This document shows positions 1 to 64,000 of a DNA stretch of 64,000 bases, piece by piece. The stretch's first letter is position 1. Every line of letters starts with the position of its first letter. The translations under genes and the position numbers were made by a program. Under the pieces are notes generated by a model. It did not search any database and had not been told where the DNA came from. It worked only from the letters and a program-made list of their open reading frames with translations. This stretch comes from Pseudomonas sp. R4-35-07 (GTDB lineage: Bacteria > Pseudomonadota > Gammaproteobacteria > Pseudomonadales > Pseudomonadaceae): positions 1,178,001 to 1,242,000 of the forward strand of contig NZ_CP027732.1 in assembly GCF_003852235.1 (NCBI RefSeq), in the 5' to 3' direction.

Positions 1-750
1 GCGATGAACCGTTCCACGCGCTCGCGCACGTTGCGCTGGTCTGGCGCCTTGGCCACGGCCGCCTGTGTGTTGTTGATGGTGGCGATGGGCGCCGGTTGGC
101 AACCGTCGCGCTGGGTGGATGACTTCGGCGCCGATTACGTGACGGCGCCAGGGGAGGTGCGGACCGTGACCCTGGCCGATCAGTCCCAGGTTACCCTCGA
201 CGCCGACAGCGCCATTGCCGTGGATTTCAGCCACGGCGAGCGGCATGTCCAGTTACGCCGAGGGGCCGGGTTTTTCCACGTTGTCCACACCGGCCAGGCG
301 TTTATGGTCGAGGCGGGCAGCGGAGAAACGCGGGTGCTGGGCACGCAGTTCGAAGTGCGCCTGCAACCGGCGGGGGCACAGGTGACCGTGTTGTCCGGCC
401 GGGTTGGAGTGACGCCCTCCAAACAGGCGCCGCAGCAAATTCTGACGGCGGGCCAGCAAGTAGCCTACGCCGAGGGTGTAGCCGAGCCGCTGCATGCGGT
501 AGACAGCGAAGCACGCCTGGCCTGGCGCGATGGCTGGCTCAATTACTACAAGGCGCCGCTGGCCGAGGTGATCGAGGATTTGGCCCGCTATTATCCTGGC
601 CGCATCCTGGTGCTCAATGACGAGATGGGCGCCAAGCGCGTCAGCGGCAGCTTTCCAAGCAAGGACCCGGTAGCGGTGCTCAATGCCCTGCAAGCGGTGC
701 TGGGCTTTGAGCAGAGCACAGTGCTGGGCCGGATGATTGTGTTGCGCTAA
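1..750 (+). CDS. FecR-family sigma-factor regulator, 5' end outside window
   Basis: Inner-membrane regulator of the FecR family, which passes a signal from a TonB-dependent outer-membrane receptor to an ECF sigma factor, usually for iron or haem uptake. From the ATG at 4 there is one hydrophobic segment (about residues 13-30), a periplasmic FecR domain (about 45-135, with the family-like stretch VRTVTLADGS-type beta strands) and a C-terminal DUF4974/STN-like domain (about 180-248, LAEVIEDLARYYPG). Family members are usually about 320 residues and begin with a cytoplasmic DUF4880 anti-sigma segment. That segment is missing here and the frame is open to the left edge, so the gene almost certainly starts upstream. 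The cognate sigma factor and receptor would be expected to the left and right, but the receptor does not follow on the right: a REPIN and converging genes do. Confidence 0.85.
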   Translation, partial: AMNRSTRSRTLRWSGALATAACVLLMVAMGAGWQPSRWVDDFGADYVTAPGEVRTVTLADQSQVTLDADSAIAVDFSHGERHVQLRRGAGFFHVVHTGQAFMVEAGSGETRVLGTQFEVRLQPAGAQVTVLSGRVGVTPSKQAPQQILTAGQQVAYAEGVAEPLHAVDSEARLAWRDGWLNYYKAPLAEVIEDLARYYPGRILVLNDEMGAKRVSGSFPSKDPVAVLNALQAVLGFEQSTVLGRMIVLR

Positions 751-768
751 GCCCTCACCACAAAACCA

Positions 769-859
769 ATGTGGGAGGGGGCTTGCCCCCGATTGCGGTG
801 GGTCAGCTACCCATAGGCTAGCTGACAGACTGCTATCGGGGGCAAGCCCCCTCCCACAT
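769..859. repeat. REPIN (GTGGGAGGGGGCTTGC family)
   Basis: Two REP arms in inverted orientation, starting ATGTGGGAGGGGGCTTGC and ending GCAAGCCCCCTCCCACAT, with a roughly 50-bp middle that itself pairs in part. It lies between the convergent FecR and glutaredoxin genes, where it may also end transcription. Confidence 0.9.
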
Positions 860-872
860 TTGATCTGCGGTG

Positions 873-1223
873 TTACTTCAACGCGGCCATGATCGCATCC
901 GGGTTGTAGTCGCGGATCAACGTGCCATTGACGTCGACAAACGGAATCCCGCCCCCGCCCAATGCTTCATACGCCTTGCGCGCCTGGGCGTCCTTCTCGA
1001 TATCGAACGCCTGGTAAGGAATGCCTTTCTGGTCCAGGAAACGCCGGATCTGCTTGCAGTAGCCGCACCACTCGGTGGCATAGAGCACCACGCGCGCCGA
1101 GGCGCGTACCTGCTCCGAAACCGCTTGCGAGGGGTTGAACAGCCGCTCGATCTTGCCCCAGTTCTGAATCACCACGACCACCAGCAGCACCAGCAGGACT
1201 TTCTTGAGCACGCCGCCAAGCAT
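873..1223 (-). CDS. Membrane-anchored glutaredoxin-family protein
   Basis: A 116-residue protein with an N-terminal hydrophobic helix (residues 3-20) followed by a glutaredoxin-like thioredoxin fold. The redox motif is CGYC (C-x-x-C) at about residues 53-56, followed by the typical IRRFLDQKGI helix; the cis-proline loop is GIPFVDVNG. It probably reduces disulfides or handles glutathionylated targets at the membrane. Its ATG shares one base with the stop of yejK (TGATG), so the two are translationally coupled. The substrate cannot be read from the sequence. It could be called a GrxC-like or uncharacterised thioredoxin-fold protein. Confidence 0.85.
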   Translation of the reverse strand: MLGGVLKKVLLVLLVVVVIQNWGKIERLFNPSQAVSEQVRASARVVLYATEWCGYCKQIRRFLDQKGIPYQAFDIEKDAQARKAYEALGGGGIPFVDVNGTLIRDYNPDAIMAALK

Positions 1224-2227
1224 CAGTTACGGCGCTTGAGCTGATCGGTCAGTTGGGTCGGCAGGCCCTTGATGATCAAGGTGCCGGCGGCCTCGTCGTA
1301 CTCGATCTTGTCGCCCAGCAGATGCGCTTCAAAGCTGATGGACAAGCCTTCGGCGCGGCCGGTGAAACGGCGGAACTGGTTGAGGGTGCGTTTGTCGGCA
1401 GGGATCTCCGGCGACAGGCCGTAGTCCTTGTTGCGAATGTGGTCGTAGAACGCCTTGGGCCGATCTTCATCGATCAAACCGGACAGTTCTTCCAGGCCCA
1501 TGGGCTCGCCGAGCTTGGCCTGGCTGCTGGCGTAATCCACCAGGGTCTTGGTTTTCTCGCGGGCCGATTCGTCCGGCAGGTCTTCACTTTCAACGAAGTC
1601 GCTGAACGCCTTGAGCAGGGTGCGGGTTTCGCCCGGGCCGTCGACACCTTCCTGGCAGCCGATAAAGTCGCGGAAATACTCCGAGACCTTCTTGCCGTTC
1701 TTGCCTTTGATAAAGGAGATGTATTGCTTGGACTGCTTGTTGTTCTGCCACTCGGAGACGTTGATCCGCGCCGCCAGGTGCAGTTGGCCGAGGTCCAGAT
1801 GGCGCGAGGGGGTCACGTCCAGCTCATCGGTCACCGCGACGCCTTCGCTGTGGTGCAGCAGGGCGATGGCCAGGTAGTCGGTCATGCCTTGCTGGTAGTG
1901 GGCAAACAATACATGGCCGCCAGTGGACAGGTTGGACTCTTCCATCAGCTTCTGCAGATGCTCCACAGCCGTACGGCTGAAAGCGGTGAAATCCTGGCCG
2001 CCGTCAAAGTAGTCCTTCAACCAGCCGCTGAACGGGTGCGCGCCGGACTCGGCATGGAAGAAACCCCAGGCCTTGCCTTGTTTGGCGTTGTAGCTCTCGT
2101 TGAGGTCGGCGAGCATGTTCTCGATGGCGGCGGATTCGGACAGCTCCGAGTCACGGGCATGCAGAACTGCGGGTGTGCCGTCGGGTTTTTTGTCGATCAG
2201 GTGGACGATGCAATGACGGATCGGCAT
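1223..2227 (-). CDS. yejK: Nucleoid-associated protein YejK/NdpA
   Basis: A 334-residue protein, matching the usual length of YejK/NdpA (about 335), a nucleoid-associated protein that binds DNA and affects topoisomerase activity. The reading frame is open 25 codons further upstream, but the start at 2227 gives the family N-terminus [14 protein letters not shown] and is preceded by a GAGAAG ribosome site. The C-terminus ends in a basic LKRRN. It is the first gene of a two-gene unit with the glutaredoxin gene. Another nucleoid protein gene, hupN, is divergent next door, as in other pseudomonads. Confidence 0.92.
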
Positions 2228-2508
2228 AGGCTTCTCGGCTGGTTGAAGGGGAGCGGTGAGCCTCCCCAAAAAGTTGCCCAGTGTACCGCACCCATTGGTC
2301 AAGACGCGCCTGGAAGGGCGTTTTGGACGTTGTCCGACCGGGTATATGCCTTTTTTTCACGGTTTAGAGCGATAAAGCTGACCAAATGGGTATGTTGAGG
2401 CGGATATTTCCCCGTCTCTGTGCTAGTTTTGCCCGGTCTTACGCCAAGTCTCGGCGTTAAGCGTGCATTCAGCATTTGTCAGGTCGAACCAATCCCCGTT
2501 TCAAGCAT

Positions 2509-2542
2509 CTATAACCCCGTTCTCCGAGGTTATAGCCGGGGT
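2509..2542 (+). promoter_or_regulatory. Alternative hairpins in the hupN leader
   Basis: In the 395-bp space between yejK and hupN, CTATAACC (2509-2516) pairs perfectly with GGTTATAG (2528-2535). ACCCCG (2514-2519) pairs perfectly with CGGGGT (2537-2542). The two stems share bases and exclude each other. The rest of the gap is AT-rich promoter-like DNA with no gene I can support. Confidence 0.4.
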
Positions 2543-2622
2543 GCCAGGCCAAGAAGGTCGGGCTCGACGGCTGACACTGCACTCTGCAATCCATATGAAT
2601 TTGATAGGGAAGGAACACCACA

Positions 2623-2904
2623 ATGGCTATTACTAAAGACCAACTGATCGCCGACCTGGCTGAAGCAGTAGACGCACCGAAAACTACCGTGCGCGCTCTG
2701 CTGGACCAACTGAGCCAGGTTGTTGCTGATCAGCTGGAAAATGGCGGCGAAATCACTCTGCCAGGCGTTGGCAAGCTGAAAGTGACCGAGCGTCCTGCCC
2801 GTACTGGCCGTAACCCTTCGACTGGCGCTGCCATCGAAATCGCTGCCAAGAAAGTTATCAAGCTGGTTGTGGCCAAAGGCCTGACCGACGCTGTTAACAA
2901 GTAA
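2623..2904 (+). CDS. hupN: DNA-binding protein HU, form N
   Basis: A 93-residue HU/IHF-family histone-like protein. The sequence shows the helical N-terminal dimerisation half (MAITKDQLIADLAEAV), then the DNA-embracing beta arm with the family signature GRNPSTGAAIEIAAKK (arm proline in NPSTG), ending GLTDAVNK. HU dimers bend DNA and shape the nucleoid. Position next to yejK and rlmF, close to valS, matches the hupN gene of P. putida and relatives rather than hupA or hupB. A good GGAAGGA ribosome site precedes the ATG, and the gene ends at a strong bidirectional terminator. Confidence 0.93.
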   Translation: MAITKDQLIADLAEAVDAPKTTVRALLDQLSQVVADQLENGGEITLPGVGKLKVTERPARTGRNPSTGAAIEIAAKKVIKLVVAKGLTDAVNK

Positions 2905-2912
2905 GACGCAGT

Positions 2913-2955
2913 AAAAAAAACCGTGCACCGGAGCGATCCGGGCACGGTTTTTTGT
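2913..2955. terminator. Bidirectional terminator between hupN and rlmF
   Basis: Perfect 12-bp arms AAAAAACCGTGC (2915-2926) and GCACGGTTTTTT (2942-2953). The A-tract and T-tract let it work for both convergent genes. Confidence 0.9.
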
Positions 2956-2966
2956 TGCCTGCGATA

Positions 2967-3986
2967 TCAGTCGCGAACCCAGCGCTGGCGCCAGAGCTGC
3001 TGTTCGTTCTTGGTCTGGAAGGTCCAGGCGACGAACCGGCTTTGCTTCTGCCCCTGGGACATTTCCACCACCTGGCTTTCCAACACGCCGGCTTTTTTCA
3101 GCGCGGTCTCGATCGCCGGCAGGTTTGACGCTTTTGACACCAGGGTGCTGAACCACAACACCTTGTGGGCAAAGTGCGCACTTTCAGCGATCAATTGCGT
3201 GACGAAACGCGCTTCACCGCCCTCGCACCACAGCTCGGCCGATTGGCCGCCGAAGTTCAACACCGGCAACTTGCGCTTGGGATCGGCTTTACCCAAGGCG
3301 CGCCATTTACGCTCGCTGCCCTTGGTCGCTTCATCCATCGAGGCATGGAACGGCGGGTTGCACATGGTCAGGTCAAAGCGCTCGGCAGGCTCCAGCAGGC
3401 CCAGCAGGATGTGCTTGGGATTGGGTTGCAGGCGCAGCTGGATGACTTTGTTCAGGTCGTTGGACTGCACGATGGCCTTGGCGGCGGCCACGGCGATAGG
3501 ATCGACCTCCGAGCCCAGGAAGTTCCAGCGGTACTCCATATAGCCAATCAGCGGGTAGACGCAATTGGCGCCCATGCCGATGTCCAGCACCTTGACGATG
3601 GAGCCGCGCGGAATCTTGCCGTCGTTGACGCTGGCCAGCAGGTCGGCCAGGCAGTGCACGTAGTCGGCACGCCCCGGCACCGGCGGGCATAGGTAATCGG
3701 CCGGGATGTCCCAGTGCTGGATGCCATAGAAAGCCTTGAGCAGCGCCCGGTTGAATACCCGCACCGCGTCCGGGTTGGCGAAGTCGATGCTTTCCTTGCC
3801 GTAGGGGTTGATGATCACAAATTGCGCCAGTTCCGGCGTGGTCTTGATCAGCGCCGGGAAGTCGTAACGGCCGGTGTGGCGGTTGCGCGGGTGCAGGGTA
3901 GCCTCTTTGCGCGGCGCGACGGGTTTGGCCGTGGCTGCGGTTTTAGGCTTCTTGCGTGGAGGTTTTGGCGTAGTGGGGGCGGTCAT
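2967..3986 (-). CDS. rlmF: 23S rRNA (adenine(1618)-N6)-methyltransferase
   Basis: A 339-residue SAM-dependent methyltransferase of the RlmF/YbiN family, which methylates N6 of A1618 in 23S rRNA. Seen: a basic, Ala/Pro/Lys-rich N-terminal tail (residues 2-35); the SAM-binding strand [16 protein letters not shown]; the catalytic N6-adenine motif NPPF in [15 protein letters not shown]; and the C-terminal [10 protein letters not shown]. Length fits the family (about 310-340). It converges on hupN. The N-terminal tail is lysine-rich and probably contacts RNA. Confidence 0.93.
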
Positions 3987-4050
3987 GATGATTCTGGTGT
4001 TGGCTCAAAGTGATGGGCATTGTCACACATCCTGAGCCCAACTCGGGCAA

Positions 4051-4140
4051 ATGTGGGAGGGGGCTTGCTCCCGATAGCGGTGGATCAGCCAGTTTATAGG
4101 CAGCTGACCCACCGCCATCGGGGGCAAGCCCCCTCCCACA
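4051..4140. repeat. REPIN (GTGGGAGGGGGCTTGC family)
   Basis: Inverted REP arms ATGTGGGAGGGGGCTTGC and GCAAGCCCCCTCCCACA around a middle that reads GCGGTGGATCAGCC...GACCCACCGCC. It sits between rlmF and the valS terminator. Confidence 0.9.
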
Positions 4141-4153
4141 ATGACCGCATGCA

Positions 4154-4186
4154 CAAAAAAAGAGACCCGAAGGTCTCTTTTTTTCA
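4154..4186. terminator. valS terminator
   Basis: Perfect 13-bp arms AAAAAAAGAGACC (4155-4167) and GGTCTCTTTTTTT (4172-4184) around a CGAA tetraloop. It follows the valS stop on the minus strand and could act in both directions. Confidence 0.9.
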
Positions 4187-4199
4187 CACGGTTTGGCCC

Positions 4200-7046
4200 T
4201 TACAGGCTGGAAATCCGCGCATGTTGCTCCGCCAGCTTGCCCAAGGCCTGTTCAGCCTCGGCCAGTTTGGCGCGTTCTTTGTCGATCACTTCCGCCGGGG
4301 CCTTGTCGACGAAGGCCGCGTTGGACAGCTTGCCGCCCACTCGCTGCACTTCGCCTTGCAGGCGGGCGATTTCCTTGTCGAGTCGGGCCAGTTCCGCGCC
4401 CTTGTCGATCACGCCGGCCATCGGCACCAGCACTTCCATGTCGCCGACCAGCGCAGTGGCGGACAGCGGTGCTTCTGCGCCGTCGGCCAAGACGGTGATT
4501 GACTCCAGTTTCGCCAGCTTCTTGAGCAGCGCATCGTTCTCAGTGAGACGACGCTGATCTTCGGCGCTGGCGTTCTTCACGAACACCGCCAGCGGCTTGC
4601 CCGGACCGATATTCATCTCGGCGCGGATGTTGCGCGTGCCGAGCATCAGGGTCTTGAGCCATTCGATATCGCTTTCGGCGGCCTCATCGATACGTGCTTC
4701 GTTGGCCACAGGCCAAGGTTGCAGCATGATGGTCTTGCCTTCGATACCGGCCAGCGGCGCCAGGCGCTGCCAGATTTCTTCGGTGATGAACGGCATGAAC
4801 GGATGCGCCAGGCGCAATGCCACTTCCAGTACGCGCACCAGGGTGCGACGGGTGCCGCGCTGGCGCTCGAGCGGCGCGTTTTCGTCCCACAGCACTGGCT
4901 TGGACAGTTCCAGGTACCAGTCGCAATACTGGTTCCAGATGAACTCGTACAAGGCTTGTGCGGCCAGGTCGAAACGGAACTGATCGAGTTGGCGGGTCAC
5001 TTCGGCTTCGGTGCGTTGCAGTTGCGAGATGATCCAGCGGTCAGCCAGGCTCAGCTCATAGGCTTCGCCGTTCTGCCCGCAGTCTTCGCCTTTATCCAGT
5101 ACGTAGCGCGCGGCGTTCCAGATCTTGTTGCAGAAGTTGCGATAGCCTTCGACGCGGCCCATGTCGAACTTGATGTCGCGACCGGTGGACGCCAGCGAGC
5201 AGAACGTGAAGCGCAGGGCGTCGGTGCCGTAGCTGGCAATGCCGTCGGCGAACTCGTCGCGGGTCTGCTTTTCGATCTTTTTCGCCAGCTTGGGCTGCAT
5301 CAGGCCCGAGGTGCGTTTCTGCACCAGGGTTTCCAGGTCGATGCCGTCGATGATGTCCAAGGGGTCCAGGACGTTGCCCTTGGACTTGGACATCTTCTGG
5401 CCCTGGCCATCACGCACCAGGCCGTGCACATACACGGTCTTGAACGGTACCTGTGGGGTGCCGTCTTCGTTCTTCACCAAATGCATGGTCAGCATGATCA
5501 TCCGGGCAACCCAGAAGAAAATGATGTCGAAGCCGGTGACCAGCACGTCGGTGGAGTGGAATTTCTTCAGGAATTCGGTCTGTTGCGGCCAGCCGAGGGT
5601 GGAGAAGGTCCACAGGCCGGAGCTGAACCAGGTGTCCAGTACGTCGTTGTCTTGTTGCAGCGCGATGTCGGCGCCGAGGTGGTGCTTGGCACGCACTTCG
5701 GCTTCGTCGCGGCCTACGTAGACCTTGCCCGACTCGTCGTACCAGGCCGGAATGCGGTGGCCCCACCACAGCTGACGGCTGATGCACCAATCCTGGATGT
5801 CGCGCATCCACGAGAAGTACATGTTCTCGTACTGTTTGGGCACGAACTGGATGCGACCGTCTTCAACGGCGGCAATCGCAGGCTCGGCCAGCGGCTTGGT
5901 GGACACGTACCACTGGTCGGTCAACCACGGCTCGATCACCGTGCCGGAACGGTCGCCCTTGGGCACTTTCAGGCCGTGGTCGTCCACGCTCACCAGCAAA
6001 CCGGCGGCGTCGAAGGCGGCAACGATCTGCTTGCGCGCTTCAAAACGGTCTAGTCCGGCGTATTCGGCCGGGATCTTGCCGTCGATGCTCTCGTTCAGCG
6101 TACCGTCCAGGTTGAATACCTGGCAGGCCGGCAATACGGCGGCGTTCTTGTCGAAGATATTGAGCAGCGGCAGGTTGTGGCGCTTGCCGACTTCGTAGTC
6201 GTTGAAATCGTGGGCCGGGGTGATTTTCACACAGCCGGTGCCGAATTCAGGGTCGCAGTAGTCGTCCGCGATGATCGGGATGCGGCGGCCAACCAGTGGC
6301 AACTCGACGAACTTGCCGATCAGCGCCTGGTAGCGCGCGTCGTTCGGGTTAACCGCGACAGCGGCGTCGCCGAGCATGGTTTCCGGACGGGTGGTGGCGA
6401 CGATCAGGTAAGCGTTGCCTTCAGCGGTCTTGGCGCCGTCAGCCAGCGGATACTTGAGGTTCCACAGGAAGCCTTTCTCGTCGTGGTTTTCCACTTCGAG
6501 GTCGGAAATCGCCGTGTGCAACTTGGTGTCCCAGTTGACCAGGCGCTTGCCGCGGTAGATAAGGCCGTCTTCATGCAAGCGCACGAAGGCTTCCTTCACC
6601 GCTTCTGACAGGCCGTCGTCCATGGTGAAACGCTCGCGGCTCCAGTCTACTGACGAACCCAGGCGACGGATCTGACGGCTGATATTGCCGCCGGACTGGT
6701 CTTTCCATTCCCAGATTTTCTCCAGGAATTTCTCGCGGCCCAGGTCGTGACGGCTTTGGCCGGTGGCTTCCAGTTGGCGTTCCACCAGCATCTGGGTGGC
6801 GATGCCGGCGTGGTCGGTGCCCGGCTGCCACAGCGTGTTACGGCCTTGCATGCGGCGGAAACGGATCAACGCATCCATGATCGCATTGTTGAAGCCATGG
6901 CCCATGTGCAGGCTGCCAGTGACATTCGGCGGTGGGATCATGATGGTGTACGAGTCGCCCGCACCTTGTGGGGCGAAATAGTTCTCGGACTCCCAGGTGT
7001 TGTACCAGGAAGTTTCGATAGCGTGGGGCTGATAGGTCTTATCCAT
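4200..7046 (-). CDS. valS: Valine--tRNA ligase
   Basis: A 948-residue class I aminoacyl-tRNA synthetase charging tRNA-Val. Seen in order: the HIGH signature as HMGH in [14 protein letters not shown] (about residue 45); the CP1 editing domain; the KMSKS loop in [10 protein letters not shown]; the anticodon-binding domain; and a C-terminal coiled coil ([19 protein letters not shown]) typical of ValRS. An upstream ATG at 7070 would add eight residues, but [14 protein letters not shown] is the usual Pseudomonas N-terminus, so 7046 is preferred; neither has a strong ribosome site. It lies downstream of pepA-holC on the same strand, as in P. aeruginosa, separated by a REPIN. Confidence 0.96.
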
Positions 7047-7133
7047 GCGCGGCGGGACCCTAGTTGGCATTTATTCAGGAAAGCCGGCAAGTATAACGGG
7101 GCAGGGCGAGGAGGGCGAGTTGGCGTACAGCAA

Positions 7134-7224
7134 ATGTGGGAGGGGGCTTGCCCCCGATAGCGGTGGATCAGTCACAACATCACTGACTGACACTCAGCTA
7201 TCGGGGGCAAGCCCCCTCCCACAT
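7134..7224. repeat. REPIN (GTGGGAGGGGGCTTGC family)
   Basis: Inverted REP arms with the sequence ATGTGGGAGGGGGCTTGC / GCAAGCCCCCTCCCACAT. It lies between valS and the gene at 7241. Confidence 0.9.
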
Positions 7225-7240
7225 TGGATCTTTGTGTGGC

Positions 7241-7618
7241 TTAAGACTGGTACTGGCTGAGCAACCGCTCCATCCGCGCATCCATCCGCCGCTTGATCTC
7301 GGCTTCGATATGCGGGGCAAAATCGGCGATCACGTCTTGCATGATCAGTTGCGCGGCGGCGCGCAGTTCGTTGTCCAGGTGCAGCAGCAATGCGTCGGGC
7401 GCTTTTTCTGTTGCGGGAGCGGGCGGCGCGGCCACAGGCTTGGGTGCAGCAGGCTGGTTGTCGACCATGTCGGACAACAGTGGAATCTGTACCCCGGCCT
7501 CGACCGATTCGGTCAACAGCGGCGGTTGCAGGTCATCATCACCGAGCAACTGACGGATCGACTCGAGGTCGTCCAGCAAGTGGTCGTCTTTTTTCATCGG
7601 GTTGGGCGTGTCCATCAT
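7241..7618 (-). CDS. Conserved Pseudomonas protein of the pepA-holC-valS cluster, function unknown
   Basis: A protein of about 125 residues, charged and probably cytoplasmic. The N-terminal third is acidic (DDHLLDDLESIRQLLGDDD), the middle is a Pro/Ala-rich linker, and the C-terminal half is helical (LDNELRAAAQLIMQDVIADFAPHIEAEIKRRMDARMERLL). I do not recognise a catalytic motif. It starts four bases after the holC stop (TGA GTAC ATG ATG), so it is probably translated with holC. The reading frame is open upstream, but that stretch overlaps holC and looks spurious. An orthologue sits at the same place in P. aeruginosa. The tight link to holC suggests, but does not show, a replication-related partner. 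Confidence 0.75.
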   Translation of the reverse strand: MMDTPNPMKKDDHLLDDLESIRQLLGDDDLQPPLLTESVEAGVQIPLLSDMVDNQPAAPKPVAAPPAPATEKAPDALLLHLDNELRAAAQLIMQDVIADFAPHIEAEIKRRMDARMERLLSQYQS

Positions 7619-7622
7619 GTAC

Positions 7623-8051
7623 TCAAAGTCGTTGTAGCCGGTGATCCTGCAGAGAATAGCCCTGTTCGCGATAGAAACGGAAACTCTCCCGCGCGGCCTG
7701 ACGAATAGCCGGGTCCTCCACCACCACTTCCGCCACACGGGCGAATGCCTTGGCGAAGGCCGGCACTTTCAGGTCGAGGTTGACCAGCAGGTCTTGGTGA
7801 TCGCCGCAACTGTCCCCCAGGCCCAGGACTACCAAGCCGTCGGGTTCGGATTCAGCGGGGCCGTGGGGCACGAAGCTTTCGCCCTTGAAGCGCCAGAGGC
7901 GGGCATCGAGGTCCTCGCGTTGGGCGGCATCGCTGCAATGCAGATAGATGCGATGGCCCATGCGCCAGGCTTTTTCGGTGAGCTTGCAGGCAAAGTCCAG
8001 CCGCGCTGAAGGATCGGCGCTGGGTAGGATGTAGAAATCGACTTGGGTCAT
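7623..8051 (-). CDS. holC: DNA polymerase III subunit chi
   Basis: A 142-residue HolC-family protein. Chi, with psi, links the clamp loader to single-stranded DNA-binding protein at the replication fork. The sequence starts MTQVDFYILPS and has the family-typical segments KLTEKAWRMGHRIYLHCSD, then the LDARLWRFKGESFVPHG strand-loop. Length fits the family (about 140-150). It lies between pepA and an unknown gene with only four bases to the latter. A 48-bp palindrome separates it from pepA. Confidence 0.92.
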   Translation of the reverse strand: MTQVDFYILPSADPSARLDFACKLTEKAWRMGHRIYLHCSDAAQREDLDARLWRFKGESFVPHGPAESEPDGLVVLGLGDSCGDHQDLLVNLDLKVPAFAKAFARVAEVVVEDPAIRQAARESFRFYREQGYSLQDHRLQRL

Positions 8052-8070
8052 TGCGGTTCCTGGTGCTGGC

Positions 8071-8118
8071 CCGGCAGTTCTGTAGGAGCGAGCTTGCTCG
8101 CTCCTACAGAACTGCCGG
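8071..8118. repeat. 48-bp perfect palindrome containing a GTAGGAGCGAGC repeat
   Basis: Two perfect 23-bp arms (8071-8093 and 8096-8118) around a TT spacer. The inner part is the common CTGTAGGAGCGAGC repeat; the outer ten bases (CCGGCAGTTC / GAACTGCCGG) extend the symmetry. It lies seven bases after the pepA stop and 20 bases before holC. Confidence 0.9.
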
Positions 8119-8124
8119 GGGCGC

Positions 8125-9663
<1,539 letters not shown>

Positions 9664-9897
9664 TTAAAGCGTGGCAGCCTTGTAAACCGCCAGCGACAAA
9701 GGCCGCAGTTTGAACCTCGCCGGCGGAGCCTGACAACCCTCGAAGCACGCTTTGTGCGTGCGCATGAGGTTGCGCAGTGACAGGCGCGGTCAATCACAGG
9801 ATAATGCGCCATCTTTTTAGCCGGCCCGCGCAAACGGGTCGACTCGGTATGCTTGCTTGTTTGGCCGCCTTAGCCTGACAACCCTGGAGTGTCTGGT

Positions 9898-11016
9898 TTG
9901 ATCGTCTTCCGTTATCTATCCCGCGAAGTCCTGTTGACCCTGAGTGCCGTGAGTGCGGTATTGCTGGTCATCATCATGAGTGGTCGTTTCGTCAAATTCC
10001 TTGCGCAGGCCGCCTCGGGCGCCCTGGATCCGGGCTCTTTGTTCCTGATCATGGGCTTTCGCCTGCCGGGCTTCTTGCAACTGATCCTGCCGCTCGGCCT
10101 GTTCCTTGGCATCCTGCTGGCATATGGCCGGCTATATCTCGAAAGCGAGATGACCGTGCTGTCGGCCACTGGCATGAGCCAGCAGCGCCTGCTGGCCATG
10201 ACCATGGTGCCGGCCGCCGGCGTTGCCCTGTTGGTGGCCTGGTTGAGCCTGAGCCTGGCGCCTCAGGGGGCCATGCAGTTTCAGTTGTTGCTGAACAAGC
10301 AGGACGCGATGACCGAGTTCGACACCCTCGAACCCGGGCGCTTCCAGGCGCTCAACGACGGCACGCGCGTGACCTATACCGAAGAAATGACCGAAGACCG
10401 TTCCAACCTGAGCGGCGTGTTCATTTCCCAGAAAAACCTCGGCAAGGACCAGAAAGACCGGGGCATCTCGATCCTGGTGGCCGACGGCGGCCGCCAGGAA
10501 GTGCGCCCCGACGGCAGCCGCTACCTGATCCTGGACAACGGCTATCGCTACGATGGCAGCCCGGGGTTGGCCGATTACCGTGTGATCAAGTACGACACCT
10601 ACGGCGTCATGCTGCCCAAACCCGAGATCAGCGACGAGGTCACCGACCGCGATGCGCTCCCGACCGCATCACTGTTCGGTAGCCAGGAGCTGCGCTCGAT
10701 CGCCGAGCTGCAATGGCGCCTGTCGCTGCCGCTGCTGGTATTCATCGTGACCTTGATGGCTGTGCCGCTGTCGCGCGTCAACCCGCGTCAGGGCCGTTTC
10801 CTCAAGCTGCTGCCGGCGATCCTGCTGTATATGGCGTACCTGACCATCCTGATTTCCGCCCGTGGCTCCCTGGAAAAGGGCAAGATTGCGCCCGCCCTGG
10901 GCCTGTGGTGGGTCCACGGGATTTTCCTGGTGATCGGCCTGGGGCTTCTCTACTGGGAGCCTATCCGTTTGAAAATGAAGAGCCGTCGTGGCCTGAAGGA
11001 GTTGGCTCGTGGCTAA
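9898..11016 (+). CDS. lptF: LPS export permease LptF
   Basis: Inner-membrane subunit of the LptB2FGC transporter that extracts LPS for transport to the outer membrane. About 372 residues: three N-terminal membrane helices, a periplasmic beta-jellyroll domain (about 130-260) and three C-terminal helices (ending LYWEPIRLKMKSRRG). A GTG at 9889 is in frame, but the ribosome site CTGGAG (9884-9889) overlaps it. The same site is eight bases before the TTG at 9898, which gives the usual N-terminus (M)IVFRYLSREV, so I choose TTG. It overlaps lptG by eight bases. Confidence 0.93.
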   Translation: MIVFRYLSREVLLTLSAVSAVLLVIIMSGRFVKFLAQAASGALDPGSLFLIMGFRLPGFLQLILPLGLFLGILLAYGRLYLESEMTVLSATGMSQQRLLAMTMVPAAGVALLVAWLSLSLAPQGAMQFQLLLNKQDAMTEFDTLEPGRFQALNDGTRVTYTEEMTEDRSNLSGVFISQKNLGKDQKDRGISILVADGGRQEVRPDGSRYLILDNGYRYDGSPGLADYRVIKYDTYGVMLPKPEISDEVTDRDALPTASLFGSQELRSIAELQWRLSLPLLVFIVTLMAVPLSRVNPRQGRFLKLLPAILLYMAYLTILISARGSLEKGKIAPALGLWWVHGIFLVIGLGLLYWEPIRLKMKSRRGLKELARG

Positions 11017-12088
11017 GCTCGATCGCTACATTGGTAGCAGCGTACTGATCGCCATCCTGGCGGTATTGGGCATTATCCTGGGCTTGGCCTCGCTGTTTGC
11101 GTTCATCGATGAAGTGGGCAACGTCACCGATACCTATACGGTCACCGACGTACTGAGCTTCGTGGCGCTGACCGCGCCGCGTCGTCTCTACGACATGATG
11201 CCGATGGCCGGCCTGATCGGCTGCCTGATCGGCCTGGGCACCCTGGCCAGCAACAGCGAATTGACCATCATGCGCGCGGCGGGCGTGTCCATCGGGCGTA
11301 TCGTCTGGGCCGTGATGAAGCCAATGCTGCTGCTGATGGCGTGCAGCGTGCTGATCGGCGAATACGTTGCGCCACCGTCCGAAGCCACCGCCCAGGCCAA
11401 TCGCGCCCTGGCCCAGGGTTCGGGCGATGCGCAAAGTTCCAAGCACGGCCTGTGGCACCGCCAGGGTGACCAGTTCATCCACATCAACGCCGTGCAGCCA
11501 GGCGGGCTGTTGATCGGCGTGACGCGCTACACGTTCGACAAGGAGCGGCACATGCTCAGCTCCAGTTTCGCCAAGCGCGCGCAGTATGACGGTGAAAAAT
11601 GGCAACTGAGCGACGTCACCACCACGCTCTTCCATAACGTGGGCCAGGGCATCAAGTCCAGTACCGAAGTGGTCAATGAGCCCACCCAGGCATGGGACAT
11701 CGCGCTCAAGCCGGAACTGCTCAATACCGTGATCATGGTCCCGGAAACCCTGCCGATCTCGGGGTTGTGGAGCTACATCCACTACCTCAAGGACCAGGGC
11801 CTGAACAATGGTCGCTACTGGCTGGCGTTCTGGGTCAAGGTGTTGCAACCGGTGGTCACCGCCGCGCTGGTGTTGATGGCGATCTCCTTCATCTTCGGCC
11901 CGTTGCGTTCCGTGACCCTCGGCCAGCGGGTATTCACCGGCGTGCTGGTGGGCTTCACCTTCCGCATCGCCCAGGACCTGCTGGGGCCGTCGAGCCTGGT
12001 ATTTGGCTTCTCGCCGCTGTTTGCGGTGCTGGTGCCGACGTTTATCTGCGCCGTGGCCGGGTTCTGGTTGTTGCGCCGAGCCGGTTGA
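11009..12088 (+). CDS. lptG: LPS export permease LptG
   Basis: A 359-residue partner of LptF in the LPS transporter, with the same layout: N-terminal helices (IGSSVLIAILAVLGIILGLASLFAFIDE), a periplasmic jellyroll and C-terminal helices ending FICAVAGFWLLRRAG. The GTG start at 11009 has AAGGAG (10996-11001) seven bases upstream and lies inside the end of lptF, so the two are coupled. A strong terminator follows directly, so lptFG is a two-gene operon. Confidence 0.95.
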   Translation: MAKLDRYIGSSVLIAILAVLGIILGLASLFAFIDEVGNVTDTYTVTDVLSFVALTAPRRLYDMMPMAGLIGCLIGLGTLASNSELTIMRAAGVSIGRIVWAVMKPMLLLMACSVLIGEYVAPPSEATAQANRALAQGSGDAQSSKHGLWHRQGDQFIHINAVQPGGLLIGVTRYTFDKERHMLSSSFAKRAQYDGEKWQLSDVTTTLFHNVGQGIKSSTEVVNEPTQAWDIALKPELLNTVIMVPETLPISGLWSYIHYLKDQGLNNGRYWLAFWVKVLQPVVTAALVLMAISFIFGPLRSVTLGQRVFTGVLVGFTFRIAQDLLGPSSLVFGFSPLFAVLVPTFICAVAGFWLLRRAG

Positions 12089-12104
12089 TTGCGCGCTTAT
12101 GCAT

Positions 12105-12140
12105 AAAAAATGCCCCGCTTATCCCAGCGGGGCATTTTTG
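12105..12140 (+). terminator. lptFG terminator
   Basis: Perfect 14-bp arms AAAAATGCCCCGCT (12106-12119) and AGCGGGGCATTTTT (12126-12139) with a six-base loop, 17 bases after the lptG stop. Confidence 0.92.
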
Positions 12141-12239
12141 TTCTGGTCAGCAAAGATGACGTCTGGCCTGAGCATCAGGTACAATTCCCGGCTATTTTTC
12201 AGCGGGCAATCTGCCTGCAGCCTTTTTGAGTGTTGATCC

Positions 12240-14039
12240 GTGAGTGATTTGAGTCATATCCGCAATTTCTCCATCATCGCCCACATTGACCATGGCAAGT
12301 CGACGCTGGCCGATCGATTCATCCAGATGTGCGGCGGCCTTGCCGAGCGTGAAATGGAAGCCCAGGTCCTGGACTCCATGGACCTCGAGCGTGAACGCGG
12401 GATCACCATCAAGGCCCATAGCGTCACCCTGTACTACACCGCCAAAGACGGCATCAAGTACCAGCTGAACTTCATTGACACCCCCGGCCACGTTGACTTC
12501 ACCTACGAAGTCAGCCGCTCGCTGGCGGCCTGTGAAGGTGCCTTGCTGGTGGTCGACGCCGGCCAGGGCGTCGAGGCTCAGTCCGTAGCCAACTGCTATA
12601 CCGCCATCGAGCAGGGCCTTGAGGTCATGCCGGTGCTGAACAAGATCGACCTGCCCCAGGCTGATCCGGACCGCGTAAAAGAAGAAATCGAAAAAATCAT
12701 CGGCATTGACGCCACCGACGCCGTCGAGTGCAGCGCCAAGACCGGCCTTGGCGTCGACGAAGTGCTCGAGCGCCTGGTCAAGACCATCCCGGCCCCTACC
12801 GGTAACTACGAAGATCCGCTGCAGGCGTTGATCATCGATTCCTGGTTCGACAACTACCTGGGCGTCGTGTCCCTGGTGCGCGTACGCCACGGCCGCGTGA
12901 AGAAAGGCGACAAAATCCTGGTCAAATCCACCGGCAAGATCCACCTGGTGGACAGCGTCGGTGTGTTCAACCCCAAGCACACGGCCACCACGGACCTGAA
13001 AGCCGGTGAAGTGGGCTTCATCATCGCCGGTATCAAGGACATTCACGGGGCGCCGGTAGGCGACACCCTGACCTTGAGTTCCACCCCCGATGTCGACGTG
13101 CTGCCGGGCTTCAAACGCATCCAGCCGCAAGTCTACGCCGGCCTGTTCCCGGTCAGCTCCGACGACTTCGAAGACTTCCGCGAAGCCCTGCAGAAGCTGA
13201 CCCTCAACGACTCGTCCCTGCAGTACACCCCGGAAAGTTCCGACGCCCTGGGCTTCGGCTTCCGTTGCGGGTTCCTGGGCATGCTGCACATGGAGATCAT
13301 CCAGGAGCGCCTGGAGCGCGAATACGACCTGGACCTGATCACCACCGCGCCGACGGTTATTTTTGAGCTGGCGCTGAAAACCGGTGAAACGATTTACGTC
13401 GACAACCCGTCCAAGCTTCCGGATCTGTCTTCCATCGAAGACATGCGCGAGCCGATCGTGCGGGCCAATATCCTGGTTCCGCAGGAGCACCTGGGCAACG
13501 TCATCACTCTGTGTATCGAAAAACGTGGCGTGCAGCACGACATGTTGTTCCTCGGTACCCAGGTGCAAGTGACCTACGATTTGCCGATGAACGAAGTGGT
13601 CCTGGACTTCTTCGACCGTCTCAAATCCACCAGCCGCGGCTATGCTTCGCTGGATTACCATTTCGATCGTTACCAATCGGCTAATCTGGTGAAACTGGAT
13701 GTGCTGATCAACGGCGACAAGGTCGATGCCCTGGCACTGATCGTGCACAAGGACAATGCGCACTACAAAGGTCGCCAGTTGACCGAGAAGATGAAAGAAC
13801 TGATTCCGCGCCAGATGTTCGACGTCGCGATCCAGGCCGCCATCGGCGGGCAGATCATTGCGCGGACCTCCGTCAAGGCACTCAGAAAGAACGTACTGGC
13901 CAAATGCTACGGCGGTGACGTAAGCCGTAAGCGCAAGCTGCTTGAGAAGCAAAAGGCCGGTAAAAAACGCATGAAGCAAGTGGGCAACGTGGAAATTCCA
14001 CAAGAAGCCTTCCTTGCGGTGCTCAGGTTGGATAGTTAG
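12240..14039 (+). CDS. lepA: Elongation factor 4 (LepA)
   Basis: A 599-residue ribosome-associated translational GTPase (EF4), related to EF-G, that acts in translation initiation or back-translocation. G motifs: IDHGKST (P-loop, about residue 16), DTPGHVD (G3), NKID (G4) and SAKTG (G5). The C-terminal domain special to LepA is present ([30 protein letters not shown]). It starts with GTG at 12240. lepB follows after five bases, so they form an operon. Confidence 0.97.
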
Positions 14040-14044
14040 GTCCT

Positions 14045-14899
14045 ATGTCACTAAATTTCCCGCTGTTGCTGGTCATCGCCGTCGCCGTTTGCGGCCTCCT
14101 GGCGTTGCTCGATCTGGTGTTCTTCGCCCCGCGTCGGCGGGCGGCTATCGCCTCCTATCAGGGCAGCGTCAGCCAGCCTGATGCGGTGGTGGTCGAGAAG
14201 CTGAACAAGGAGCCCTTGCTGGTTGAATACGGCAAGTCGTTCTTCCCGGTGTTGTTCATCGTGCTGGTGCTGCGTTCGTTCCTGGTGGAGCCGTTCCAGA
14301 TCCCGTCGGGGTCGATGAAACCTACCCTGGACGTGGGCGACTTCATCCTGGTGAACAAGTTTTCCTATGGGATCCGCTTGCCGGTGATCGACAAGAAGGT
14401 CATCGAAGTCGGTGACCCCCAGCGCGGTGATGTGATGGTGTTCCGCTACCCAAGCGACCCGAACGTCAACTACATCAAGCGGGTGGTCGGCCTGCCGGGC
14501 GACGTGATCCGCTACACCAGTGACAAGCGCCTGTTCGTCAACGGTGAGTCAGTGGCCGAGAAACTGCTGGGCGCCGAGCCGAATACCTTGGGCAGCGCCG
14601 AGCTGTACCAAGAAAAACTCGGTACGGTAGAGCACCAGATCCGCAAGGAAATGAGCCGCTACCGCGCGATGCCCGATGGCCAGTGGAAAGTGCCTGCCGG
14701 GCACTATTTCATGATGGGCGACAACCGCGACAACTCCAATGACAGCCGCTACTGGGACGACCCCACTATTCCCAAGGATCTGCTGGGCATGGTGCCCGAC
14801 GAGAATATTGTCGGCAAAGCCTTCGCGGTCTGGATGAGTTGGCCGGAACCCAAGCTCAGCCACCTGCCGAACTTCTCGCGGGTAGGGCTGATCAAGTAA
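14045..14899 (+). CDS. lepB: Signal peptidase I
   Basis: A 284-residue type I signal peptidase that cleaves Sec and Tat signal peptides at the outer face of the inner membrane. Two N-terminal membrane helices (about 4-27 and 63-80) precede the S26 catalytic domain. The serine is Ser90 in IPSGSMKPT and the general-base lysine is Lys145 in YIKRVVGLPGD. The box MGDNRDNSNDSRYWG-type reads MMGDNRDNSNDSRYWD. It is cotranscribed with lepA. The gene for a small DUF4845 membrane protein, usually between lepB and rnc in pseudomonads, is missing. Confidence 0.96.
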   Translation: MSLNFPLLLVIAVAVCGLLALLDLVFFAPRRRAAIASYQGSVSQPDAVVVEKLNKEPLLVEYGKSFFPVLFIVLVLRSFLVEPFQIPSGSMKPTLDVGDFILVNKFSYGIRLPVIDKKVIEVGDPQRGDVMVFRYPSDPNVNYIKRVVGLPGDVIRYTSDKRLFVNGESVAEKLLGAEPNTLGSAELYQEKLGTVEHQIRKEMSRYRAMPDGQWKVPAGHYFMMGDNRDNSNDSRYWDDPTIPKDLLGMVPDENIVGKAFAVWMSWPEPKLSHLPNFSRVGLIK

Positions 14900-14906
14900 T
14901 ACAAGC

Positions 14907-14929
14907 GGCGCTGTGAACACAGCGCCGAA
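14907..14929 (+). promoter_or_regulatory. Hairpin between lepB and rnc
   Basis: GGCGCTGTG and CACAGCGCC form a nine-base-pair stem with an AA loop, followed by GAATGCTTTT. It could be a terminator, an attenuator or an RNase III processing site in the leader of rnc. The 147-bp gap contains no other feature I can support. Confidence 0.55.
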
Positions 14930-15046
14930 TGCTTTTCTGGGGCTTGGACATTTTCCGATGCCCCGTAGCACCCATCAGGATTTGAATTTGAACACTGCGT
15001 CAATCGTCGATGGCCGCCGGTGCCACCAACTAGATATGGATAAACC

Positions 15047-15736
15047 GTGACCGTTTCTCTCAGTCGTCTCGAGCGTCAGCTCGGCTACACCTTCAAGGAC
15101 CAGGAATTGATGGTCCTTGCCCTCACACACCGCAGCTTTGCAGGGCGCAATAACGAGCGCCTGGAATTCCTCGGTGACGCCATCCTCAACTTCGCCGCCG
15201 GTGAGGCGCTCTTCGAGCGTTTTCCCCAGGCCCGTGAAGGCCAGCTTTCGCGCCTGCGTGCACGCCTTGTGAAGGGCGAGACCCTGGCCGTGCTGGCCCG
15301 AGGTTTCGGCCTGGGCGAGTACCTGCGGCTGGGCTCCGGTGAATTGAAAAGCGGCGGTTTCCGGCGCGAGTCGATCCTGGCTGATGCCCTGGAGGCATTG
15401 ATCGGTGCGATCTACCTCGATGCCGGGATGGAAACGGCCAAGGAGCGCGTGGTCGCCTGGCTGGCGTCGGAAATCGAGAGCCTGACGCTGGTCGACACCA
15501 ACAAAGATCCCAAGACCCGCCTGCAGGAATACCTGCAATCGCGCGGTTGCGAACTGCCACGCTACGAAGTGGTGGATATCCAGGGTGAGCCGCATTGCCG
15601 CGTGTTCTTCGTGGAATGTGAAATCACCTTACTGAACGAAAAAAGCCGAGGTCAGGGTGTGAGCCGTCGTATTGCCGAACAGGTAGCGGCCGCTGCAGCA
15701 CTGATTGCCCTGGGCGTGGAGAATGGCCATGACTGA
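15047..15736 (+). CDS. rnc: Ribonuclease III
   Basis: A 229-residue double-strand-specific endoribonuclease that processes rRNA precursors and structured mRNAs. The N-terminal catalytic domain has the signature [13 protein letters not shown] with the metal-binding Glu and Asp residues, and a second acidic site at [17 protein letters not shown]-terminal dsRNA-binding domain runs from about 155 ([14 protein letters not shown]) to the end. It starts with GTG at 15047 and overlaps era. In E. coli rnc controls its own leader by cleavage; the hairpin at 14907 could be a counterpart, by inference only. Confidence 0.96.
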
Positions 15737-16631
15737 TTCAACCGCAACACGCTGTGGCTATGTTGCCATCGTCGGCCGCCCGAACGTGGGCAAGTCCACG
15801 CTGCTGAACCACATCCTCGGCCAGAAGCTCGCGATCACCTCGCGCAAGCCGCAGACCACCCGCCACAATATGCTGGGCATCAAGACCGAAGGCAACGTGC
15901 AAGCGGTCTATGTGGATACCCCTGGCATGCACAAAGGCGGCGAAAAAGCGCTTAACCGCTACATGAACAAGACCGCTTCGGCGGCGTTGAAAGACGTCGA
16001 CGTGGTGATCTTCGTGGTTGACCGCACCAAGTGGACCGACGAAGACCAGATGGTCCTCGATCGTGTGCAGTACGTCACCGGCCCCTTGATCGTCGCGCTG
16101 AACAAGACCGACCGCATCGAAGACAAAGCCGAGCTGATGCCGCACCTGAGCTGGCTGCAGGAGCAACTGCCAAACGCCCAGATCATGCCGATCTCGGCGC
16201 AGCACGGCCACAACCTCGAAGCCCTGGAACGCGTGATTGCCGGCTACCTGCCGGAGAACGAGCATTTCTTCCCGGAAGATCAGATCACCGACCGCAGCAG
16301 CCGCTTCCTCGCCGCCGAACTGGTGCGCGAGAAAATCATGCGCCAGATGGGCGCCGAGCTGCCGTACCAGATCACCGTTGAAATCGAAGAGTTCAAGCAG
16401 CAGGGCAAAACCCTGCACATTCATGCCTTGATCCTCGTTGAGCGTGACGGCCAGAAGAAAATCATCATTGGCGACAAGGGCGAGCGCATCAAGCGCATCG
16501 GCACCGAGGCGCGCAAGGACATGGAATTGCTGTTCGACTCCAAGATCATGCTTAACCTGTGGGTGAAGGTTAAGGGTGGCTGGTCCGATGATGAGCGTGC
16601 GTTGCGCTCCCTCGGCTACGGCGACCTGTAA
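15729..16631 (+). CDS. era: GTPase Era
   Basis: A 300-residue GTPase needed for maturation of 16S rRNA and the 30S subunit. Seen: P-loop GRPNVGKST, switch and G3 DTPGMHKG, G4 NKTD, and a C-terminal KH domain ([24 protein letters not shown]) that binds the 3' end of 16S rRNA. Two ATGs lie at 15723 and 15729. GGAGA at 15718-15722 abuts the first but is six bases from the second, so [11 protein letters not shown] is preferred. It overlaps the rnc stop by eight bases. rnc-era-recO is a conserved operon. Confidence 0.96.
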
Positions 16632-16650
16632 GCACACCGCAGGGCTGAAA

Positions 16651-16741
16651 ATGTGGGAGGGGGCTTGCTCCCGATAGCGGTGGGTCAGTTAACAAATAAG
16701 TGACTGACAGACTGCCATCGGGGGCAAGCCCCCTCCCACAT
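16651..16741. repeat. REPIN (GTGGGAGGGGGCTTGC family)
   Basis: Inverted REP arms in the usual form, between era and recO. It interrupts an otherwise tight operon, so read-through or a separate recO promoter must be assumed. Confidence 0.9.
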
Positions 16742-16773
16742 TAGGTTTATGTTGTTTTCAAGATCGAGAACCC

Positions 16774-17463
16774 ATGTCCCCAACCCCACCCCCCAGCCAG
16801 CTCGCCTACGTCCTGCATAGCCGCGCCTACCGTGAGACCAGCGCGCTGGTGGACTTCCTCACGCCTCAAGGTCGCTTGCGCGCGGTTTTGCGCAGTGCGC
16901 GGGGCAAGGCCGGTACGTTGGCGCGGCCCTTCGTGGCGCTGGACGTGGAGTTTCGTGGCAAGGGCGAGTTGAAGAACGTGGGCCGCCTGGAAAGCGTTGG
17001 CACCTCTGCCTGGCTCAATGGCGATGCGCTGTTTAGCGGGCTCTATCTCAATGAGCTGCTGATCCGCCTGTTGCCCGCCGAAGACCCGCACCCGGCGGTC
17101 TTCGATCACTACGCCGCCACCTTGCTCGCCCTCGCTGAAGGCCGTCCTTTGGAGCCGCTGTTGCGCGCCTTTGAATGGCGCCTGCTGGATGACCTGGGCT
17201 ACGGTTTTGAACTGCACAACGACCTGCACGGTGATCCCGTCGCCGCCGACGGCATGTACCGCCTGCAAGTAGACGCAGGCCTTGAGCGTGTGTACTTGTT
17301 GCAACCCGGTCTGTTCCAGGGCACCGAACTGCTGGCGATGAGCGAGGCGGACTGGACTGCCCCCGGCGCCTTGTCCGCCGCCAAGCGCCTGATGCGCCAG
17401 GCCCTGGCCGTGCACCTGGGCGGACGGCCGCTGGTCAGTCGCGAGTTGTTTCGAAAGCCCTGA
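16774..17463 (+). CDS. recO: DNA repair protein RecO
   Basis: A 229-residue RecO. With RecF and RecR it loads RecA on SSB-covered gaps and anneals strands. The N-terminal OB fold is visible ([34 protein letters not shown]), followed by the helical domain with [12 protein letters not shown]. Length fits the family (about 230-240). The start [17 protein letters not shown] has an unusual proline-rich tail. It lies between era and pdxJ as in most Gammaproteobacteria. Confidence 0.94.
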
Positions 17464-17514
17464 CATCCCCGTGTATGCTGTGCACCGATTCTTTCCCTTT
17501 TCAGGAGCGCTTCC

Positions 17515-18258
17515 GTGAGCACCAGCAATCGCATTCTTCTTGGCGTCAACATCGACCACGTCGCCACCCTGCGCCAGGCCCGGGGCACCCGTTACCCTGA
17601 CCCGGTCAAGGCTGCGCTGGACGCCGAAGAAGCGGGCGCCGACGGCATCACCGTGCACCTGCGCGAAGACCGCCGCCACATCCAGGAGCGCGACGTGTTG
17701 CTGCTCAAGGACGTGCTGCAGACCCGCATGAACTTCGAAATGGGCGTCACCGAGGAAATGATGGCGTTCGCCGAGCGCATCCGCCCGGCGCACATTTGCC
17801 TGGTGCCGGAAACCCGCCAGGAACTCACCACCGAGGGCGGCCTTGACGTCGCGGGCCAGGAAGCGCGAATCAAGGCTGCCGTGGAGCGCCTGTCGAAGAT
17901 CGGCAGCGAAGTGTCATTGTTCATCGATGCTGACGAGCGCCAGATCGAAGCCTCGCGCCGCGTCGGCGCGCCAGCGATCGAGCTGCACACCGGTCGCTAC
18001 GCCGATGCCACCACGCCGACCGAAGTGGCCGAGGAGCTGCAACGCATCATCGACGGTGTGAACTGCGGCCTCACTGAAGGCCTGATCGTCAACGCCGGCC
18101 ATGGCCTGCACTATCACAACGTCGAAGCCGTGGCCGCGATCAAGGGCATCAACGAACTGAACATCGGGCATGCGCTGGTGGCTCACGCGCTGTTCGTCGG
18201 GTTCAAAGGCGCCGTGGCCGAGATGAAGGCGCTGATTCTGGCGGCTGCCAGGACCTGA
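17515..18258 (+). CDS. pdxJ: Pyridoxine 5'-phosphate synthase
   Basis: A 247-residue TIM-barrel enzyme that condenses 1-deoxyxylulose 5-phosphate with 3-amino-2-oxopropyl phosphate, the last ring-forming step of vitamin B6 synthesis. Family landmarks: [17 protein letters not shown], the active-site HLREDRRHI, and [11 protein letters not shown] near the C-terminus. The GTG start at 17515 has AGGAG seven to eleven bases before it. It is the last gene of the lepA-to-pdxJ run and is followed by a REPIN. Confidence 0.96.
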
Positions 18259-18292
18259 GCGAACACGCTATAGAACCCAATGCATATCAAAA

Positions 18293-18384
18293 ATGTGGGA
18301 GGGGGCTTGCTCCCGATAGCAGGGTGTCAGTCAGTACATATATTGACTGATCCACCGCTATCGGGAGCAAGCCCCCTCCCACAT
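18293..18384. repeat. REPIN (GTGGGAGGGGGCTTGC family)
   Basis: Inverted REP arms with TTGCTCCCGAT / ATCGGGAGCAAG inner ends. It lies between pdxJ and the multicopper oxidase gene. Confidence 0.9.
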
Positions 18385-18508
18385 TGGGACCCCAGTGAAT
18401 TGTAGAATTGCACCATGCGGCAATGCGAACCCTTACTGTTTAGCCCGCGCAGGTGTATCGTATCTGCCCTTTGCGGGCCCTGGCCTGCGACCGATACGTG
18501 AGGTTGTT

Positions 18509-19891
18509 GTGTCCCAATCGTTTTCCCGTCGACAGATCCTCGGTGGCCTTGCCGGCCTGGCCGTCGTAGGTGTGGGCGCCGGTGGCGCCTACCGCTACTG
18601 GCTGGGCAAGGTTGCCGATGCCAACGCAGGAAGCGACTACCAACTGATCGCCGCGCCGCTCGATGTGGAACTGGTGCCGGGCCACACCACCCAAGCCTGG
18701 GCGTTCGGCCCTTCTGCACCGGGCGCCGAGCTGCGCGTACGCCAGGGCGAATGGCTGCGGGTGCGCTTTATCAACCACCTGCCGGTCGCCACCACCATCC
18801 ACTGGCATGGCATCCGCCTGCCGCTGGAAATGGACGGCGTGCCCTACGTCTCGCAATTGCCGGTATTGCCAGGGGAATACTTCGACTACAAGTTCCGCGT
18901 GCCCGACGCCGGCAGCTACTGGTACCACCCCCATGTGAACAGCAGCGAAGAACTCGGCCGTGGCCTGGTCGGGCCGTTGATCATCGAAGAGCGCGAGCCC
19001 ACCGGTTTCAAGCACGAACGCACCCTCAGCCTGAAAAGCTGGCACGTGGATGAAGAGGGCGCCTTCGTGGCGTTCAGTATTCCCCGCGAGGCGGCGCGTG
19101 GCGGTACGGCAGGGCGGTTGTCCACCATCAACGGCGTGGCCCAGGCGGTGATCGACCTGCCGGCCGGGCAGATCACCCGCGTGCGCCTGCTCAACCTCGA
19201 CAACACCCTGACTTATCGCCTCAACATCCCGGATGTCGAAGCGCAGATCTACGCGCTGGACGGCAACCCCATCGAGCCGCGCCCGCTGGGCAAGGAATAC
19301 TGGCTGGGCCCTGGGATGCGTATTTGCCTGGCCATCAAGGCGCCGCCAGCGGGCGAAGAGCTGTCGATCCGCAATGGCCCGGTGCGTCTGGGTACGTTCC
19401 GCTCGGTGGCCAATACCGACGCGCCGAGCGAATGGCCGCCCGCATTGCCGCCCAACCCGGTTGCCGAACCGGACCTGGCCAATGCGGAAAAACTCAACTT
19501 CAATTTCGAGTGGGTCGGCTCGGTGTCGGTCAACGTCGACAACGGCAAGCCACCGAGCTTGTGGCAGATCAACGGCCAGGCCTGGGACATCACCGACAAA
19601 ACCTGCGCCGACCGCCCGATCGCCAAGTTGGAGAAGGGCAAAAGCTATATTTTCGAATTGAAGAACATGACCCAGTACCAGCACCCGATCCACCTGCACG
19701 GCATGAGTTTCAAGGTGATTGCCTCGAACCGCCACAAGGTCATCCCGTATTTCACCGACACCTACCTGCTGGGCAAGAACGAACGCGCCCGCGTGGCGTT
19801 GGTGGCGGATAACCCGGGGGTGTGGATGTTCCACTGCCATGTGATCGACCATATGGAAACCGGCCTGATGGCCGCCATCGAGGTGGCGTGA
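18509..19891 (+). CDS. Tat-exported multicopper oxidase
   Basis: A 460-residue laccase/CueO-like multicopper oxidase. The GTG at 18509 with GTGAGG (18498-18503) gives a Tat-type signal, SRRQILGGLAGLAVVGVG, so the folded protein is probably periplasmic. All copper motifs are present: HWHG, WYHPH, HPIHLHG and HCHVIDHMETG, the last with the type 1 ligands and a Met axial ligand. Likely roles are copper or metal-ion oxidation and copper tolerance; the substrate cannot be read. Its stop overlaps the tadA start (TGATG), an odd coupling of a periplasmic oxidase to a tRNA-editing gene, probably accidental. Confidence 0.9.
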   Translation: MSQSFSRRQILGGLAGLAVVGVGAGGAYRYWLGKVADANAGSDYQLIAAPLDVELVPGHTTQAWAFGPSAPGAELRVRQGEWLRVRFINHLPVATTIHWHGIRLPLEMDGVPYVSQLPVLPGEYFDYKFRVPDAGSYWYHPHVNSSEELGRGLVGPLIIEEREPTGFKHERTLSLKSWHVDEEGAFVAFSIPREAARGGTAGRLSTINGVAQAVIDLPAGQITRVRLLNLDNTLTYRLNIPDVEAQIYALDGNPIEPRPLGKEYWLGPGMRICLAIKAPPAGEELSIRNGPVRLGTFRSVANTDAPSEWPPALPPNPVAEPDLANAEKLNFNFEWVGSVSVNVDNGKPPSLWQINGQAWDITDKTCADRPIAKLEKGKSYIFELKNMTQYQHPIHLHGMSFKVIASNRHKVIPYFTDTYLLGKNERARVALVADNPGVWMFHCHVIDHMETGLMAAIEVA

Positions 19892-20385
19892 TGCGCCAGA
19901 TTCGCCCGGCGATCATCGACCGCAGCCGCGACCAGGACTTCATGCGCGAAGCCCTGGCACTTGCCGCCCAGGGCGCGGCGCTGGGTGAAGTGCCGGTGGG
20001 CGCGGTCCTGGTGCAAAACGGTGAGATCATCGGCCGTGGTTTCAACTGCCCGATCAGCGGCAATGACCCCAGCGCGCATGCCGAGATGGTCGCCATCCGC
20101 GCCGCTGCGCAAGCGATCAGCAACTATCGCCTGGTTGGCAGCACGTTGTATGTGACGTTGGAGCCGTGCAGCATGTGCGCCGGCCTGATCGTGCATTCGC
20201 GGGTGGCGCGGGTGGTGTATGGCGCGCTGGAACCCAAGGCCGGGATTGTGCAGAGCCAGGGCCAGTTTTTTACCCAGGGGTTTCTCAACCATAAGGTGCT
20301 GTTCGAAGGCGGAGTGCTGGCCGAGGAGTGCGGAACGGTGTTGAGTGAGTTTTTCAAAGCCCGGCGGGCCAAGCCACCACTCTAA
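19891..20385 (+). CDS. tadA: tRNA-specific adenosine deaminase
   Basis: A 164-residue zinc deaminase that converts A34 to inosine in tRNA-Arg(ACG). Seen: the zinc and catalytic motif HAEMVAIRAA (His and catalytic Glu) and PCSMCAGLIVHSRV (two Cys ligands). The open frame extends upstream, but the ATG at 19891 gives the normal length and overlaps the preceding stop by one base. A REPIN follows. Confidence 0.95.
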   Translation: MRQIRPAIIDRSRDQDFMREALALAAQGAALGEVPVGAVLVQNGEIIGRGFNCPISGNDPSAHAEMVAIRAAAQAISNYRLVGSTLYVTLEPCSMCAGLIVHSRVARVVYGALEPKAGIVQSQGQFFTQGFLNHKVLFEGGVLAEECGTVLSEFFKARRAKPPL

Positions 20386-20403
20386 AGAACACTGAGGATA
20401 AAA

Positions 20404-20494
20404 ATGTGGGAGGGGGCTTGCTCCCGATGGCGGTGTATCAGCCATAAATGTGGTGGCTGACACTCTGCTATCGGGGGCAAGCCCCCTCCCACAT
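20404..20494. repeat. REPIN (GTGGGAGGGGGCTTGC family)
   Basis: Inverted REP arms between the convergent tadA and cmoB genes. Confidence 0.9.
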
Positions 20495-20525
20495 TTTGCC
20501 CTCTGTTTATTCAGGAAGAGCGGGA

Positions 20526-21482
20526 CTATTTCTTGGCGATGATCACCGCCCGCATCGGTGCCGGCAGCCCTTCAATCGTCTTGCTGTGATCTTCCGGATC
20601 GAGAAAGTCACTCAGCGACTGGTATTTCATCCACCCGGTCCCACGCTGTTCCTCCACCGTGGTCACGCTCACATCCACGCAACGCACGTCACTGAAACCG
20701 GCGCGGCGCAGCCATAGCATCAACGCGGGGACCGAGGGCAGGAACCACACGTTACGCATCTGCGCGTAGCGGTCTTCCGGTACCAGCACTTGTTGCTGGT
20801 CGCCTTCCACCACCAGGGTTTCCAGCACCAGTTCGCCGCCCTTGACCAGGGTGTCCTTCAGCGCCAGCAGATGTTCTATCGGCGAACGACGGTGATAGAA
20901 CACGCCCATGGAAAACACCGTGTCGAAGCCTTCAAGGTTCGCCGGCAGGTCTTCGAACGGGAACGGCAGGTGCCAGGCCCTGGGTGCTGACAGGTACCGC
21001 TGCACCGCCTGGAACTGGCAGAAAAACAGCCAGTTCGGGTCGACGCCAATCACGCTGTCGGCGCCGGCGCCGAGCATGCGCCACATGTAGTAGCCGTTGC
21101 CGCAGCCCACATCGAGGATGCGCTTGCCGTTCAAATCCAGGTGCGGCGCCACCCGCGACCACTTCCAGTCCGAGCGCCATTCGGTGTCCACATGCACGCC
21201 GAACAGGTGGAACGGCCCCTTGCGCCACGGGCTCAGGCCCATCAGCGCGGTGTGCATTTGCGCACGGGTGGCGTCATCGCATTCAGTGTCCAACACCAGG
21301 CCTGTGAGCAAGTCGACGTGACTGGGCTGGATGTTGGGCAGCGCGTCCAATGCACTTTGCCAGCGCTCCAGGTCGCCATGGCCTTTTTCCATTTTGCTAT
21401 CGAGCTGCGCTTGCAGGCCCTGGGCCCACACGGCCAAGGGAGTGCCGACCAGATGGCGGGCGAGGGGAGACAAATCAATCAT
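20526..21482 (-). CDS. cmoB: tRNA U34 carboxymethyltransferase
   Basis: A 318-residue Rossmann-fold enzyme that transfers a carboxymethyl group from carboxy-SAM to 5-hydroxyuridine at tRNA position 34, making cmo5U. Landmarks: [23 protein letters not shown], the cofactor loop [15 protein letters not shown] and [16 protein letters not shown]. Length fits CmoB (about 320). It overlaps cmoA by four bases (ATGA), so the enzyme that makes carboxy-SAM and the enzyme that uses it are coupled. Confidence 0.96.
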
Positions 21483-22222
21483 GGCAAGGCAATCAACGAG
21501 GCAAAGTTAAGACACTGGAACCACGGCACGACTTTCGAGAACCCGGCCGCCAGCAGGCGTTCGCGGTGTTCTTCGAGGCTGTCGGGCTTCATGACGTTTT
21601 CGATGGCGCTGCGCTTCTGGGCGATTTCCAGCTCGCTGTAGCCGTTGGCGCGTTTGAACGCGATATGCAGGTCGGTGAGCAACGCCTGTTCCTGGGTATC
21701 GTTGAAGCGCAGTTTTTCCGAGAGGATCAGCGCACCGCCCGGCAGCAGCGACTGACGGATGCGCCCGAGCAACGCCAGGCGTTCATCGGGGGCGATGAAT
21801 TGCAGGGTGAAGTTCAGCGCGACTACCGAGGCCGGCTGGAAGTGCAGGGCGAGGATATCGCCCTCGATCACCTCCACCGGCAGCAATTCCTGGAACATCG
21901 AATCCTGGCCATTGAGGTATTCGCGGCAGCGTTCGACCATCGCCGTCGAGTTATCCACCGCGATCACCCGGCACCCGTCGGTACGCACATGGCGGCGCAG
22001 GGCCTGGGTCACGGCGCCCAGGGACGAGCCCAGGTCATACAGCACACTGCCCGGCTGGGCGAACTGGGCGGCGAGCACGCCGAGGTTTTCAACGATGGTC
22101 GGGTAACCGGGCACCGAGCGCTTGATCATGTCCGGGAACACCCGCACCACGTCTTCGTTAAAGGCGAAGTCCGGCACCTGGGGCAGGGGCTGGGCGAATA
22201 GGCGATCGGGTTCTTTGCTCAC
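21479..22222 (-). CDS. cmoA: Carboxy-S-adenosyl-L-methionine synthase
   Basis: A 247-residue enzyme converting SAM and prephenate to carboxy-SAM, the donor used by CmoB. Family features: [23 protein letters not shown], the nucleotide loop [30 protein letters not shown] and [10 protein letters not shown]. First gene of the cmoA-cmoB operon. The usual short lead into the methyltransferase fold is present, and nothing unusual was noted. Confidence 0.96.
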
Positions 22223-22310
22223 GGTTGTTCCGGCGACGAGGAAGGAAAGGCCGGCATTTTAGCTAAGTTGAACGGGGCGTGCGCGATTTGTCTGAAAACC
22301 ATCACCGGTA

Positions 22311-22352
22311 CAAAAAAGGACTGCACTGGCTCATGATGCCGGCACAGTCTTT
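22311..22352 (-). terminator. Terminator after the gene at 22383
   Basis: Read on the minus strand: AGACTGTGCCGGC and GCCAGTGCAGTC form an imperfect stem around a seven-base loop, followed by CTTTTTT. It lies about 30 bases past the stop of the orphan gene. Confidence 0.65.
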
Positions 22353-22382
22353 ATAATCAGTGATGACTGGCATTGGTTAAAA

Positions 22383-22793
22383 TTATTCTTTGAGATGGAA
22401 TGTGGCCTCTATTTGGTACGTGTTCGAACCATTATTCCTTGCGGTTAGAGAAAGCGTGCCTTGGTAGTGTCGATTTGTATGGTCCGGTTTTATCTCAAGG
22501 GTGCCCGAGTAGTTTTGAAGAATATCAGTGTTTGCGGGAACTACCACAGCGCTTCTGAAACTGGAGAAAGTACCTATATTATGTTTGCCGGCGGGAATGT
22601 CCGGGGCGAGTTTTAACGTTATTGACTTCCAACCTACGCCGGGAATCTCTTCGCCTGAGTAGATCTCGAGTTCGCTACCGTCACGAAATATGAAGTGCTC
22701 TTTACCATTGAACGCTGTCGGCTGACCATTCATAGCAATGGTGCCCGAGAAGTGTCCATTTGCTTTTTGTCCGTTAAGTTTAGCGTGACTCAT
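22383..22793 (-). CDS. Small secretion-signal-free protein of unknown function, low GC
   Basis: A 136-residue protein I do not recognise. It has no signal peptide and no membrane segment. It reads as a beta-sheet protein: alternating Gly/Asn-rich turns and strands such as GHFSGTIAMNGQPTAFNGKEHFIF and YQGTLSLTARNNGSNTYQIEATF, with a repeated G-x-F-S/Q-G-T-hydrophobic pattern. The ribosome site GGAGG lies eight bases before the ATG. Codon use is clearly more AT-rich than the neighbours, as is its 260-bp upstream gap (22794-23053), where I see no gene. This suggests recent transfer. It might be a lipocalin-like or small effector protein; no function is claimed. Confidence 0.7.
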   Translation of the reverse strand: MSHAKLNGQKANGHFSGTIAMNGQPTAFNGKEHFIFRDGSELEIYSGEEIPGVGWKSITLKLAPDIPAGKHNIGTFSSFRSAVVVPANTDILQNYSGTLEIKPDHTNRHYQGTLSLTARNNGSNTYQIEATFHLKE

Positions 22794-23053
22794 GATTCAA
22801 ACCTCCAGATCCGGTGAGTGAGGTTATCCGTGCCGGATTGCTAGGTAGGCTATTCTTGATTGGGAAGCGGGAATACTGTCAACAATGACAGTTTGCTAGG
22901 CGGTTTAGATATATAAATTGCCTATGCGTGATCTAAATATGTTTTTTCTTGGGCGCATTCTTGAGTGTCTAGGAGCGTTCGGCACGTCACTGGTCAGCCG
23001 TGCCAGCGCACGCCAGAGCATCGCCCATCAACGAAAGAATCAGCCATGACCTA

Positions 23054-23443
23054 TCAGTTCACCGTAATGGCGCAGTCGAACGTCTGGGTGGGTTCGGCCT
23101 CCGGCTCCCACGGTTGCTGGGAGGTCAGGCGCAAACGGCCTTGCCCGGCGGCAAATGCCTGGAAGCGCCAGGTGGACTGGCCGCCGCCACCGATCACGCC
23201 GGATTCGCTGCTGCTGTACACCTCCGGGCTCAGCGCCCGCAACACGCCGCCGGCGGAGTCCTGGATGGCCCAGCGGTAGCCGGTGGTGGGGTTGCTGGGC
23301 AGGGTGAGGATCAGGTTCTGACCGGAAGTGAGCTGGAGCGGGCAGGCACTCTGGTCATCCACGCTGATGTTTTGCTTCGGCCCGCTGGCGCATGCGGCCA
23401 GCAGGGCAAGGCTCAAGGGGAGAAATAGGCGGGCAACGGTCAT
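23054..23443 (-). CDS. icp: Chagasin-type (I42) cysteine protease inhibitor lipoprotein
   Basis: A 129-residue inhibitor of papain-like cysteine peptidases. The N-terminus is a lipoprotein signal with lipobox LLAAC (Cys about residue 17). The I42 loops are visible: NPTTGYRW (consensus NPTTGY/F), the glycine-rich SGVIGGGGQSTWRF and the QPWEP loop. The frame is open upstream, but the ATG at 23443 gives the lipoprotein start. In P. aeruginosa an icp gene sits next to asrA, as here. The target protease, host or own, cannot be told from the sequence. Confidence 0.88.
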   Translation of the reverse strand: MTVARLFLPLSLALLAACASGPKQNISVDDQSACPLQLTSGQNLILTLPSNPTTGYRWAIQDSAGGVLRALSPEVYSSSESGVIGGGGQSTWRFQAFAAGQGRLRLTSQQPWEPEAEPTQTFDCAITVN

Positions 23444-23533
23444 GGGGGCTCCGGTTGTACACGACGAAGGGCGAGCATAACCGAAGATGAGACAAGGTGT
23501 GACAGGAGGGGGGTGTGTTGGCAGGGCTGGCCT

Positions 23534-23610
23534 CATCGGGAGCAAGCCCCCTCCCACACTTGAAGGCATTCACAAATCAAAATGTGGGAGGGGGCTTGCC
23601 CCCGATAGCG
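23534..23610. repeat. Pair of REP arms in reversed order
   Basis: ATCGGGAGCAAGCCCCCTCCCACAC-like arm (23534-23558) is followed by ATGTGGGAGGGGGCTTGC (from 23582). The arms point outward instead of inward as in the other REPINs. They overlap the upstream region of icp and the end of asrA's 3' flank. Confidence 0.8.
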
Positions 23611-23633
23611 CCAGTTCAGGCACTACATAACGG

Positions 23634-26051
23634 TCAGAAAAGCACCTTCGCCACATCCGCAAAACGCTTGGCAAAATGCACCGTCATGCCTTCCTTCAGG
23701 TACTCCGGCAGCTCTTCAAAGCTGCCACGGTTGGGCTCCGGCAGGATCAACTCGTGAATCTTCTGGCGCCGCGCCGCAATCACCTTCTCACGCACGCCGC
23801 CAATCGGTAGCACATGCCCGGTCAACGTCAGTTCACCGGTCATGGCCACGCCTTTTTTCGGCGGCTGGTTGCGTGCCAGGGACAGCAGCGCGCTGGCCAT
23901 GGTCACGCCGGCGCTCGGTCCGTCTTTGGGCGTGGCGCCTTCCGGTACGTGCAAATGGACGAAGGCTTCATCGAAGAACTTCGGATCACCGCCAAACGAC
24001 TTCAGGTTGGAGCTGATGAAGCTGTAGGCGATTTCGGCGGATTCCTTCATCACCTCACCCAGTTGCCCGGTGAGCTTGAAGCCGCGATTGAGCGTGTGGA
24101 TGCGCGTCGCTTCGATCGGCAAGGTCGCGCCACCCATGCTGGTCCAGGCCAGGCCGGTAATCACGCCAGTGCCCGACAGCACTTGTTCATTGCGAAACAC
24201 CGGCATGCCCAGGGAGGCTTCCAGGTCCTTGTTAGCGATCTTGATCACCGAATTCGGCTCATCCAGCAGCTTGACCACCGCCTTGCGCACCAGTTTGCCC
24301 AGTTGTTTCTCCAGCTGACGCACGCCGGCTTCCCGCGCATACCCATCGATCAACGCACGCAGGGCGCCGTCGCTGATGCTCAGGCTGGTTTTTGCCACAC
24401 CGGCTTTTTCCAGCTGCTTGGGCCACAGGTGGCGCTTGGCGATGGCGACTTTTTCTTCGGTGATGTAGCCCGACAGGCGAATCACTTCCATGCGGTCGAG
24501 CAACGGGCCGGGGATCGAGTCCAGGGTGTTGGCGGTGCACACGAACAGCACCTTGGACAGGTCCAGGCGCAGGTCCAGGTAGTGGTCGAGGAATTCGACG
24601 TTCTGCTCGGGATCGAGGGTTTCAAGCAGCGCCGAGGCCGGGTCGCCCTGGAAGCTCTGGCCCATCTTGTCGATCTCGTCGAGCATGATCACCGGGTTCA
24701 TCACTTCCACATCCTTGAGCGCCTGCACCAGCTTGCCCGGCAGCGCGCCGATGTAGGTGCGGCGGTGGCCCTTGATCTCGGCCTCGTCGCGCATGCCGCC
24801 GACACTGAAGCGGTAGAACGGCCGCCCCAGGGATTCGGCGATGGATTTACCGACGCTGGTCTTGCCTACGCCAGGCGGGCCCACCAGCAGCACGATGGAA
24901 CCGGCGACTTCACCTTTATAGGCGCCTACCGCGAGGAACTCGAGGATGCGGCTCTTGATGTCGTCCAGGCCCGCATGGTGTTTATCCAACACCTTGCGCG
25001 CATGTTTCAGGTCGAGTTTGTCTTCGCCATACACGCCCCACGGTACTGAGGTGGCCCAGTCCAGGTAGTTACGGGTGACGGCGTATTCCGGCGAGCCGGT
25101 TTCGAGGATCGACAGCTTGTTGAGTTCTTCATCGATACGTTTCTGCGCCTGGGCCGGCAGCGTCTTGCCCACCAGTCGCTGCTCGAATTGTTCGACATCG
25201 GCGCTGCGGTCGTCCTTGGTCAGGCCCAGCTCTTGCTGGATGACCTTGAGCTGTTCCTTGAGGAAGAACTCGCGCTGATGTTCGCCGATCTTGCGGTTCA
25301 CTTCGGCGGAGAGTTCTTTTTGCAGGCGTGCGACTTCGACCTCTTTGCGCAGCATCGGCAAAACTTTTTCCATGCGCTTGAGCATGGGCACGCAATCGAG
25401 CACTTCCTGCAACTCGTTACCGGTGGCCGAGGTCAGCGCGGCGGCGAAGTCGGTGAGCGGCGACGGGTCGTTGGGGCTGAAGCGGTTGAGGTAGTTCTTC
25501 AACTCTTCGCTGTACAGCGGGTTGAGCGGCAGCAGTTCCTTGATCGCATTGATCAGCGCCATGCCGTAGGCCTTTACCTCGTCGGTCGGCTCGCTCGGCT
25601 GGTGCGGGTATTCGACCTCCACCAGGTACGGTGGGCGGTGGTGCTTGAGCCAGGTCTTGATGCGCACGCGCGTCAGGCCTTGGGCCACGAATTGCAGCTT
25701 GCCGTTTTCGCGGCTGGCGTGGTGCACCTTGACCAGGGTGCCGTACAGCGGCAGGGCAGAGGTGTCGAAGTGGCGCGGGTCTTCGGGCGGTGTATCCATG
25801 AAAAACAGGGCGAGGGAATGGTGGTCGGATTTGCTCACCAGTTCCAGGGTTTCGGCCCAGGGTTCTTCATTGACGATGACCGGCAACACCTGCGCCGGAA
25901 AAAACGGCCGGTTGTGGATCGGGATGATGTAGACCTTGTCCGGCAGGTTTTGCCCAGGCAGGGCCAGGCCGGTGTTGGACGAAGTTTCGGCGTTTTCGGG
26001 GTCGGCGTAGTCGTTCAGGTCGTAATCAGGGACGTCTTGCTGGTCGCTCAT
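23634..26051 (-). CDS. asrA: Lon-like ATP-dependent protease AsrA
   Basis: An 805-residue Lon-family protease. Domains in order: LON N-terminal substrate domain (about 40-240), AAA+ module with Walker [10 protein letters not shown] and Walker B MLDEIDKM, and the S16 proteolytic domain with catalytic Ser in [14 protein letters not shown] and Lys in [12 protein letters not shown]. It starts with an acidic tail ([22 protein letters not shown]) not found in classical Lon. Together with the adjacent icp this matches AsrA, the second Lon of pseudomonads linked to heat and aminoglycoside stress. A sigma-32-type promoter lies just upstream. Confidence 0.9.
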
Positions 26052-26081
26052 GGGGCACCTGCATAAGGAAGTATGCAGCTT

Positions 26082-26110
26082 AGATGGGGCAGGGCAGCGG
26101 TGGTTTCAAT
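26082..26110 (-). promoter_or_regulatory. Heat-shock (sigma-32) type promoter of asrA
   Basis: Read on the minus strand: ATTGAAA, 14-bp spacer, CCCCATCT. The heat-shock consensus is CTTGAAA with an 11-16-bp spacer and CCCCATNT. It ends about 30 bases before the asrA start codon. Confidence 0.8.
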
Positions 26111-26160
26111 GGTAGGGGTGAGATAGCAACATATTACATAAAGTAACTGCAGCGACGCGG

Positions 26161-27150
26161 TCAGCTGATTTTGTGGAGGTAGGCCGGCAATGGCTGCTCG
26201 GGCAGTACCGAGAGCACCTTCAAGCGCTGCAACATTCGCTGCCGCGCCCGTTGCAGGTGCTCGCGCAGGTTCAGCGCGGCCGCATCGAAAGCGCCATGGA
26301 GCAAAAGCTCCAGGATCAGGCGATGTTCGGCGAGCATGGCCGGATCGGCGCCGATTCCCAGCAATCGATGGAAAATCCGACTGATGATCATCGGGCTCTG
26401 GCCCTGGCGGATCAGCGCGGCGATCTTGCGGTTCTGCAGGCCGGCCAGGCAGCGCTGGTGCAAGTCCTCTTCGATCTGCTCGATGGCTTCCAGGCTGCAT
26501 TGCGGGTTCTGCTGGGCCGCCGTGACCCGCTGCAACATGGCTTCGAGGAGTTCCCGGTCGAGGCCCGGCGCGCTCTGGCGAAGGGCCTCGGGTTCCAGGC
26601 AGGCGCGCAGTTCGTAGTCTTCGGTGACTTCCCGCGCGGTCAACGGCCCGGCCAACCATTGGGAGTAGGGCTCTTTCTCCACCAGGCCACGGTCGCGCAG
26701 GCGCATCAGCGCTTCGCGGACCACGGCGCGGCTGACGCCGTAGTGGTCGGCGGCGGCTTGTTCGTCCAGGCGGTAATGGCCAAAGGCGATGCAGGTGGAC
26801 AGCGCCGCACCGATTTCCTCGACGATCCGCTCGCCCAGGGGCCGGGTGTCCACCAGCTCGTCGTCGCCGTTGAGGCCCAGGTGTGCGTGGCTCAGGGGCA
26901 GGCGCAGCGGCTCCACGGCCAGGCCTTCGGGATTGATCAGGTAGCCACGGCCGTTGAAGCGGCAGATCAGGCCCTCATCGTGCAGCAGGTCCAGCGCCTT
27001 GCGCACCGGCACGCGGCTGGTGCCGAACAGCTCGGCCAGCGGCGCCTCCAGCAGCACAAGCCCGTGGCGCGCGGTGCCGTTGACGATTGCATCACGCATC
27101 ACCTTGTGAATCATCGCGTAACGGGATGCCGGGGCGGACACTGGTTTCAT
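26161..27150 (-). CDS. GntR-family repressor with two winged-helix domains and an FCD domain
   Basis: A 329-residue regulator, longer than the usual 220-250 for FadR-type GntR proteins. The first winged helix is at about residues 10-72 (PLAELFGTSRVPVRKALDLLHDEGLICRFNGRGYLIN), the second at about 105-170 (LDEQAAADHYGVSRAVVREALMRLRDRGLVEKEP). The FCD ligand-binding domain follows (DYELRACLEPEALR to the C-terminus, metal-ligand-like His in EHRLILELL). It is divergent from the amidase operon, with 344 bp between them that carry two long-spaced inverted repeats, its likely operators. The inducer is presumably the imide or amide substrate or a product. Confidence 0.87.
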   Translation of the reverse strand: MKPVSAPASRYAMIHKVMRDAIVNGTARHGLVLLEAPLAELFGTSRVPVRKALDLLHDEGLICRFNGRGYLINPEGLAVEPLRLPLSHAHLGLNGDDELVDTRPLGERIVEEIGAALSTCIAFGHYRLDEQAAADHYGVSRAVVREALMRLRDRGLVEKEPYSQWLAGPLTAREVTEDYELRACLEPEALRQSAPGLDRELLEAMLQRVTAAQQNPQCSLEAIEQIEEDLHQRCLAGLQNRKIAALIRQGQSPMIISRIFHRLLGIGADPAMLAEHRLILELLLHGAFDAAALNLREHLQRARQRMLQRLKVLSVLPEQPLPAYLHKIS

Positions 27151-27284
27151 CTGCTTCTCTGGGTCATGAGTGCTAGGGCGTGACGATGGCCGGGGATTCT
27201 CTCATAGATGGGCCTGTCACTCCGCGCCACGTCGGTGGCACTTTTTTGGGGCCTTTGGCGCAGGACTGTTACTTTTTGCACCAA

Positions 27285-27311
27285 AATGTATTTATTCATC
27301 AAAGATACATT
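27285..27311. promoter_or_regulatory. Inverted repeat, possible regulator site (distal)
   Basis: AATGTAT (27285-27291) and ATACATT (27305-27311), perfect arms with a 13-bp spacer, in the gap between the GntR gene and the amidase operon. Confidence 0.5.
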
Positions 27312-27428
27312 ATTTCATTGAAGAGCAGGCCCAGCGCTGACTTCGAAATATTTTGCTTCTTACAAAAGCCTCTATCCCGTGGCTATGGACGAAAAGCCGA
27401 AATCATAAGCTCGAACACACAAAGAGAC

Positions 27429-27443
27429 TGGCACGAAAGCTGC
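27429..27443 (+). promoter_or_regulatory. Sigma-54 type promoter of the amidase operon
   Basis: TGGCACG-AAAG-CTGC. The GG (27430-27431) and GC (27442-27443) doublets have the exact spacing of the -24/-12 consensus TGGCACG-N4-TTGC. Transcription would start near 27455, inside the palindrome at 27448-27482. A TGCACCA half-site like those bound by NtrC is present around 27278. Confidence 0.6.
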
Positions 27444-27447
27444 CTCT

Positions 27448-27482
27448 ATAAAACGTACATTTTATAAATATATACGTTTTAT
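27448..27482. promoter_or_regulatory. Operator-like inverted repeat at the amidase promoter
   Basis: ATAAAACGTA (27448-27457) and TACGTTTTAT (27473-27482), perfect 10-bp arms with a 15-bp AT-rich spacer. It overlaps the expected transcription start and ends just before the ribosome site GAGGTG of the amidase gene. Confidence 0.65.
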
Positions 27483-27494
27483 GAGGTGATCTTC

Positions 27495-28826
27495 ATGTCA
27501 GACTCCACGTCAATGGCCGAAGCGTTCGCCACCGGTCGCAGCGACCCGGTGCAAGTGCTCGAACAAGCGCTTGCCCGCGCGAGCACGGCGCCCAGCGTGT
27601 TCATCTCGCTGTGCACCGAGCGTGCCTTGCGTGAGGCGCAAGCGTCCGCCGCGCGCTGGCGTGCCGGTCAGCCGCTGAGTGTGTTCGACGGCGTGCCCCT
27701 GGCCTGGAAGGACTTGTTTGACGTGGCCGGCAGCATCACCACCGCAGGCGCCGCTTATCGCCGCGAGGCGCCAGCCGCTTTGCTTGATGCGCCAAGCGTG
27801 GGGCTGTTGTGCCGCGCCGGGATGGTCAGCGTGGGCAAGACCAACCTCAGTGAGCTGGCGTATTCGGGCCTGGGCCTGAACCCGCATTTCGGCACGCCTC
27901 ACAACCCCAACAGCAGCGACCAGCCGCGGATTCCCGGCGGTTCTTCATCGGGTTCGGCCGTGGCGGTGGCGGCTGGGATTGTGCCGATTGCCATGGGCAC
28001 CGACACCGCTGGCTCGATCCGCATTCCCGCCGCCCTGAATGGCGTGGTGGGCTACCGCAGTAGCTGCCGCCGCTACAGCCGCGACGGCGTGTTTCCATTG
28101 GCGCGCAGCCTTGACAGCCTCGGCCCGCTGGCCCGCAGCGTGCGTGATGCCCTGGTCATCGACGACCTGCTCCACGGCCGTGCGCACACCCATATCGCTC
28201 GCAGCCTGAAGGGCCAGCGTTTCGTGCTCGAGCAAGGCGCGCTGGAAGGCATTGAACCGGCAGTGCGCAATAACCTGCTGCGCGCGGTGGACCAACTCAA
28301 GGCTGCCGGTGCGTTGATCGACCTGCGCCCCTGCGCCGCCTTCCAGGCCGCCCTCGACCTGATCCGGCAACACGGCTGGCTCGGCGCTTTCGAAGCCTTC
28401 GCCCTGCACCAGGCCCTGCTCGACAGCCCTGACGCCGAGCAACTCGACCCTCGCGTACGCCGCCGCCTCGAAGCCGCGCGCGGCTTGCCAGCCAGCCAAC
28501 TGATCCACCTGACTGACGCCCGCAGGCGTCTGCAGAACCAACTGAGCGACGACCTCGACGGCGCTCTGCTGATCACCCCGACCGTCGCCCACGTCGCCCC
28601 GGCGCTGGCGCCGCTGGAGGCCGACGACGAATTGTTCGTCAGCACCAACCTGGCGACTCTGCGCCTGACCATGCCCGGCAGCCTGCTCGACATGCCGGGC
28701 GTCAGCCTGCCCAGCGGCCGCGATGCCCTGGGCCTGCCCACCGCGCTGCTACTCAGCGCCCCTAGTGGCGAAGACGCGCGCCTGCTCAGGGCCGCGCTGT
28801 CGGTCGAAACCGCCCTCAACCCTTAA
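27495..28826 (+). CDS. Amidase-signature hydrolase, probable half-amidase
   Basis: A 443-residue amidase-signature enzyme hydrolysing a C-N amide bond. The catalytic triad can be read: Lys72 in PLAWKDLF, cis-Ser150 in GGSSSGSA and nucleophile Ser174 in DTAGSIR; the Ser-Ser spacing of 24 equals that of other family members. An in-frame GTG lies at 27486, but the ATG at 27495 has GAGGTG at the right distance. First gene of the island operon, followed after 11 bases by an imidase-like gene. In known cyclic imide pathways an amidase-signature half-amidase cleaves the half-amide made by imidase, so that is the proposed role. Confidence 0.85.
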
Positions 28827-28837
28827 GGAGACACACC

Positions 28838-29716
28838 ATGGCTAAAGACATTCTCTGTGCATTTGGCGTCGACGTTGACGCCGTCGCCGGCTGGCTCGGT
28901 TCCTACGGCGGTGAAGACTCGCCGGACGACATCTCCCGCGGCCTGTTCGCCGGTGAAATCGGCGCGCCGCGCCTGCTCAAATTGTTCGAGCGCTACGGCC
29001 TGCGCACCACCTGGTTTATCCCCGGCCACTCGATGGAAACCTTTCCCGAGCAGATGAAGGCCGTGGCCGACGCCGGCCACGAAATCGGTGTGCATGGCTA
29101 CAGTCACGAAAACCCCATCGCGATGACCGCCGAGCAGGAAGAAATCGTCCTCGATAAATCCATCGAACTGATCACCCAGGTCACCGGCAAGCGCCCCACT
29201 GGCTACGTCGCGCCGTGGTGGGAATTCAGCAAAGTCACCAACGAGCTGCTGCTGAAAAAAGGCATCAAGTACGACCACAGCCTGATGCACAACGACTTTC
29301 ACCCTTACTACGTGCGCAAGGGCGACAGCTGGACCAAGATCGACTACAGCCAGCACCCCGACACCTGGATGAAACCCCTGGTGCGCGGCGAGGAAACCGA
29401 CCTGGTGGAAATCCCGGCCAACTGGTACCTCGACGACCTGCCGCCGATGATGTTCATCAAGAAAGCCCCCAACAGCCACGGCTTCGTCAACCCGCGTCAC
29501 CTGGAAGAAATGTGGCGCGACCAGTTCGACTGGGTCTACCGCGAGCATGAACACGCGGTGTTCACCATGACCATCCACCCCGACGTGTCCGGCCGCCCGC
29601 AAGTGCTGCTGATGCTTGAGCGTTTGATCGAACACATCCAGAGCCATGCCGGCGTGCGCTTCGTCACCTTCGATGAAATCGCCGACGACTTTATCCGCCG
29701 TCAACCCCGCACCTGA
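28838..29716 (+). CDS. NodB-fold hydrolase, probable cyclic imidase (HpPgdA-like)
   Basis: A 292-residue polysaccharide-deacetylase-fold protein with no signal peptide. Metal ligands by motif: Asp14 in FGVDVDA, and His86 and His90 in HGYSH; these numbers match those I recall for the zinc site of H. pylori HP0310. Also seen: APWWEFSK and the final H-containing [12 protein letters not shown]. The family includes cytoplasmic cyclic imide hydrolase of P. putida (about 293 residues) besides peptidoglycan deacetylases. The cytoplasmic location and coupling to an amidase and a transporter favour imidase (imide to half-amide). An alternative is a ureide or allantoinase-like PuuE enzyme. Confidence 0.8.
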
Positions 29717-29724
29717 CCCGAACC

Positions 29725-29840
29725 CTGTAGGAGCGAGCTTGCTCGCGAAGAACCCATGAGCGCCGCGTGCATCCAGACTGCCCGCGTCGTCATTGACGAT
29801 TTTCGCGAGCAAGGGCTAGCCGCCCGCCTCGCTCCTACAG
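29725..29840. repeat. GTAGGAGCGAGC-family repeat
   Basis: Starts CTGTAGGAGCGAGCTTGCTC and ends CTCGCTCCTACAG. An extra GGCTAGCCGCCCGC-like stretch interrupts the right arm. It lies between the imidase-like and MFS genes. Confidence 0.85.
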
Positions 29841-29871
29841 AAAGCCCACTCCACCTCCCGAGGCGCGCTCC

Positions 29872-31212
29872 ATGTCTATCTACAACAAGCTTGACCTGAC
29901 TGGCTGGAAACCCCGGCAACTGACGTCCCAGGAAGTGCGCTTCGCCACCTGGATCGCGTTCTTTGCCTGGGTGTTCGCGGTGTATGACTTCATCCTGTTC
30001 GGCACCCTGCTGCCGGAGATCGGCCGGCACTTTGGCTGGGGTGAAGTGGAGCAGGCGCAAATCGCGACCTGGGTGGCGGTGGGCACGGCGGTGGTCGCGT
30101 TCGCCATTGGTCCCGTCGTCGATAAACTGGGGCGCCGCCAGGGGATTATTCTGACCGTGGCCGGCTCCGCACTGTGCTCGGCGCTCACCGCGATTGGCGG
30201 GGCGTGGGGCAAGTCGCCGCTGATCCTGATTCGCTCGCTGGGTGGCTTGGGGTATGCCGAGGAAACCGTCAATGCGACGTATCTGAGTGAGCTGTACGGC
30301 GCCTCGCAAGACCCGAGACTGACCAAGCGTCGCGGCTTCATCTACAGCCTGGTACAAGGCGGCTGGCCGGTCGGGGCCTTGATCGCGGCGGGGTTGACCG
30401 CGCTGCTGCTGCCGATTATCGGATGGCAGGGCTGCTTCGTCTTCGCCGCGATCCCGGCCATTGTGATCGCGATCATGGCGCGCAAGCTCAAGGAGAGCCC
30501 GCAGTTCCAGATTCACCAGCGCATCAGCCAACTGCGTAAACGCGGTGCGGTGAGCGAGGCGCAGAACGTCGCCGTGACCTACGGCGTGGATTATGACGAA
30601 CACAGCAAGGCCGGCCTCAAGGCCGCATTCCGGGGCCCGGCGCGGCGCGCCACCCTGGTGATCGGCGCCGCGCTGTTGCTCAACTGGGCGGCGATCCAGG
30701 TGTTCAGCGTGCTGGGCACCTCGGTGATCGTCAGCGTGCACCACATCTCGTTCGAGAACTCGCTGATCATCCTCGTGCTGTCGAACCTGGTGGGCTATTG
30801 CGGGTACCTCAGCCATGGTTGGATGGGCGACAAGATCGGGCGGCGCAACGTGATCGGCCTGGGCTGGATGCTCGGCGGCCTGGCATTCGCCGGGATGCTG
30901 TTCGGCCCGAGCAACATGCCGATGGTAGTCGGGCTGTACAGCCTGGGCCTGTTCTTCCTGATCGGGCCGTACTCGGCGGCGCTGTTCTTCATCAGCGAAA
31001 GCTTCCCCACCAGCATCCGCGCCACCGGTGGCGCGATCATCCATGCCATGGGCCCGATCGGCGCCGTGTTGGCCGGGTTTGGCGCCACCCAGGTGTTGTC
31101 CGCCGGCAGCGACTGGCAGACCGCCGCGCTGTGGTTCGGCGCGCTGCCGTGCTTCTTGTCCGGCGCGTTGATGTTTGCCGCGCGCCATGTGCGTCCGGAA
31201 ACCGTTCAGTAA
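29872..31212 (+). CDS. MFS transporter, probable uptake of the imide/amide substrate
   Basis: A 446-residue transporter of the major facilitator superfamily with twelve predicted helices. Family signatures: DKLGRRQG after helix 2 and [11 protein letters not shown] after helix 8 (the D-x-x-G-R-R/K loops), with the sugar/acid-symporter-like [11 protein letters not shown] in the second half. The central cytoplasmic loop (about 205-260) is long and charged. It resembles the metabolite:proton and aromatic acid symporter groups. The gene context suggests import of a small imide, amide or dicarboxylate. It is followed by an SDR gene after ten bases with AAGGAG. Confidence 0.88.
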
Positions 31213-31222
31213 GGAGTTCTTG

Positions 31223-31984
31223 ATGAACCGTAAAGTTGCCTTGATTACCGGTGCCGCCAGCGGCATCGGCCAAGCCCTTGCCGTGGCCTACGGGCGCAGC
31301 GGCGTGTCGGTGGTGGGCGGGTATTACCCGGCCGATCCCCATGATCCGCAAAGCACGGTTGCCCTGGTGGAAGCAGCCGGTGGCGAGTGCCTGATGCTGG
31401 CGCTGGACGTGGGCGACAGCGCCTCGGTGGATGCCATGGCCGAGCAAGCGGTGCAGCATTTTGGGCGCCTCGATTACGCGGTGGCCAATGCCGGCTTGTT
31501 GCGTCGCGCGCCGCTGTTGGAAATGAGCGATGCGTTGTGGGATGAGATGCTCAATATCGACCTCACGGGGGTGATGCGCACCTTCCGCGCGGCGACCCGG
31601 CATATGCGCGAAGGCGGCGCGCTGGTGGCGATTTCCTCGATTGCCGGCGGCGTGTATGGCTGGCAGGAACACAGCCACTACGCGGCGGCCAAGGCCGGGG
31701 TGCCGGGGTTGTGTCGTTCGCTGGCGGTGGAATTGGCGGCCAAGGGCATTCGGTGCAATGCAGTGATCCCGGGGTTGATCGAGACGCCGCAGTCATTGGA
31801 TGCGAAGAATTCACTGGGGCCTGAAGGGTTGGCCAAGGCTGCCAAGGCAATTCCCCTGGGCCGGGTAGGGCGGGCGGATGAAGTGGCGTCGCTGGTGCAG
31901 TTTTTGACCAGTGATGCATCGAGCTACGTGACCGGGCAAAGCATCATCATCGACGGCGGCCTGACCGTGCGCTGGCCTGACTGA
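31223..31984 (+). CDS. Short-chain dehydrogenase/reductase (first of two)
   Basis: A 253-residue classical SDR. Cofactor motif TGAASGIG near the N-terminus, NAG motif in ANAGLLRR, catalytic Ser in AISSIAGG and Tyr-x3-Lys as YAAAKAG; the C-terminal [15 protein letters not shown] is typical. The loop after the second strand, [12 protein letters not shown], lacks an obvious acidic NAD-specificity residue at the strand end, so NAD versus NADP is unclear. The ATG at 31223 with AAGGAG (31211-31216) is chosen over an upstream in-frame ATG inside the MFS gene. Substrate unknown; a hydroxy acid or ketone from the island pathway is likely. Confidence 0.87.
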
Positions 31985-31988
31985 CCAC

Positions 31989-32095
31989 GCTCGTTCCCAC
32001 GCTCCGCGTGGGAATGCATCAGCGTGACGCTTCGCGTCACAACAGCGGACGCAGAGCGTCCAAGGCGGCATTCCCACGCAGAGCGTGGAAACGAT
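31989..32095. repeat. CGTTCCCACGCTCCGCGTGGGAA-family repeat
   Basis: Contains CGTTCCCACGCTCCGCGTGG, GTGACGCTTCGCGTCAC, GGACGCAGAGCGTCC and ATTCCCACGCAGAGCGTGG, a set of nested palindromes. It fills the gap between the two SDR genes. Confidence 0.85.
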
Positions 32096-32111
32096 CAATG
32101 AGGAAATAAAA

Positions 32112-32861
32112 ATGAGCCTGTTGAATAACCGCCGCGCCGTCATCACCGGGGCCGGCAGCGGCATCGGTGCCGCCATTGCCCAGGCTTACGCGGTCGAGGG
32201 CGCTCGCCTGGTGTTGGCCGACCGCAACGCCGCGAGCCTGGCCGAAGTCGCGATCACCTGTCGCAACCTGGGCGCCGAGGTGTTCGAATGCTTGGCCGAT
32301 GTCGGTACCGTCGAAGGCGCCCAGGCCAGTGTCGACCGTTGCGTCGAGCACTTCGGCGGGATCGACATCCTGGTCAACAATGCCGGCATGCTGACCCAGG
32401 CGCGTTGCGTCGATCTCTCCCTCGAGATGTGGAACGACATGTTGCGGGTTGACCTCACCAGCGTGTTCATCGCCAGCCAGCGCGCCTTGCCGCATATGCT
32501 CGCGCAGCGCTGGGGGCGGATCATCAACGTCGCCTCGCAACTGGGCATCAAGGGCGGTGCCGAGCTGAGTCACTACGCGGCGGCCAAGGCCGGGGTGATC
32601 GGCTTCACCAAGTCCCTGGCCCTGGAAGTGGCCAAGGACAATGTGCTGGTCAACGCCATCGCCCCAGGCCCCATCGAAACCCCGCTGGTGGGCGGCATCA
32701 GCGACAGCTGGAAACGCGCCAAGGCCGCCGAACTGCCCCTGGGCCGGTTCGGCCTGGCGGACGAAGTCGCGCCCACCGCCGTGCTGCTGGCCAGTACCCC
32801 GGGCGGTAACCTGTTCGTCGGCCAGACCCTCGGCCCGAACGCCGGCGATGTCATGCCATGA
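32112..32861 (+). CDS. Short-chain dehydrogenase/reductase (second of two)
   Basis: A 249-residue classical SDR. Cofactor motif TGAGSGIG; LVLADRNAAS places an Asp at the end of strand 2, which favours NAD(H); NNAG; and the catalytic Tyr-x3-Lys as YAAAKAG. The serine position reads INVASQLG. The C-terminus is shorter and less canonical (NLFVGQTLGPNAGDVMP instead of the usual TGQ-x-DGG). The ATG at 32112 follows GAGGAA. Only about a third identical to the first SDR by eye, so not a recent duplicate. Next gene starts 13 bases later. Confidence 0.86.
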   Translation: MSLLNNRRAVITGAGSGIGAAIAQAYAVEGARLVLADRNAASLAEVAITCRNLGAEVFECLADVGTVEGAQASVDRCVEHFGGIDILVNNAGMLTQARCVDLSLEMWNDMLRVDLTSVFIASQRALPHMLAQRWGRIINVASQLGIKGGAELSHYAAAKAGVIGFTKSLALEVAKDNVLVNAIAPGPIETPLVGGISDSWKRAKAAELPLGRFGLADEVAPTAVLLASTPGGNLFVGQTLGPNAGDVMP

Positions 32862-32874
32862 GCGGGGCTTAGCC

Positions 32875-33177
32875 ATGTGCGGACTCTGCGGCCTGCTCGG
32901 CGAAGACCTGCATTGGAGCGACCCCTTGGGCAATGCACTGCCCAGGCGCCGCGAGCGCCTGCGCCGGATCGCGGCGATCAACCAGGTGTTGGCGGTGTTT
33001 CGGCTCAAGGTCGAGGATTTCCAGGGCGCGTCGTACCTGTTGCTCGGCGCGACCGGCAAACAGGCCCTGGCCAGCGGCCTGGATCAACTCTGGCAGGCGG
33101 CCGAAACCATGCTTGGCCGCCCGCTGGACCCCCTTGACCCGCGTCTACTTGACCACCTGGAAAACACCCCACTGTAG
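32875..33177 (+). CDS. 100-residue protein starting MCGLCG, function unknown
   Basis: A small cytoplasmic protein beginning MCGLCGLLGED, with Cys2 and Cys5 (C-x-x-C); the rest has no cysteine. A basic stretch RRRERLRR follows at about 24-31, then a helical body. The start resembles the MCGI/MCGL beginning of class II glutamine amidotransferases, whose Cys2 becomes the N-terminal nucleophile, but the protein is far too short for that fold. It lies between an SDR and a COG0523 GTPase. A thiol pair next to a metallochaperone suggests metal binding; this is inference. The stop codon TAG (33175-33177) lies inside the following repeat. Confidence 0.75.
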   Translation: MCGLCGLLGEDLHWSDPLGNALPRRRERLRRIAAINQVLAVFRLKVEDFQGASYLLLGATGKQALASGLDQLWQAAETMLGRPLDPLDPRLLDHLENTPL

Positions 33178-33273
33178 GAGCGAGCTTGCTCGCGAAAAAC
33201 GTCAACGCTAACGCGTGTTGTCTGGATGTACGTGGCGCTCTCGGGTTTTTCGCGAGCAAGCTCGCTCCTACAG
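33172..33273. repeat. GTAGGAGCGAGC-family repeat
   Basis: CTGTAGGAGCGAGCTTGCTC at the left and GAGCAAGCTCGCTCCTACAG at the right, perfect inverted ends. Its first bases supply the stop codon of the preceding gene. Confidence 0.9.
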
Positions 33274-33288
33274 GGGGCGGAGGTAAAT

Positions 33289-34263
33289 ATGAGCATTGCC
33301 CTGAATGTGATCACCGGTTTCCTCGGCAGCGGCAAAACCACCTTGCTCAAGCGCCTGTTGCAGGGCGAAAGCCTGGGCGACACCGCATTGCTGATCAATG
33401 AGTTCGGCGATGTCGGCATCGACCACCTGTTGGTGGAGGAAGTCGCGCCAGACACCGTCCTGCTGCCGAGCGGCTGTGTGTGCTGCTCGATTCGCGGCGA
33501 GTTGAAAGACGCACTGCTCGGCCTGTTGCAACGCCGTGAACGCGGGGAAATCCCGGCCTTCAAACGGGTGATCCTGGAAACCACCGGCCTGGCCGACCCC
33601 GCGCCGATCCTTGCCACGCTGAACAATGACGTGCAACTGCGCGGGCGTTTTCATATCGGCCTGGTGATCACCCTGGTCGATGCCAGCCATGCCGCCTTGC
33701 AGGAACGCCTGCACCCGGAGTGGCTGGCCCAGGTGGCGGCGGCCGACCGGCTGTTGCTGAGCAAGACCGACCTGGTCGACGATTGCGCCGCGCTGCGCGA
33801 GCATCTGCACGCCCTCAACGGCGGTACGTTGATCCTCGATACCCAGGCGATTCACAGCGGCGATCAACTGCTGCTCGGCGAGGGCGTGCGCGGCACCGAG
33901 CCCGCCGTCGAGGTCAGTCGCTGGCAACTGCATCAACCCGCCACGGCCAACCACGGCGCGGCGCAGGTGTGCTGCCTGAGCTTCGAACAACCGCTGGACT
34001 GGGTCGGGTTCGGGGTGTGGTTGTCGATGCTGCTAAGATGCCACGGCGAACGAATCCTTCGCGTCAAAGGACTGCTCAACGTGAACGCAAGCTCGGCCCC
34101 CATCGTCATCCATGGTGTGCAGCACTGCCTGCATGCCCCGGTGCATTTGCCTGCCTGGCCAGGCACTGAGCGCCAGTCGCGCCTGGTGTTCATCCTGCGC
34201 GGCCTCGACCCCGCGCTGTTGCGCCGTTCCTTCGACGTGTTCGCGCGGCGGTTCGCGGCATGA
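33289..34263 (+). CDS. COG0523 (CobW-type) metallochaperone GTPase
   Basis: A 324-residue G3E P-loop GTPase. Walker A TGFLGSGKTTLL (residues 9-20), the family metal-binding C-x-C-C motif at Cys63, Cys65 and Cys66 (PSGCVCCSI), ETTGLADP and the base-recognition loop as SKTD. A CobW C-terminal domain follows. Such proteins deliver zinc, cobalt or iron to client enzymes. The subgroup cannot be fixed: no histidine-rich stretch is seen and no Zur box precedes it. The ATG at 33289 with GGAGG is clear. It overlaps the next gene by four bases (ATGA). Likely client: a metal hydrolase of this island. Confidence 0.88.
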   Translation: MSIALNVITGFLGSGKTTLLKRLLQGESLGDTALLINEFGDVGIDHLLVEEVAPDTVLLPSGCVCCSIRGELKDALLGLLQRRERGEIPAFKRVILETTGLADPAPILATLNNDVQLRGRFHIGLVITLVDASHAALQERLHPEWLAQVAAADRLLLSKTDLVDDCAALREHLHALNGGTLILDTQAIHSGDQLLLGEGVRGTEPAVEVSRWQLHQPATANHGAAQVCCLSFEQPLDWVGFGVWLSMLLRCHGERILRVKGLLNVNASSAPIVIHGVQHCLHAPVHLPAWPGTERQSRLVFILRGLDPALLRRSFDVFARRFAA

Positions 34264-35435
34264 TCACACTGCGCGTGCTCGGCACCTCCGTGACCTTGCT
34301 CGAATGCCTGCGCGTGCGGGCCGAGCAGGAGCTGGGCATTCGCCTGGTGTACCAGGTGCATGATGTGGAGCAAGCCCAGCGTATCGCGGTGATGCAGCCG
34401 GACAGCTACGACCTGTACGACCAGTGGTTCCACAACGTCGACTTCGTGTGGCCGGCGCGGGCGATCCAGCCGATCGACACGCGGCGCATCGCGCTGTGGC
34501 ATGAGATCAACGACCTGCCCAAGCGCGGTCGACTCTCGCCCAACGACCGCCTGGGCAGTGGCAGCGTGCCGAGTGAGCGGCTGTTCGTGCAGCACGACGG
34601 CAGCCTCGGCAGCAGCGCAACCGAGCGCATCAGCATGCTGCCGCTGACCCACAACGCCGACAGTTTTGCCTATCGCCCCGAGCGTTTGCCCGAAGGTTTC
34701 TGCCACGGCAACGAAAGCTGGGGCTGGCTGCTCGACCCGGCGTGGCGCGCGCGCACCGCCCTGCAGAGCGATGCCGCCATCGGTGCCCTGGATGCCGCGC
34801 TCGCTGTGCAGGGCGCGGGGCTGGCGCAGTTCCGGGACATTGGCAATATGAGCATCGAGGAGATCGACGTGCTGGCCGAGATCCTGGTGCGCAAGCAGAA
34901 GGAGGGGCACTTTGCGGCGTTCTGGTCGGACGATGAAGAAGCCGCGCAATTGATGCTCAGCCCGAGCATCGACATCCAGAGCCTGTGGTCGCCGACCTTG
35001 ATGCGCCTGCACCGTGCCGGGGTGAAATACCGGCTCGCCGTGCCGCGCGAAGGCTATCGCGCCTGGTTCGGCGGCTTGTCGTTGTCGCGCCATGCCCAGG
35101 GGCCGGTGCTGGATGCGGCCTATGCCTACCTGAATTGGTGGTTGTCCGGCTGGCCAGGGGCGGTGATGGCGCGCCAGGGTTACTACATCGGTAACCCGGC
35201 GCGTACCCGCGATCATCTGAGCAGCGCCGAGTGGGATTACTGGTACGCCGGCAAGCCTGCGCGTGAAGAGCTGTCGGGCAGCGATGGCTTGCCATTGATC
35301 GACATCGGCGAGGTGCGCGACGGCGGCTCCTATGAGCAGCGCATGGGGCACATTGCGGTGTGGAACTCGGTGATGGACGAGCACAACTACCTGGTGCGCC
35401 GTTGGGGCGATTTCATGCGCGCACGTTGCCTGTAA
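34260..35435 (+). CDS. Solute-binding-protein fold without signal peptide
   Basis: A 391-residue protein resembling periplasmic extracellular solute-binding proteins (family 1/PotD-like): MITLRVLGTSVTLLECLRVRAEQELGIRLVYQV at the start, then YDLYDQW and VWPARAIQPIDTRRI, and late VLDAAYAYLNWWLSGWPGAVMARQGYYIGNPARTRDHL. There is no signal peptide and no ABC permease or ATPase gene nearby. It is coupled to the COG0523 GTPase by a four-base overlap. It is either a cytoplasmic binding protein, an enzyme built on this fold, or a metal or substrate sensor. A strong terminator follows, so it ends the operon. Confidence 0.78.
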   Translation: MITLRVLGTSVTLLECLRVRAEQELGIRLVYQVHDVEQAQRIAVMQPDSYDLYDQWFHNVDFVWPARAIQPIDTRRIALWHEINDLPKRGRLSPNDRLGSGSVPSERLFVQHDGSLGSSATERISMLPLTHNADSFAYRPERLPEGFCHGNESWGWLLDPAWRARTALQSDAAIGALDAALAVQGAGLAQFRDIGNMSIEEIDVLAEILVRKQKEGHFAAFWSDDEEAAQLMLSPSIDIQSLWSPTLMRLHRAGVKYRLAVPREGYRAWFGGLSLSRHAQGPVLDAAYAYLNWWLSGWPGAVMARQGYYIGNPARTRDHLSSAEWDYWYAGKPAREELSGSDGLPLIDIGEVRDGGSYEQRMGHIAVWNSVMDEHNYLVRRWGDFMRARCL

Positions 35436-35463
35436 GCCCCGCGAGCGCTTATCAGGCGTGCAC

Positions 35464-35503
35464 AAAAAAGGCGGCTACCCATCGGGTAGCCGCCTTTGTT
35501 TTA
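35464..35503. terminator. Bidirectional terminator between the island operon and gcd
   Basis: Perfect 14-bp arms AAAGGCGGCTACCC (35467-35480) and GGGTAGCCGCCTTT (35484-35497) with an ATC loop, A-tract before and GTTTT after. Serves two convergent genes. Confidence 0.92.
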
Positions 35504-35516
35504 CCGCCGGGTTTAC

Positions 35517-37934
35517 TTAATCCGGCAGTTTGAACGCCATTACGTAGTCACCCTGCTTGGTGCCCAGGGAACCGTGACCGCCGGCCATGACCAGCACGTA
35601 TTGCTTGCCGTCCTTGCCGGTGTAGGTCATCGGGGTGGTTTGCGCGCCTGCAGACAAGCGGCCTTCCCACAGTTGCTTACCGTTTTTCACGTCGTAGGCA
35701 CGCAGGTACTGGTCGAGGGTGCCGCTCAGGAACGCTACGCCACCTGCAGTGGTGAAGGTACCGCCCAGGCTTGGCACGCCCATGGTCAGCGGGATCGGAA
35801 CCGGCGAGCTGTCACGCACGGTGCCGTTCTTGTGCATCCAGATGGTTTGGTGGGTGGTCAGGTCGACCGCCGCCACGTAACCCCAGGCTGGTGCCTGGCA
35901 TGGCAGGCCCAGCGGCGAAAGCAGCGCTTCGAGGATCACACCATACGGCGCGCCTTTGTTCGGCTGTACGCCTTCGGTTTCGCTGACACGTGGGCCTTGC
36001 TTGGCGATGTCGGCGGCCGGAATCAGCTTCGATTTGAACGCCATGTAGCTCGGGTTCACGAAAGCGATCTGGCGGACCGGGTCAACCGAGATGCCGCCCC
36101 AGTCGAACACGCCGAAGTTGCCTGGGTACACGATCGAGCCTTGCAGCGACGGCGGCGTGAACGGGCCATCGTAGCGCATCGACTTGAAGTCGATCCGGCA
36201 CAGCATCTGGTCGAACGGTGTCACGCCCCACATATCGCGTTCTTTCAACGGCGGTGGCATGAAGTTCAGGTCAGACTTCGGCTGGGTAGGGGAGGTGCGA
36301 TCGCCGGCAACGGCGCCCTGTGGTACCGGGATTTCATTGATCGGCACTACCGGTTGGCCGGTGGCACGGTCCAGCACGTAGATGCTGCCTTGCTTGGTCG
36401 ATGCCATCACCGCTTGCTTGACGCCGTCAGCGGTCTTGATGTCGATCAGCGAAGGCTGGCCGCCCACGTCCATGTCCCAAAGGTCGTGGTGGGTGAACTG
36501 GAAGGTCCACTTCACGTGGCCGCTGTCGATGTCCAGGGCGGTCAGGCCGGCAGCGTATTTTTCGGAGTCATCGGTACGGTCGCCGCCGTACTGGTCGGGC
36601 ATCTGGTTGCCCATCGGCAGGTAGAGCATGCCGAGTTTTTCATCCACGGCGAACATGGACCACATGTTCGGCGAGTTGCGGGTGTAGGTCTTGCCCTCGG
36701 CCAACGGGGTGGTGTCGTCCGGGTTGCCGCTGTCCCAGTTCCACACCAGCTTGCCGGTGTGCACGTCGAACGCACGGATCACGCCGCTTGGCTCGTCGGT
36801 GGAGACGTTGTCGGTCACGTGACCGCCGATCACCACCAGGTTTTTGGTCACGGCCGGTGGCGAAGTGGAGTAGTAACCGCCCGGGGCGAAGGTGCCGATA
36901 TTGGCACGCAGGTCGACCTGGCCTTTGTCACCGAAGTCTTCGCACATCTTGCCGGTGTCGGCGTTCAGGGCGATCAGGCGGGTGTCTGCAGTCGGCACGA
37001 AGATGCGTTTCGGGCAGGCGGTCGGCGCGGCGGCCGGGCTGGCGCTACCGGTCGGGCTCTGCTCGGAGGCATAGGCGGCGTCATCGTGATACGACACGCC
37101 ACGGCAGGTCATGTGCGCCCAACCCTTGAAGTTCTCGGCACCCTGGGTGGTGATCTTCGGATCGAAACGCCAGATTTCCTTGCCGGTGTCCGGGTCCAGG
37201 GCAATCACTTGGCTGTGCGGGGTACACACGTACAGCATGCCGTTGACTTTCAGCGGGGTGTTTTCCGCAGTGGTCTCACCGGGATCGCCTGCGCCCGGAA
37301 TGTCACCGGTACGGAAGGTCCAGGCCGGCACCAGCTTGTGCGCGTTTTCCGGAGTGATCTGGGCCAGTGGTGAGTAACGGTCACCAAAGGCCGAACGGCC
37401 GTAGGAGTTCCAGTCGCCATCGGCTTGGGCAGGTGCAGCGCTGGCCATGCCAGGCACAGCATCGCGGTCCAGTTGGCCGGTCTTGACCATTTCGCCGGGG
37501 TTGGTGAATTGGCTGGCCAGGGCGGCAGCACCCGCCAGCACCACGGCCACGCTCAGGGCGCCGGTGCCCAGCGGCGCGGCTTGACCACGCAGCAACGGAC
37601 GGCGAAACCATGGCAACAACATGACGATGCCCAAGGCGAACAGCAGGGCCAGGCGCGGCACCAACTGCCACCAGTCCAAGCCGACTTCCCATAGCGCCCA
37701 CACCGTGCTGGCGAACAGCACCAATGCGTACAGGCCCAGCGCAGCGCGGCGGGTGGCCAGCAGCAAAACGCCGGTCAAGGTGATGCCGATACCGGCCAGC
37801 AGGTAATACAGCGAGCCGCCGAGCATGCTCAGCTTGACCCCACCGGCCAGCAAGGCCAGCCCCATGATCAGCAGCAAGACGCCTAGCAACCTGGGCAGCA
37901 GGCGGCTTGGGCTTGAGGCACCATCAGTGCTCAT
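35517..37934 (-). CDS. gcd: Membrane-bound PQQ-dependent glucose dehydrogenase
   Basis: An 805-residue quinoprotein that oxidises glucose to gluconolactone in the periplasm and passes electrons to ubiquinone. The first 150 residues hold five membrane helices (for example LLGVLLLIMGLALLAGGVKL). The rest is an eight-bladed PQQ propeller with the tryptophan-docking repeats (for example GDWNSYGRSAFGDRYSPLAQI, DPDTGKEIWRFDP, LDIDSGHVKWTFQFTHHDLWDMD). Length matches Gcd of other pseudomonads. The direct pathway it starts produces gluconate and solubilises phosphate. The upstream region has two inverted DnaA boxes and a 16-bp palindrome. Confidence 0.95.
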   Translation of the reverse strand: MSTDGASSPSRLLPRLLGVLLLIMGLALLAGGVKLSMLGGSLYYLLAGIGITLTGVLLLATRRAALGLYALVLFASTVWALWEVGLDWWQLVPRLALLFALGIVMLLPWFRRPLLRGQAAPLGTGALSVAVVLAGAAALASQFTNPGEMVKTGQLDRDAVPGMASAAPAQADGDWNSYGRSAFGDRYSPLAQITPENAHKLVPAWTFRTGDIPGAGDPGETTAENTPLKVNGMLYVCTPHSQVIALDPDTGKEIWRFDPKITTQGAENFKGWAHMTCRGVSYHDDAAYASEQSPTGSASPAAAPTACPKRIFVPTADTRLIALNADTGKMCEDFGDKGQVDLRANIGTFAPGGYYSTSPPAVTKNLVVIGGHVTDNVSTDEPSGVIRAFDVHTGKLVWNWDSGNPDDTTPLAEGKTYTRNSPNMWSMFAVDEKLGMLYLPMGNQMPDQYGGDRTDDSEKYAAGLTALDIDSGHVKWTFQFTHHDLWDMDVGGQPSLIDIKTADGVKQAVMASTKQGSIYVLDRATGQPVVPINEIPVPQGAVAGDRTSPTQPKSDLNFMPPPLKERDMWGVTPFDQMLCRIDFKSMRYDGPFTPPSLQGSIVYPGNFGVFDWGGISVDPVRQIAFVNPSYMAFKSKLIPAADIAKQGPRVSETEGVQPNKGAPYGVILEALLSPLGLPCQAPAWGYVAAVDLTTHQTIWMHKNGTVRDSSPVPIPLTMGVPSLGGTFTTAGGVAFLSGTLDQYLRAYDVKNGKQLWEGRLSAGAQTTPMTYTGKDGKQYVLVMAGGHGSLGTKQGDYVMAFKLPD

Positions 37935-38035
37935 AGTGTGTTTCTCCGTTACGTTGGAATTATGTAAGCCCGTGCTTCACTCACTGTAGATGACGATTCG
38001 GCGCGGGCTTGGTTCAGCGTTATTTTTGGTTTTTT

Positions 38036-38060
38036 CTGTGGATAACTCGGTTATCCACAG
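38036..38060. promoter_or_regulatory. Two perfect DnaA boxes as an inverted pair
   Basis: CTGTGGATAAC (38036-38046) and GTTATCCACAG (38050-38060), perfect 11-bp arms with a TCG spacer. Each arm contains TTATCCACA, the strongest DnaA-box sequence. A T-rich tract (TATTTTTGGTTTTTTC) adjoins it. It lies about 100 bases before gcd. Confidence 0.7.
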
Positions 38061-38093
38061 GCGGGCAATAAACCCCCAGGCGCAGCTCGATTT

Positions 38094-38109
38094 AAGACAG
38101 CGCTGTCTT
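38094..38109. promoter_or_regulatory. 16-bp perfect palindrome upstream of gcd
   Basis: AAGACAGC followed directly by GCTGTCTT, about 160 bases upstream of the gcd start. A dimeric repressor site is possible; nothing else was seen in this part of the 478-bp gap. Confidence 0.5.
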
Positions 38110-38262
38110 TGCGTGAAGGAAAGGTTCGGCAAAGGGGGTAGAACCTGGAGGTGAAGCGTTTCAGATTGTTGCGAAGGATAATGCGGCGGGGCGTTTAGAG
38201 AAAGGGTGAATCGCAAGATGCATCATTTCAGATTTGGTAACAGTGACAGATCGTCGCTGCAA

Positions 38263-38401
38263 AAAACTGTGGGAGGGGGCTGATCGTTCCTACGCTCTGC
38301 GTGGGAATGCCTCCGGCGACGCTCCGCGTCGCGCCAACGCCTGGGCACACGTGACGCAGAGCGCCACGGGCTGCGTTACCACGCGGAGCGTGGGAACGAT
38401 C
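38263..38401. repeat. Truncated REP joined to a CGTTCCCACGCTCCGCGTGGGAA-family repeat
   Basis: CTGTGGGAGGGGGCT (half a REP arm) breaks off at 38281 and runs directly into GATCGTTCCTACGCTCTGCGTGGGAATGC. The second element ends GCGGAGCGTGGGAACGATC at 38401. Confidence 0.85.
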
Positions 38402-38412
38402 GTTCGGGTGGG

Positions 38413-40431
38413 TTAGAAGGTGGTGCGGATGCCGGCTTGCACACTGCGCCCCGGCGCCGGCGCAATATCGCGCAGGATCGAGCTGGCGTAGCGCACGGTT
38501 TGGTTGGTCAGGTTTTCACCATTGACGAACGCCAGCCATTGGCTGCTGCCGACATTGAAGTGATAACCCGCGCTCGCGCCGAGTGTGGTGTAGCCATCGG
38601 TGCCGCTTTCGTTGCTCGGCACGCGCCCTTGGCCGGCGGCGTGTTCCACGTCGATACGCGCCTGCCAGCGATCCAGCTCCCACAGCAAACCGCTGTTCAA
38701 GCGCAGCGGCGCAATGCGCGGCAGGGCTTCGCCGGTGTCCAGATTGGTCGCCCGCGTGTAGTCGCCCGACAGCTCCAGGGCGAACTTGCCGTAGGCGCTT
38801 TCGCCGAGTTTCCAGTGATCCTGGGCTTCGAAGCCGGCGAAACGCGCGCGTACCCCGGAATAGCCGTACTCGGGAATCCCGCCTGCGTCTTCTTCACCTT
38901 CGTCGTTCAACGTACGCCCCGTGCCGAGCAAACCGATGTAGTTGGAGAAGTGGCTATAGAACACGCCGAAGCTGCCTTTGTGGGTGCCGTTGTCAAAGCG
39001 CAGGGCCAGGTCACTGGACACGGCCTTTTCCTTCGACAGGTTGGCGTCGCCTAATTCATAGGTGCCGGTGGCGACATGAGCACCATTGGCGTACAGCTCG
39101 TAGAACGTCGGCGCGCGCTCGGTGTAGCCCAGGGTGGCGGCCAGCGACCAGATTGGCGTGAGCGTGTAGACCGCGCCGGATGACAGGCTGCCAGCGGTGA
39201 AATTATTGGCCTTGTCGGCAGTGGCGAAGCGCGCGTTGCTCTTGGCATCCGGGTCGATGCTGGTGTGTTCCAGACGCCCGCCGAGGCTGAGGGTGAGCCG
39301 GTCGGTGGCGTGCATTTGCTCAAGAATGAACAGCGCGCCGGCGTTGGTATCGGTCTGGGGCACGAAGGCTTCTTCGCCCAGGGCCGAAAACTCGTTGCGG
39401 GTCACTTGCGCGCCGACCACGCCGTCGAATGGCCCGATGGGCTGGTGGCGGGCTTCCACGCGGGCTTCATAGCCTTTGTTCTTGAAGGTGGTGCCGGTCT
39501 CGCCCCCTTCGATTTCGCGGTGCTGGTAGTCGGTGTAGCCTGCGTCGATTTTCACCGAGGTAAACGGGCCTTGCAGGTTGCGGATTTCGGAGGCGAACGC
39601 GTAATGCTCCTGTTGCATGCGGATGCGCACGTCCTGCTCGGCGGGCGAGCCGTAGTTGCTGTCGTAGTTGCTGTAGGACAGGCCCGCGTAGCCATCGTCC
39701 CAGGTGTAGGAACCGCCCACCGCGCCGCCATCCTGGCGCCCGTCGCTGTTGCCCAGGCGACCGTTTTTGCCGGGGCCAGCGTCGGTTTCGGGCGCGTGGC
39801 GGCTGCGCGCGTCACCGGGAATTTTCAGGTCGTTGAATTCCCGCGCGTTGGCGTCCAGATGCAAGGCAAAGCTGCCGTCGCCGGCTTCCAGCTTGCCCGC
39901 GCTGCTGCGGGTGGTGTCGGCGCCGCCGTAGCGCAGTTCACCGGCACCGTGGATGCCCTCGATGGCTGCGGTGGGGATGCGGTTGTCGAAGGTATTGACC
40001 ACGCCGCCGATGGCGCTGCCGCCGTACAACAAGGCCGCCGGGCCGCGCACGATTTCAATGCGCTCGACGTTGATCGGGTCCAGCGGCACGGCGTGGTCAT
40101 AGGACAGTGACGACGCATCCAGCGCGCCCACGCCGTTGCGCAGGATGCGAATACGGTCGCCGTCCTGGCCACGAATGATCGGCCGGCTGGCACCGGGGCC
40201 AAAGTACGAAGACGACACCCCCGGCTGCTTGTTCAGGGTTTCGCCCAGGCTGCCTTTTTGTTGCAGGGTCAGGTCGTCGCCTTCCAGCACGGTGGTGGGC
40301 GAGGCGAGTTGCGCGCTGCCCAGGGGATTGCCAGTGATGATCTGCGATGGCAGTTCCAGGGCGTGGGCTTCGGAGCAGATCAGCAGGGCGGCGGCGAGGG
40401 GCGACAGGCGCCAGAGACAGGAGAGCGACAT
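38413..40431 (-). CDS. TonB-dependent outer-membrane receptor, probable zinc receptor (ZnuD-like)
   Basis: A 672-residue beta-barrel receptor. Signal peptide (LSPLAAALLICSEAHA), plug domain with LGETLNKQPGVSSSYFGPGASRPIIRGQDGDRIRILRNGVGALDASSLSYDHAVPLDP and the IEIVRGPAALLYGGSAIGGVVN signature, then the barrel ending in a terminal Phe (VQAGIRTTF). SYDHA...DP in the plug and the overall layout fit ZnuD-type receptors. A Zur-box sequence lies 35 bases upstream, which supports zinc as cargo. P. aeruginosa has a comparable gene near asrA. AAGGA lies about eight bases before the ATG. Confidence 0.87.
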   Translation of the reverse strand: MSLSCLWRLSPLAAALLICSEAHALELPSQIITGNPLGSAQLASPTTVLEGDDLTLQQKGSLGETLNKQPGVSSSYFGPGASRPIIRGQDGDRIRILRNGVGALDASSLSYDHAVPLDPINVERIEIVRGPAALLYGGSAIGGVVNTFDNRIPTAAIEGIHGAGELRYGGADTTRSSAGKLEAGDGSFALHLDANAREFNDLKIPGDARSRHAPETDAGPGKNGRLGNSDGRQDGGAVGGSYTWDDGYAGLSYSNYDSNYGSPAEQDVRIRMQQEHYAFASEIRNLQGPFTSVKIDAGYTDYQHREIEGGETGTTFKNKGYEARVEARHQPIGPFDGVVGAQVTRNEFSALGEEAFVPQTDTNAGALFILEQMHATDRLTLSLGGRLEHTSIDPDAKSNARFATADKANNFTAGSLSSGAVYTLTPIWSLAATLGYTERAPTFYELYANGAHVATGTYELGDANLSKEKAVSSDLALRFDNGTHKGSFGVFYSHFSNYIGLLGTGRTLNDEGEEDAGGIPEYGYSGVRARFAGFEAQDHWKLGESAYGKFALELSGDYTRATNLDTGEALPRIAPLRLNSGLLWELDRWQARIDVEHAAGQGRVPSNESGTDGYTTLGASAGYHFNVGSSQWLAFVNGENLTNQTVRYASSILRDIAPAPGRSVQAGIRTTF

Positions 40432-40463
40432 CGGACATTCCTTGGCAGGATCTTTGATAAGTA

Positions 40464-40480
40464 TCGTTACAATATAACAT
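40464..40480. promoter_or_regulatory. Zur box
   Basis: GTTACAATATAAC (40466-40478) differs by one base from the palindromic zinc-repressor consensus GTTATANTATAAC. It lies between the divergent receptor gene and the VF530-family gene. Confidence 0.7.
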
Positions 40481-40601
40481 CTCTTTTTTCGCTGAAAAGG
40501 GGAACTTTTACCGACGGGCTATATTCAATCCAGTGCTTCCACCGGTACGCCCCGTCCGCTAAGGTGCGCGGCTGTGTTTCCTCTCTCGCAAAAGGCCCGG
40601 C

Positions 40602-40835
40602 ATGACCGCGACAAGCAACGACCCACTCCACGGCGTGACCCTGCAACACGTCCTCACCACCCTGGTGGAACACTACGAATGGGCAGGCCTGGCCGAACGC
40701 ATTGATATCCGCTGCTTCAAGAGCGACCCCAGCATCAAGTCGAGCCTGACCTTTCTGCGCAAAACCCCATGGGCGCGGGAAAAAGTCGAAGGCTTGTACG
40801 TCAAACTGATGCGCACCAAACGCCCGCTGGACTGA
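40602..40835 (+). CDS. VF530-family DNA-binding protein
   Basis: A 77-residue protein of the VF530/DUF2132 family: [58 protein letters not shown]. The family is a small helical fold with reported DNA binding; its role is not known. Length and sequence are complete for the family. It lies divergent from the zinc receptor gene, five bases before the Pr6Pr-family gene. Whether the Zur box also affects it is open. Confidence 0.9.
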
Positions 40836-40839
40836 GCCC

Positions 40840-41466
40840 GTGAAGCGTTTTGTGGCGGCGGCCGCGTTGGCCGGTTGGGTGGGGCTGGCGATTCAGCAAT
40901 ACCTGATTCTGTATTCGCGCTGGTCCAGCGGCGCCAGCCTGCTGGGCGGATTGATCAGTTTCTTCAGTTTCTTCACGGTGCTGACCAATACCCTGGTCGT
41001 GGTAGGGCTGAGCTATTGGCTGGTCGAGCGCGAGTCGGCCGGCAAGCGGTTTTTCCTCGCGCCGGGTATCAGCAGCGGTATCGCCACGAGCATCGTTTTG
41101 GTAAGCCTGGCCTACAACCTGCTGCTGCGGCACTTATGGAGCCCCGAGGGCTTTCAATTCATTGCCGATGAATTACTGCACGACGTGATGCCGGTGCTGT
41201 TTCTGATCTATTGGTGGCGGTGCGTGCCCAAGGGCACCTTGCGCCTCAAGCACATCGCCGGCTGGGTGGTTTACCCCTTGGTGTACTTCGCGTATGTACT
41301 GCTGCGCGGGCATTCGCTTGGGCAGTATCAGTACCCGTTCATGGATGTGGACAGCCTGGGTTACCCGCAGGTGTTCGTGAATGCCGGGGGGATTTTGCTG
41401 GGGTTCTTACTGATTGCGCTGGCAATGGTGGTGCTGGATAACCGCCTCAAATCACCCTCGACTTAA
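40840..41466 (+). CDS. Pr6Pr-family membrane protein
   Basis: A 208-residue inner-membrane protein with six predicted helices (for example FSFFTVLTNTLVVVGLSYWLV, GIATSIVLVSLAYNLLL, HIAGWVVYPLVYFAYVLLRG, NAGGILLGFLLIALAMVVL). The FxxFTVLTN start of helix 2 and the HDVMPVLFLIYWW segment are typical of Pr6Pr proteins, whose function is unknown. The start is GTG at 40840, directly after the preceding stop. It converges with the siderophore-interacting-protein gene, with an IS element in a REPIN between them. Confidence 0.85.
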   Translation: MKRFVAAAALAGWVGLAIQQYLILYSRWSSGASLLGGLISFFSFFTVLTNTLVVVGLSYWLVERESAGKRFFLAPGISSGIATSIVLVSLAYNLLLRHLWSPEGFQFIADELLHDVMPVLFLIYWWRCVPKGTLRLKHIAGWVVYPLVYFAYVLLRGHSLGQYQYPFMDVDSLGYPQVFVNAGGILLGFLLIALAMVVLDNRLKSPST

Positions 41467-41480
41467 AGTGGGCACAGTCA

Positions 41481-41501
41481 ATGTGGGAGGGGGTTTGCCC
41501 C
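41481..41501. repeat. Left fragment of an interrupted REPIN
   Basis: ATGTGGGAGGGGGTTTGCCCC, continued after the IS by CCCCGATGGCGGTATGTCAG at 42779. Confidence 0.9.
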
Positions 41502-41561
41502 GGTACAAACCGGGGACATCGTTTACATTTCTAACCGGGGACATGGTTTACAGGTTAATAC

Positions 41562-41588
41562 GCATGATCAGGAGGTAACTGATCATGC
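41562..41588 (+). promoter_or_regulatory. Hairpin covering the transposase start codon
   Basis: GCATGATCAG (41562-41571) pairs perfectly with CTGATCATGC (41579-41588). The loop and stem edge contain the ribosome site AGGAGGT, and the ATG start (41585-41587) is inside the right arm. Confidence 0.75.
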
Positions 41589-42733
41589 CCTGGAACCAAG
41601 AGTCTCCGATGAATCAACGAATCAGACTGGTCGCTGACTGGCTTTCTGGTAATTACACCAAAAGCCAGCTGGCGCGCCGCTTTAACGTAAGTCGGCCTAC
41701 CGTCGACAAATGGATCGGCCGGCACAATGGCGATTTAAAGTCGTTAGCCGAACTGTCCCGACGCCCTCACAACAGCCCCAATAAAACCGACGATGAAATC
41801 CTGGCCCGTGTGGTGGCGATGAAGGAGGCGCACGATAAATGGGGTCCGAAGAAGCTTCTCGAGCTATTGCGACTTGAAGATCCCTCCATCGCCTGGCCTT
41901 CCCCAAGTACAGCAGGCCAATGGCTTGATCGACTTGGGCTCGTCCAAAAGCGGCGCTTCAAGCGCAGACACGGTACTTCCCCTGTAGTAATGCGCGAGGC
42001 CAACGAACCTAACCAGACGTGGTGCGCCGACTACAAAGGGCAATTCAAAATGCATAACGCGCAGATGTGCTTCCCTTTGACCATCACAGACCACGCTTCC
42101 CGGATGATTTTGGCGTGCAGGGCTCATTCAAAGATCAAGACTGAACCTGTTAAACAAGCCTTTGAGAGACTGTTTCAGGAGTACGGCATGCCCGAAGTTA
42201 TTCGGTCGGACAACGGTGTTCCGTTTGCCTCTCCTGGCTTGGCAAGAATATCCACGCTGGCAGTTTGGTGGATACGTCTGGGCATCTATCCGGAGCGCAC
42301 CATGCCAGGAAGACCGGCCCAAAATGGTCGCCATGAGCGGATGCACCGTAGCTTGAAACTGGAGCTGCCCTTAGGAGAAAACTTAATCGAGCAGCAGCTT
42401 TTGCTGGAGCATTTCAGGCATGAGTTCAATTACGTGCGCCCTCATGAAGCGCTCGGTATGAAGCGTCCAGGGGGCGTGTATGTGCCGTCTACGCGGATTT
42501 ACCCAGGATGCTTGCCGGATGTGGAGTATCCGTCCGAAATGAAGGTTCGAAGCGTCAGACAGGACGGGTCGATCAAGTGGAACGGCAAGTTGGTATTTAT
42601 CAGCGAGGCGCTGTCAGGGGAGCAGATAGGGCTTAAAGAGGCTGAGGATGATGTTTGGGATTTGTACTTGTGTGATTATCCCCTGGGAAGGCTTGGGCGA
42701 GGTATGACCCGCGTCCAAGCCTCAAATGTGTAA
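41585..42733 (+). CDS. IS481-family transposase
   Basis: A 382-residue DDE transposase. N-terminal helix-turn-helix (YTKSQLARRFNVSRPTVDKWIGRH, about 25-47), then an integrase core with the three acidic residues in WCADYKG (D), RSDNGVPF (D) and NGRHERMHRSLKLE (E, 35 residues after the second Asp region as usual). A C-terminal domain follows (KLVFISEALSGEQIGLKE). Strong ribosome site AGGAGGT nine bases before the ATG at 41585. The frame is intact, so the element may be active. Confidence 0.92.
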   Translation: MPWNQESPMNQRIRLVADWLSGNYTKSQLARRFNVSRPTVDKWIGRHNGDLKSLAELSRRPHNSPNKTDDEILARVVAMKEAHDKWGPKKLLELLRLEDPSIAWPSPSTAGQWLDRLGLVQKRRFKRRHGTSPVVMREANEPNQTWCADYKGQFKMHNAQMCFPLTITDHASRMILACRAHSKIKTEPVKQAFERLFQEYGMPEVIRSDNGVPFASPGLARISTLAVWWIRLGIYPERTMPGRPAQNGRHERMHRSLKLELPLGENLIEQQLLLEHFRHEFNYVRPHEALGMKRPGGVYVPSTRIYPGCLPDVEYPSEMKVRSVRQDGSIKWNGKLVFISEALSGEQIGLKEAEDDVWDLYLCDYPLGRLGRGMTRVQASNV

Positions 42734-42778
42734 ACGATGTCCCCGGTTTCAGATGTAAACGATGTCTACGGTTCTACA

Positions 42779-42850
42779 CCCCGATGGCGGTATGTCAGAA
42801 CAAATTTATTTACTGATCCACCGCTATCGGGAGCAAGCCCCCTCCCACAG
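42779..42850. repeat. Right fragment of the interrupted REPIN
   Basis: CCCCGATGGCGGTATGTCAG through to ATCGGGAGCAAGCCCCCTCC; completes the REPIN that starts at 41481. Confidence 0.9.
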
Positions 42851-42867
42851 TTTTGACCGCGTCGGTC

Positions 42868-43635
42868 TTAATCTTCTTCACTGCCTTCTGCCCGCCAGTA
42901 GCCCACGGCCTTGAGGTAATCCTCATTGACCTTGTGCGTATCCAGCAACACCCGCCGCACCTGGCGCGACAGCTTGGTTTCGGTCGCGACAAAGCTATAC
43001 AACTTTCCGCCGGGCAGCGTGAGGTTGCGCACGACCTCGAGCAGGTCTGCCTCGCCGCGCACCACCCAGATAATCTCGACATCCGCCGCGCTCTCCAGCA
43101 CTTGCTGCTCTGCCGCATCGGCAATTTCGATCACCGCCAGCACCTTGCGTCCGGCGGGCAGTTCTTCCAGGCGCCGGCCGATGGCGGGCAGGGCGGTTTC
43201 ATCGCCGATCAGCAGGTAGCTGTCGAAGATATCCGGCACGATCATCGAACCCCGTGGCCCACCGATATACAGGTGCTGGCCGACTTGCGCCTGCTCGGCC
43301 CAGGTGGACGCAGGGCCATCGCCGTGCAGCACGAAGTCGATAACCAGTTCGCCACTGTTCAGGTCGTAACGCCGTGGCGTGTAATCGCGCATCGCCGGTT
43401 GCGGGCCGTCGCCCTTGATGGTGAACGTCGGGCTTTCCAGGGCCGCTTGTTCGGCGGGGTTTTGCGGGAACAGCAGCTTGATGTGATCGTCACTGCCCAG
43501 GCTGATAAAACCCGCCAGTTCCGGGCCGCCCAATGTAATGCGGCGCATGCGCGGGGTGATGTCTACCACCCGCAGTACCTGCAGGCGGCGACGTTTGATG
43601 TCGTGGGTCACGCGATGGATGGTTTGTGTGTTCAT
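42868..43635 (-). CDS. Siderophore-interacting protein (FAD ferric reductase, YqjH/ViuB-like)
   Basis: A 255-residue cytoplasmic flavoprotein that reduces iron from ferric siderophores with NAD(P)H. FAD-binding barrel with RDYTPRRYD (R-x-Y-T/S) at about 80-90 and DFVLHGDGPASTWAEQAQVGQ (typical HG-x-GPA-x-WA), GPRGS, then the SIP C-terminal domain ending YLKAVGYWRAEGSEED (GYWR-x-G is characteristic). It is the second gene of an operon with a PadR regulator, overlapping by four bases. That pair mirrors YqjI/YqjH in E. coli. Confidence 0.92.
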   Translation of the reverse strand: MNTQTIHRVTHDIKRRRLQVLRVVDITPRMRRITLGGPELAGFISLGSDDHIKLLFPQNPAEQAALESPTFTIKGDGPQPAMRDYTPRRYDLNSGELVIDFVLHGDGPASTWAEQAQVGQHLYIGGPRGSMIVPDIFDSYLLIGDETALPAIGRRLEELPAGRKVLAVIEIADAAEQQVLESAADVEIIWVVRGEADLLEVVRNLTLPGGKLYSFVATETKLSRQVRRVLLDTHKVNEDYLKAVGYWRAEGSEED

Positions 43636-44180
43636 TGGTCTTTCCCGTCGGCAATGGCTTGCGCGGTGCGGTTGAGCAGCGCCGCGACCCGCGCGATTTC
43701 TTCCGGGCTCCAGCGCCCGTGGTGCGAGTGCAAGGCATGGCGCAGGTTGTGCACCGCCTCGTGGATTTCCGGTGGCCGGTCCTGGCCGCGCAGCGAGCGT
43801 TTGCTTACGTCCATGCGCATGCGAATGCCTTCGAGGGCAACCGCCTGTTCGCTCAATAAGAGACGACCGGCATCGGTGATTGTGTAGCGTTTTTTTCCGC
43901 CCTCGGCGTCGCCCGTAATCAATTCGCTTTCTTCGAGAAAGGTCAGCGTGGGGTAGATCACCCCGGGGCTGGGGCTGTAGGCGCCGTCGAACAGGGTTTC
44001 GATCCGGCGGATCAGGTCGTAGCCGTGGCAGGGCATTTCGGCGATCAGCGCCGGTAGCAGCAATTTCAGATCACCCGGCGCAAAGACGCGCGGGCCACGC
44101 TCGGCCCGTTCGCGGCTGGAGCGTTTGTCAAAGATGTCGCGGCCGCTACCGGTTGCGCGGTGGGAATGGGGGTCTTTCAT
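43632..44180 (-). CDS. PadR-family repressor, YqjI-like
   Basis: A 182-residue PadR winged-helix regulator. The DNA-binding core reads LKLLLPALIAEMPCHGYDLIRRIETLF...YSPSPGVIYPTLTFLEESELITGDAEGGKKRYTIT and closely fits YqjI of E. coli, which represses a siderophore-reductase gene and responds to nickel. The N-terminus here is short, with only two His in DPHSHRATG; the long His/Cys-rich nickel-binding tail of YqjI is absent. The ATG at 44180 is chosen over an upstream in-frame one. AAGATA repeats immediately upstream are the likely operator, implying autoregulation of the operon. Confidence 0.87.
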   Translation of the reverse strand: MKDPHSHRATGSGRDIFDKRSSRERAERGPRVFAPGDLKLLLPALIAEMPCHGYDLIRRIETLFDGAYSPSPGVIYPTLTFLEESELITGDAEGGKKRYTITDAGRLLLSEQAVALEGIRMRMDVSKRSLRGQDRPPEIHEAVHNLRHALHSHHGRWSPEEIARVAALLNRTAQAIADGKDQ

Positions 44181-44200
44181 CGTCGTGCTCTCTGAAAAAT

Positions 44201-44231
44201 CAAGATACAACTTAAGATATATCTTATCTTG
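44201..44231. promoter_or_regulatory. PadR operator candidate
   Basis: Perfect 14-bp palindrome TAAGATATATCTTA (44213-44226) nested in outer arms CAAGATA (44201-44207) and TATCTTG (44225-44231). Two AAGATA and two TATCTT units occur in 31 bases, directly upstream of the PadR start. Confidence 0.7.
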
Positions 44232-44696
44232 CGTAAAGGCCTTCTCCGATGAGCGGTTCGGCGGCTGCCAAAGGCGATGGCGGACTGGTTATGACGAAAT
44301 ACCGAGTTATTAAAAAACTAAGCTAGGATTAAAAGATTGAGTTAATACTCTAATTGAATGTTTGATTAAGCCGCGTTGTGTCGGTATGTCATACGTTTCT
44401 TACAGTCCGAGTTTTTAACGCGTGTAGGCCGTAAGTTTATAGTCTCTTTGTAGGATGTGTATTACAGGTGCTGATGGCATTATTTGTATTTTTTGTTTTT
44501 GTCTCACTAGTTGTATGGCCTATGGCTACATGCTTTAGAGAAGGCTCTGGCTTACTTTGTTTTTGATTCAGTGGAAGATATGCCTGCGTCCTAAGACACA
44601 GCCAGATATTGAAAAGATGTGCTCTTTAAGCGCGTGAGAAAGTTGCAAGCTGATCGGGCTTTCAACTCAATTAATGCGATATACAGGTACCTAATA
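44232..44696. other. AT-rich leader region of the fimbrial operon
   Basis: About 465 bp without a supportable gene, far more AT-rich than the surroundings (runs such as TATTTGTATTTTTTGTTTTTG). It presumably contains the fimbrial promoter and could be a target of MvaT/H-NS-type silencing. No clear single promoter stands out. Confidence 0.5.
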
Positions 44697-45188
44697 ATGC
44701 TCAAGAAAACTGCTTTCGTACTGCCACTGGTTATGTTGGCCTTCGGTTCTTCCAGCGTCTTTGCCGCCGGTGAAGCCACCAGCGTCATCAACATCAAGGC
44801 AACCATTCCTACCAAACAGTTCCATGCACAACCGCTCAACCCGGACTTCGGTCGCGATGAGACCATGACCTACAACACCGTGACCGGTAACCTGAGCAGC
44901 CTGCGCGAAACCTACGCGGTAAAAAATACCGACGGTTCGATCAAGGCTTACATCGAAGGCGGTCCAGCTTCCCTGAGCAACGGCACTGCCTCCATTGCCC
45001 TGACCACCTCCTTCAACGGCGTCACCCTGACCGGCTCGCCGCTGGAAGTTGTCGATGATGCCAGCTCCACTCCAGGCACCCAGGCGGATCTGGTTATTGT
45101 TCCAGCCAAACCAGCTGACACGGATGCAGGTCTCTTCACTACCAACTTCACCGTGGTGTTCGACCACGAGCCTCGCGTCACCCTGTGA
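44697..45188 (+). CDS. CS1-type fimbrial major subunit
   Basis: A 163-residue pilin. Signal peptide MLKKTAFVLPLVMLAFGSSSVFA, then the mature CS1-family start with INIKATIPTKQFHAQPLNPDFGRDETMTYN and a C-terminal FTTNFTVVFDHEPRVTL strand. CS1 pilins are assembled by donor-strand exchange through an alternate chaperone and usher. The start at 44697 (ATG after CAGGT) is chosen over an upstream in-frame start because it begins the signal peptide. First gene of the fimbrial operon; the usher follows. A minor subunit with the same N-terminal pattern lies at 51105. Confidence 0.88.
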   Translation: MLKKTAFVLPLVMLAFGSSSVFAAGEATSVINIKATIPTKQFHAQPLNPDFGRDETMTYNTVTGNLSSLRETYAVKNTDGSIKAYIEGGPASLSNGTASIALTTSFNGVTLTGSPLEVVDDASSTPGTQADLVIVPAKPADTDAGLFTTNFTVVFDHEPRVTL

Positions 45189-45309
45189 GGGTGAGAAGTT
45201 GACCCGTAAACATCGCTTTATTGGGTAGCGGTTACCGATCAACAGGCGGTTCTTCGTCGGTTGATCGGTTCTCAATAGTTTGATTTTCCGTATTCAGAGT
45301 ATTCCGTTC

Positions 45310-47835
45310 ATGTTCCCGATGACTCCCATCGCGGCAGCGCTTGCCCTGTCGTTTTGTGCGGGCGCGTTAGCTGCTCCAGTGGCCGATGGCACAACACCGC
45401 GCAGTTTGCTGGCTCAGAGCAAGGGTTTGCCGGCGGACTTTGAAGAGCACTTTTTCGATGTGCCCCTGGCCGTTCGAGTTGAGCGTGACCAAGAGTTCGT
45501 AGGGGAGGCAATGATTGTCTTGTCTCGTGAAGACACCCTGACCCTGATTTCGTTTAACGACCATGAAGGAAGCCCGGTCAAGGACGATGAACGTGAGCGC
45601 TGGGCCGAGTACCTCAAGCAGCAAGTGCCACTGGGCACCTGCGAGAGTAATTGCCCCGACCAGTTGCTGGCCGTGCACTACAACCTGGAAAAATCCCTGG
45701 TCTCACTGCTGACCGAGAACGCCGAGCGCGACACCGAAAGCCGGCGTTATCACGAGCTTCCCCATGAGGGCAGCGCAGGCCTGATTGTGCGTAACCAACT
45801 GAACCTTAACGGCGGCCAGGGCCAGGACACGGGCGGGCGCTTTGGGATTGACGCCAGCAGCAGCCTGGGCAATTGGAGCCAGGTGTTGAACGCGCAGTTC
45901 TCGCGCCTCGGCGGCCCGGACGACGACGCCCTCAACCATGCGGTGTACTCGCTCTACACCCAGCGCGAACTGGAAGGCCAGTTTTTGCGCCTGGGTTATT
46001 TCACACCCAATGCCGAAGGTCTCACCCGGCAACTGCGCACGTTCGGCGCCAGCCCCGACACCGCCATCGGCGTGATGTACGGCAGCTCCGACACCTTGAT
46101 GATCAACAACCCCAAGGCCAGCATCTATCCGATTGCCATTACCGCCAACCGCCAGGGTTCGGTGGAGATTTATCGCAATGGCCTGTTGATCAACACCCAG
46201 CCTGTCACCAGTGGCCTGCAGAACCTGGACACACGTCCGTTGCCCGGCGGGATCTATGAGGTCGAAGTGCGCCTGATAGAAGACGGCCAGGTCACTAACA
46301 CCACCCAGGAGTTGGTCTACAAGCCCAACAACTGGCGCAACAACGATGACCGCTGGCGCTATAACGTATTTGCCGGCCGGGAAAGCAAGTTGCTCAGCAA
46401 CTGGGATGAACAGTCCAGTGGCGACACGACCGCTGGCGTCTCCCTCAATTACCTGGCCCACCCGCGCGTGGTGTTGGGCGTTTCGGGGCGCCAGGTCAAA
46501 GACAGCATGCAATACGGCACCTCCATCGACTGGACGCTTGCCAGCTCCGCCAGCGTGTACGCCAACGTCTACCAGACCGACAACTACGGCACCGGTGTCG
46601 ACCTCAACGGGCTCTACAACTATGGTGCCGGCACGGTGGTGTTTAACCACACTCGCAGCTGGCTGGACACCCGTAATACCTACGAATACCTGCCCGATGG
46701 CACGCGTATTCGCCAGGTGAATGTGTTTGTCGGCCAGACCAGTAACTCATCGATTTCCCTGAATCACCGGCTCAGTAACTTGCGTTCGGTGAGTGCCAGA
46801 CTGTCCCACACCGAAGGTAACGTAGAAGGTGTTGGCCTGGACCTGGGCTGGAGCGAGCGCACCCATCTGTTTGGCAGCGACGCCAACTGGCGCTTGTCCC
46901 TGTTCGACCGGCCGGGCAGCGCCAGCACTGGCGACAAACGTAATCGCGGCGTCGATCTGAGTGTCAGCGTGGCCCTTGGCGGCCCGGGTGAACAGTGGTC
47001 CGCCAGCCTCGGTACGCGCACCGCCCGGGACGGGTCGCGTGATAACAACGCTTCTGTGACCTATCGCAAAGACCTGCAAGACCACCTGCTGCAAAGCGTC
47101 TCGGCCACGGCAACTACCGACACCTACGGCATCGGCATGTCAGGCATGGCCAGCTTTGACACCGAAGCCCTGCAGGGCGATGCGTTTGTGCAGCAATCGT
47201 CGTTCAACAATGAGCTGAGCGGTGGCTTGAACCTGGAGAGCACCCTCGCCCTCGGCGGCCAGAAGATGGTCCTCACCAGCCAGTATTCCGGTACCGGCGC
47301 AGGAATGATTGTCGACGTCGAGACCGATATCGACGACATCGCCCTGCGCGCCGATGACTTCAGTGGCGGCAGCACCGCGTTGCGGATTGGGCGCAACTTT
47401 ATCCCGATCACGGCCTACAAGGGTGGCTCGGTGACGTTCGACTTTGAGGGCAACCACGCGCCTTCGGCCTCGATCCAGCCGCACCGTGTCAGTTACCACC
47501 TGAACAAGGGCGGGGTGGAATACCTCAAGGTCAACGTGATGCAAACCGTGACCGTCCTCGGGCGCCTGGTCGACCCACAGGGCAAACCGCTCAAGGGCCA
47601 TCACGTCATCAACCACGCCACCCGTGGGGTGAGTGAAGTGGATGGTTTCTTCTCCCTGGAGATGAACGCCAGCTCGCCGACCCTGGAAGTGCGCCACAAC
47701 AATCAGTTGCTGTGCCAGTTCCGTCTTGATCCGTCCAAAGCGCCCAGCGAAAACAATGTGCTGATGATTGGTGATTTGCGCTGCACGCCGGACACCTTGG
47801 CCGATTCCACCCTTAACGCTCAGACCGCTGGTTGA
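45310..47835 (+). CDS. CS1-type fimbrial usher (CooC/TcfC-like)
   Basis: An outer-membrane usher of about 841 residues. Signal peptide FPMTPIAAALALSFCAGALA, a large beta-barrel with repeated aromatic strands, an N-terminal region ending AERDTESRRYHEL, the TcfC-type segment SVEIYRNGLLINTQPVTSGLQNLDTRPLPGG (plug-like) and a C-terminal domain with a peptidase-regulatory-like fold (VTVLGRLVDPQGKPLKGHHVINHATRGVSEVDGFFSLEM). A TTG at 45280 is in frame, but the ATG at 45310 begins the signal peptide. It exports and assembles the pilins encoded on both sides. Confidence 0.88.
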   Translation: MFPMTPIAAALALSFCAGALAAPVADGTTPRSLLAQSKGLPADFEEHFFDVPLAVRVERDQEFVGEAMIVLSREDTLTLISFNDHEGSPVKDDERERWAEYLKQQVPLGTCESNCPDQLLAVHYNLEKSLVSLLTENAERDTESRRYHELPHEGSAGLIVRNQLNLNGGQGQDTGGRFGIDASSSLGNWSQVLNAQFSRLGGPDDDALNHAVYSLYTQRELEGQFLRLGYFTPNAEGLTRQLRTFGASPDTAIGVMYGSSDTLMINNPKASIYPIAITANRQGSVEIYRNGLLINTQPVTSGLQNLDTRPLPGGIYEVEVRLIEDGQVTNTTQELVYKPNNWRNNDDRWRYNVFAGRESKLLSNWDEQSSGDTTAGVSLNYLAHPRVVLGVSGRQVKDSMQYGTSIDWTLASSASVYANVYQTDNYGTGVDLNGLYNYGAGTVVFNHTRSWLDTRNTYEYLPDGTRIRQVNVFVGQTSNSSISLNHRLSNLRSVSARLSHTEGNVEGVGLDLGWSERTHLFGSDANWRLSLFDRPGSASTGDKRNRGVDLSVSVALGGPGEQWSASLGTRTARDGSRDNNASVTYRKDLQDHLLQSVSATATTDTYGIGMSGMASFDTEALQGDAFVQQSSFNNELSGGLNLESTLALGGQKMVLTSQYSGTGAGMIVDVETDIDDIALRADDFSGGSTALRIGRNFIPITAYKGGSVTFDFEGNHAPSASIQPHRVSYHLNKGGVEYLKVNVMQTVTVLGRLVDPQGKPLKGHHVINHATRGVSEVDGFFSLEMNASSPTLEVRHNNQLLCQFRLDPSKAPSENNVLMIGDLRCTPDTLADSTLNAQTAG

Positions 47836-47840
47836 ATGTC

Positions 47841-49067
47841 ATGACGAGGTCATCCATCAGCATGAAAACCATGAGCGCACTGTTTAGTCAGGTTGTGGCC
47901 GTGGCAGCGGCCCTGTTGTTCAGCTCGTCGGCGCCAGGCGTTACTGAAGAGATCACGGCAGTGTTCCGTCCAGATCCCGGCAACCCGATGGCGAACCAGT
48001 TTGAGAACACCACGCCGCCTGGAGGGTATTGCCGTGATCACCCGGCGTATTGTCAAAATGGGGTGTTCAGCATCAATTTTCCGATCAGCTTCAACGCCGT
48101 CGTTCCGATTCAGCCTTTGGACGAGATACGTAACGGGCCGATGTTCCAAGTCCCTTCTTCGTTAACGGCAGTGACTGTCAGGCATCGGGAGATAGGGCAT
48201 ACAGAACAGGTTCTCCTGCGGGTCAGCGGTATAGGCGGAGCCCATGAGCAGACGCAGCCACTGCATGAGGGTACATGGGAGGGGAGCAACTGGGTCAATG
48301 CTCCATCCCCGTGTCAATATGGCGGCGTAGGGTATGGCAACGCTTACTATTACGGGTTTTTCTGGCGGGTACCTCCAGGCGCCGGTGTTTGCTTCAAGCG
48401 CCCTACGCACATCCTCCCTGACTTCAAATACTCGAACTTGAGTATTTCCTATGAACTGATCACACCGAACCCTCTGGGTATGTTATCGGGCACTTATGAG
48501 GGGACTCATAATTTTCTGATCGGCCCTGGCCAGGACTTCGACATGGGTGACGTCATGTTGCCCGACGACAACCTATTAACGCTCAACTTCGTTCTGGACG
48601 TGGAGCACGCCCTTAAGGTCGAGCTTCCTCCGGGCGGTAATCGTATTGAGTTGGTCCCTCAGGGCGGCTGGCAAGCCTGGTTGAACCAGGGCCGCAAACC
48701 CGCGCGGTTGTTCCGCGATCAGACTTTCCACATCTTCGTGTCGTCGCGTTTCAAGATGCAGTTGGAGTGCGAGCGTGTAATCGGCGACACCTGCGCCTTG
48801 AAAAGCGGTGACGGCCACGAGGTCCCCCTGGATATCAGCGTAAGCCTTCCCCACGGCCTGACTCGTCCCGATGGCTCCGGCGTTGACCGGCAACCTTTGC
48901 TCTTGAGCGGTGCTGGTACCGAGGAGTTCCAGCCAGGGTTCTACGTCAATCACCGCCCGGGAACGCTGCATTTTGAAGTCAAGAAAGAACACGTCGACAC
49001 GATGGTGGCCCAGGGCGGTGCCACGTATTCGGGCCAGGTAACGGCCATTTGGGAGTCGGAACTCTAA
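47841..49067 (+). CDS. CS1-type fimbrial tip adhesin, paralogue 1
   Basis: About 408 residues (401 if the ATG at 47862, which has GAGGT upstream, is used). Signal peptide, then EEITAVFRPDPGNPMANQFENTTPPGGYC at the mature N-terminus. The N-terminal half has many Cys and is probably a receptor-binding domain. The C-terminal half (NRIELVPQGGWQAWLNQGRKPARLFRDQTF to FEVKKEHVDTM) is a pilin-like domain for joining the fibre. It matches the position of CooD-type tip proteins in CS1 operons. It shares its ends with the next gene, but its middle differs. Confidence 0.82.
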   Translation: MTRSSISMKTMSALFSQVVAVAAALLFSSSAPGVTEEITAVFRPDPGNPMANQFENTTPPGGYCRDHPAYCQNGVFSINFPISFNAVVPIQPLDEIRNGPMFQVPSSLTAVTVRHREIGHTEQVLLRVSGIGGAHEQTQPLHEGTWEGSNWVNAPSPCQYGGVGYGNAYYYGFFWRVPPGAGVCFKRPTHILPDFKYSNLSISYELITPNPLGMLSGTYEGTHNFLIGPGQDFDMGDVMLPDDNLLTLNFVLDVEHALKVELPPGGNRIELVPQGGWQAWLNQGRKPARLFRDQTFHIFVSSRFKMQLECERVIGDTCALKSGDGHEVPLDISVSLPHGLTRPDGSGVDRQPLLLSGAGTEEFQPGFYVNHRPGTLHFEVKKEHVDTMVAQGGATYSGQVTAIWESEL

Positions 49068-49102
49068 ACGTGTCATTACCGGAGCTTGGAGATTTTTATT
49101 AA

Positions 49103-50359
49103 ATGAAAAGTATATGGCTGAAACGTCAGATTCAGCGCGGTTCATTGGGCCTGTTGTTTTTCGGGTGGGGAAGCTGTGTGTTCAGTTCGTCGGCACTAGG
49201 CAGTACTGAAGAGATCACGGCAGTTTTCCGACCAGACCCCAGCAACCCCATGGTGAACAAGTTCGAGAACACCACGCCCATCAGTTCGATTTGCGCAGCC
49301 CATATTCCGGCCCGTTGCAAGGCACTGAACATTTTCAGCCTGCGAGACAACAACTTCACCGCGGCCTCCATTGCACCAATTGTGGCTAATCATGAGGATG
49401 AACGGCAGGGGTTCATGGTCAAGGTGCCGTCCGATTGGCGTGACTTGACCGTAACGCACATGGCCACTGGAGAAACCGAGACCGTACAGCTGCGTATCGC
49501 CGGTATTGGGGGGTTATGGACCGTTCCCCGGCCTCCAGGCGTCTCAGCGTGGGGGCAGCCCGGGATTGCGTGGACGACCCAATGGCGGAGAGCTCCGAGT
49601 CCCTGCCAAAGTACCAACCACCTTGCAGCCGATGTCGCCACCGCTTCGTATTTTTGGCTGACACCTGAAGGGGCGGGGGCCTGCAGCCGGCAACCTTCTA
49701 AGGACCTGGCGACCTTGCGTTTTAATACCATGGAGTATGCCTACGAACTCAGGGCTCCCAACCCCTTGGGAATGTCCGGTGGTCAGTACAGGGGAGGTAT
49801 CACTTACACCATGGGGCCGGGTGGGGACTACGACTTCGGTGACGTAATGATCCCCTCCAAAAACAGCATCACGTTTAACTTCACCTTGAGCGTGGAGCAC
49901 GATCTCAATGTCGAGGTCCCAGCGGGGGGTAACCGTATCGAGCTGGTACCTCAGGGCGGCTGGCAAGCCTGGCTGAACCAGGGCCGAAAACCTGCACGCC
50001 TATTCCGCGACCAGACCTTCAATATCTCCGCGTCTTCGCGTTTCAAGATGCAGTTGGAGTGCGAGCGTGTAATCGGCGACACCTGCGCCTTGAAAAACGG
50101 TGACGATCATGAAGTGCCCCTGGATATCAGCGTAAGCCTGCCCCATGGATTGACTCGCCCGGACGGCGGCGCCGTGAATCGCCAGCCATTGCTCTTGAGT
50201 GGTGCTGGCACCGAAGTATTCCAGCCAGGCTTTTACGTCAACCGTCGCCCCGGAACGTTGCACTTCGAGGTCAAGAAAGAACACGCCGACACGATGGTGA
50301 CCCAAGGCGGCACCACCTATTCGGGCCAGGCAACGGTCATCTGGGATTCGGAACTTTAA
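49103..50359 (+). CDS. CS1-type fimbrial tip adhesin, paralogue 2
   Basis: A 418-residue protein similar to the preceding one at both ends (EEITAVFRPDPSNPMVNKFENTTP at the start; GGNRIELVPQGGWQAWLNQGRKPARLFRDQTF and the whole C-terminal half) but divergent in the middle (residues about 60-240). Signal peptide with KRQIQRGSLGLLFFGWGSCVF. It probably offers a second binding specificity. A 61-bp stretch is identical to the first paralogue. ATG at 49103; chaperone gene starts three bases after its stop. Confidence 0.82.
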   Translation: MKSIWLKRQIQRGSLGLLFFGWGSCVFSSSALGSTEEITAVFRPDPSNPMVNKFENTTPISSICAAHIPARCKALNIFSLRDNNFTAASIAPIVANHEDERQGFMVKVPSDWRDLTVTHMATGETETVQLRIAGIGGLWTVPRPPGVSAWGQPGIAWTTQWRRAPSPCQSTNHLAADVATASYFWLTPEGAGACSRQPSKDLATLRFNTMEYAYELRAPNPLGMSGGQYRGGITYTMGPGGDYDFGDVMIPSKNSITFNFTLSVEHDLNVEVPAGGNRIELVPQGGWQAWLNQGRKPARLFRDQTFNISASSRFKMQLECERVIGDTCALKNGDDHEVPLDISVSLPHGLTRPDGGAVNRQPLLLSGAGTEVFQPGFYVNRRPGTLHFEVKKEHADTMVTQGGTTYSGQATVIWDSEL

Positions 50360-50361
50360 TC

Positions 50362-51105
50362 ATGCGTATGAAGTATCTATTTGCGCTGTCCGCGCTTTGT
50401 TGGTCGTCGCTGTCACAGGCCGCCCCCAACATCAATGTCGGGGTGTTCTACGACTACCTCGACGGCGATAAATCCACCTACCTCAAGCGTGTCTTCAATG
50501 GCGGCGACAGCACGGCGTTTATCAAGGTCGCGGTGATGGAAATTGTCTACAACGCTGACGGCACGTCTGAGGAAGTGGAGCTTAAGAGCAACGCCGACAA
50601 CACCGCCCGCGACGGTCTGATGGCCACCCCGGCGCGCATGATCGTACCGGCCAATGGCATGCAGGGCACACGCTTGCTTTACCTGGGCGAGCGCGAAAGC
50701 GAGCGCTATTTTCGCCTGCGCTTCGTGCCGGTAATGCCCGAAAAAGACGATGAGTTTGGCGTTTCCAGCGACGATCGCGAGGCCTACAAAAACAGCCTGT
50801 CGGCAGGCGTCACGGTGTTGGCGGGATTCGGCACGGTGTTTTTCGTGCGCCCCAAAACCACCCGGTTTGACACGCGCACCGAAGACCGTGAGGGCGAGTA
50901 CGGGTTGCGCAACGCGGGCAACAGTGTGGTGGTGGTCGATGAGTTCAAGGACTGCTCCACCGCTGAACCCCAGGACTGCCAGCCCACCACCAAGAGCCAC
51001 ATCCTGCCCGGTCGCGATTTCAGCTTTACCAAGCAGGCCGGTCGCACTTATCGCTTTACCCTGATCGAGGGCGGCGAGAAAAACACACATGAGGTCAAAG
51101 GCTGA
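50362..51105 (+). CDS. Fimbrial periplasmic chaperone 1 (CS1-type)
   Basis: A 247-residue secreted protein with signal peptide (MRMKYLFALSALCWSSLSQA) and the two immunoglobulin-like domains of CooB-type chaperones: FYDYLDGDKSTYLKRVFNGGDSTAFIKVAVMEIVY at the N-terminal domain, TPARMIVPANGMQGTRLLYLGERESERYFRLRFVPVMPE (chaperone motif region with the basic residues), and a C-terminal domain with YGLRNAGNSVVVVDEFKDC. About half identical by eye to chaperone 2. The stop overlaps the next start by one base. Confidence 0.85.
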   Translation: MRMKYLFALSALCWSSLSQAAPNINVGVFYDYLDGDKSTYLKRVFNGGDSTAFIKVAVMEIVYNADGTSEEVELKSNADNTARDGLMATPARMIVPANGMQGTRLLYLGERESERYFRLRFVPVMPEKDDEFGVSSDDREAYKNSLSAGVTVLAGFGTVFFVRPKTTRFDTRTEDREGEYGLRNAGNSVVVVDEFKDCSTAEPQDCQPTTKSHILPGRDFSFTKQAGRTYRFTLIEGGEKNTHEVKG

Positions 51106-51617
51106 TGGTCATTGAGAGAGCTCATGCGGGCAAATTCCGCAAAGTCGTCCTGGGGATGTTGCTGTTGGTGATCGGGGTGTTGCTCAGTGCCCAGGCCTTG
51201 GCCATTCGCGAAGTGCAGGTCTTCGACGTGTCGGTGACCATTCCCACCCGCGACTTTTATGTACTGCCGATCAACCCCGGATTCCTGGAGCGTGAGCAGG
51301 AAATGGCCTGGCACCTGGTGCCGGGCACCCTCAAACCGCTACGTGAACACTTCGATGTGAAGAACAGCGGCGGCGGCATTGCGGCGCGCCTGAACCAGGC
51401 GCCCGTCCTGTCCAACGGCCCTCGTTCGATTGCGTTGAACGTCACCTTCAACGGCCAGGTGTTAAGCCTGGACGAAACCCTGGTGGTGCCGGAAGCCGAA
51501 GCCCGTTTCGGTAAACGGGTGTTGTTGGAGATTGCCGCGGTAGAGCCTGAGGGCGGTTATACGCCGGGTGAATACTTTGGCAGCGTACATCTGCTGTTTG
51601 ATGCGGTGAGGCCGTGA
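51105..51617 (+). CDS. CS1-type minor pilin
   Basis: A 170-residue pilin-like protein. Long signal region (KFRKVVLGMLLLVIGVLLSAQALA), then VFDVSVTIPTRDFYVLPINPGFLEREQEMAWHLVPGTLKPLREHFDVKNSGGG, the same order of motifs as the major subunit (IKATIPTKQFHAQPLNPDFGRDETMTYNTVTGNLSSLRETYAVKNTDG). It may end, anchor or start the fibre. It lies between the two chaperone genes. Confidence 0.82.
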   Translation: MVIERAHAGKFRKVVLGMLLLVIGVLLSAQALAIREVQVFDVSVTIPTRDFYVLPINPGFLEREQEMAWHLVPGTLKPLREHFDVKNSGGGIAARLNQAPVLSNGPRSIALNVTFNGQVLSLDETLVVPEAEARFGKRVLLEIAAVEPEGGYTPGEYFGSVHLLFDAVRP

Positions 51618-51642
51618 TGTCGAACGATTTAGCGAGGTGCTT

Positions 51643-52368
51643 ATGAAATATCTATCTGCTGTGTTGGTGTTCTGCCTGTGGTCCGTCAATGTCCAGGCCG
51701 GGCCGGCCATTCATGTCGGGGATTTTTACGACTACTTGAGTGGTGATAAAAACAACTACCTCAAGCGCATATTCAATGGCGGCACCAGTACCGCCTTCGT
51801 CAAGATCAGCGTGACCGAGATGCTCTACAAGCCTGACGGCACGTATGACGAAGTCCCGGTCAAGAACCAGTTGGACGCCCTGATCGCCAGCCCGGCGCGG
51901 CTGATCGTGCCGGCCACCGGTATGCAGAACACGCGTTTTGTATTCATGGGCGAACGTGACCGCGAGCGGTACTTCCGGGTGCGCTACCTGCCCGTGGCGC
52001 CGGAGAAGGACGACGAGTTCCGGGCCACGGAAGAGGAGCGCAAGGCTTATGAGGACAAGGTCGCGGGTGGCGTGCGGGTGATGGCCGGCTACGGCACGGT
52101 ATTTTTCGTGCGGCCCAAGGACAGCCGTTATGACACTCGGATCGAAAACGGCGGCCGCAACTACACCTTGCGCAATGCCGGCAACACGGTGGTGGTGGTG
52201 GATGAGTTCAAGGACTGTTCGGCCAGCAATCGAACCGATTGTGCACCCACTACCAAGAACCACATCTTCCCGGGGCGGGTGTTCAGTTTCGAGAAACAGC
52301 CCGGTCGCGTGTATCGCTTTCAGGTGGTGGAAGGCGGGACTGACAGGGTTGTGGAAGTAAACGGCTGA
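51643..52368 (+). CDS. Fimbrial periplasmic chaperone 2 (CS1-type)
   Basis: A 241-residue chaperone with signal peptide (MKYLSAVLVFCLWSVNVQA) and the same motif order as chaperone 1 (FYDYLSGDKNNYLKRIFNGGTSTAFVKISVTEM; TPARLIVPATGMQNTRFVFMGERDRERYFRVRYLPVAPEKDDEF). A GTG at 51637 is in frame, but GAGGTG before the ATG at 51643 sets the start. Last gene of the operon. The presence of two chaperones may mean that different subunits need different helpers. Confidence 0.85.
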   Translation: MKYLSAVLVFCLWSVNVQAGPAIHVGDFYDYLSGDKNNYLKRIFNGGTSTAFVKISVTEMLYKPDGTYDEVPVKNQLDALIASPARLIVPATGMQNTRFVFMGERDRERYFRVRYLPVAPEKDDEFRATEEERKAYEDKVAGGVRVMAGYGTVFFVRPKDSRYDTRIENGGRNYTLRNAGNTVVVVDEFKDCSASNRTDCAPTTKNHIFPGRVFSFEKQPGRVYRFQVVEGGTDRVVEVNG

Positions 52369-52412
52369 ATCGTCTCGGCCCAGTACCTGTACGTCGCTTG
52401 TGACGCGTTCGG

Positions 52413-55400
52413 TTATTCGTACGCATCCAGCAGCGCTTGTCGCGTCAAACGGCGCGCCAACTCGTTGTAGTCATCCTGGATGTCACTGTAAAGCCGTCGC
52501 ACGGTGGCATCGGAGAAGGGTTCTTCGGCCAGCACCACGGTATGGGGGATCGTCAGTTCATTGGCCAGCGTAATGATCTGCTCGCGCAAACGTGCCTTGC
52601 GCTCAGGCGTCACCTCGGCGCCGATCCATTCCGCGTGGGCATCCCGTAAATCCTCCAGTTGGCTGCCGGCGTGTGTGCGTTTTTCGGCTTGAGCCTTGAA
52701 CGCTTCCAGATGGGTGTCATGCAGGTAGTCGGCCCAGAACGATTGCTCAAGAATGCCATTGACCAGGCCGTCGCCCTGTGACAGCTCGATAACCTGGCGC
52801 ACCGCAGTATCCAGATGTTCTTGAGTCAGCCCGGCCGTGTTGCGGTAGACCATGTGTTCGGACAGCCACGGCAGGTCGAGACGGCGTTTGAGCCCGGTTT
52901 GGTAGGCGAGGTACACCTGCACATCATCGACCTGGTTTTCACCGCTGCCAAACGCCTGGCCCAATCCGCCCTCGCTTTCTGGCGCGACGCGATGCTGGAT
53001 TTCCTTGTGGGCGATTTGGTTGATCTGCTCCAGGCGCCAGGTCTGCTTGGCCAGTGTCACCAGGTGGCGTTCGAGGTGAGGGCTGTTGTCATTGCGGATG
53101 ATTTCCAGCAGGGTTTCCACGCCAATACGGTTGAACGTATGGGCCCCTGCATCTGCGCACAGGGCCGGTGGGCCGGCCAAGCTGAATACCCGCTCGCGAA
53201 ACCCGGTGTTCTCATAGGCACGAAACACCACCTGCCAGATTCGCTGGGAGAGGTCCTCGCGACCTTGTTCAAACAACTGCGCATCGATTTCGGTTTGAAA
53301 ACCTGCAGGCGGCTGCAACAGTCTGAACACCTCGAACAAACCCTGGGAGCCGTGTTCCGCTTCCACCTCGTCCCACACCTTCTGTGCCGTGTTGCGCTGT
53401 TCAGGTGTCAGGCCAACCATCCAGAATTGGCTGTCGGTTTTACCGCCGCGAGGCGTGGTGCGGTAAGGGTCGATCCCCTGGGCCCGGCGATAACTGACGA
53501 AGCGTTGTTCATCCTCGAATTCAAGCCTGGTCATATCCAGCCAACTGTTGGCCACAATCCCGGCGGCGGGAGTTTCTGGCGCAAACACGGGGACGGTGTT
53601 GATCGCCGTGTTTCTCAGGTCCAGTTTCAGCAGGGCGGGCCTCGGGCTTTCCAGCCCTTGCGGCCATTGAGTGATACCGGTTCTATTGAGTACCAGCAGG
53701 CGCAGCTCCGGCATTTGGCTGACATCCGGTGGGGTTTCCAGGCGGGTATTACCTTCCAGATTCAAGGCGCGCAACTGTGGGCATTGTTTAAGCGTGGCGT
53801 GGTCGGAGGGCGACCATGCAATAGGGTTGTCACCCAGGTTCAGGACGGTCAGGCCGTTCATGGGCAATATCTGCGACGGCACCTTGTCGAGACGATTGGC
53901 CGACAGGTCCAGGTCGCGCAGGTTGTGGAAATTATCGAGAAAGGGTAATTCGCGATCGCCCAGCGCTGAGCCGCTGAGATTCAAGCGGGTGACATGACTG
54001 AAGTCTGCTCGCAGTGGTCCCAGGCGTTCCAGGTGAAGACCCAGGGCCAGCCCGTTCAAGTCCAGCAGGGCACCGCGGGTTTTCGCTTCCATCGGTTGCA
54101 TGCGCAGGTAGGCACCGTCTTCCCAGCAGGCAGTCAACCCATGGATGACCTGGCGTCGAGTGTGTATTTCAAGCAGGGCTTGATCGGTGCTTGCCATAGG
54201 GTCTACGAGTGGTTTTTTGCGGAACCTGTTCAGGTCTTCGTGCAGCGTCGCATGGTCAGCTTCAAGTGTGCCGAGTAGTTGCTCGCCTTGCAGAGTGCTC
54301 AGGTGGGGCAGCACTTTCTGGATCTGTTCCTCAGTCAAACGCGGGCACAGCTTCATCAGCGTTTCCCGAGGGGTCGGCGGCTGTGGGGGTTGCCTCAGGA
54401 CCCATCGGCGGAAAGCCCCCCACATGGGTTTTTGCAGTAAGTGTTGTGTGGTGCGCTGCTCAGCCGGGGCTAGCGGGCTGTCCGCTATCACGTTGCGGCG
54501 TTCGGCCGGTGGCGCCAGTTGCGCTTTGAGCCATTCCTTGAAGTTCGCGCCTTGACCTGGCCGGTAGTCAAGCGTGTCCGTGGGGACCGCGCGCAACAAC
54601 GCTTCATAAAAGGTGTACTGCGGCGGCGGGGTGGAAAGCGACGCAGCGTGCAACTGGTAACGGCCCTGGCCCTTGTACAGGAGTATTTTTTTCGTGCCCG
54701 CGTCGGCCGGCCCCACCTGGCAACGCAGGCTGCCGCTGGGCGTCTGATCGTGAATGGCAACGTTCAAGTCGCCCAGGGCATCGGTGTGCAGGCGCACGAT
54801 ATTGAGGGCCATGCGCTCGGTGTCCGGGGTCAGCAAGGCGTCGTGGTAGAGGCCTTCACTGGCATGGCTGGCGCGGACTTCATTGGTCAGTTCCCGGGCC
54901 AGGTTTTTCAGGCGCAAGGGGATGCGCCGTTCACGGCTCATCACGCTCGACTCTTGTGGCGAGGTGCGCAGCAGCAACGTGGTCACCAGGTCTTTGGGCA
55001 ATAGCGCAAACTGCTGTTGAATCAGTCGGCCCTGCGGGGTATTGAGCGCTTCATGGGTGCTGTAAAGGTGGTTGAACACGCTGGTGTTCTGCTGCACCAA
55101 CTCATTGGCCAGGCGCTCACGCAGCGCCATAACGGGTTCGGGCAGGGTTTGCGCGTCGGGCGCTGCAAGCAAGGCCATCCGCTCGGTGTCGCTCAGGAAC
55201 GCGATGACCTGTTCGAACCACTGGCCGGCTTCCACAGCCTGATAGCTGAGGCGCAGGGTGTTGGCAGCGGTGACGTCGTTGGCGCCGTAGACGATGGAGT
55301 GGCCGGTCAAGTCGCTGTTGATGAACACCTGGATGGCTTTGTTTGCCGGCCAACCCTGGAGTTCGGTGGTGGTTTGCACCGTCCAGTTGGGCGGCAGATC

Positions 55401-57506
55401 CGCACTGGCCCCGGTGCGAACCTGCTGCGGGGCACTTTCGAGTTGCTGGCGCAGCTTTATCCGTTTGAGGCTGTCGGCCAATAGCGGCGGTGGGGTGTTG
55501 CGTTGGGCGTACATCATGCGCAAGGCGTCGTCGTGGGTGCCGCTGGTCTGGCAGGCCTGTGCAAGTTGGGCGGGGCTGAGGTCCTCCACCGCAGGTCCGA
55601 GGCGCCGACGCAGCGTCTCGCTGTCCCAGGTGTTGGGGGCCTCGCCTTCATGGATCCACGCGCCACTGGCGTGATGCTCGATGCTGGGTGAATAGGCGCC
55701 GGGACGGGTGGGATGCTTGATGCGATGGGTGTGGTGGGTGGCGTCGTATTCGATGACGTAGTGCCGGTTATCCAGCGGCAGGACTTTCTGGTTCTGGTGC
55801 GTATGCAGGCCCAGTTCATCGGGCTGAGAGTCGCTCGCCAGCTGTAGGTTGTCGTGGGCGTAACGCGCCAGGTCCGGGTTCCACAGGCGCTGTTGCCCGC
55901 CGACTTCAACCGCGCGCAAATTGTCGACGAAGAGCGAGCGTTTGAACGCGCTCGCGACTTCTCCACCGACGGCGAAGAGTGCCAGTTGGATCGTATCGGT
56001 GGCGACCGTGACGAGGTGTTCGGCGGCTTCTATAAACTGCCCTTCGGCCAGGTCTACCACGCTTTCGATCACATCGCTGGCCAGTTGATAGGCGGTGTAT
56101 GCCAGCATCAGCTCGCCGAGGAACGGCACGAACGGAGTGATGACCAGCAGCGCGACATTGAAAATATCCGAGAGGATTTTTGTGAAGTTGTCCCACCAGG
56201 CCCAGCGCTCTGCTCTGTCGGCGTCGGCCGTAGGCACCGCGATGCTGCGTGCGTCGTTGAATATCTTGTTGAAGGATTGCTGGTAGCGGTATTCCCATAG
56301 ATCGCCCTCGATGGCGGGCGAGGAGAAGTGCAGGTTGGGATTGCCCAGCGGCGCTTCCCGCCATTGAGGGCGCGGCTCCAGTGGTTGCGCCGGGTGCCAC
56401 CGAACGTTGGGCAGCCGCTGATTGAGTCCGGCAAAGAAATGCCCGCGTTGGTTATGGTCGACAAACTGGCTGAAGAACTGTTGATAGGTTTGCCCCTGGC
56501 GAGACGGTATCGATGCATTGGTTTGCAGCTTGCGGGTCAGGTCGAGCATGAACGCAAGGCTGGAGGTGTACTCCTTGACGGGACTCTCGGGGTCATGGGG
56601 GATGTAGGCGATCAGTTTCGAGACGCTGGAAACCCGATCCAGGTCAGCGGCGATCAGCAGGATACCGCTCAGTGAAGCATCGAGGATGTGCAGTTGATAG
56701 AACCGCATCACGCCACGTTCGCCGCGCAACGCGCGCATCAACACATGGTAGGCCGCGGCACTCAGGTCCGCGACCTGTTGGCCGTCGGAGGGCAGGTAAG
56801 CCAGGTGTGCCGCCGCCTTGAGCGCGGCTTTCTGGCTGGCGATGACCTGGTTTTTCAAGGTGGTGCGTGCGTCCAGATCCGTTGGCAGCAAGTAGTTGTT
56901 CAGGTGTTGTTGATAGCGTGCGCCGAGGTCCAGTTCACGGCACAAGGCCTTGAACTGTGGGATGGACATCGTGTCGCTCAACGCCAGGGGCTGGAAGTGG
57001 CCACGGTAGTCGGGACGGGTGATATAGCTGGAGTCGCTTTCGAAGGATTCCTCGACGGCAAAGTTCTGCAAGGCCGCGTCGAGCAATGACACCTTACGGC
57101 TGGTCACGCCCTTGAAAAAACTGTGGACGTACTTAGGCAGTTTCTTGGCGATATACAGGTGCAGAAACGTTGATTTGACGTTCAGGTCAAGGTGGTACTT
57201 GTCCAGAATGGCTTGTTTCAGCAGGGGTTCGGCAAAGGCATACACGTCCTGTATGTCGCGCAGTTGTCGGTCCACGGCATTTTGCGTCCGCCAGCCTTCA
57301 GCATTGGCCGTTTGCAGGTCTTGATGCTGTGCGGGGAGGGCGCGGGTGTAAGCGGGCAGTCGAGAAAGGTCGGCGGCGCTCATCTGATGGGCCCGGGCCA
57401 GGGAGGCGGTGGCAAGCCAGTCCGGAATTGTCTGTTTGATCAAGTCATAGTGAGGGCCTTTATAGGCGCGCGCAGGCGTGCTGGAAGGCAGTGAACGTAT
57501 AGGCAT
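52413..57506 (-). CDS. Giant LRR/NEL-domain protein, ubiquitin-ligase effector-like
   Basis: A 1,697-residue protein. N-terminal two thirds resemble the DUF6543/dermonecrotic-toxin region of large Pseudomonas effector proteins and contain hydrophobic patches (WDNFTKILSDIFNVALLVITPFVPFLGELMLAYTAYQL, about 440-480). Leucine-rich repeats lie around 1150-1330 (LRDLDLSANRLDKVPSQILPMNGLTVLNLGDNPI). A C-terminal NEL-type E3 domain follows, with the C-x-D motif as Cys1450-Ala-Asp1452. NEL ligases of Shigella and Salmonella transfer ubiquitin inside host cells. No signal peptide is visible. A TTG start one codon earlier is possible; ATG at 57506 is chosen. No secretion system is in the window. Confidence 0.82.
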   Translation of the reverse strand: MPIRSLPSSTPARAYKGPHYDLIKQTIPDWLATASLARAHQMSAADLSRLPAYTRALPAQHQDLQTANAEGWRTQNAVDRQLRDIQDVYAFAEPLLKQAILDKYHLDLNVKSTFLHLYIAKKLPKYVHSFFKGVTSRKVSLLDAALQNFAVEESFESDSSYITRPDYRGHFQPLALSDTMSIPQFKALCRELDLGARYQQHLNNYLLPTDLDARTTLKNQVIASQKAALKAAAHLAYLPSDGQQVADLSAAAYHVLMRALRGERGVMRFYQLHILDASLSGILLIAADLDRVSSVSKLIAYIPHDPESPVKEYTSSLAFMLDLTRKLQTNASIPSRQGQTYQQFFSQFVDHNQRGHFFAGLNQRLPNVRWHPAQPLEPRPQWREAPLGNPNLHFSSPAIEGDLWEYRYQQSFNKIFNDARSIAVPTADADRAERWAWWDNFTKILSDIFNVALLVITPFVPFLGELMLAYTAYQLASDVIESVVDLAEGQFIEAAEHLVTVATDTIQLALFAVGGEVASAFKRSLFVDNLRAVEVGGQQRLWNPDLARYAHDNLQLASDSQPDELGLHTHQNQKVLPLDNRHYVIEYDATHHTHRIKHPTRPGAYSPSIEHHASGAWIHEGEAPNTWDSETLRRRLGPAVEDLSPAQLAQACQTSGTHDDALRMMYAQRNTPPPLLADSLKRIKLRQQLESAPQQVRTGASADLPPNWTVQTTTELQGWPANKAIQVFINSDLTGHSIVYGANDVTAANTLRLSYQAVEAGQWFEQVIAFLSDTERMALLAAPDAQTLPEPVMALRERLANELVQQNTSVFNHLYSTHEALNTPQGRLIQQQFALLPKDLVTTLLLRTSPQESSVMSRERRIPLRLKNLARELTNEVRASHASEGLYHDALLTPDTERMALNIVRLHTDALGDLNVAIHDQTPSGSLRCQVGPADAGTKKILLYKGQGRYQLHAASLSTPPPQYTFYEALLRAVPTDTLDYRPGQGANFKEWLKAQLAPPAERRNVIADSPLAPAEQRTTQHLLQKPMWGAFRRWVLRQPPQPPTPRETLMKLCPRLTEEQIQKVLPHLSTLQGEQLLGTLEADHATLHEDLNRFRKKPLVDPMASTDQALLEIHTRRQVIHGLTACWEDGAYLRMQPMEAKTRGALLDLNGLALGLHLERLGPLRADFSHVTRLNLSGSALGDRELPFLDNFHNLRDLDLSANRLDKVPSQILPMNGLTVLNLGDNPIAWSPSDHATLKQCPQLRALNLEGNTRLETPPDVSQMPELRLLVLNRTGITQWPQGLESPRPALLKLDLRNTAINTVPVFAPETPAAGIVANSWLDMTRLEFEDEQRFVSYRRAQGIDPYRTTPRGGKTDSQFWMVGLTPEQRNTAQKVWDEVEAEHGSQGLFEVFRLLQPPAGFQTEIDAQLFEQGREDLSQRIWQVVFRAYENTGFRERVFSLAGPPALCADAGAHTFNRIGVETLLEIIRNDNSPHLERHLVTLAKQTWRLEQINQIAHKEIQHRVAPESEGGLGQAFGSGENQVDDVQVYLAYQTGLKRRLDLPWLSEHMVYRNTAGLTQEHLDTAVRQVIELSQGDGLVNGILEQSFWADYLHDTHLEAFKAQAEKRTHAGSQLEDLRDAHAEWIGAEVTPERKARLREQIITLANELTIPHTVVLAEEPFSDATVRRLYSDIQDDYNELARRLTRQALLDAYE

Positions 57507-57668
57507 CAAGTTGAACTCGTTAAGTGGCTCGAGTGCCTAGCCTATCCGTCGAAATCAAGAACAAACGTTCAATATATTGCAGCTAAGTTAGGACTGAAAT
57601 GTGCGGGTTGTTGTGCGAATGCAGAATTTATATTCTCAGAGTGAGTTTTAACCCTTTAAATCGGTAAG

Positions 57669-60600
57669 TTATTTTAACTTTGAAAGAGCTTGCTCCCCTG
57701 GCTGGCACTGCGTCCGGCTGCCGGGTTGCAAATAAGGGCTGAGCAGCGGCGCCATGCCCTTGAGCACTTGCACCGGCAATGCCGAGGTGAAGGTGAAGCC
57801 TTGGGCCGAGGCGCCGGGGACGAATGCGGTCAGCGTGCCGAAATGGCGGTCGCCGATATAGAACACAAAGGTGGCGGTGCGGTTGATCGCCTTGGAGCTG
57901 AGTAGGCGCCCGCCGGCACCGATTGCTTCGATGCGGTTGTCGCCGGTGCCGGTCTTGCCGCCCATGGCCAGAGGTGTGCCATCAGCCAGTTTGAAGCTGC
58001 CGGCCACACGTTTTGCGGTACCGGCATCCACCACCTGGGACAACGCCTCGCGCAACGCGTTGGCGACTTCACTGGGCATGACCCGCTTGCCTCGGTCCGG
58101 GTTGTTGACCAAGCGGGTTTCATACGGGGTGCCGGCGGCAAAGTGCAGGCTGTCGATACGCACGGTCGGCTCGCGCACACCGTCATTGAGAATGATCCCG
58201 ACCAGCTCCGCCAGGGCCGCCGGGCGATCTCCCGAGCTGCCAATGGCGGTGGCCAGGGACGGCACCAGGTGATCGAACGGGTAGCCCACAGCCTGCCAGC
58301 GTTGATGAATATCCAGGAATGCTTCGATCTCCAGCATGGTGCGGATGCGACTGTCGCGGGCGCTCTTGTGGCGGCTCTTGAACAGCCAACCGTAGACTTC
58401 CTGGCGTTCGTGCTCACTGGCGGCGACGGCCTGGGTGAAGGTGGCGTCGGGGTGGTTCAGCAGGTAACCGAGCAGCCACAAATCCAGTGGATGGACCTTG
58501 GCGATATAGCCTTGGTCCGGCAGGTCGTAGGCGCCGGGACCGTAATCCTTGTAGAGCTTGGCCAGGCGTTCATCGGTGAGTTTTTCCGGGGCTTTGGTGG
58601 GCAGGTGCGCGCGCACGAAACGGTTGAAGCTGTCCTGGTTGGCCTGGGGCAGTAGATAACGGTGCACTGCGGCCAGGCGCATGGCGGTGGGGTGCATGCT
58701 GTCGAGAAAAGTGTCGAGCCGGGCCTGGGTGTCTTTGTTGCGGTAGCGCTTCCAGAAGCGCAGCAGGAAGGTGGTGCCCTCGCGGTCGGCGAATTGCGCC
58801 AGGTACTCCTGGCGGCGTGGGTCGCTGTCGTCCTTGAGCAACTCGGCGCTGCTGTTGGGGCCCTGATAGGTGCTGTAGCGCACCAGGTCGCGCATCAGGC
58901 GAATGAACGGCAGGTTGATCGACTCACGCAGGGCCTCGCGCAGCGTGGGGTTACGCCCGTTGTCTTCGTTGCGAAAGTTATTGAAGTGATGCAGGCCGCC
59001 ACCGGTGAAAAAGCGTTCGCCGGGGCTGGCCGAATATTGCCGCTCGAGCGCCGCGTCGAGCATCTTCGGCAGGCTCCGGTCGCGGTTTTGCGCCAGGTAA
59101 TCCACGGCCCAGCGCGACAGGCGATCCTGCTCGTCGACGCTAATCTTTTTCAGCTCGGCGGGGGGCTGGTCGGCATAACGATCGTGCAGTTCGCTGATGA
59201 TTTGCAGGTAGGTGGTCAGCACCCGCAGCTTGGCGGTAGAGCCCAGTTCCAGCTTGCTGCTCTCGTTGATATCGAAAGGTTGGTCGGTGTTGTCAGTCTG
59301 TACCCGCACCCGTGCGCCATCGGCGGTCATCTCATAGAGCGTGAAGCTGTAGCGCACTTGCGCGGTGCTGGCGGGCGTCAACAGGCGCGGGCCGAGCAAG
59401 CCGATTTGCCCAGCGAAGGCGGGGTCGGCCAGGTGCTTGAGGTAGGTGGTGGCTTGGGTTTGCAAGTCATCCTGCAAGGTGCTGGTGGCGGACAGGTCCA
59501 GGCGGTCGAGGTCGTAGAGCGGGCGATTGAGCAGGGCGGCCAGGCGGCTGCGGGCAACACTGATGCCTTTGTTGGTTTCAATCGGTTGAATCGTCGGCTG
59601 TTGCAGCCAATCGCGATAGCTCACCTTGCTGGCCAGGGCGGCCTGTGCCAGGGCCGGGTCGATGACCGCGTTCTGCGCGAGCAGGCGAATGTGGCTGTCG
59701 GTCAGGTTCGCCAGTTCGGCGTGGCCCTTGGAAAGGTAGTGCGAGGGCCGGCGCTGGGCGATCATCAATGACAACACTTCACGCAGGGCCAGGCCTTTTT
59801 GCCCGAGGTTTTGCGTGCTGCTGTCGGCGAGCAGGGCGTTGGTGCGGTTGAAGTCGGCGCCGTACCACACCCGCAACCCTTCGGCCAGGCCATGCACTTC
59901 ACCGTGACCGGGCACGGCGGACAACGGCACGCTGTTGAGGTAGTCGCGCACGATATTGCGGCGTGCCTGCAAGGTCTGCGGACCATCCTGGTAGGCGCGT
60001 ACGCTGGCGGAAAACATCTGCCGCAGTTTCTCGCCGCCCGACAGGGTCAGGCCGTCGGGGGAGTGACGGTACTTTTCCAGCTGGGTCGCGAGGGTGCTGC
60101 CACCGGCGGTCTGCCCGGGCAAATGCAGGAGCCTGGCCACTTGTGACCAGGCCGCTTTGGCGAAGCGCGGCCAGTCCACCGCCGGGTTGGCTTCGGGCTG
60201 AGCCGGGTCGAGCAGGTCGCGGTTCTCGATGAACAGCAGGCTGTTGACCACCACCGGCGGGATCGCGGCGAAGTTTTCGTACAGTTGTTGCGGATAGTTG
60301 TATTGGTAGAGCGGCACGGCGCGGCAGTCGGTGATGGACAGCCCGGCCTGGATTTTTTCCGCGTAGGGCACGAACAGGCCCTTGGTGCTGTAGTCCATCA
60401 ATTCGGCCGAAAAGCGCGCCTGGGTTTCAATCACATAACCGCGTTTGAGCAAGCGTGGCAGGAACGTGCCGAGGTCGCTGTAACCGAGACGCCGGTCGAA
60501 GGGCCCGGCGCCGGGATAGGCGATTGCCGGGCTGGGGCCGGGCTCCAACCGATAGGTCAGGTCACGGGCCAGGCGGCTCAGTTCCTGGGCCTGCAGGCGT

Positions 60601-60779
60601 GAGGTGCGCAGCTCCTTGGCGACGGCAAACCCCAGGGCCGCCAGCGCCATCAACACAATCAACCAGAACAGGCGCCGTGCGTAACGAGGCCTGGGTTTAT
60701 TTTTGGATAAAGGCGCTGGGTCCGAACTGCCATGTACTTTCGCAGCCTTGCTCGATTCGGTTTGCCACAGTGCGCCCAT
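57669..60779 (-). CDS. Divergent class A penicillin-binding protein
   Basis: A 1,036-residue inner-membrane protein: cytoplasmic tail, one helix (37-55), GT51-like region (about 160-320) and transpeptidase domain. Transpeptidase motifs are intact: Ser514-x-x-Lys517 (GSTAKL), S-x-N as SIN near 645, and KTG in GGKTGTGDN. The GT51 motifs are unusual: FIENRDLLD instead of E-D-x-x-F-x-x-H (Glu185 kept), GGSTLATQLEK instead of GGSTITQQ, and Gln254 where the second catalytic Glu is expected. Length is about 200 residues over a normal PBP1. Likely peptidoglycan-synthesis or remodelling enzyme with weak or lost polymerase activity. Confidence 0.82.
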   Translation of the reverse strand: MGALWQTESSKAAKVHGSSDPAPLSKNKPRPRYARRLFWLIVLMALAALGFAVAKELRTSRLQAQELSRLARDLTYRLEPGPSPAIAYPGAGPFDRRLGYSDLGTFLPRLLKRGYVIETQARFSAELMDYSTKGLFVPYAEKIQAGLSITDCRAVPLYQYNYPQQLYENFAAIPPVVVNSLLFIENRDLLDPAQPEANPAVDWPRFAKAAWSQVARLLHLPGQTAGGSTLATQLEKYRHSPDGLTLSGGEKLRQMFSASVRAYQDGPQTLQARRNIVRDYLNSVPLSAVPGHGEVHGLAEGLRVWYGADFNRTNALLADSSTQNLGQKGLALREVLSLMIAQRRPSHYLSKGHAELANLTDSHIRLLAQNAVIDPALAQAALASKVSYRDWLQQPTIQPIETNKGISVARSRLAALLNRPLYDLDRLDLSATSTLQDDLQTQATTYLKHLADPAFAGQIGLLGPRLLTPASTAQVRYSFTLYEMTADGARVRVQTDNTDQPFDINESSKLELGSTAKLRVLTTYLQIISELHDRYADQPPAELKKISVDEQDRLSRWAVDYLAQNRDRSLPKMLDAALERQYSASPGERFFTGGGLHHFNNFRNEDNGRNPTLREALRESINLPFIRLMRDLVRYSTYQGPNSSAELLKDDSDPRRQEYLAQFADREGTTFLLRFWKRYRNKDTQARLDTFLDSMHPTAMRLAAVHRYLLPQANQDSFNRFVRAHLPTKAPEKLTDERLAKLYKDYGPGAYDLPDQGYIAKVHPLDLWLLGYLLNHPDATFTQAVAASEHERQEVYGWLFKSRHKSARDSRIRTMLEIEAFLDIHQRWQAVGYPFDHLVPSLATAIGSSGDRPAALAELVGIILNDGVREPTVRIDSLHFAAGTPYETRLVNNPDRGKRVMPSEVANALREALSQVVDAGTAKRVAGSFKLADGTPLAMGGKTGTGDNRIEAIGAGGRLLSSKAINRTATFVFYIGDRHFGTLTAFVPGASAQGFTFTSALPVQVLKGMAPLLSPYLQPGSRTQCQPGEQALSKLK

Positions 60780-61156
60780 AGTCGATTGATCCCTTCACGC
60801 AGATAGATCGGACTTGCCTGAAGTTTAGTCGCTGATGGCTGGGTGTGAGGGAATTGTGTTTTGAGTGTAGGAATTTTCCGGCGGATCTACAGCGGCGCCT
60901 CCGCGACGTTTTGTCGCCCGATGCAGGTCAGATGCTCCTGTAAAATTGCATTTTGACCAACGCTTCCCCTAAATTGCCTCGTTTTTATAGTGAAAGGCCC
61001 TACTCCGGGCTTTTTATACTGCACGCCCCGTTGATCTTGCCTGGCAAGACGGGCCCGTCCATGAGGCGGCCCCGGTTTCAACAAGGGCGCAGGCTTACCG
61101 GCTTGCACCGTGGAAACTCGACGGACAATCCAATAACAAGATGAGGTTGTATCCCT
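60780..61156. promoter_or_regulatory. Divergent intergenic region with small hairpins before the permease
   Basis: A 377-bp gap. At 60993-61017 AAAGGCCC-TACTCC-GGGCTTTTTA is terminator-like. CTTGCCTGGCAAG and the 12-bp palindrome GACGGGCCCGTC follow around 61036-61060. Together they could form an attenuator-type leader for the permease. No gene or RNA family was recognised. Confidence 0.4.
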
Positions 61157-62569
61157 ATGCCAGTCGGCAACCAACTGCCCCATGGCGAGACCGCTTCAGG
61201 CGGCCCGCTCAAACGCGAATTGGGTGAACGGCATATCCGCCTGATGGCCCTCGGTGCCTGTATCGGTGTCGGCCTGTTCCTCGGCTCGGCCAAGGCCATC
61301 GAAATGGCCGGCCCTGCCATCATGCTGTCCTACATCATCGGTGGCCTGGCCATCCTGGTGATCATGCGTGCCCTCGGCGAGATGGCCGTACACAACCCGG
61401 TCGCCGGTTCCTTCAGCCGTTATGCACAGGACTACCTCGGCCCGTTGGCCGGTTTCCTGACCGGCTGGAACTACTGGTTCCTGTGGTTGGTGACCTGCAT
61501 CGCGGAAATCACCGCCGTGGCGGTGTACATGGGCGTCTGGTTCCCCGACACCCCGCGCTGGATCTGGGCCCTGGCGGCGCTGATCAGCATGGGCACCATC
61601 AACCTGATCGCGGTCAAGGCCTTCGGTGAGTTCGAATTCTGGTTTGCCCTGATCAAGATCGTCACCATCATTGCCATGGTGATCGGCGGCGTCGGCATCA
61701 TCGCTTTCGGTTTCGGCAATGACGGCGTGGCGCTGGGCATCTCCAACCTGTGGACCCATGGCGGCTTCATGCCCAACGGCGTGCAAGGCGTATTGATGTC
61801 GTTGCAGATGGTGATGTTCGCCTACCTGGGCGTGGAGATGATCGGCCTCACCGCCGGTGAAGCGCGCAACCCGCAGAAGACCATCCCCAGCGCCATCGGC
61901 TCGGTGTTCTGGCGCATCCTGCTGTTCTATGTGGGCGCGTTGTTCGTCATCCTGTCGATCTACCCGTGGAATGAAATCGGCACCCAGGGCAGCCCGTTCG
62001 TGATGACGTTCGAGCGCCTGGGTATCAAGACCGCAGCGGGCATCATCAACTTCGTGGTGATCACCGCCGCGCTGTCGTCGTGCAACGGCGGCATCTTCAG
62101 CACCGGGCGCATGCTCTACAGCCTGGCGCAGAACGGCCAGGCGCCCGCGACGTTCGGCACCACCTCAAGCAATGGCGTGCCACGTAAGGCGCTGCTGCTG
62201 TCGATCTTTGCCTTGCTGCTGGGCGTGTTGCTCAACTACCTGGTGCCGGACCAGGTGTTCGTGTGGGTCACCTCCATCGCAACCTTCGGCGCGATCTGGA
62301 CCTGGCTGATGATCCTGCTGGCCCAGCTCAAATTCCGCAAAGGCCTGAGCCCGGCCGAGCAGGCGGGCCTCAAGTACCGCATGTGGCTGTACCCGGTCAG
62401 CTCCTACCTGGCGCTGGCGTTCCTGGTGCTGGTGGTGGGCCTGATGGCTTACTTCCCGGATACCCGCGTGGCGCTGTATGTCGGGCCTGCGTTTCTGGTG
62501 TTGTTGACGGTGTTGTTCTACGTGTTCAAGTTGCAGCCGACCAATGGGGCGGTGCGTTCTGTAGCCTGA
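61157..62569 (+). CDS. Amino-acid permease, APC superfamily (AAT/ProY-like)
   Basis: A 470-residue amino acid:proton symporter with twelve predicted helices. The AAT family start is clear: LKRELGERHIRLMALGACIGVGLFLGSAKAIEMAGPAI with the GxG substrate-carboxylate loop of helix 1, then EMAVHNPVAGSFSRYA and GVEMIGLTAGEARNPQKTIPSAI. By eye it is near ProY/histidine permeases rather than GABA or lysine carriers, but the substrate is not certain. It is divergent from the PBP gene. Start ATG at 61157, preceded by GATGAGG. Confidence 0.88.
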   Translation: MPVGNQLPHGETASGGPLKRELGERHIRLMALGACIGVGLFLGSAKAIEMAGPAIMLSYIIGGLAILVIMRALGEMAVHNPVAGSFSRYAQDYLGPLAGFLTGWNYWFLWLVTCIAEITAVAVYMGVWFPDTPRWIWALAALISMGTINLIAVKAFGEFEFWFALIKIVTIIAMVIGGVGIIAFGFGNDGVALGISNLWTHGGFMPNGVQGVLMSLQMVMFAYLGVEMIGLTAGEARNPQKTIPSAIGSVFWRILLFYVGALFVILSIYPWNEIGTQGSPFVMTFERLGIKTAAGIINFVVITAALSSCNGGIFSTGRMLYSLAQNGQAPATFGTTSSNGVPRKALLLSIFALLLGVLLNYLVPDQVFVWVTSIATFGAIWTWLMILLAQLKFRKGLSPAEQAGLKYRMWLYPVSSYLALAFLVLVVGLMAYFPDTRVALYVGPAFLVLLTVLFYVFKLQPTNGAVRSVA

Positions 62570-62585
62570 GGGCGCCGCAAAATCA

Positions 62586-62676
62586 ATGTGGGAGGGGGCT
62601 TGCTCCCGATAGCAGTGTGTCAGCCAGCCAATGTGCAACTGACATACCGCCATCGGGAGCAAGCCCCCTCCCACAT
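62586..62676. repeat. REPIN (GTGGGAGGGGGCTTGC family)
   Basis: Inverted REP arms, 16 bases after the permease stop. First of two REPINs in tandem, about 97 bases apart. Confidence 0.9.
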
Positions 62677-62773
62677 TTTTAGATCTCCAACGGCACTGCG
62701 ATGTGTGTCGGCGGGAATGATGGGCGCAGAGAGGTTGCAGCCTTGTCCTGATTGAACAAGCAACGCAAAACCA

Positions 62774-62864
62774 ATGTGGGAGGGGGCTTGCCCCCGATGG
62801 CAGTATGTCAGCCAGCTAACATGCAGCTGATACACCGCCATCGGGAGCAAGCCCCCTCCTACAT
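62774..62864. repeat. REPIN (GTGGGAGGGGGCTTGC family)
   Basis: Inverted REP arms; the right arm ends CCTCCTACAT, with T for C against the consensus CCTCCCACAT. Second of the tandem pair, just before the end of the OpgC-like gene. Confidence 0.9.
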
Positions 62865-62880
62865 GTCAATCAGCCGGGCA

Positions 62881-64000
62881 CTAACCAGGCGCGGCGACAG
62901 CGGCTCTGCGCTGGTCCAATTGCTTGTTGAATTCCAGCCACGCGGCAAACAGCATCATCACTGCGGCCCCCACCAGCGCGGTGAATATCCGCATGGCAAT
63001 GGTGTCACCGGTCAGGGCGTTGGCCATGTCCGCCAACGGCGCCAACACCACACCCAGGCAAAAGACTTCCAGGGAGTAGCGCCCCATCCGGGCCAGTTGC
63101 CGGGCCAACCTGTGTTGCGTCCAGCCGACACCGGGGAGCAATTTGGCGGTGACATAGGCCAGGGCCAAAAAGTGCAGCAAGCGCACCGGTGACAGGTCGG
63201 TCTTGCTGATGGGGTACAGCCATTCGCCGATCAGGCTTGGCATCCAGGCGTCGTGCACCTCGGGCCAGCGCCACGACAGGGTGATCACGCAGCTCGTCAG
63301 CACATAAGCCGCCGCCGCCAGGAACAATGGTTGGCGCAGCACAGGCCGCTGGTCAGCCGGGCGTGCTGAACGCAAGGCCGCCGCGCCACCGAGGATAAAC
63401 AGGCACTGCCAGGTCACCGGGTTGAAGTACCAGACCCCGCCGTTGCTGGCCGGCAGGTTCCAGCCCTGCCAGGGCGCCAGCAGGTACACCGCCACAGAAA
63501 CGCCCACCGCGATCCTCGGCACACGCAACAGCAACGGCAGCGTGAGGGGCAGGCTCAGAATCAGCACGATATACAACGGCAAAGGGTCGGTCAGGTTGGG
63601 CTTGAACCGCAGCAGCAATTCATCGACCAGGGCCTGCTGGGTATTGTTGAGGAAATACTCCAGGCCCATCTCCTGCACCAGGTCGCGGGTTTCGATATGG
63701 CTGTTGGCGAATATCACGATGCCCATCAACAGCGCCAGCAGGAAAATATGCACCACGTAGAGCGTCCACACCCGGCGCAGGATCTTTAAACAGGCGATGA
63801 AATAACCATCACGCTGCAGGATCTTGCCGTAGGCCAGTACCGCCGCGTAGCCGGCCAGGAATACGAAGATTTCGGCGGCGTCACTGAACCCGATGTTCTG
63901 CACGGTGACATGGGCCAGGGGATTGTGGGGAACGTGATCCCAGAAAATGAAGATCAACGCCAGGCCCCGAAAAAAATCGATGCGTGGGTCGCGTCCGTTC
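62881..64000 (-). CDS. OpgC-domain acyltransferase-like membrane protein, 5' end outside window
   Basis: At least 373 residues, with the start beyond the right edge. Ten or so membrane helices. The frame can be followed to the edge: NGRDPRIDFFRGLALIFIFWDH, the acyltransferase-3/OpgC start with R-x-x-FFRGLAL and the conserved WDH. Later segments (FSDAAEIFVFLAGYAAVLAYG, FKPNLTDPLPLYIVLIL, WYFNPVTWQCLFILG) fit OpgC proteins, which succinylate periplasmic glucans. Whether this member acts on glucans or another polymer is unknown, as opgG/H are not in the window. Confidence 0.85.
   Translation of the reverse strand, partial: NGRDPRIDFFRGLALIFIFWDHVPHNPLAHVTVQNIGFSDAAEIFVFLAGYAAVLAYGKILQRDGYFIACLKILRRVWTLYVVHIFLLALLMGIVIFANSHIETRDLVQEMGLEYFLNNTQQALVDELLLRFKPNLTDPLPLYIVLILSLPLTLPLLLRVPRIAVGVSVAVYLLAPWQGWNLPASNGGVWYFNPVTWQCLFILGGAAALRSARPADQRPVLRQPLFLAAAAYVLTSCVITLSWRWPEVHDAWMPSLIGEWLYPISKTDLSPVRLLHFLALAYVTAKLLPGVGWTQHRLARQLARMGRYSLEVFCLGVVLAPLADMANALTGDTIAMRIFTALVGAAVMMLFAAWLEFNKQLDQRRAAVAAPG

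Follow-up and report, generated by a model that had tools for sequence, protein, structure and literature searches.

An operon of Pseudomonas sp. R4-35-07 that probably scavenges nitrogen by cyclic imide hydrolysis, with a candidate metal-loading pair for its imidase

Several described systems resemble parts of the locus studied here. In A. nidulans, the nitrogen-releasing lower hxn pathway uses the same enzyme types, an SDR (HxnW), an imidase (HxnM) and an amidase (HxnN), which carry out the same three chemical steps as those that we propose below (PMC9304392). HxnM is 64.2% identical to a P. putida imidase, whereas a COG0523 protein, a small CxxC protein and a binding protein, all three found in our locus, are not described in the portion of that report cited here (PMC9304392). 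Inferred through HxnM, the cyclic imidase of P. putida YZ-26 (AAY98498) very likely belongs to the same family as our imidase. We know of no operon for the YZ-26 enzyme, and the fungal imidase is not known to require helpers such as COG0523 and its small partner. Judged from the literature only, H. pylori HP0309-HP0312 also looks related to the operon. There, HP0312 is a COG0523 member (PMC2770081), and HP0309, HP0311 and HP0312 are reported as absent from H. cetorum (PMC3866246). HP0309 is an amidohydrolase, a hydrolase of another type than our amidase, and HP0310, although close to our imidase, bears the name of peptidoglycan deacetylase. The first assignment to this function came from studies of extracts and mutants (cited in PMC3084791), and activity on chitin, acetylated xylan and pNP-acetate has been reported (PMC3688963). 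Finally, Nha3, which activates the Fe-type nitrile hydratase, is a COG0523 GTPase that is likewise encoded with one metalloenzyme client in a nitrogen-releasing pathway; however, that client has a different fold, and a partner like the small protein described below is not mentioned in the parts of these reports cited (PMC2770081, PMC9164220).

We looked at the locus in a window of 64,000 nucleotides, the whole stretch of DNA that was analysed, and gene content, gene order, conserved residues, linkage and promoter conservation were computed. All eight same-strand open reading frames of the original prediction were present (27495..35435), with intergenic gaps, from the amidase to the binding protein, of 11, 155, 10, 127, 13 and 111 nt followed by a 4-nt overlap. 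By eye, REP-like palindromes were seen in the three long gaps (155, 127 and 111 nt). Since the complete eight-gene arrangement recurs in 68 of the 80 related loci, with the order unchanged, the cluster does not result from chance. The remaining 12 loci were either truncated at contig ends (8) or had the amidase missing or broken (4). The term island was nevertheless too strong, no mobility gene being seen by eye among the ORFs listed from 24 to 40 kb. Outside the genus, the gene set was modular: the SDRs and the binding protein were variably present, the transporter was of the MFS, NCS1 or PotABC type, and the amide hydrolase was an amidase, an asparaginase or an isochorismatase-fold enzyme. 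Relatives of the operon do occur on plasmids.

The second gene (28838..29716, plus strand) encodes a predicted cyclic imidase of the polysaccharide-deacetylase fold (PF01522, Polysacc_deac_1), whose best solved relative is HP0310 (3qbu; 539 bits over 291 residues). The metal and catalytic residues D12, D14, H86, H90 and H247, with roles taken from the work on HP0310 (PMC3084791), are all present and were invariant in 35 aligned close imidase sequences. The protein would hydrolyse a cyclic imide. PuuE allantoinase was the next characterised fold relative after HP0310; identity with PuuE was rejected, TIGR03212 giving 88.1 bits against a cut-off of 424.6. The first gene (27495..28826, plus strand) encodes an amidase-signature enzyme (PF01425; NF004766 over cut-off), the proposed half-amidase. 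In other species, ammonia-releasing amide hydrolases unrelated to it replace or accompany it, and amidase, asparaginase or isochorismatase-fold enzymes were found close to the imidase in other loci. With these hydrolases found elsewhere and the active-site residues kept here, the uptake and two-step hydrolysis of a cyclic imide put forward in the original prediction fits our data.

The imidase gene is followed by that of an MFS transporter (29872..31212, plus strand; PF07690), for which the nearest NCBIfam family, aromatic acid/H+ symport, scored below its cut-off, and by two SDR genes on the same strand (31223..31984, PF13561; 32112..32861, PF00106). Both SDRs matched adh_short in the Pfam run, and their matches were generic, of the FabG type, with no special likeness to any named imide-pathway enzyme. 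SDR, imidase and amidase are encoded together in the window as in the hxn set. The SDRs had been placed outside any known imide pathway, but HxnW of the A. nidulans nicotinate route is itself an SDR (PMC9304392). In contrast to hxn, ring-oxidising enzymes were not found among the neighbouring ORFs, and no ORF for a nicotinate- or pyridine-oxidising enzyme was seen by eye within 26-38 kb.

Altogether, the operon probably scavenges nitrogen through an MFS, SDR, imidase and amidase route in which the imidase is loaded by COG0523 and its small partner. The scheme that we infer includes the substrate, the reaction order, the metal, the identity of the client, the chaperone role, and both the location and the function of the binding protein. 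The MFS protein would bring in a small cyclic amide, a (hydroxy)lactam or a cyclic imide, and one or both SDRs may oxidise a hydroxyl, so that a cyclic imide is formed or adjusted. The cytosolic, metal-dependent imidase would then open the ring to give a half-amide, from which the amidase would release ammonia and a dicarboxylate, perhaps an alpha-hydroxyglutarate-like one. As a dedicated pair, COG0523 and the small CxxC protein would load metal into the imidase, their client.

The small protein of this pair (32875..33177, plus strand), a proposed co-chaperone recognised by its MCGLCG motif and studied by family profile, model and linkage, had no Pfam or NCBIfam match at E 0.01, and its family counts at least 2409 sequences. 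The GTPase gene (33289..34263, plus strand) encodes a CobW/YjiA-type protein (PF02492, cobW; PF07683, CobW_C), the proposed imidase metallochaperone, in which the CxCC motif is present as CVCC. YjiA (1nij) was the best and only solved relative found, and the window protein falls in its own clade. Imidase, MCGLCG and COG0523 were co-present in all 35 sources with an imidase of at least 450 bits (22 of which were not used to build the MCGLCG profile), while the trio was found in none of the 6 sources with a weaker imidase (<450 bits). In each of the 35, COG0523 lay directly downstream of MCGLCG, and in 25 MCGLCG lay at most 800 nt after the imidase. In a sample of 398 genomes, the close imidase and MCGLCG occurred in the identical 10 genomes, 5 of them of the window's genus. 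This linkage is possibly inflated by shared descent and operon transfer. In another sample, two genomes (G863 and G980, the latter an 85% complete assembly) had an imidase 62-64% identical without MCGLCG, and a third (G875) had the two on separate contigs. Contrary to what would have refuted the original prediction, the last three genes do have a conserved link to the first five, with MCGLCG and COG0523 in 35/35 sources and the leaderless binding protein in 22/35. Overall, the original prediction was partly supported: its hydrolysis route fits and the gene linkage is conserved, while its statements on the SDRs and on the metal-dependent step need correction. An extra metal enzyme is unnecessary because the imidase has a metal site itself and is the sole catabolic partner in all 35 sources.

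From these comparisons, COG0523 and MCGLCG most likely serve to load metal into the imidase and are dedicated to it. The imide pathway could be right and the pair could still serve the PotD-fold binding protein, an SDR or general metal homeostasis, being merely co-regulated, which we consider unlikely. COG0523 proteins often act in zinc homeostasis (PMC2770081, PMC9164220), and a search of the window for a single exact Zur box string gave no match. In Halomonas (L114), the pair is grouped with NCS1, amidase and binding protein genes, divergent from the imidase unit, and in the window the MFS and SDR genes lie between the pair and the imidase. Against this stands, besides the short distance in 25 of the 35 sources, the fact that the leaderless binding protein is absent from 13 of them and that at least 11 (L101, L107, L108, L116, L131, L132, L134, L135, L140, L141 and L143) have the pair but gave no SDR match, leaving the imidase as client by elimination.

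The reaction itself can also be read in other ways. A cyclic ureide such as a hydantoin or a dihydropyrimidine as substrate, with the amidase cutting an N-carbamoyl product, seems rather improbable. NCS1 carriers, a family that transports uracil, allantoin and related compounds, are present in L114 and L116, PuuE is a fold relative, and HP0309 is annotated as an N-carbamoyl-D-amino acid amidohydrolase (PMC3866246); but the imidase is not PuuE, HP0310 has no activity on allantoin, and the asparaginases close to the imidase suggest a primary amide. We give even less credit, and very little, to a cell-wall deacetylase in line with the annotation of HP0310 (PgdA). HP0310 was reported to be active on peptidoglycan and acetyl-xylan (PMC3084791, PMC3688963) and is the best solved relative, yet it has a small buried pocket and was inactive on the polysaccharide components tested (PMC3084791). 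Moreover, a leader is absent from both the window protein and HP0310, the operon partners are transporters and amide hydrolases, and HxnM functions as an imidase (PMC9304392).

The last gene (34260..35435, plus strand) encodes a binding protein without leader. It matched Pfam SBP_bac_8 only just above the cut-off (28 versus 27 bits), and its model has the PotD/PotF fold. By eye, only a few residues precede the conserved core in this protein, whereas relatives in ABC operons bear twin-arginine-type (Tat-type) leaders. No ABC permease or ATPase gene lies beside it, its neighbours being COG0523 and the convergent gene described below. It may be a leaderless relative of Tat-exported binding proteins, retained as a cytosolic ligand binder acting as buffer, sensor or partner. 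If true, a transporter part would have been converted to a cytosolic pathway partner.

As a tentative and broader proposal, somewhat less probable than the nitrogen-scavenging role, COG0523 and MCGLCG would load the imidase across several proteobacterial classes, HP0311-HP0312 would be the same machine at HP0310, and the PotD-fold protein would be a cytosolic partner. With the same machine around it, PgdA would be an imidase that is loaded by chaperones in the cytosol and acts together with HP0309, a different reading for this known enzyme. A client is lacking for many COG0523 proteins (PMC9164220). The association with one metal hydrolase, nearly one to one across genomes, provides a client that can be tested, and the MCGLCG family gains a first proposed role.

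We also looked at regulation. A divergent GntR-type regulator (26161..27150, minus strand; Pfam GntR, two HTH stretches, and FCD) adjoins the operon in Pseudomonas loci and many others. Between them, a sigma54-type promoter, TGGCACG-N4-CTGC (27429..27444, plus strand), was found by alignment and matrix score. Its GG(-24) and GC(-12) elements, those of the sigma54 consensus, were invariant in 15/15 aligned rows across relatives, and it was the matrix top score and sole such site in the window. The promoter was found in the gammaproteobacterial MFS-type operons scored and not, at high score, in 17 other regions scored; the bare pattern was not enriched in the genome (10 matches vs 8 in the control). 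An inverted repeat, AAAACGTA...TACGTTTT (27450..27480), seen in the sequence and alignment, is probably the operator of the regulator. The analysis defines a nitrogen pathway, likely under sigma54 control, in many Pseudomonas. Regulator, sigma54-like site and inverted repeat were additional to the original prediction.

At the other end, the strong terminator expected after the binding protein gene was present as a hairpin at about 35467-35497; the 71-nt stretch analysed there folded at -34.8 kcal/mol (z -4.17). It was missed by a simple scan, the probable reason being that its stem extends into the T tract. Since a convergent gene lies beyond it (35517-37934, minus strand; a PQQ-dehydrogenase-like ORF by eye), the terminator may serve both genes.

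The gene cluster was found as originally predicted: eight genes lie on the forward strand (27495-35435) with short intergenic gaps, the last two genes overlapping by 4 nt, and a strong hairpin is present 3' of the operon. REP-like palindromes were read by eye in three long gaps of 111-155 nt (29717-29871, 31985-32111 and 33178-33288). Relatives of the binding protein without leader encoded by the last gene (SBP, PotD/PotF fold, 34260..35435) were encoded in 473 genome stretches, and gene order was counted in the best 80 of these loci, 79 labelled Pseudomonas and one labelled 'Gammaproteobacteria bacterium'. The complete order amidase-imidase-MFS-SDR-SDR-MCGLCG-COG0523-SBP was present in 68/80. 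Eight loci were incomplete, the stretch starting downstream of the missing genes, and four lacked an intact amidase (a 25-codon remnant in L046, no match in L051 and L058, a broken gene in L077), with the rest of the operon kept. Other amidases may have taken over the lost role in these four. L088 is one of the most distant loci in this set: its imidase has 90% identity, its remaining genes and the regulator 63-81%.

We then looked at the linkage of the imidase (28838..29716), the small CxxC protein MCGLCG (32875..33177) and the COG0523 GTPase. The queries against six-frame translations of 51 sources (the window and 50 loci) were an MCGLCG profile and, taken from the window, the imidase and COG0523 sequences; 41 sources gave an imidase match. 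MCGLCG and COG0523 were both present in all 35 sources with an imidase of at least 450 bits, 13 of which had been used to build the profile, the other 22 being independent of it. In 35/35, COG0523 was the next gene 3', codirectional with MCGLCG and no more than 800 nt away. MCGLCG was itself within 800 nt 3' of the imidase, on the same strand, in 25/35; in the other 10 the two were set apart by genes for a transporter or SDR, or by a divergent unit. Neither gene was found in the stretch searched of the six sources with a weaker imidase (three at 435-446 bits, three at about 170). Among 398 genomes of the phylum, 28 had an imidase match (E<=1e-20), with at least 65% identity in 10; MCGLCG was found in these same 10 of the 398, of which five had contributed to the profile and five belong to the genus of the window. 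In the order of genome G717 (249 genomes), the imidase was found in 20 at E<=1e-80, and MCGLCG in 17 of the 19 checked (G889 was left out), on a different contig from the imidase in G875. MCGLCG was not found in G863 or in G980 (85% complete), whose imidases are 62-64% identical, and this counts against too neat a reading. In the order of G144 (250 genomes), all five genomes with the imidase had the MCGLCG-COG0523 pair. The leaderless SBP was present in 22/35 sources and was not seen in 13/35. From these counts, the imidase is the sole catabolic partner always present and, since it also has a metal site, it would be the simplest client for the GTPase. What is new here is that COG0523 and MCGLCG go with the imidase, a link that is strong as a genomic association and a prediction as biochemistry.

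Both a cobW and a CobW_C domain are present in the GTPase, along with a CVCC motif. In the tree, for which the program gave a long-branch warning, the 30 operon copies formed one clade (97/98); it stood apart from the comparison set, three out of the five further COG0523 proteins of the host. MCGLCG is 100 aa long, with M1, C2, C5, G6, H13, W14, G61, W73, D85 and L87 invariant in 27 sequences; H13 is replaced by Gln in L113. Its predicted model is confident apart from the CxxC head and gave no convincing match to solved folds. It has at least 2409 relatives (a lower bound, 7990 candidates scored), and no Pfam domain was found in any of the 120 relatives listed. The CxxC head and nearby His, beside a GTPase metallochaperone, suggest a role in metal hand-over. 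SBP relatives with Tat-type leaders in L093, L094, L095 and L104 adjoin long frames resembling sensor/signalling genes.

The best solved relative of the imidase was H. pylori HP0310 (3qbu; 539 bits over 291 residues). D12, D14, H86, H90 and H247 are all present in the window imidase and invariant in 35 close sequences aligned; in HP0310, D14, H86 and H90 bind the metal, and D12 and H247 are at a bound water (PMC3084791). PuuE allantoinase was rejected as its identity (88 bits, against a curated cut-off of 424.6). HP0312 is listed as a COG0523 member in PMC2770081. Table 5 of PMC3866246 annotates HP0309 as an N-carbamoyl-D-amino acid amidohydrolase, HP0311 as hypothetical and HP0312 as ATP-binding; it counts all three in the 22 gene groups that the H. 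pylori/H. acinonychis clade has but that were not found in H. cetorum. With HP0310 placed by gene number, HP0309-HP0312 looks like, by analogy, an amidohydrolase, imidase, small protein and COG0523 series. An imidase role for HP0310 is favoured by its small, closed pocket, the absence of a signal peptide, and its inactivity in tests with sugars, N-acetyl-polyamines, dipeptides and allantoin (PMC3084791). Against it stand the activity reported in PMC3688963, with chitin, chitosan, acetylated xylan and pNP-acetate as substrates, and older experiments with extracts and mutants to which PMC3084791 refers.

The first operon gene encodes an amidase-signature enzyme. According to PMC9304392, the A. 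nidulans nicotinate route has an SDR, HxnW, forming 3-hydroxypiperidine-2,6-dione; HxnM, which shares 64.2% identity with a P. putida imidase, opens this ring, and the amidase HxnN catalyses the ammonia-releasing step. Matched by enzyme types as described there, this hxn route is a precedent for the window chain; an SDR, an imidase and an amidase in series were thus already known, which contradicts the original claim that the SDRs belong to no known imide pathway. The earlier interpretation was supported in part, and the cluster was confirmed. The pathway type is known chemistry, and no description of the operon itself was found in the literature.

An imidase match was found in 102 plasmid records, and 10 of these were read together with 40 genome stretches. 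The transporter varied. It was of the MFS type in L113 (Klebsiella), L115 (Paraburkholderia) and L118 (Acidiphilium), whereas L117 (Shinella), L119 (Thioclava), L120 (Rhizobium), L121 (Roseateles) and L122 (Agrobacterium) encode a PotABC-type ABC system together with a periplasmic SBP, and NCS1 was found in Leisingera L116 and one of the Halomonas L114 units. The second hydrolase was an amidase in many loci and an asparaginase in L119, L133 and L138 (8 kb off in L141), while L108 had an isochorismatase-fold enzyme plus an amidase at 7 kb distance. Since unrelated primary-amide hydrolases fill the same place, these sequences support a half-amide intermediate. No SDR match was found in the stretches searched of L101, L107, L108, L116, L131, L132, L134, L135, L140, L141 and L143. 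The complete operon was seen on an IncF-type Klebsiella plasmid (NZ_CP147633.1, L113), and five Klebsiella records carry the imidase. Biotin-dependent carboxyltransferase annotations adjoin or lie near the operon in L117, L118, L121 and L122, with pxpA in L118; these neighbours may be tied to the use of 5-oxoproline or lactams. At 16426-18873 in L116, an amidase gene and a urea-carboxylase-associated gene accompany another polysaccharide-deacetylase-fold gene, distant from the first.

A divergent regulator (26161-27150, reverse strand) completes the gene set upstream, with two GntR-type HTH stretches ahead of an FCD domain, an unusual layout. Two inverted-repeat sets lie between it and the amidase. 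Of 68 upstream regions extracted, 15 were aligned, and all 15 had TGGCA[C/T]G-N4-CTGC, which we take to be a sigma54-type promoter, followed by an inverted repeat ahead of the start codon. The window site had the top score of a simple matrix and was unique within the 64 kb. The window, L103, L105, L112 and L113 each have a site at 20 or 21 of 21, located 71-108 nt upstream. The 17 other regions scored, the two Halomonas units and the ABC-type operons among them, reached at most 17.5, which is background. The strict pattern showed no genome enrichment (10 matches versus 8 in the control). The evidence for this putative promoter is its conservation and not the motif itself, and sigma54 would be compatible with nitrogen control but no proof of it. 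Finally, TGCACCAAAATG (27277-27288) is mostly kept across the aligned upstream regions and resembles half an NtrC site.
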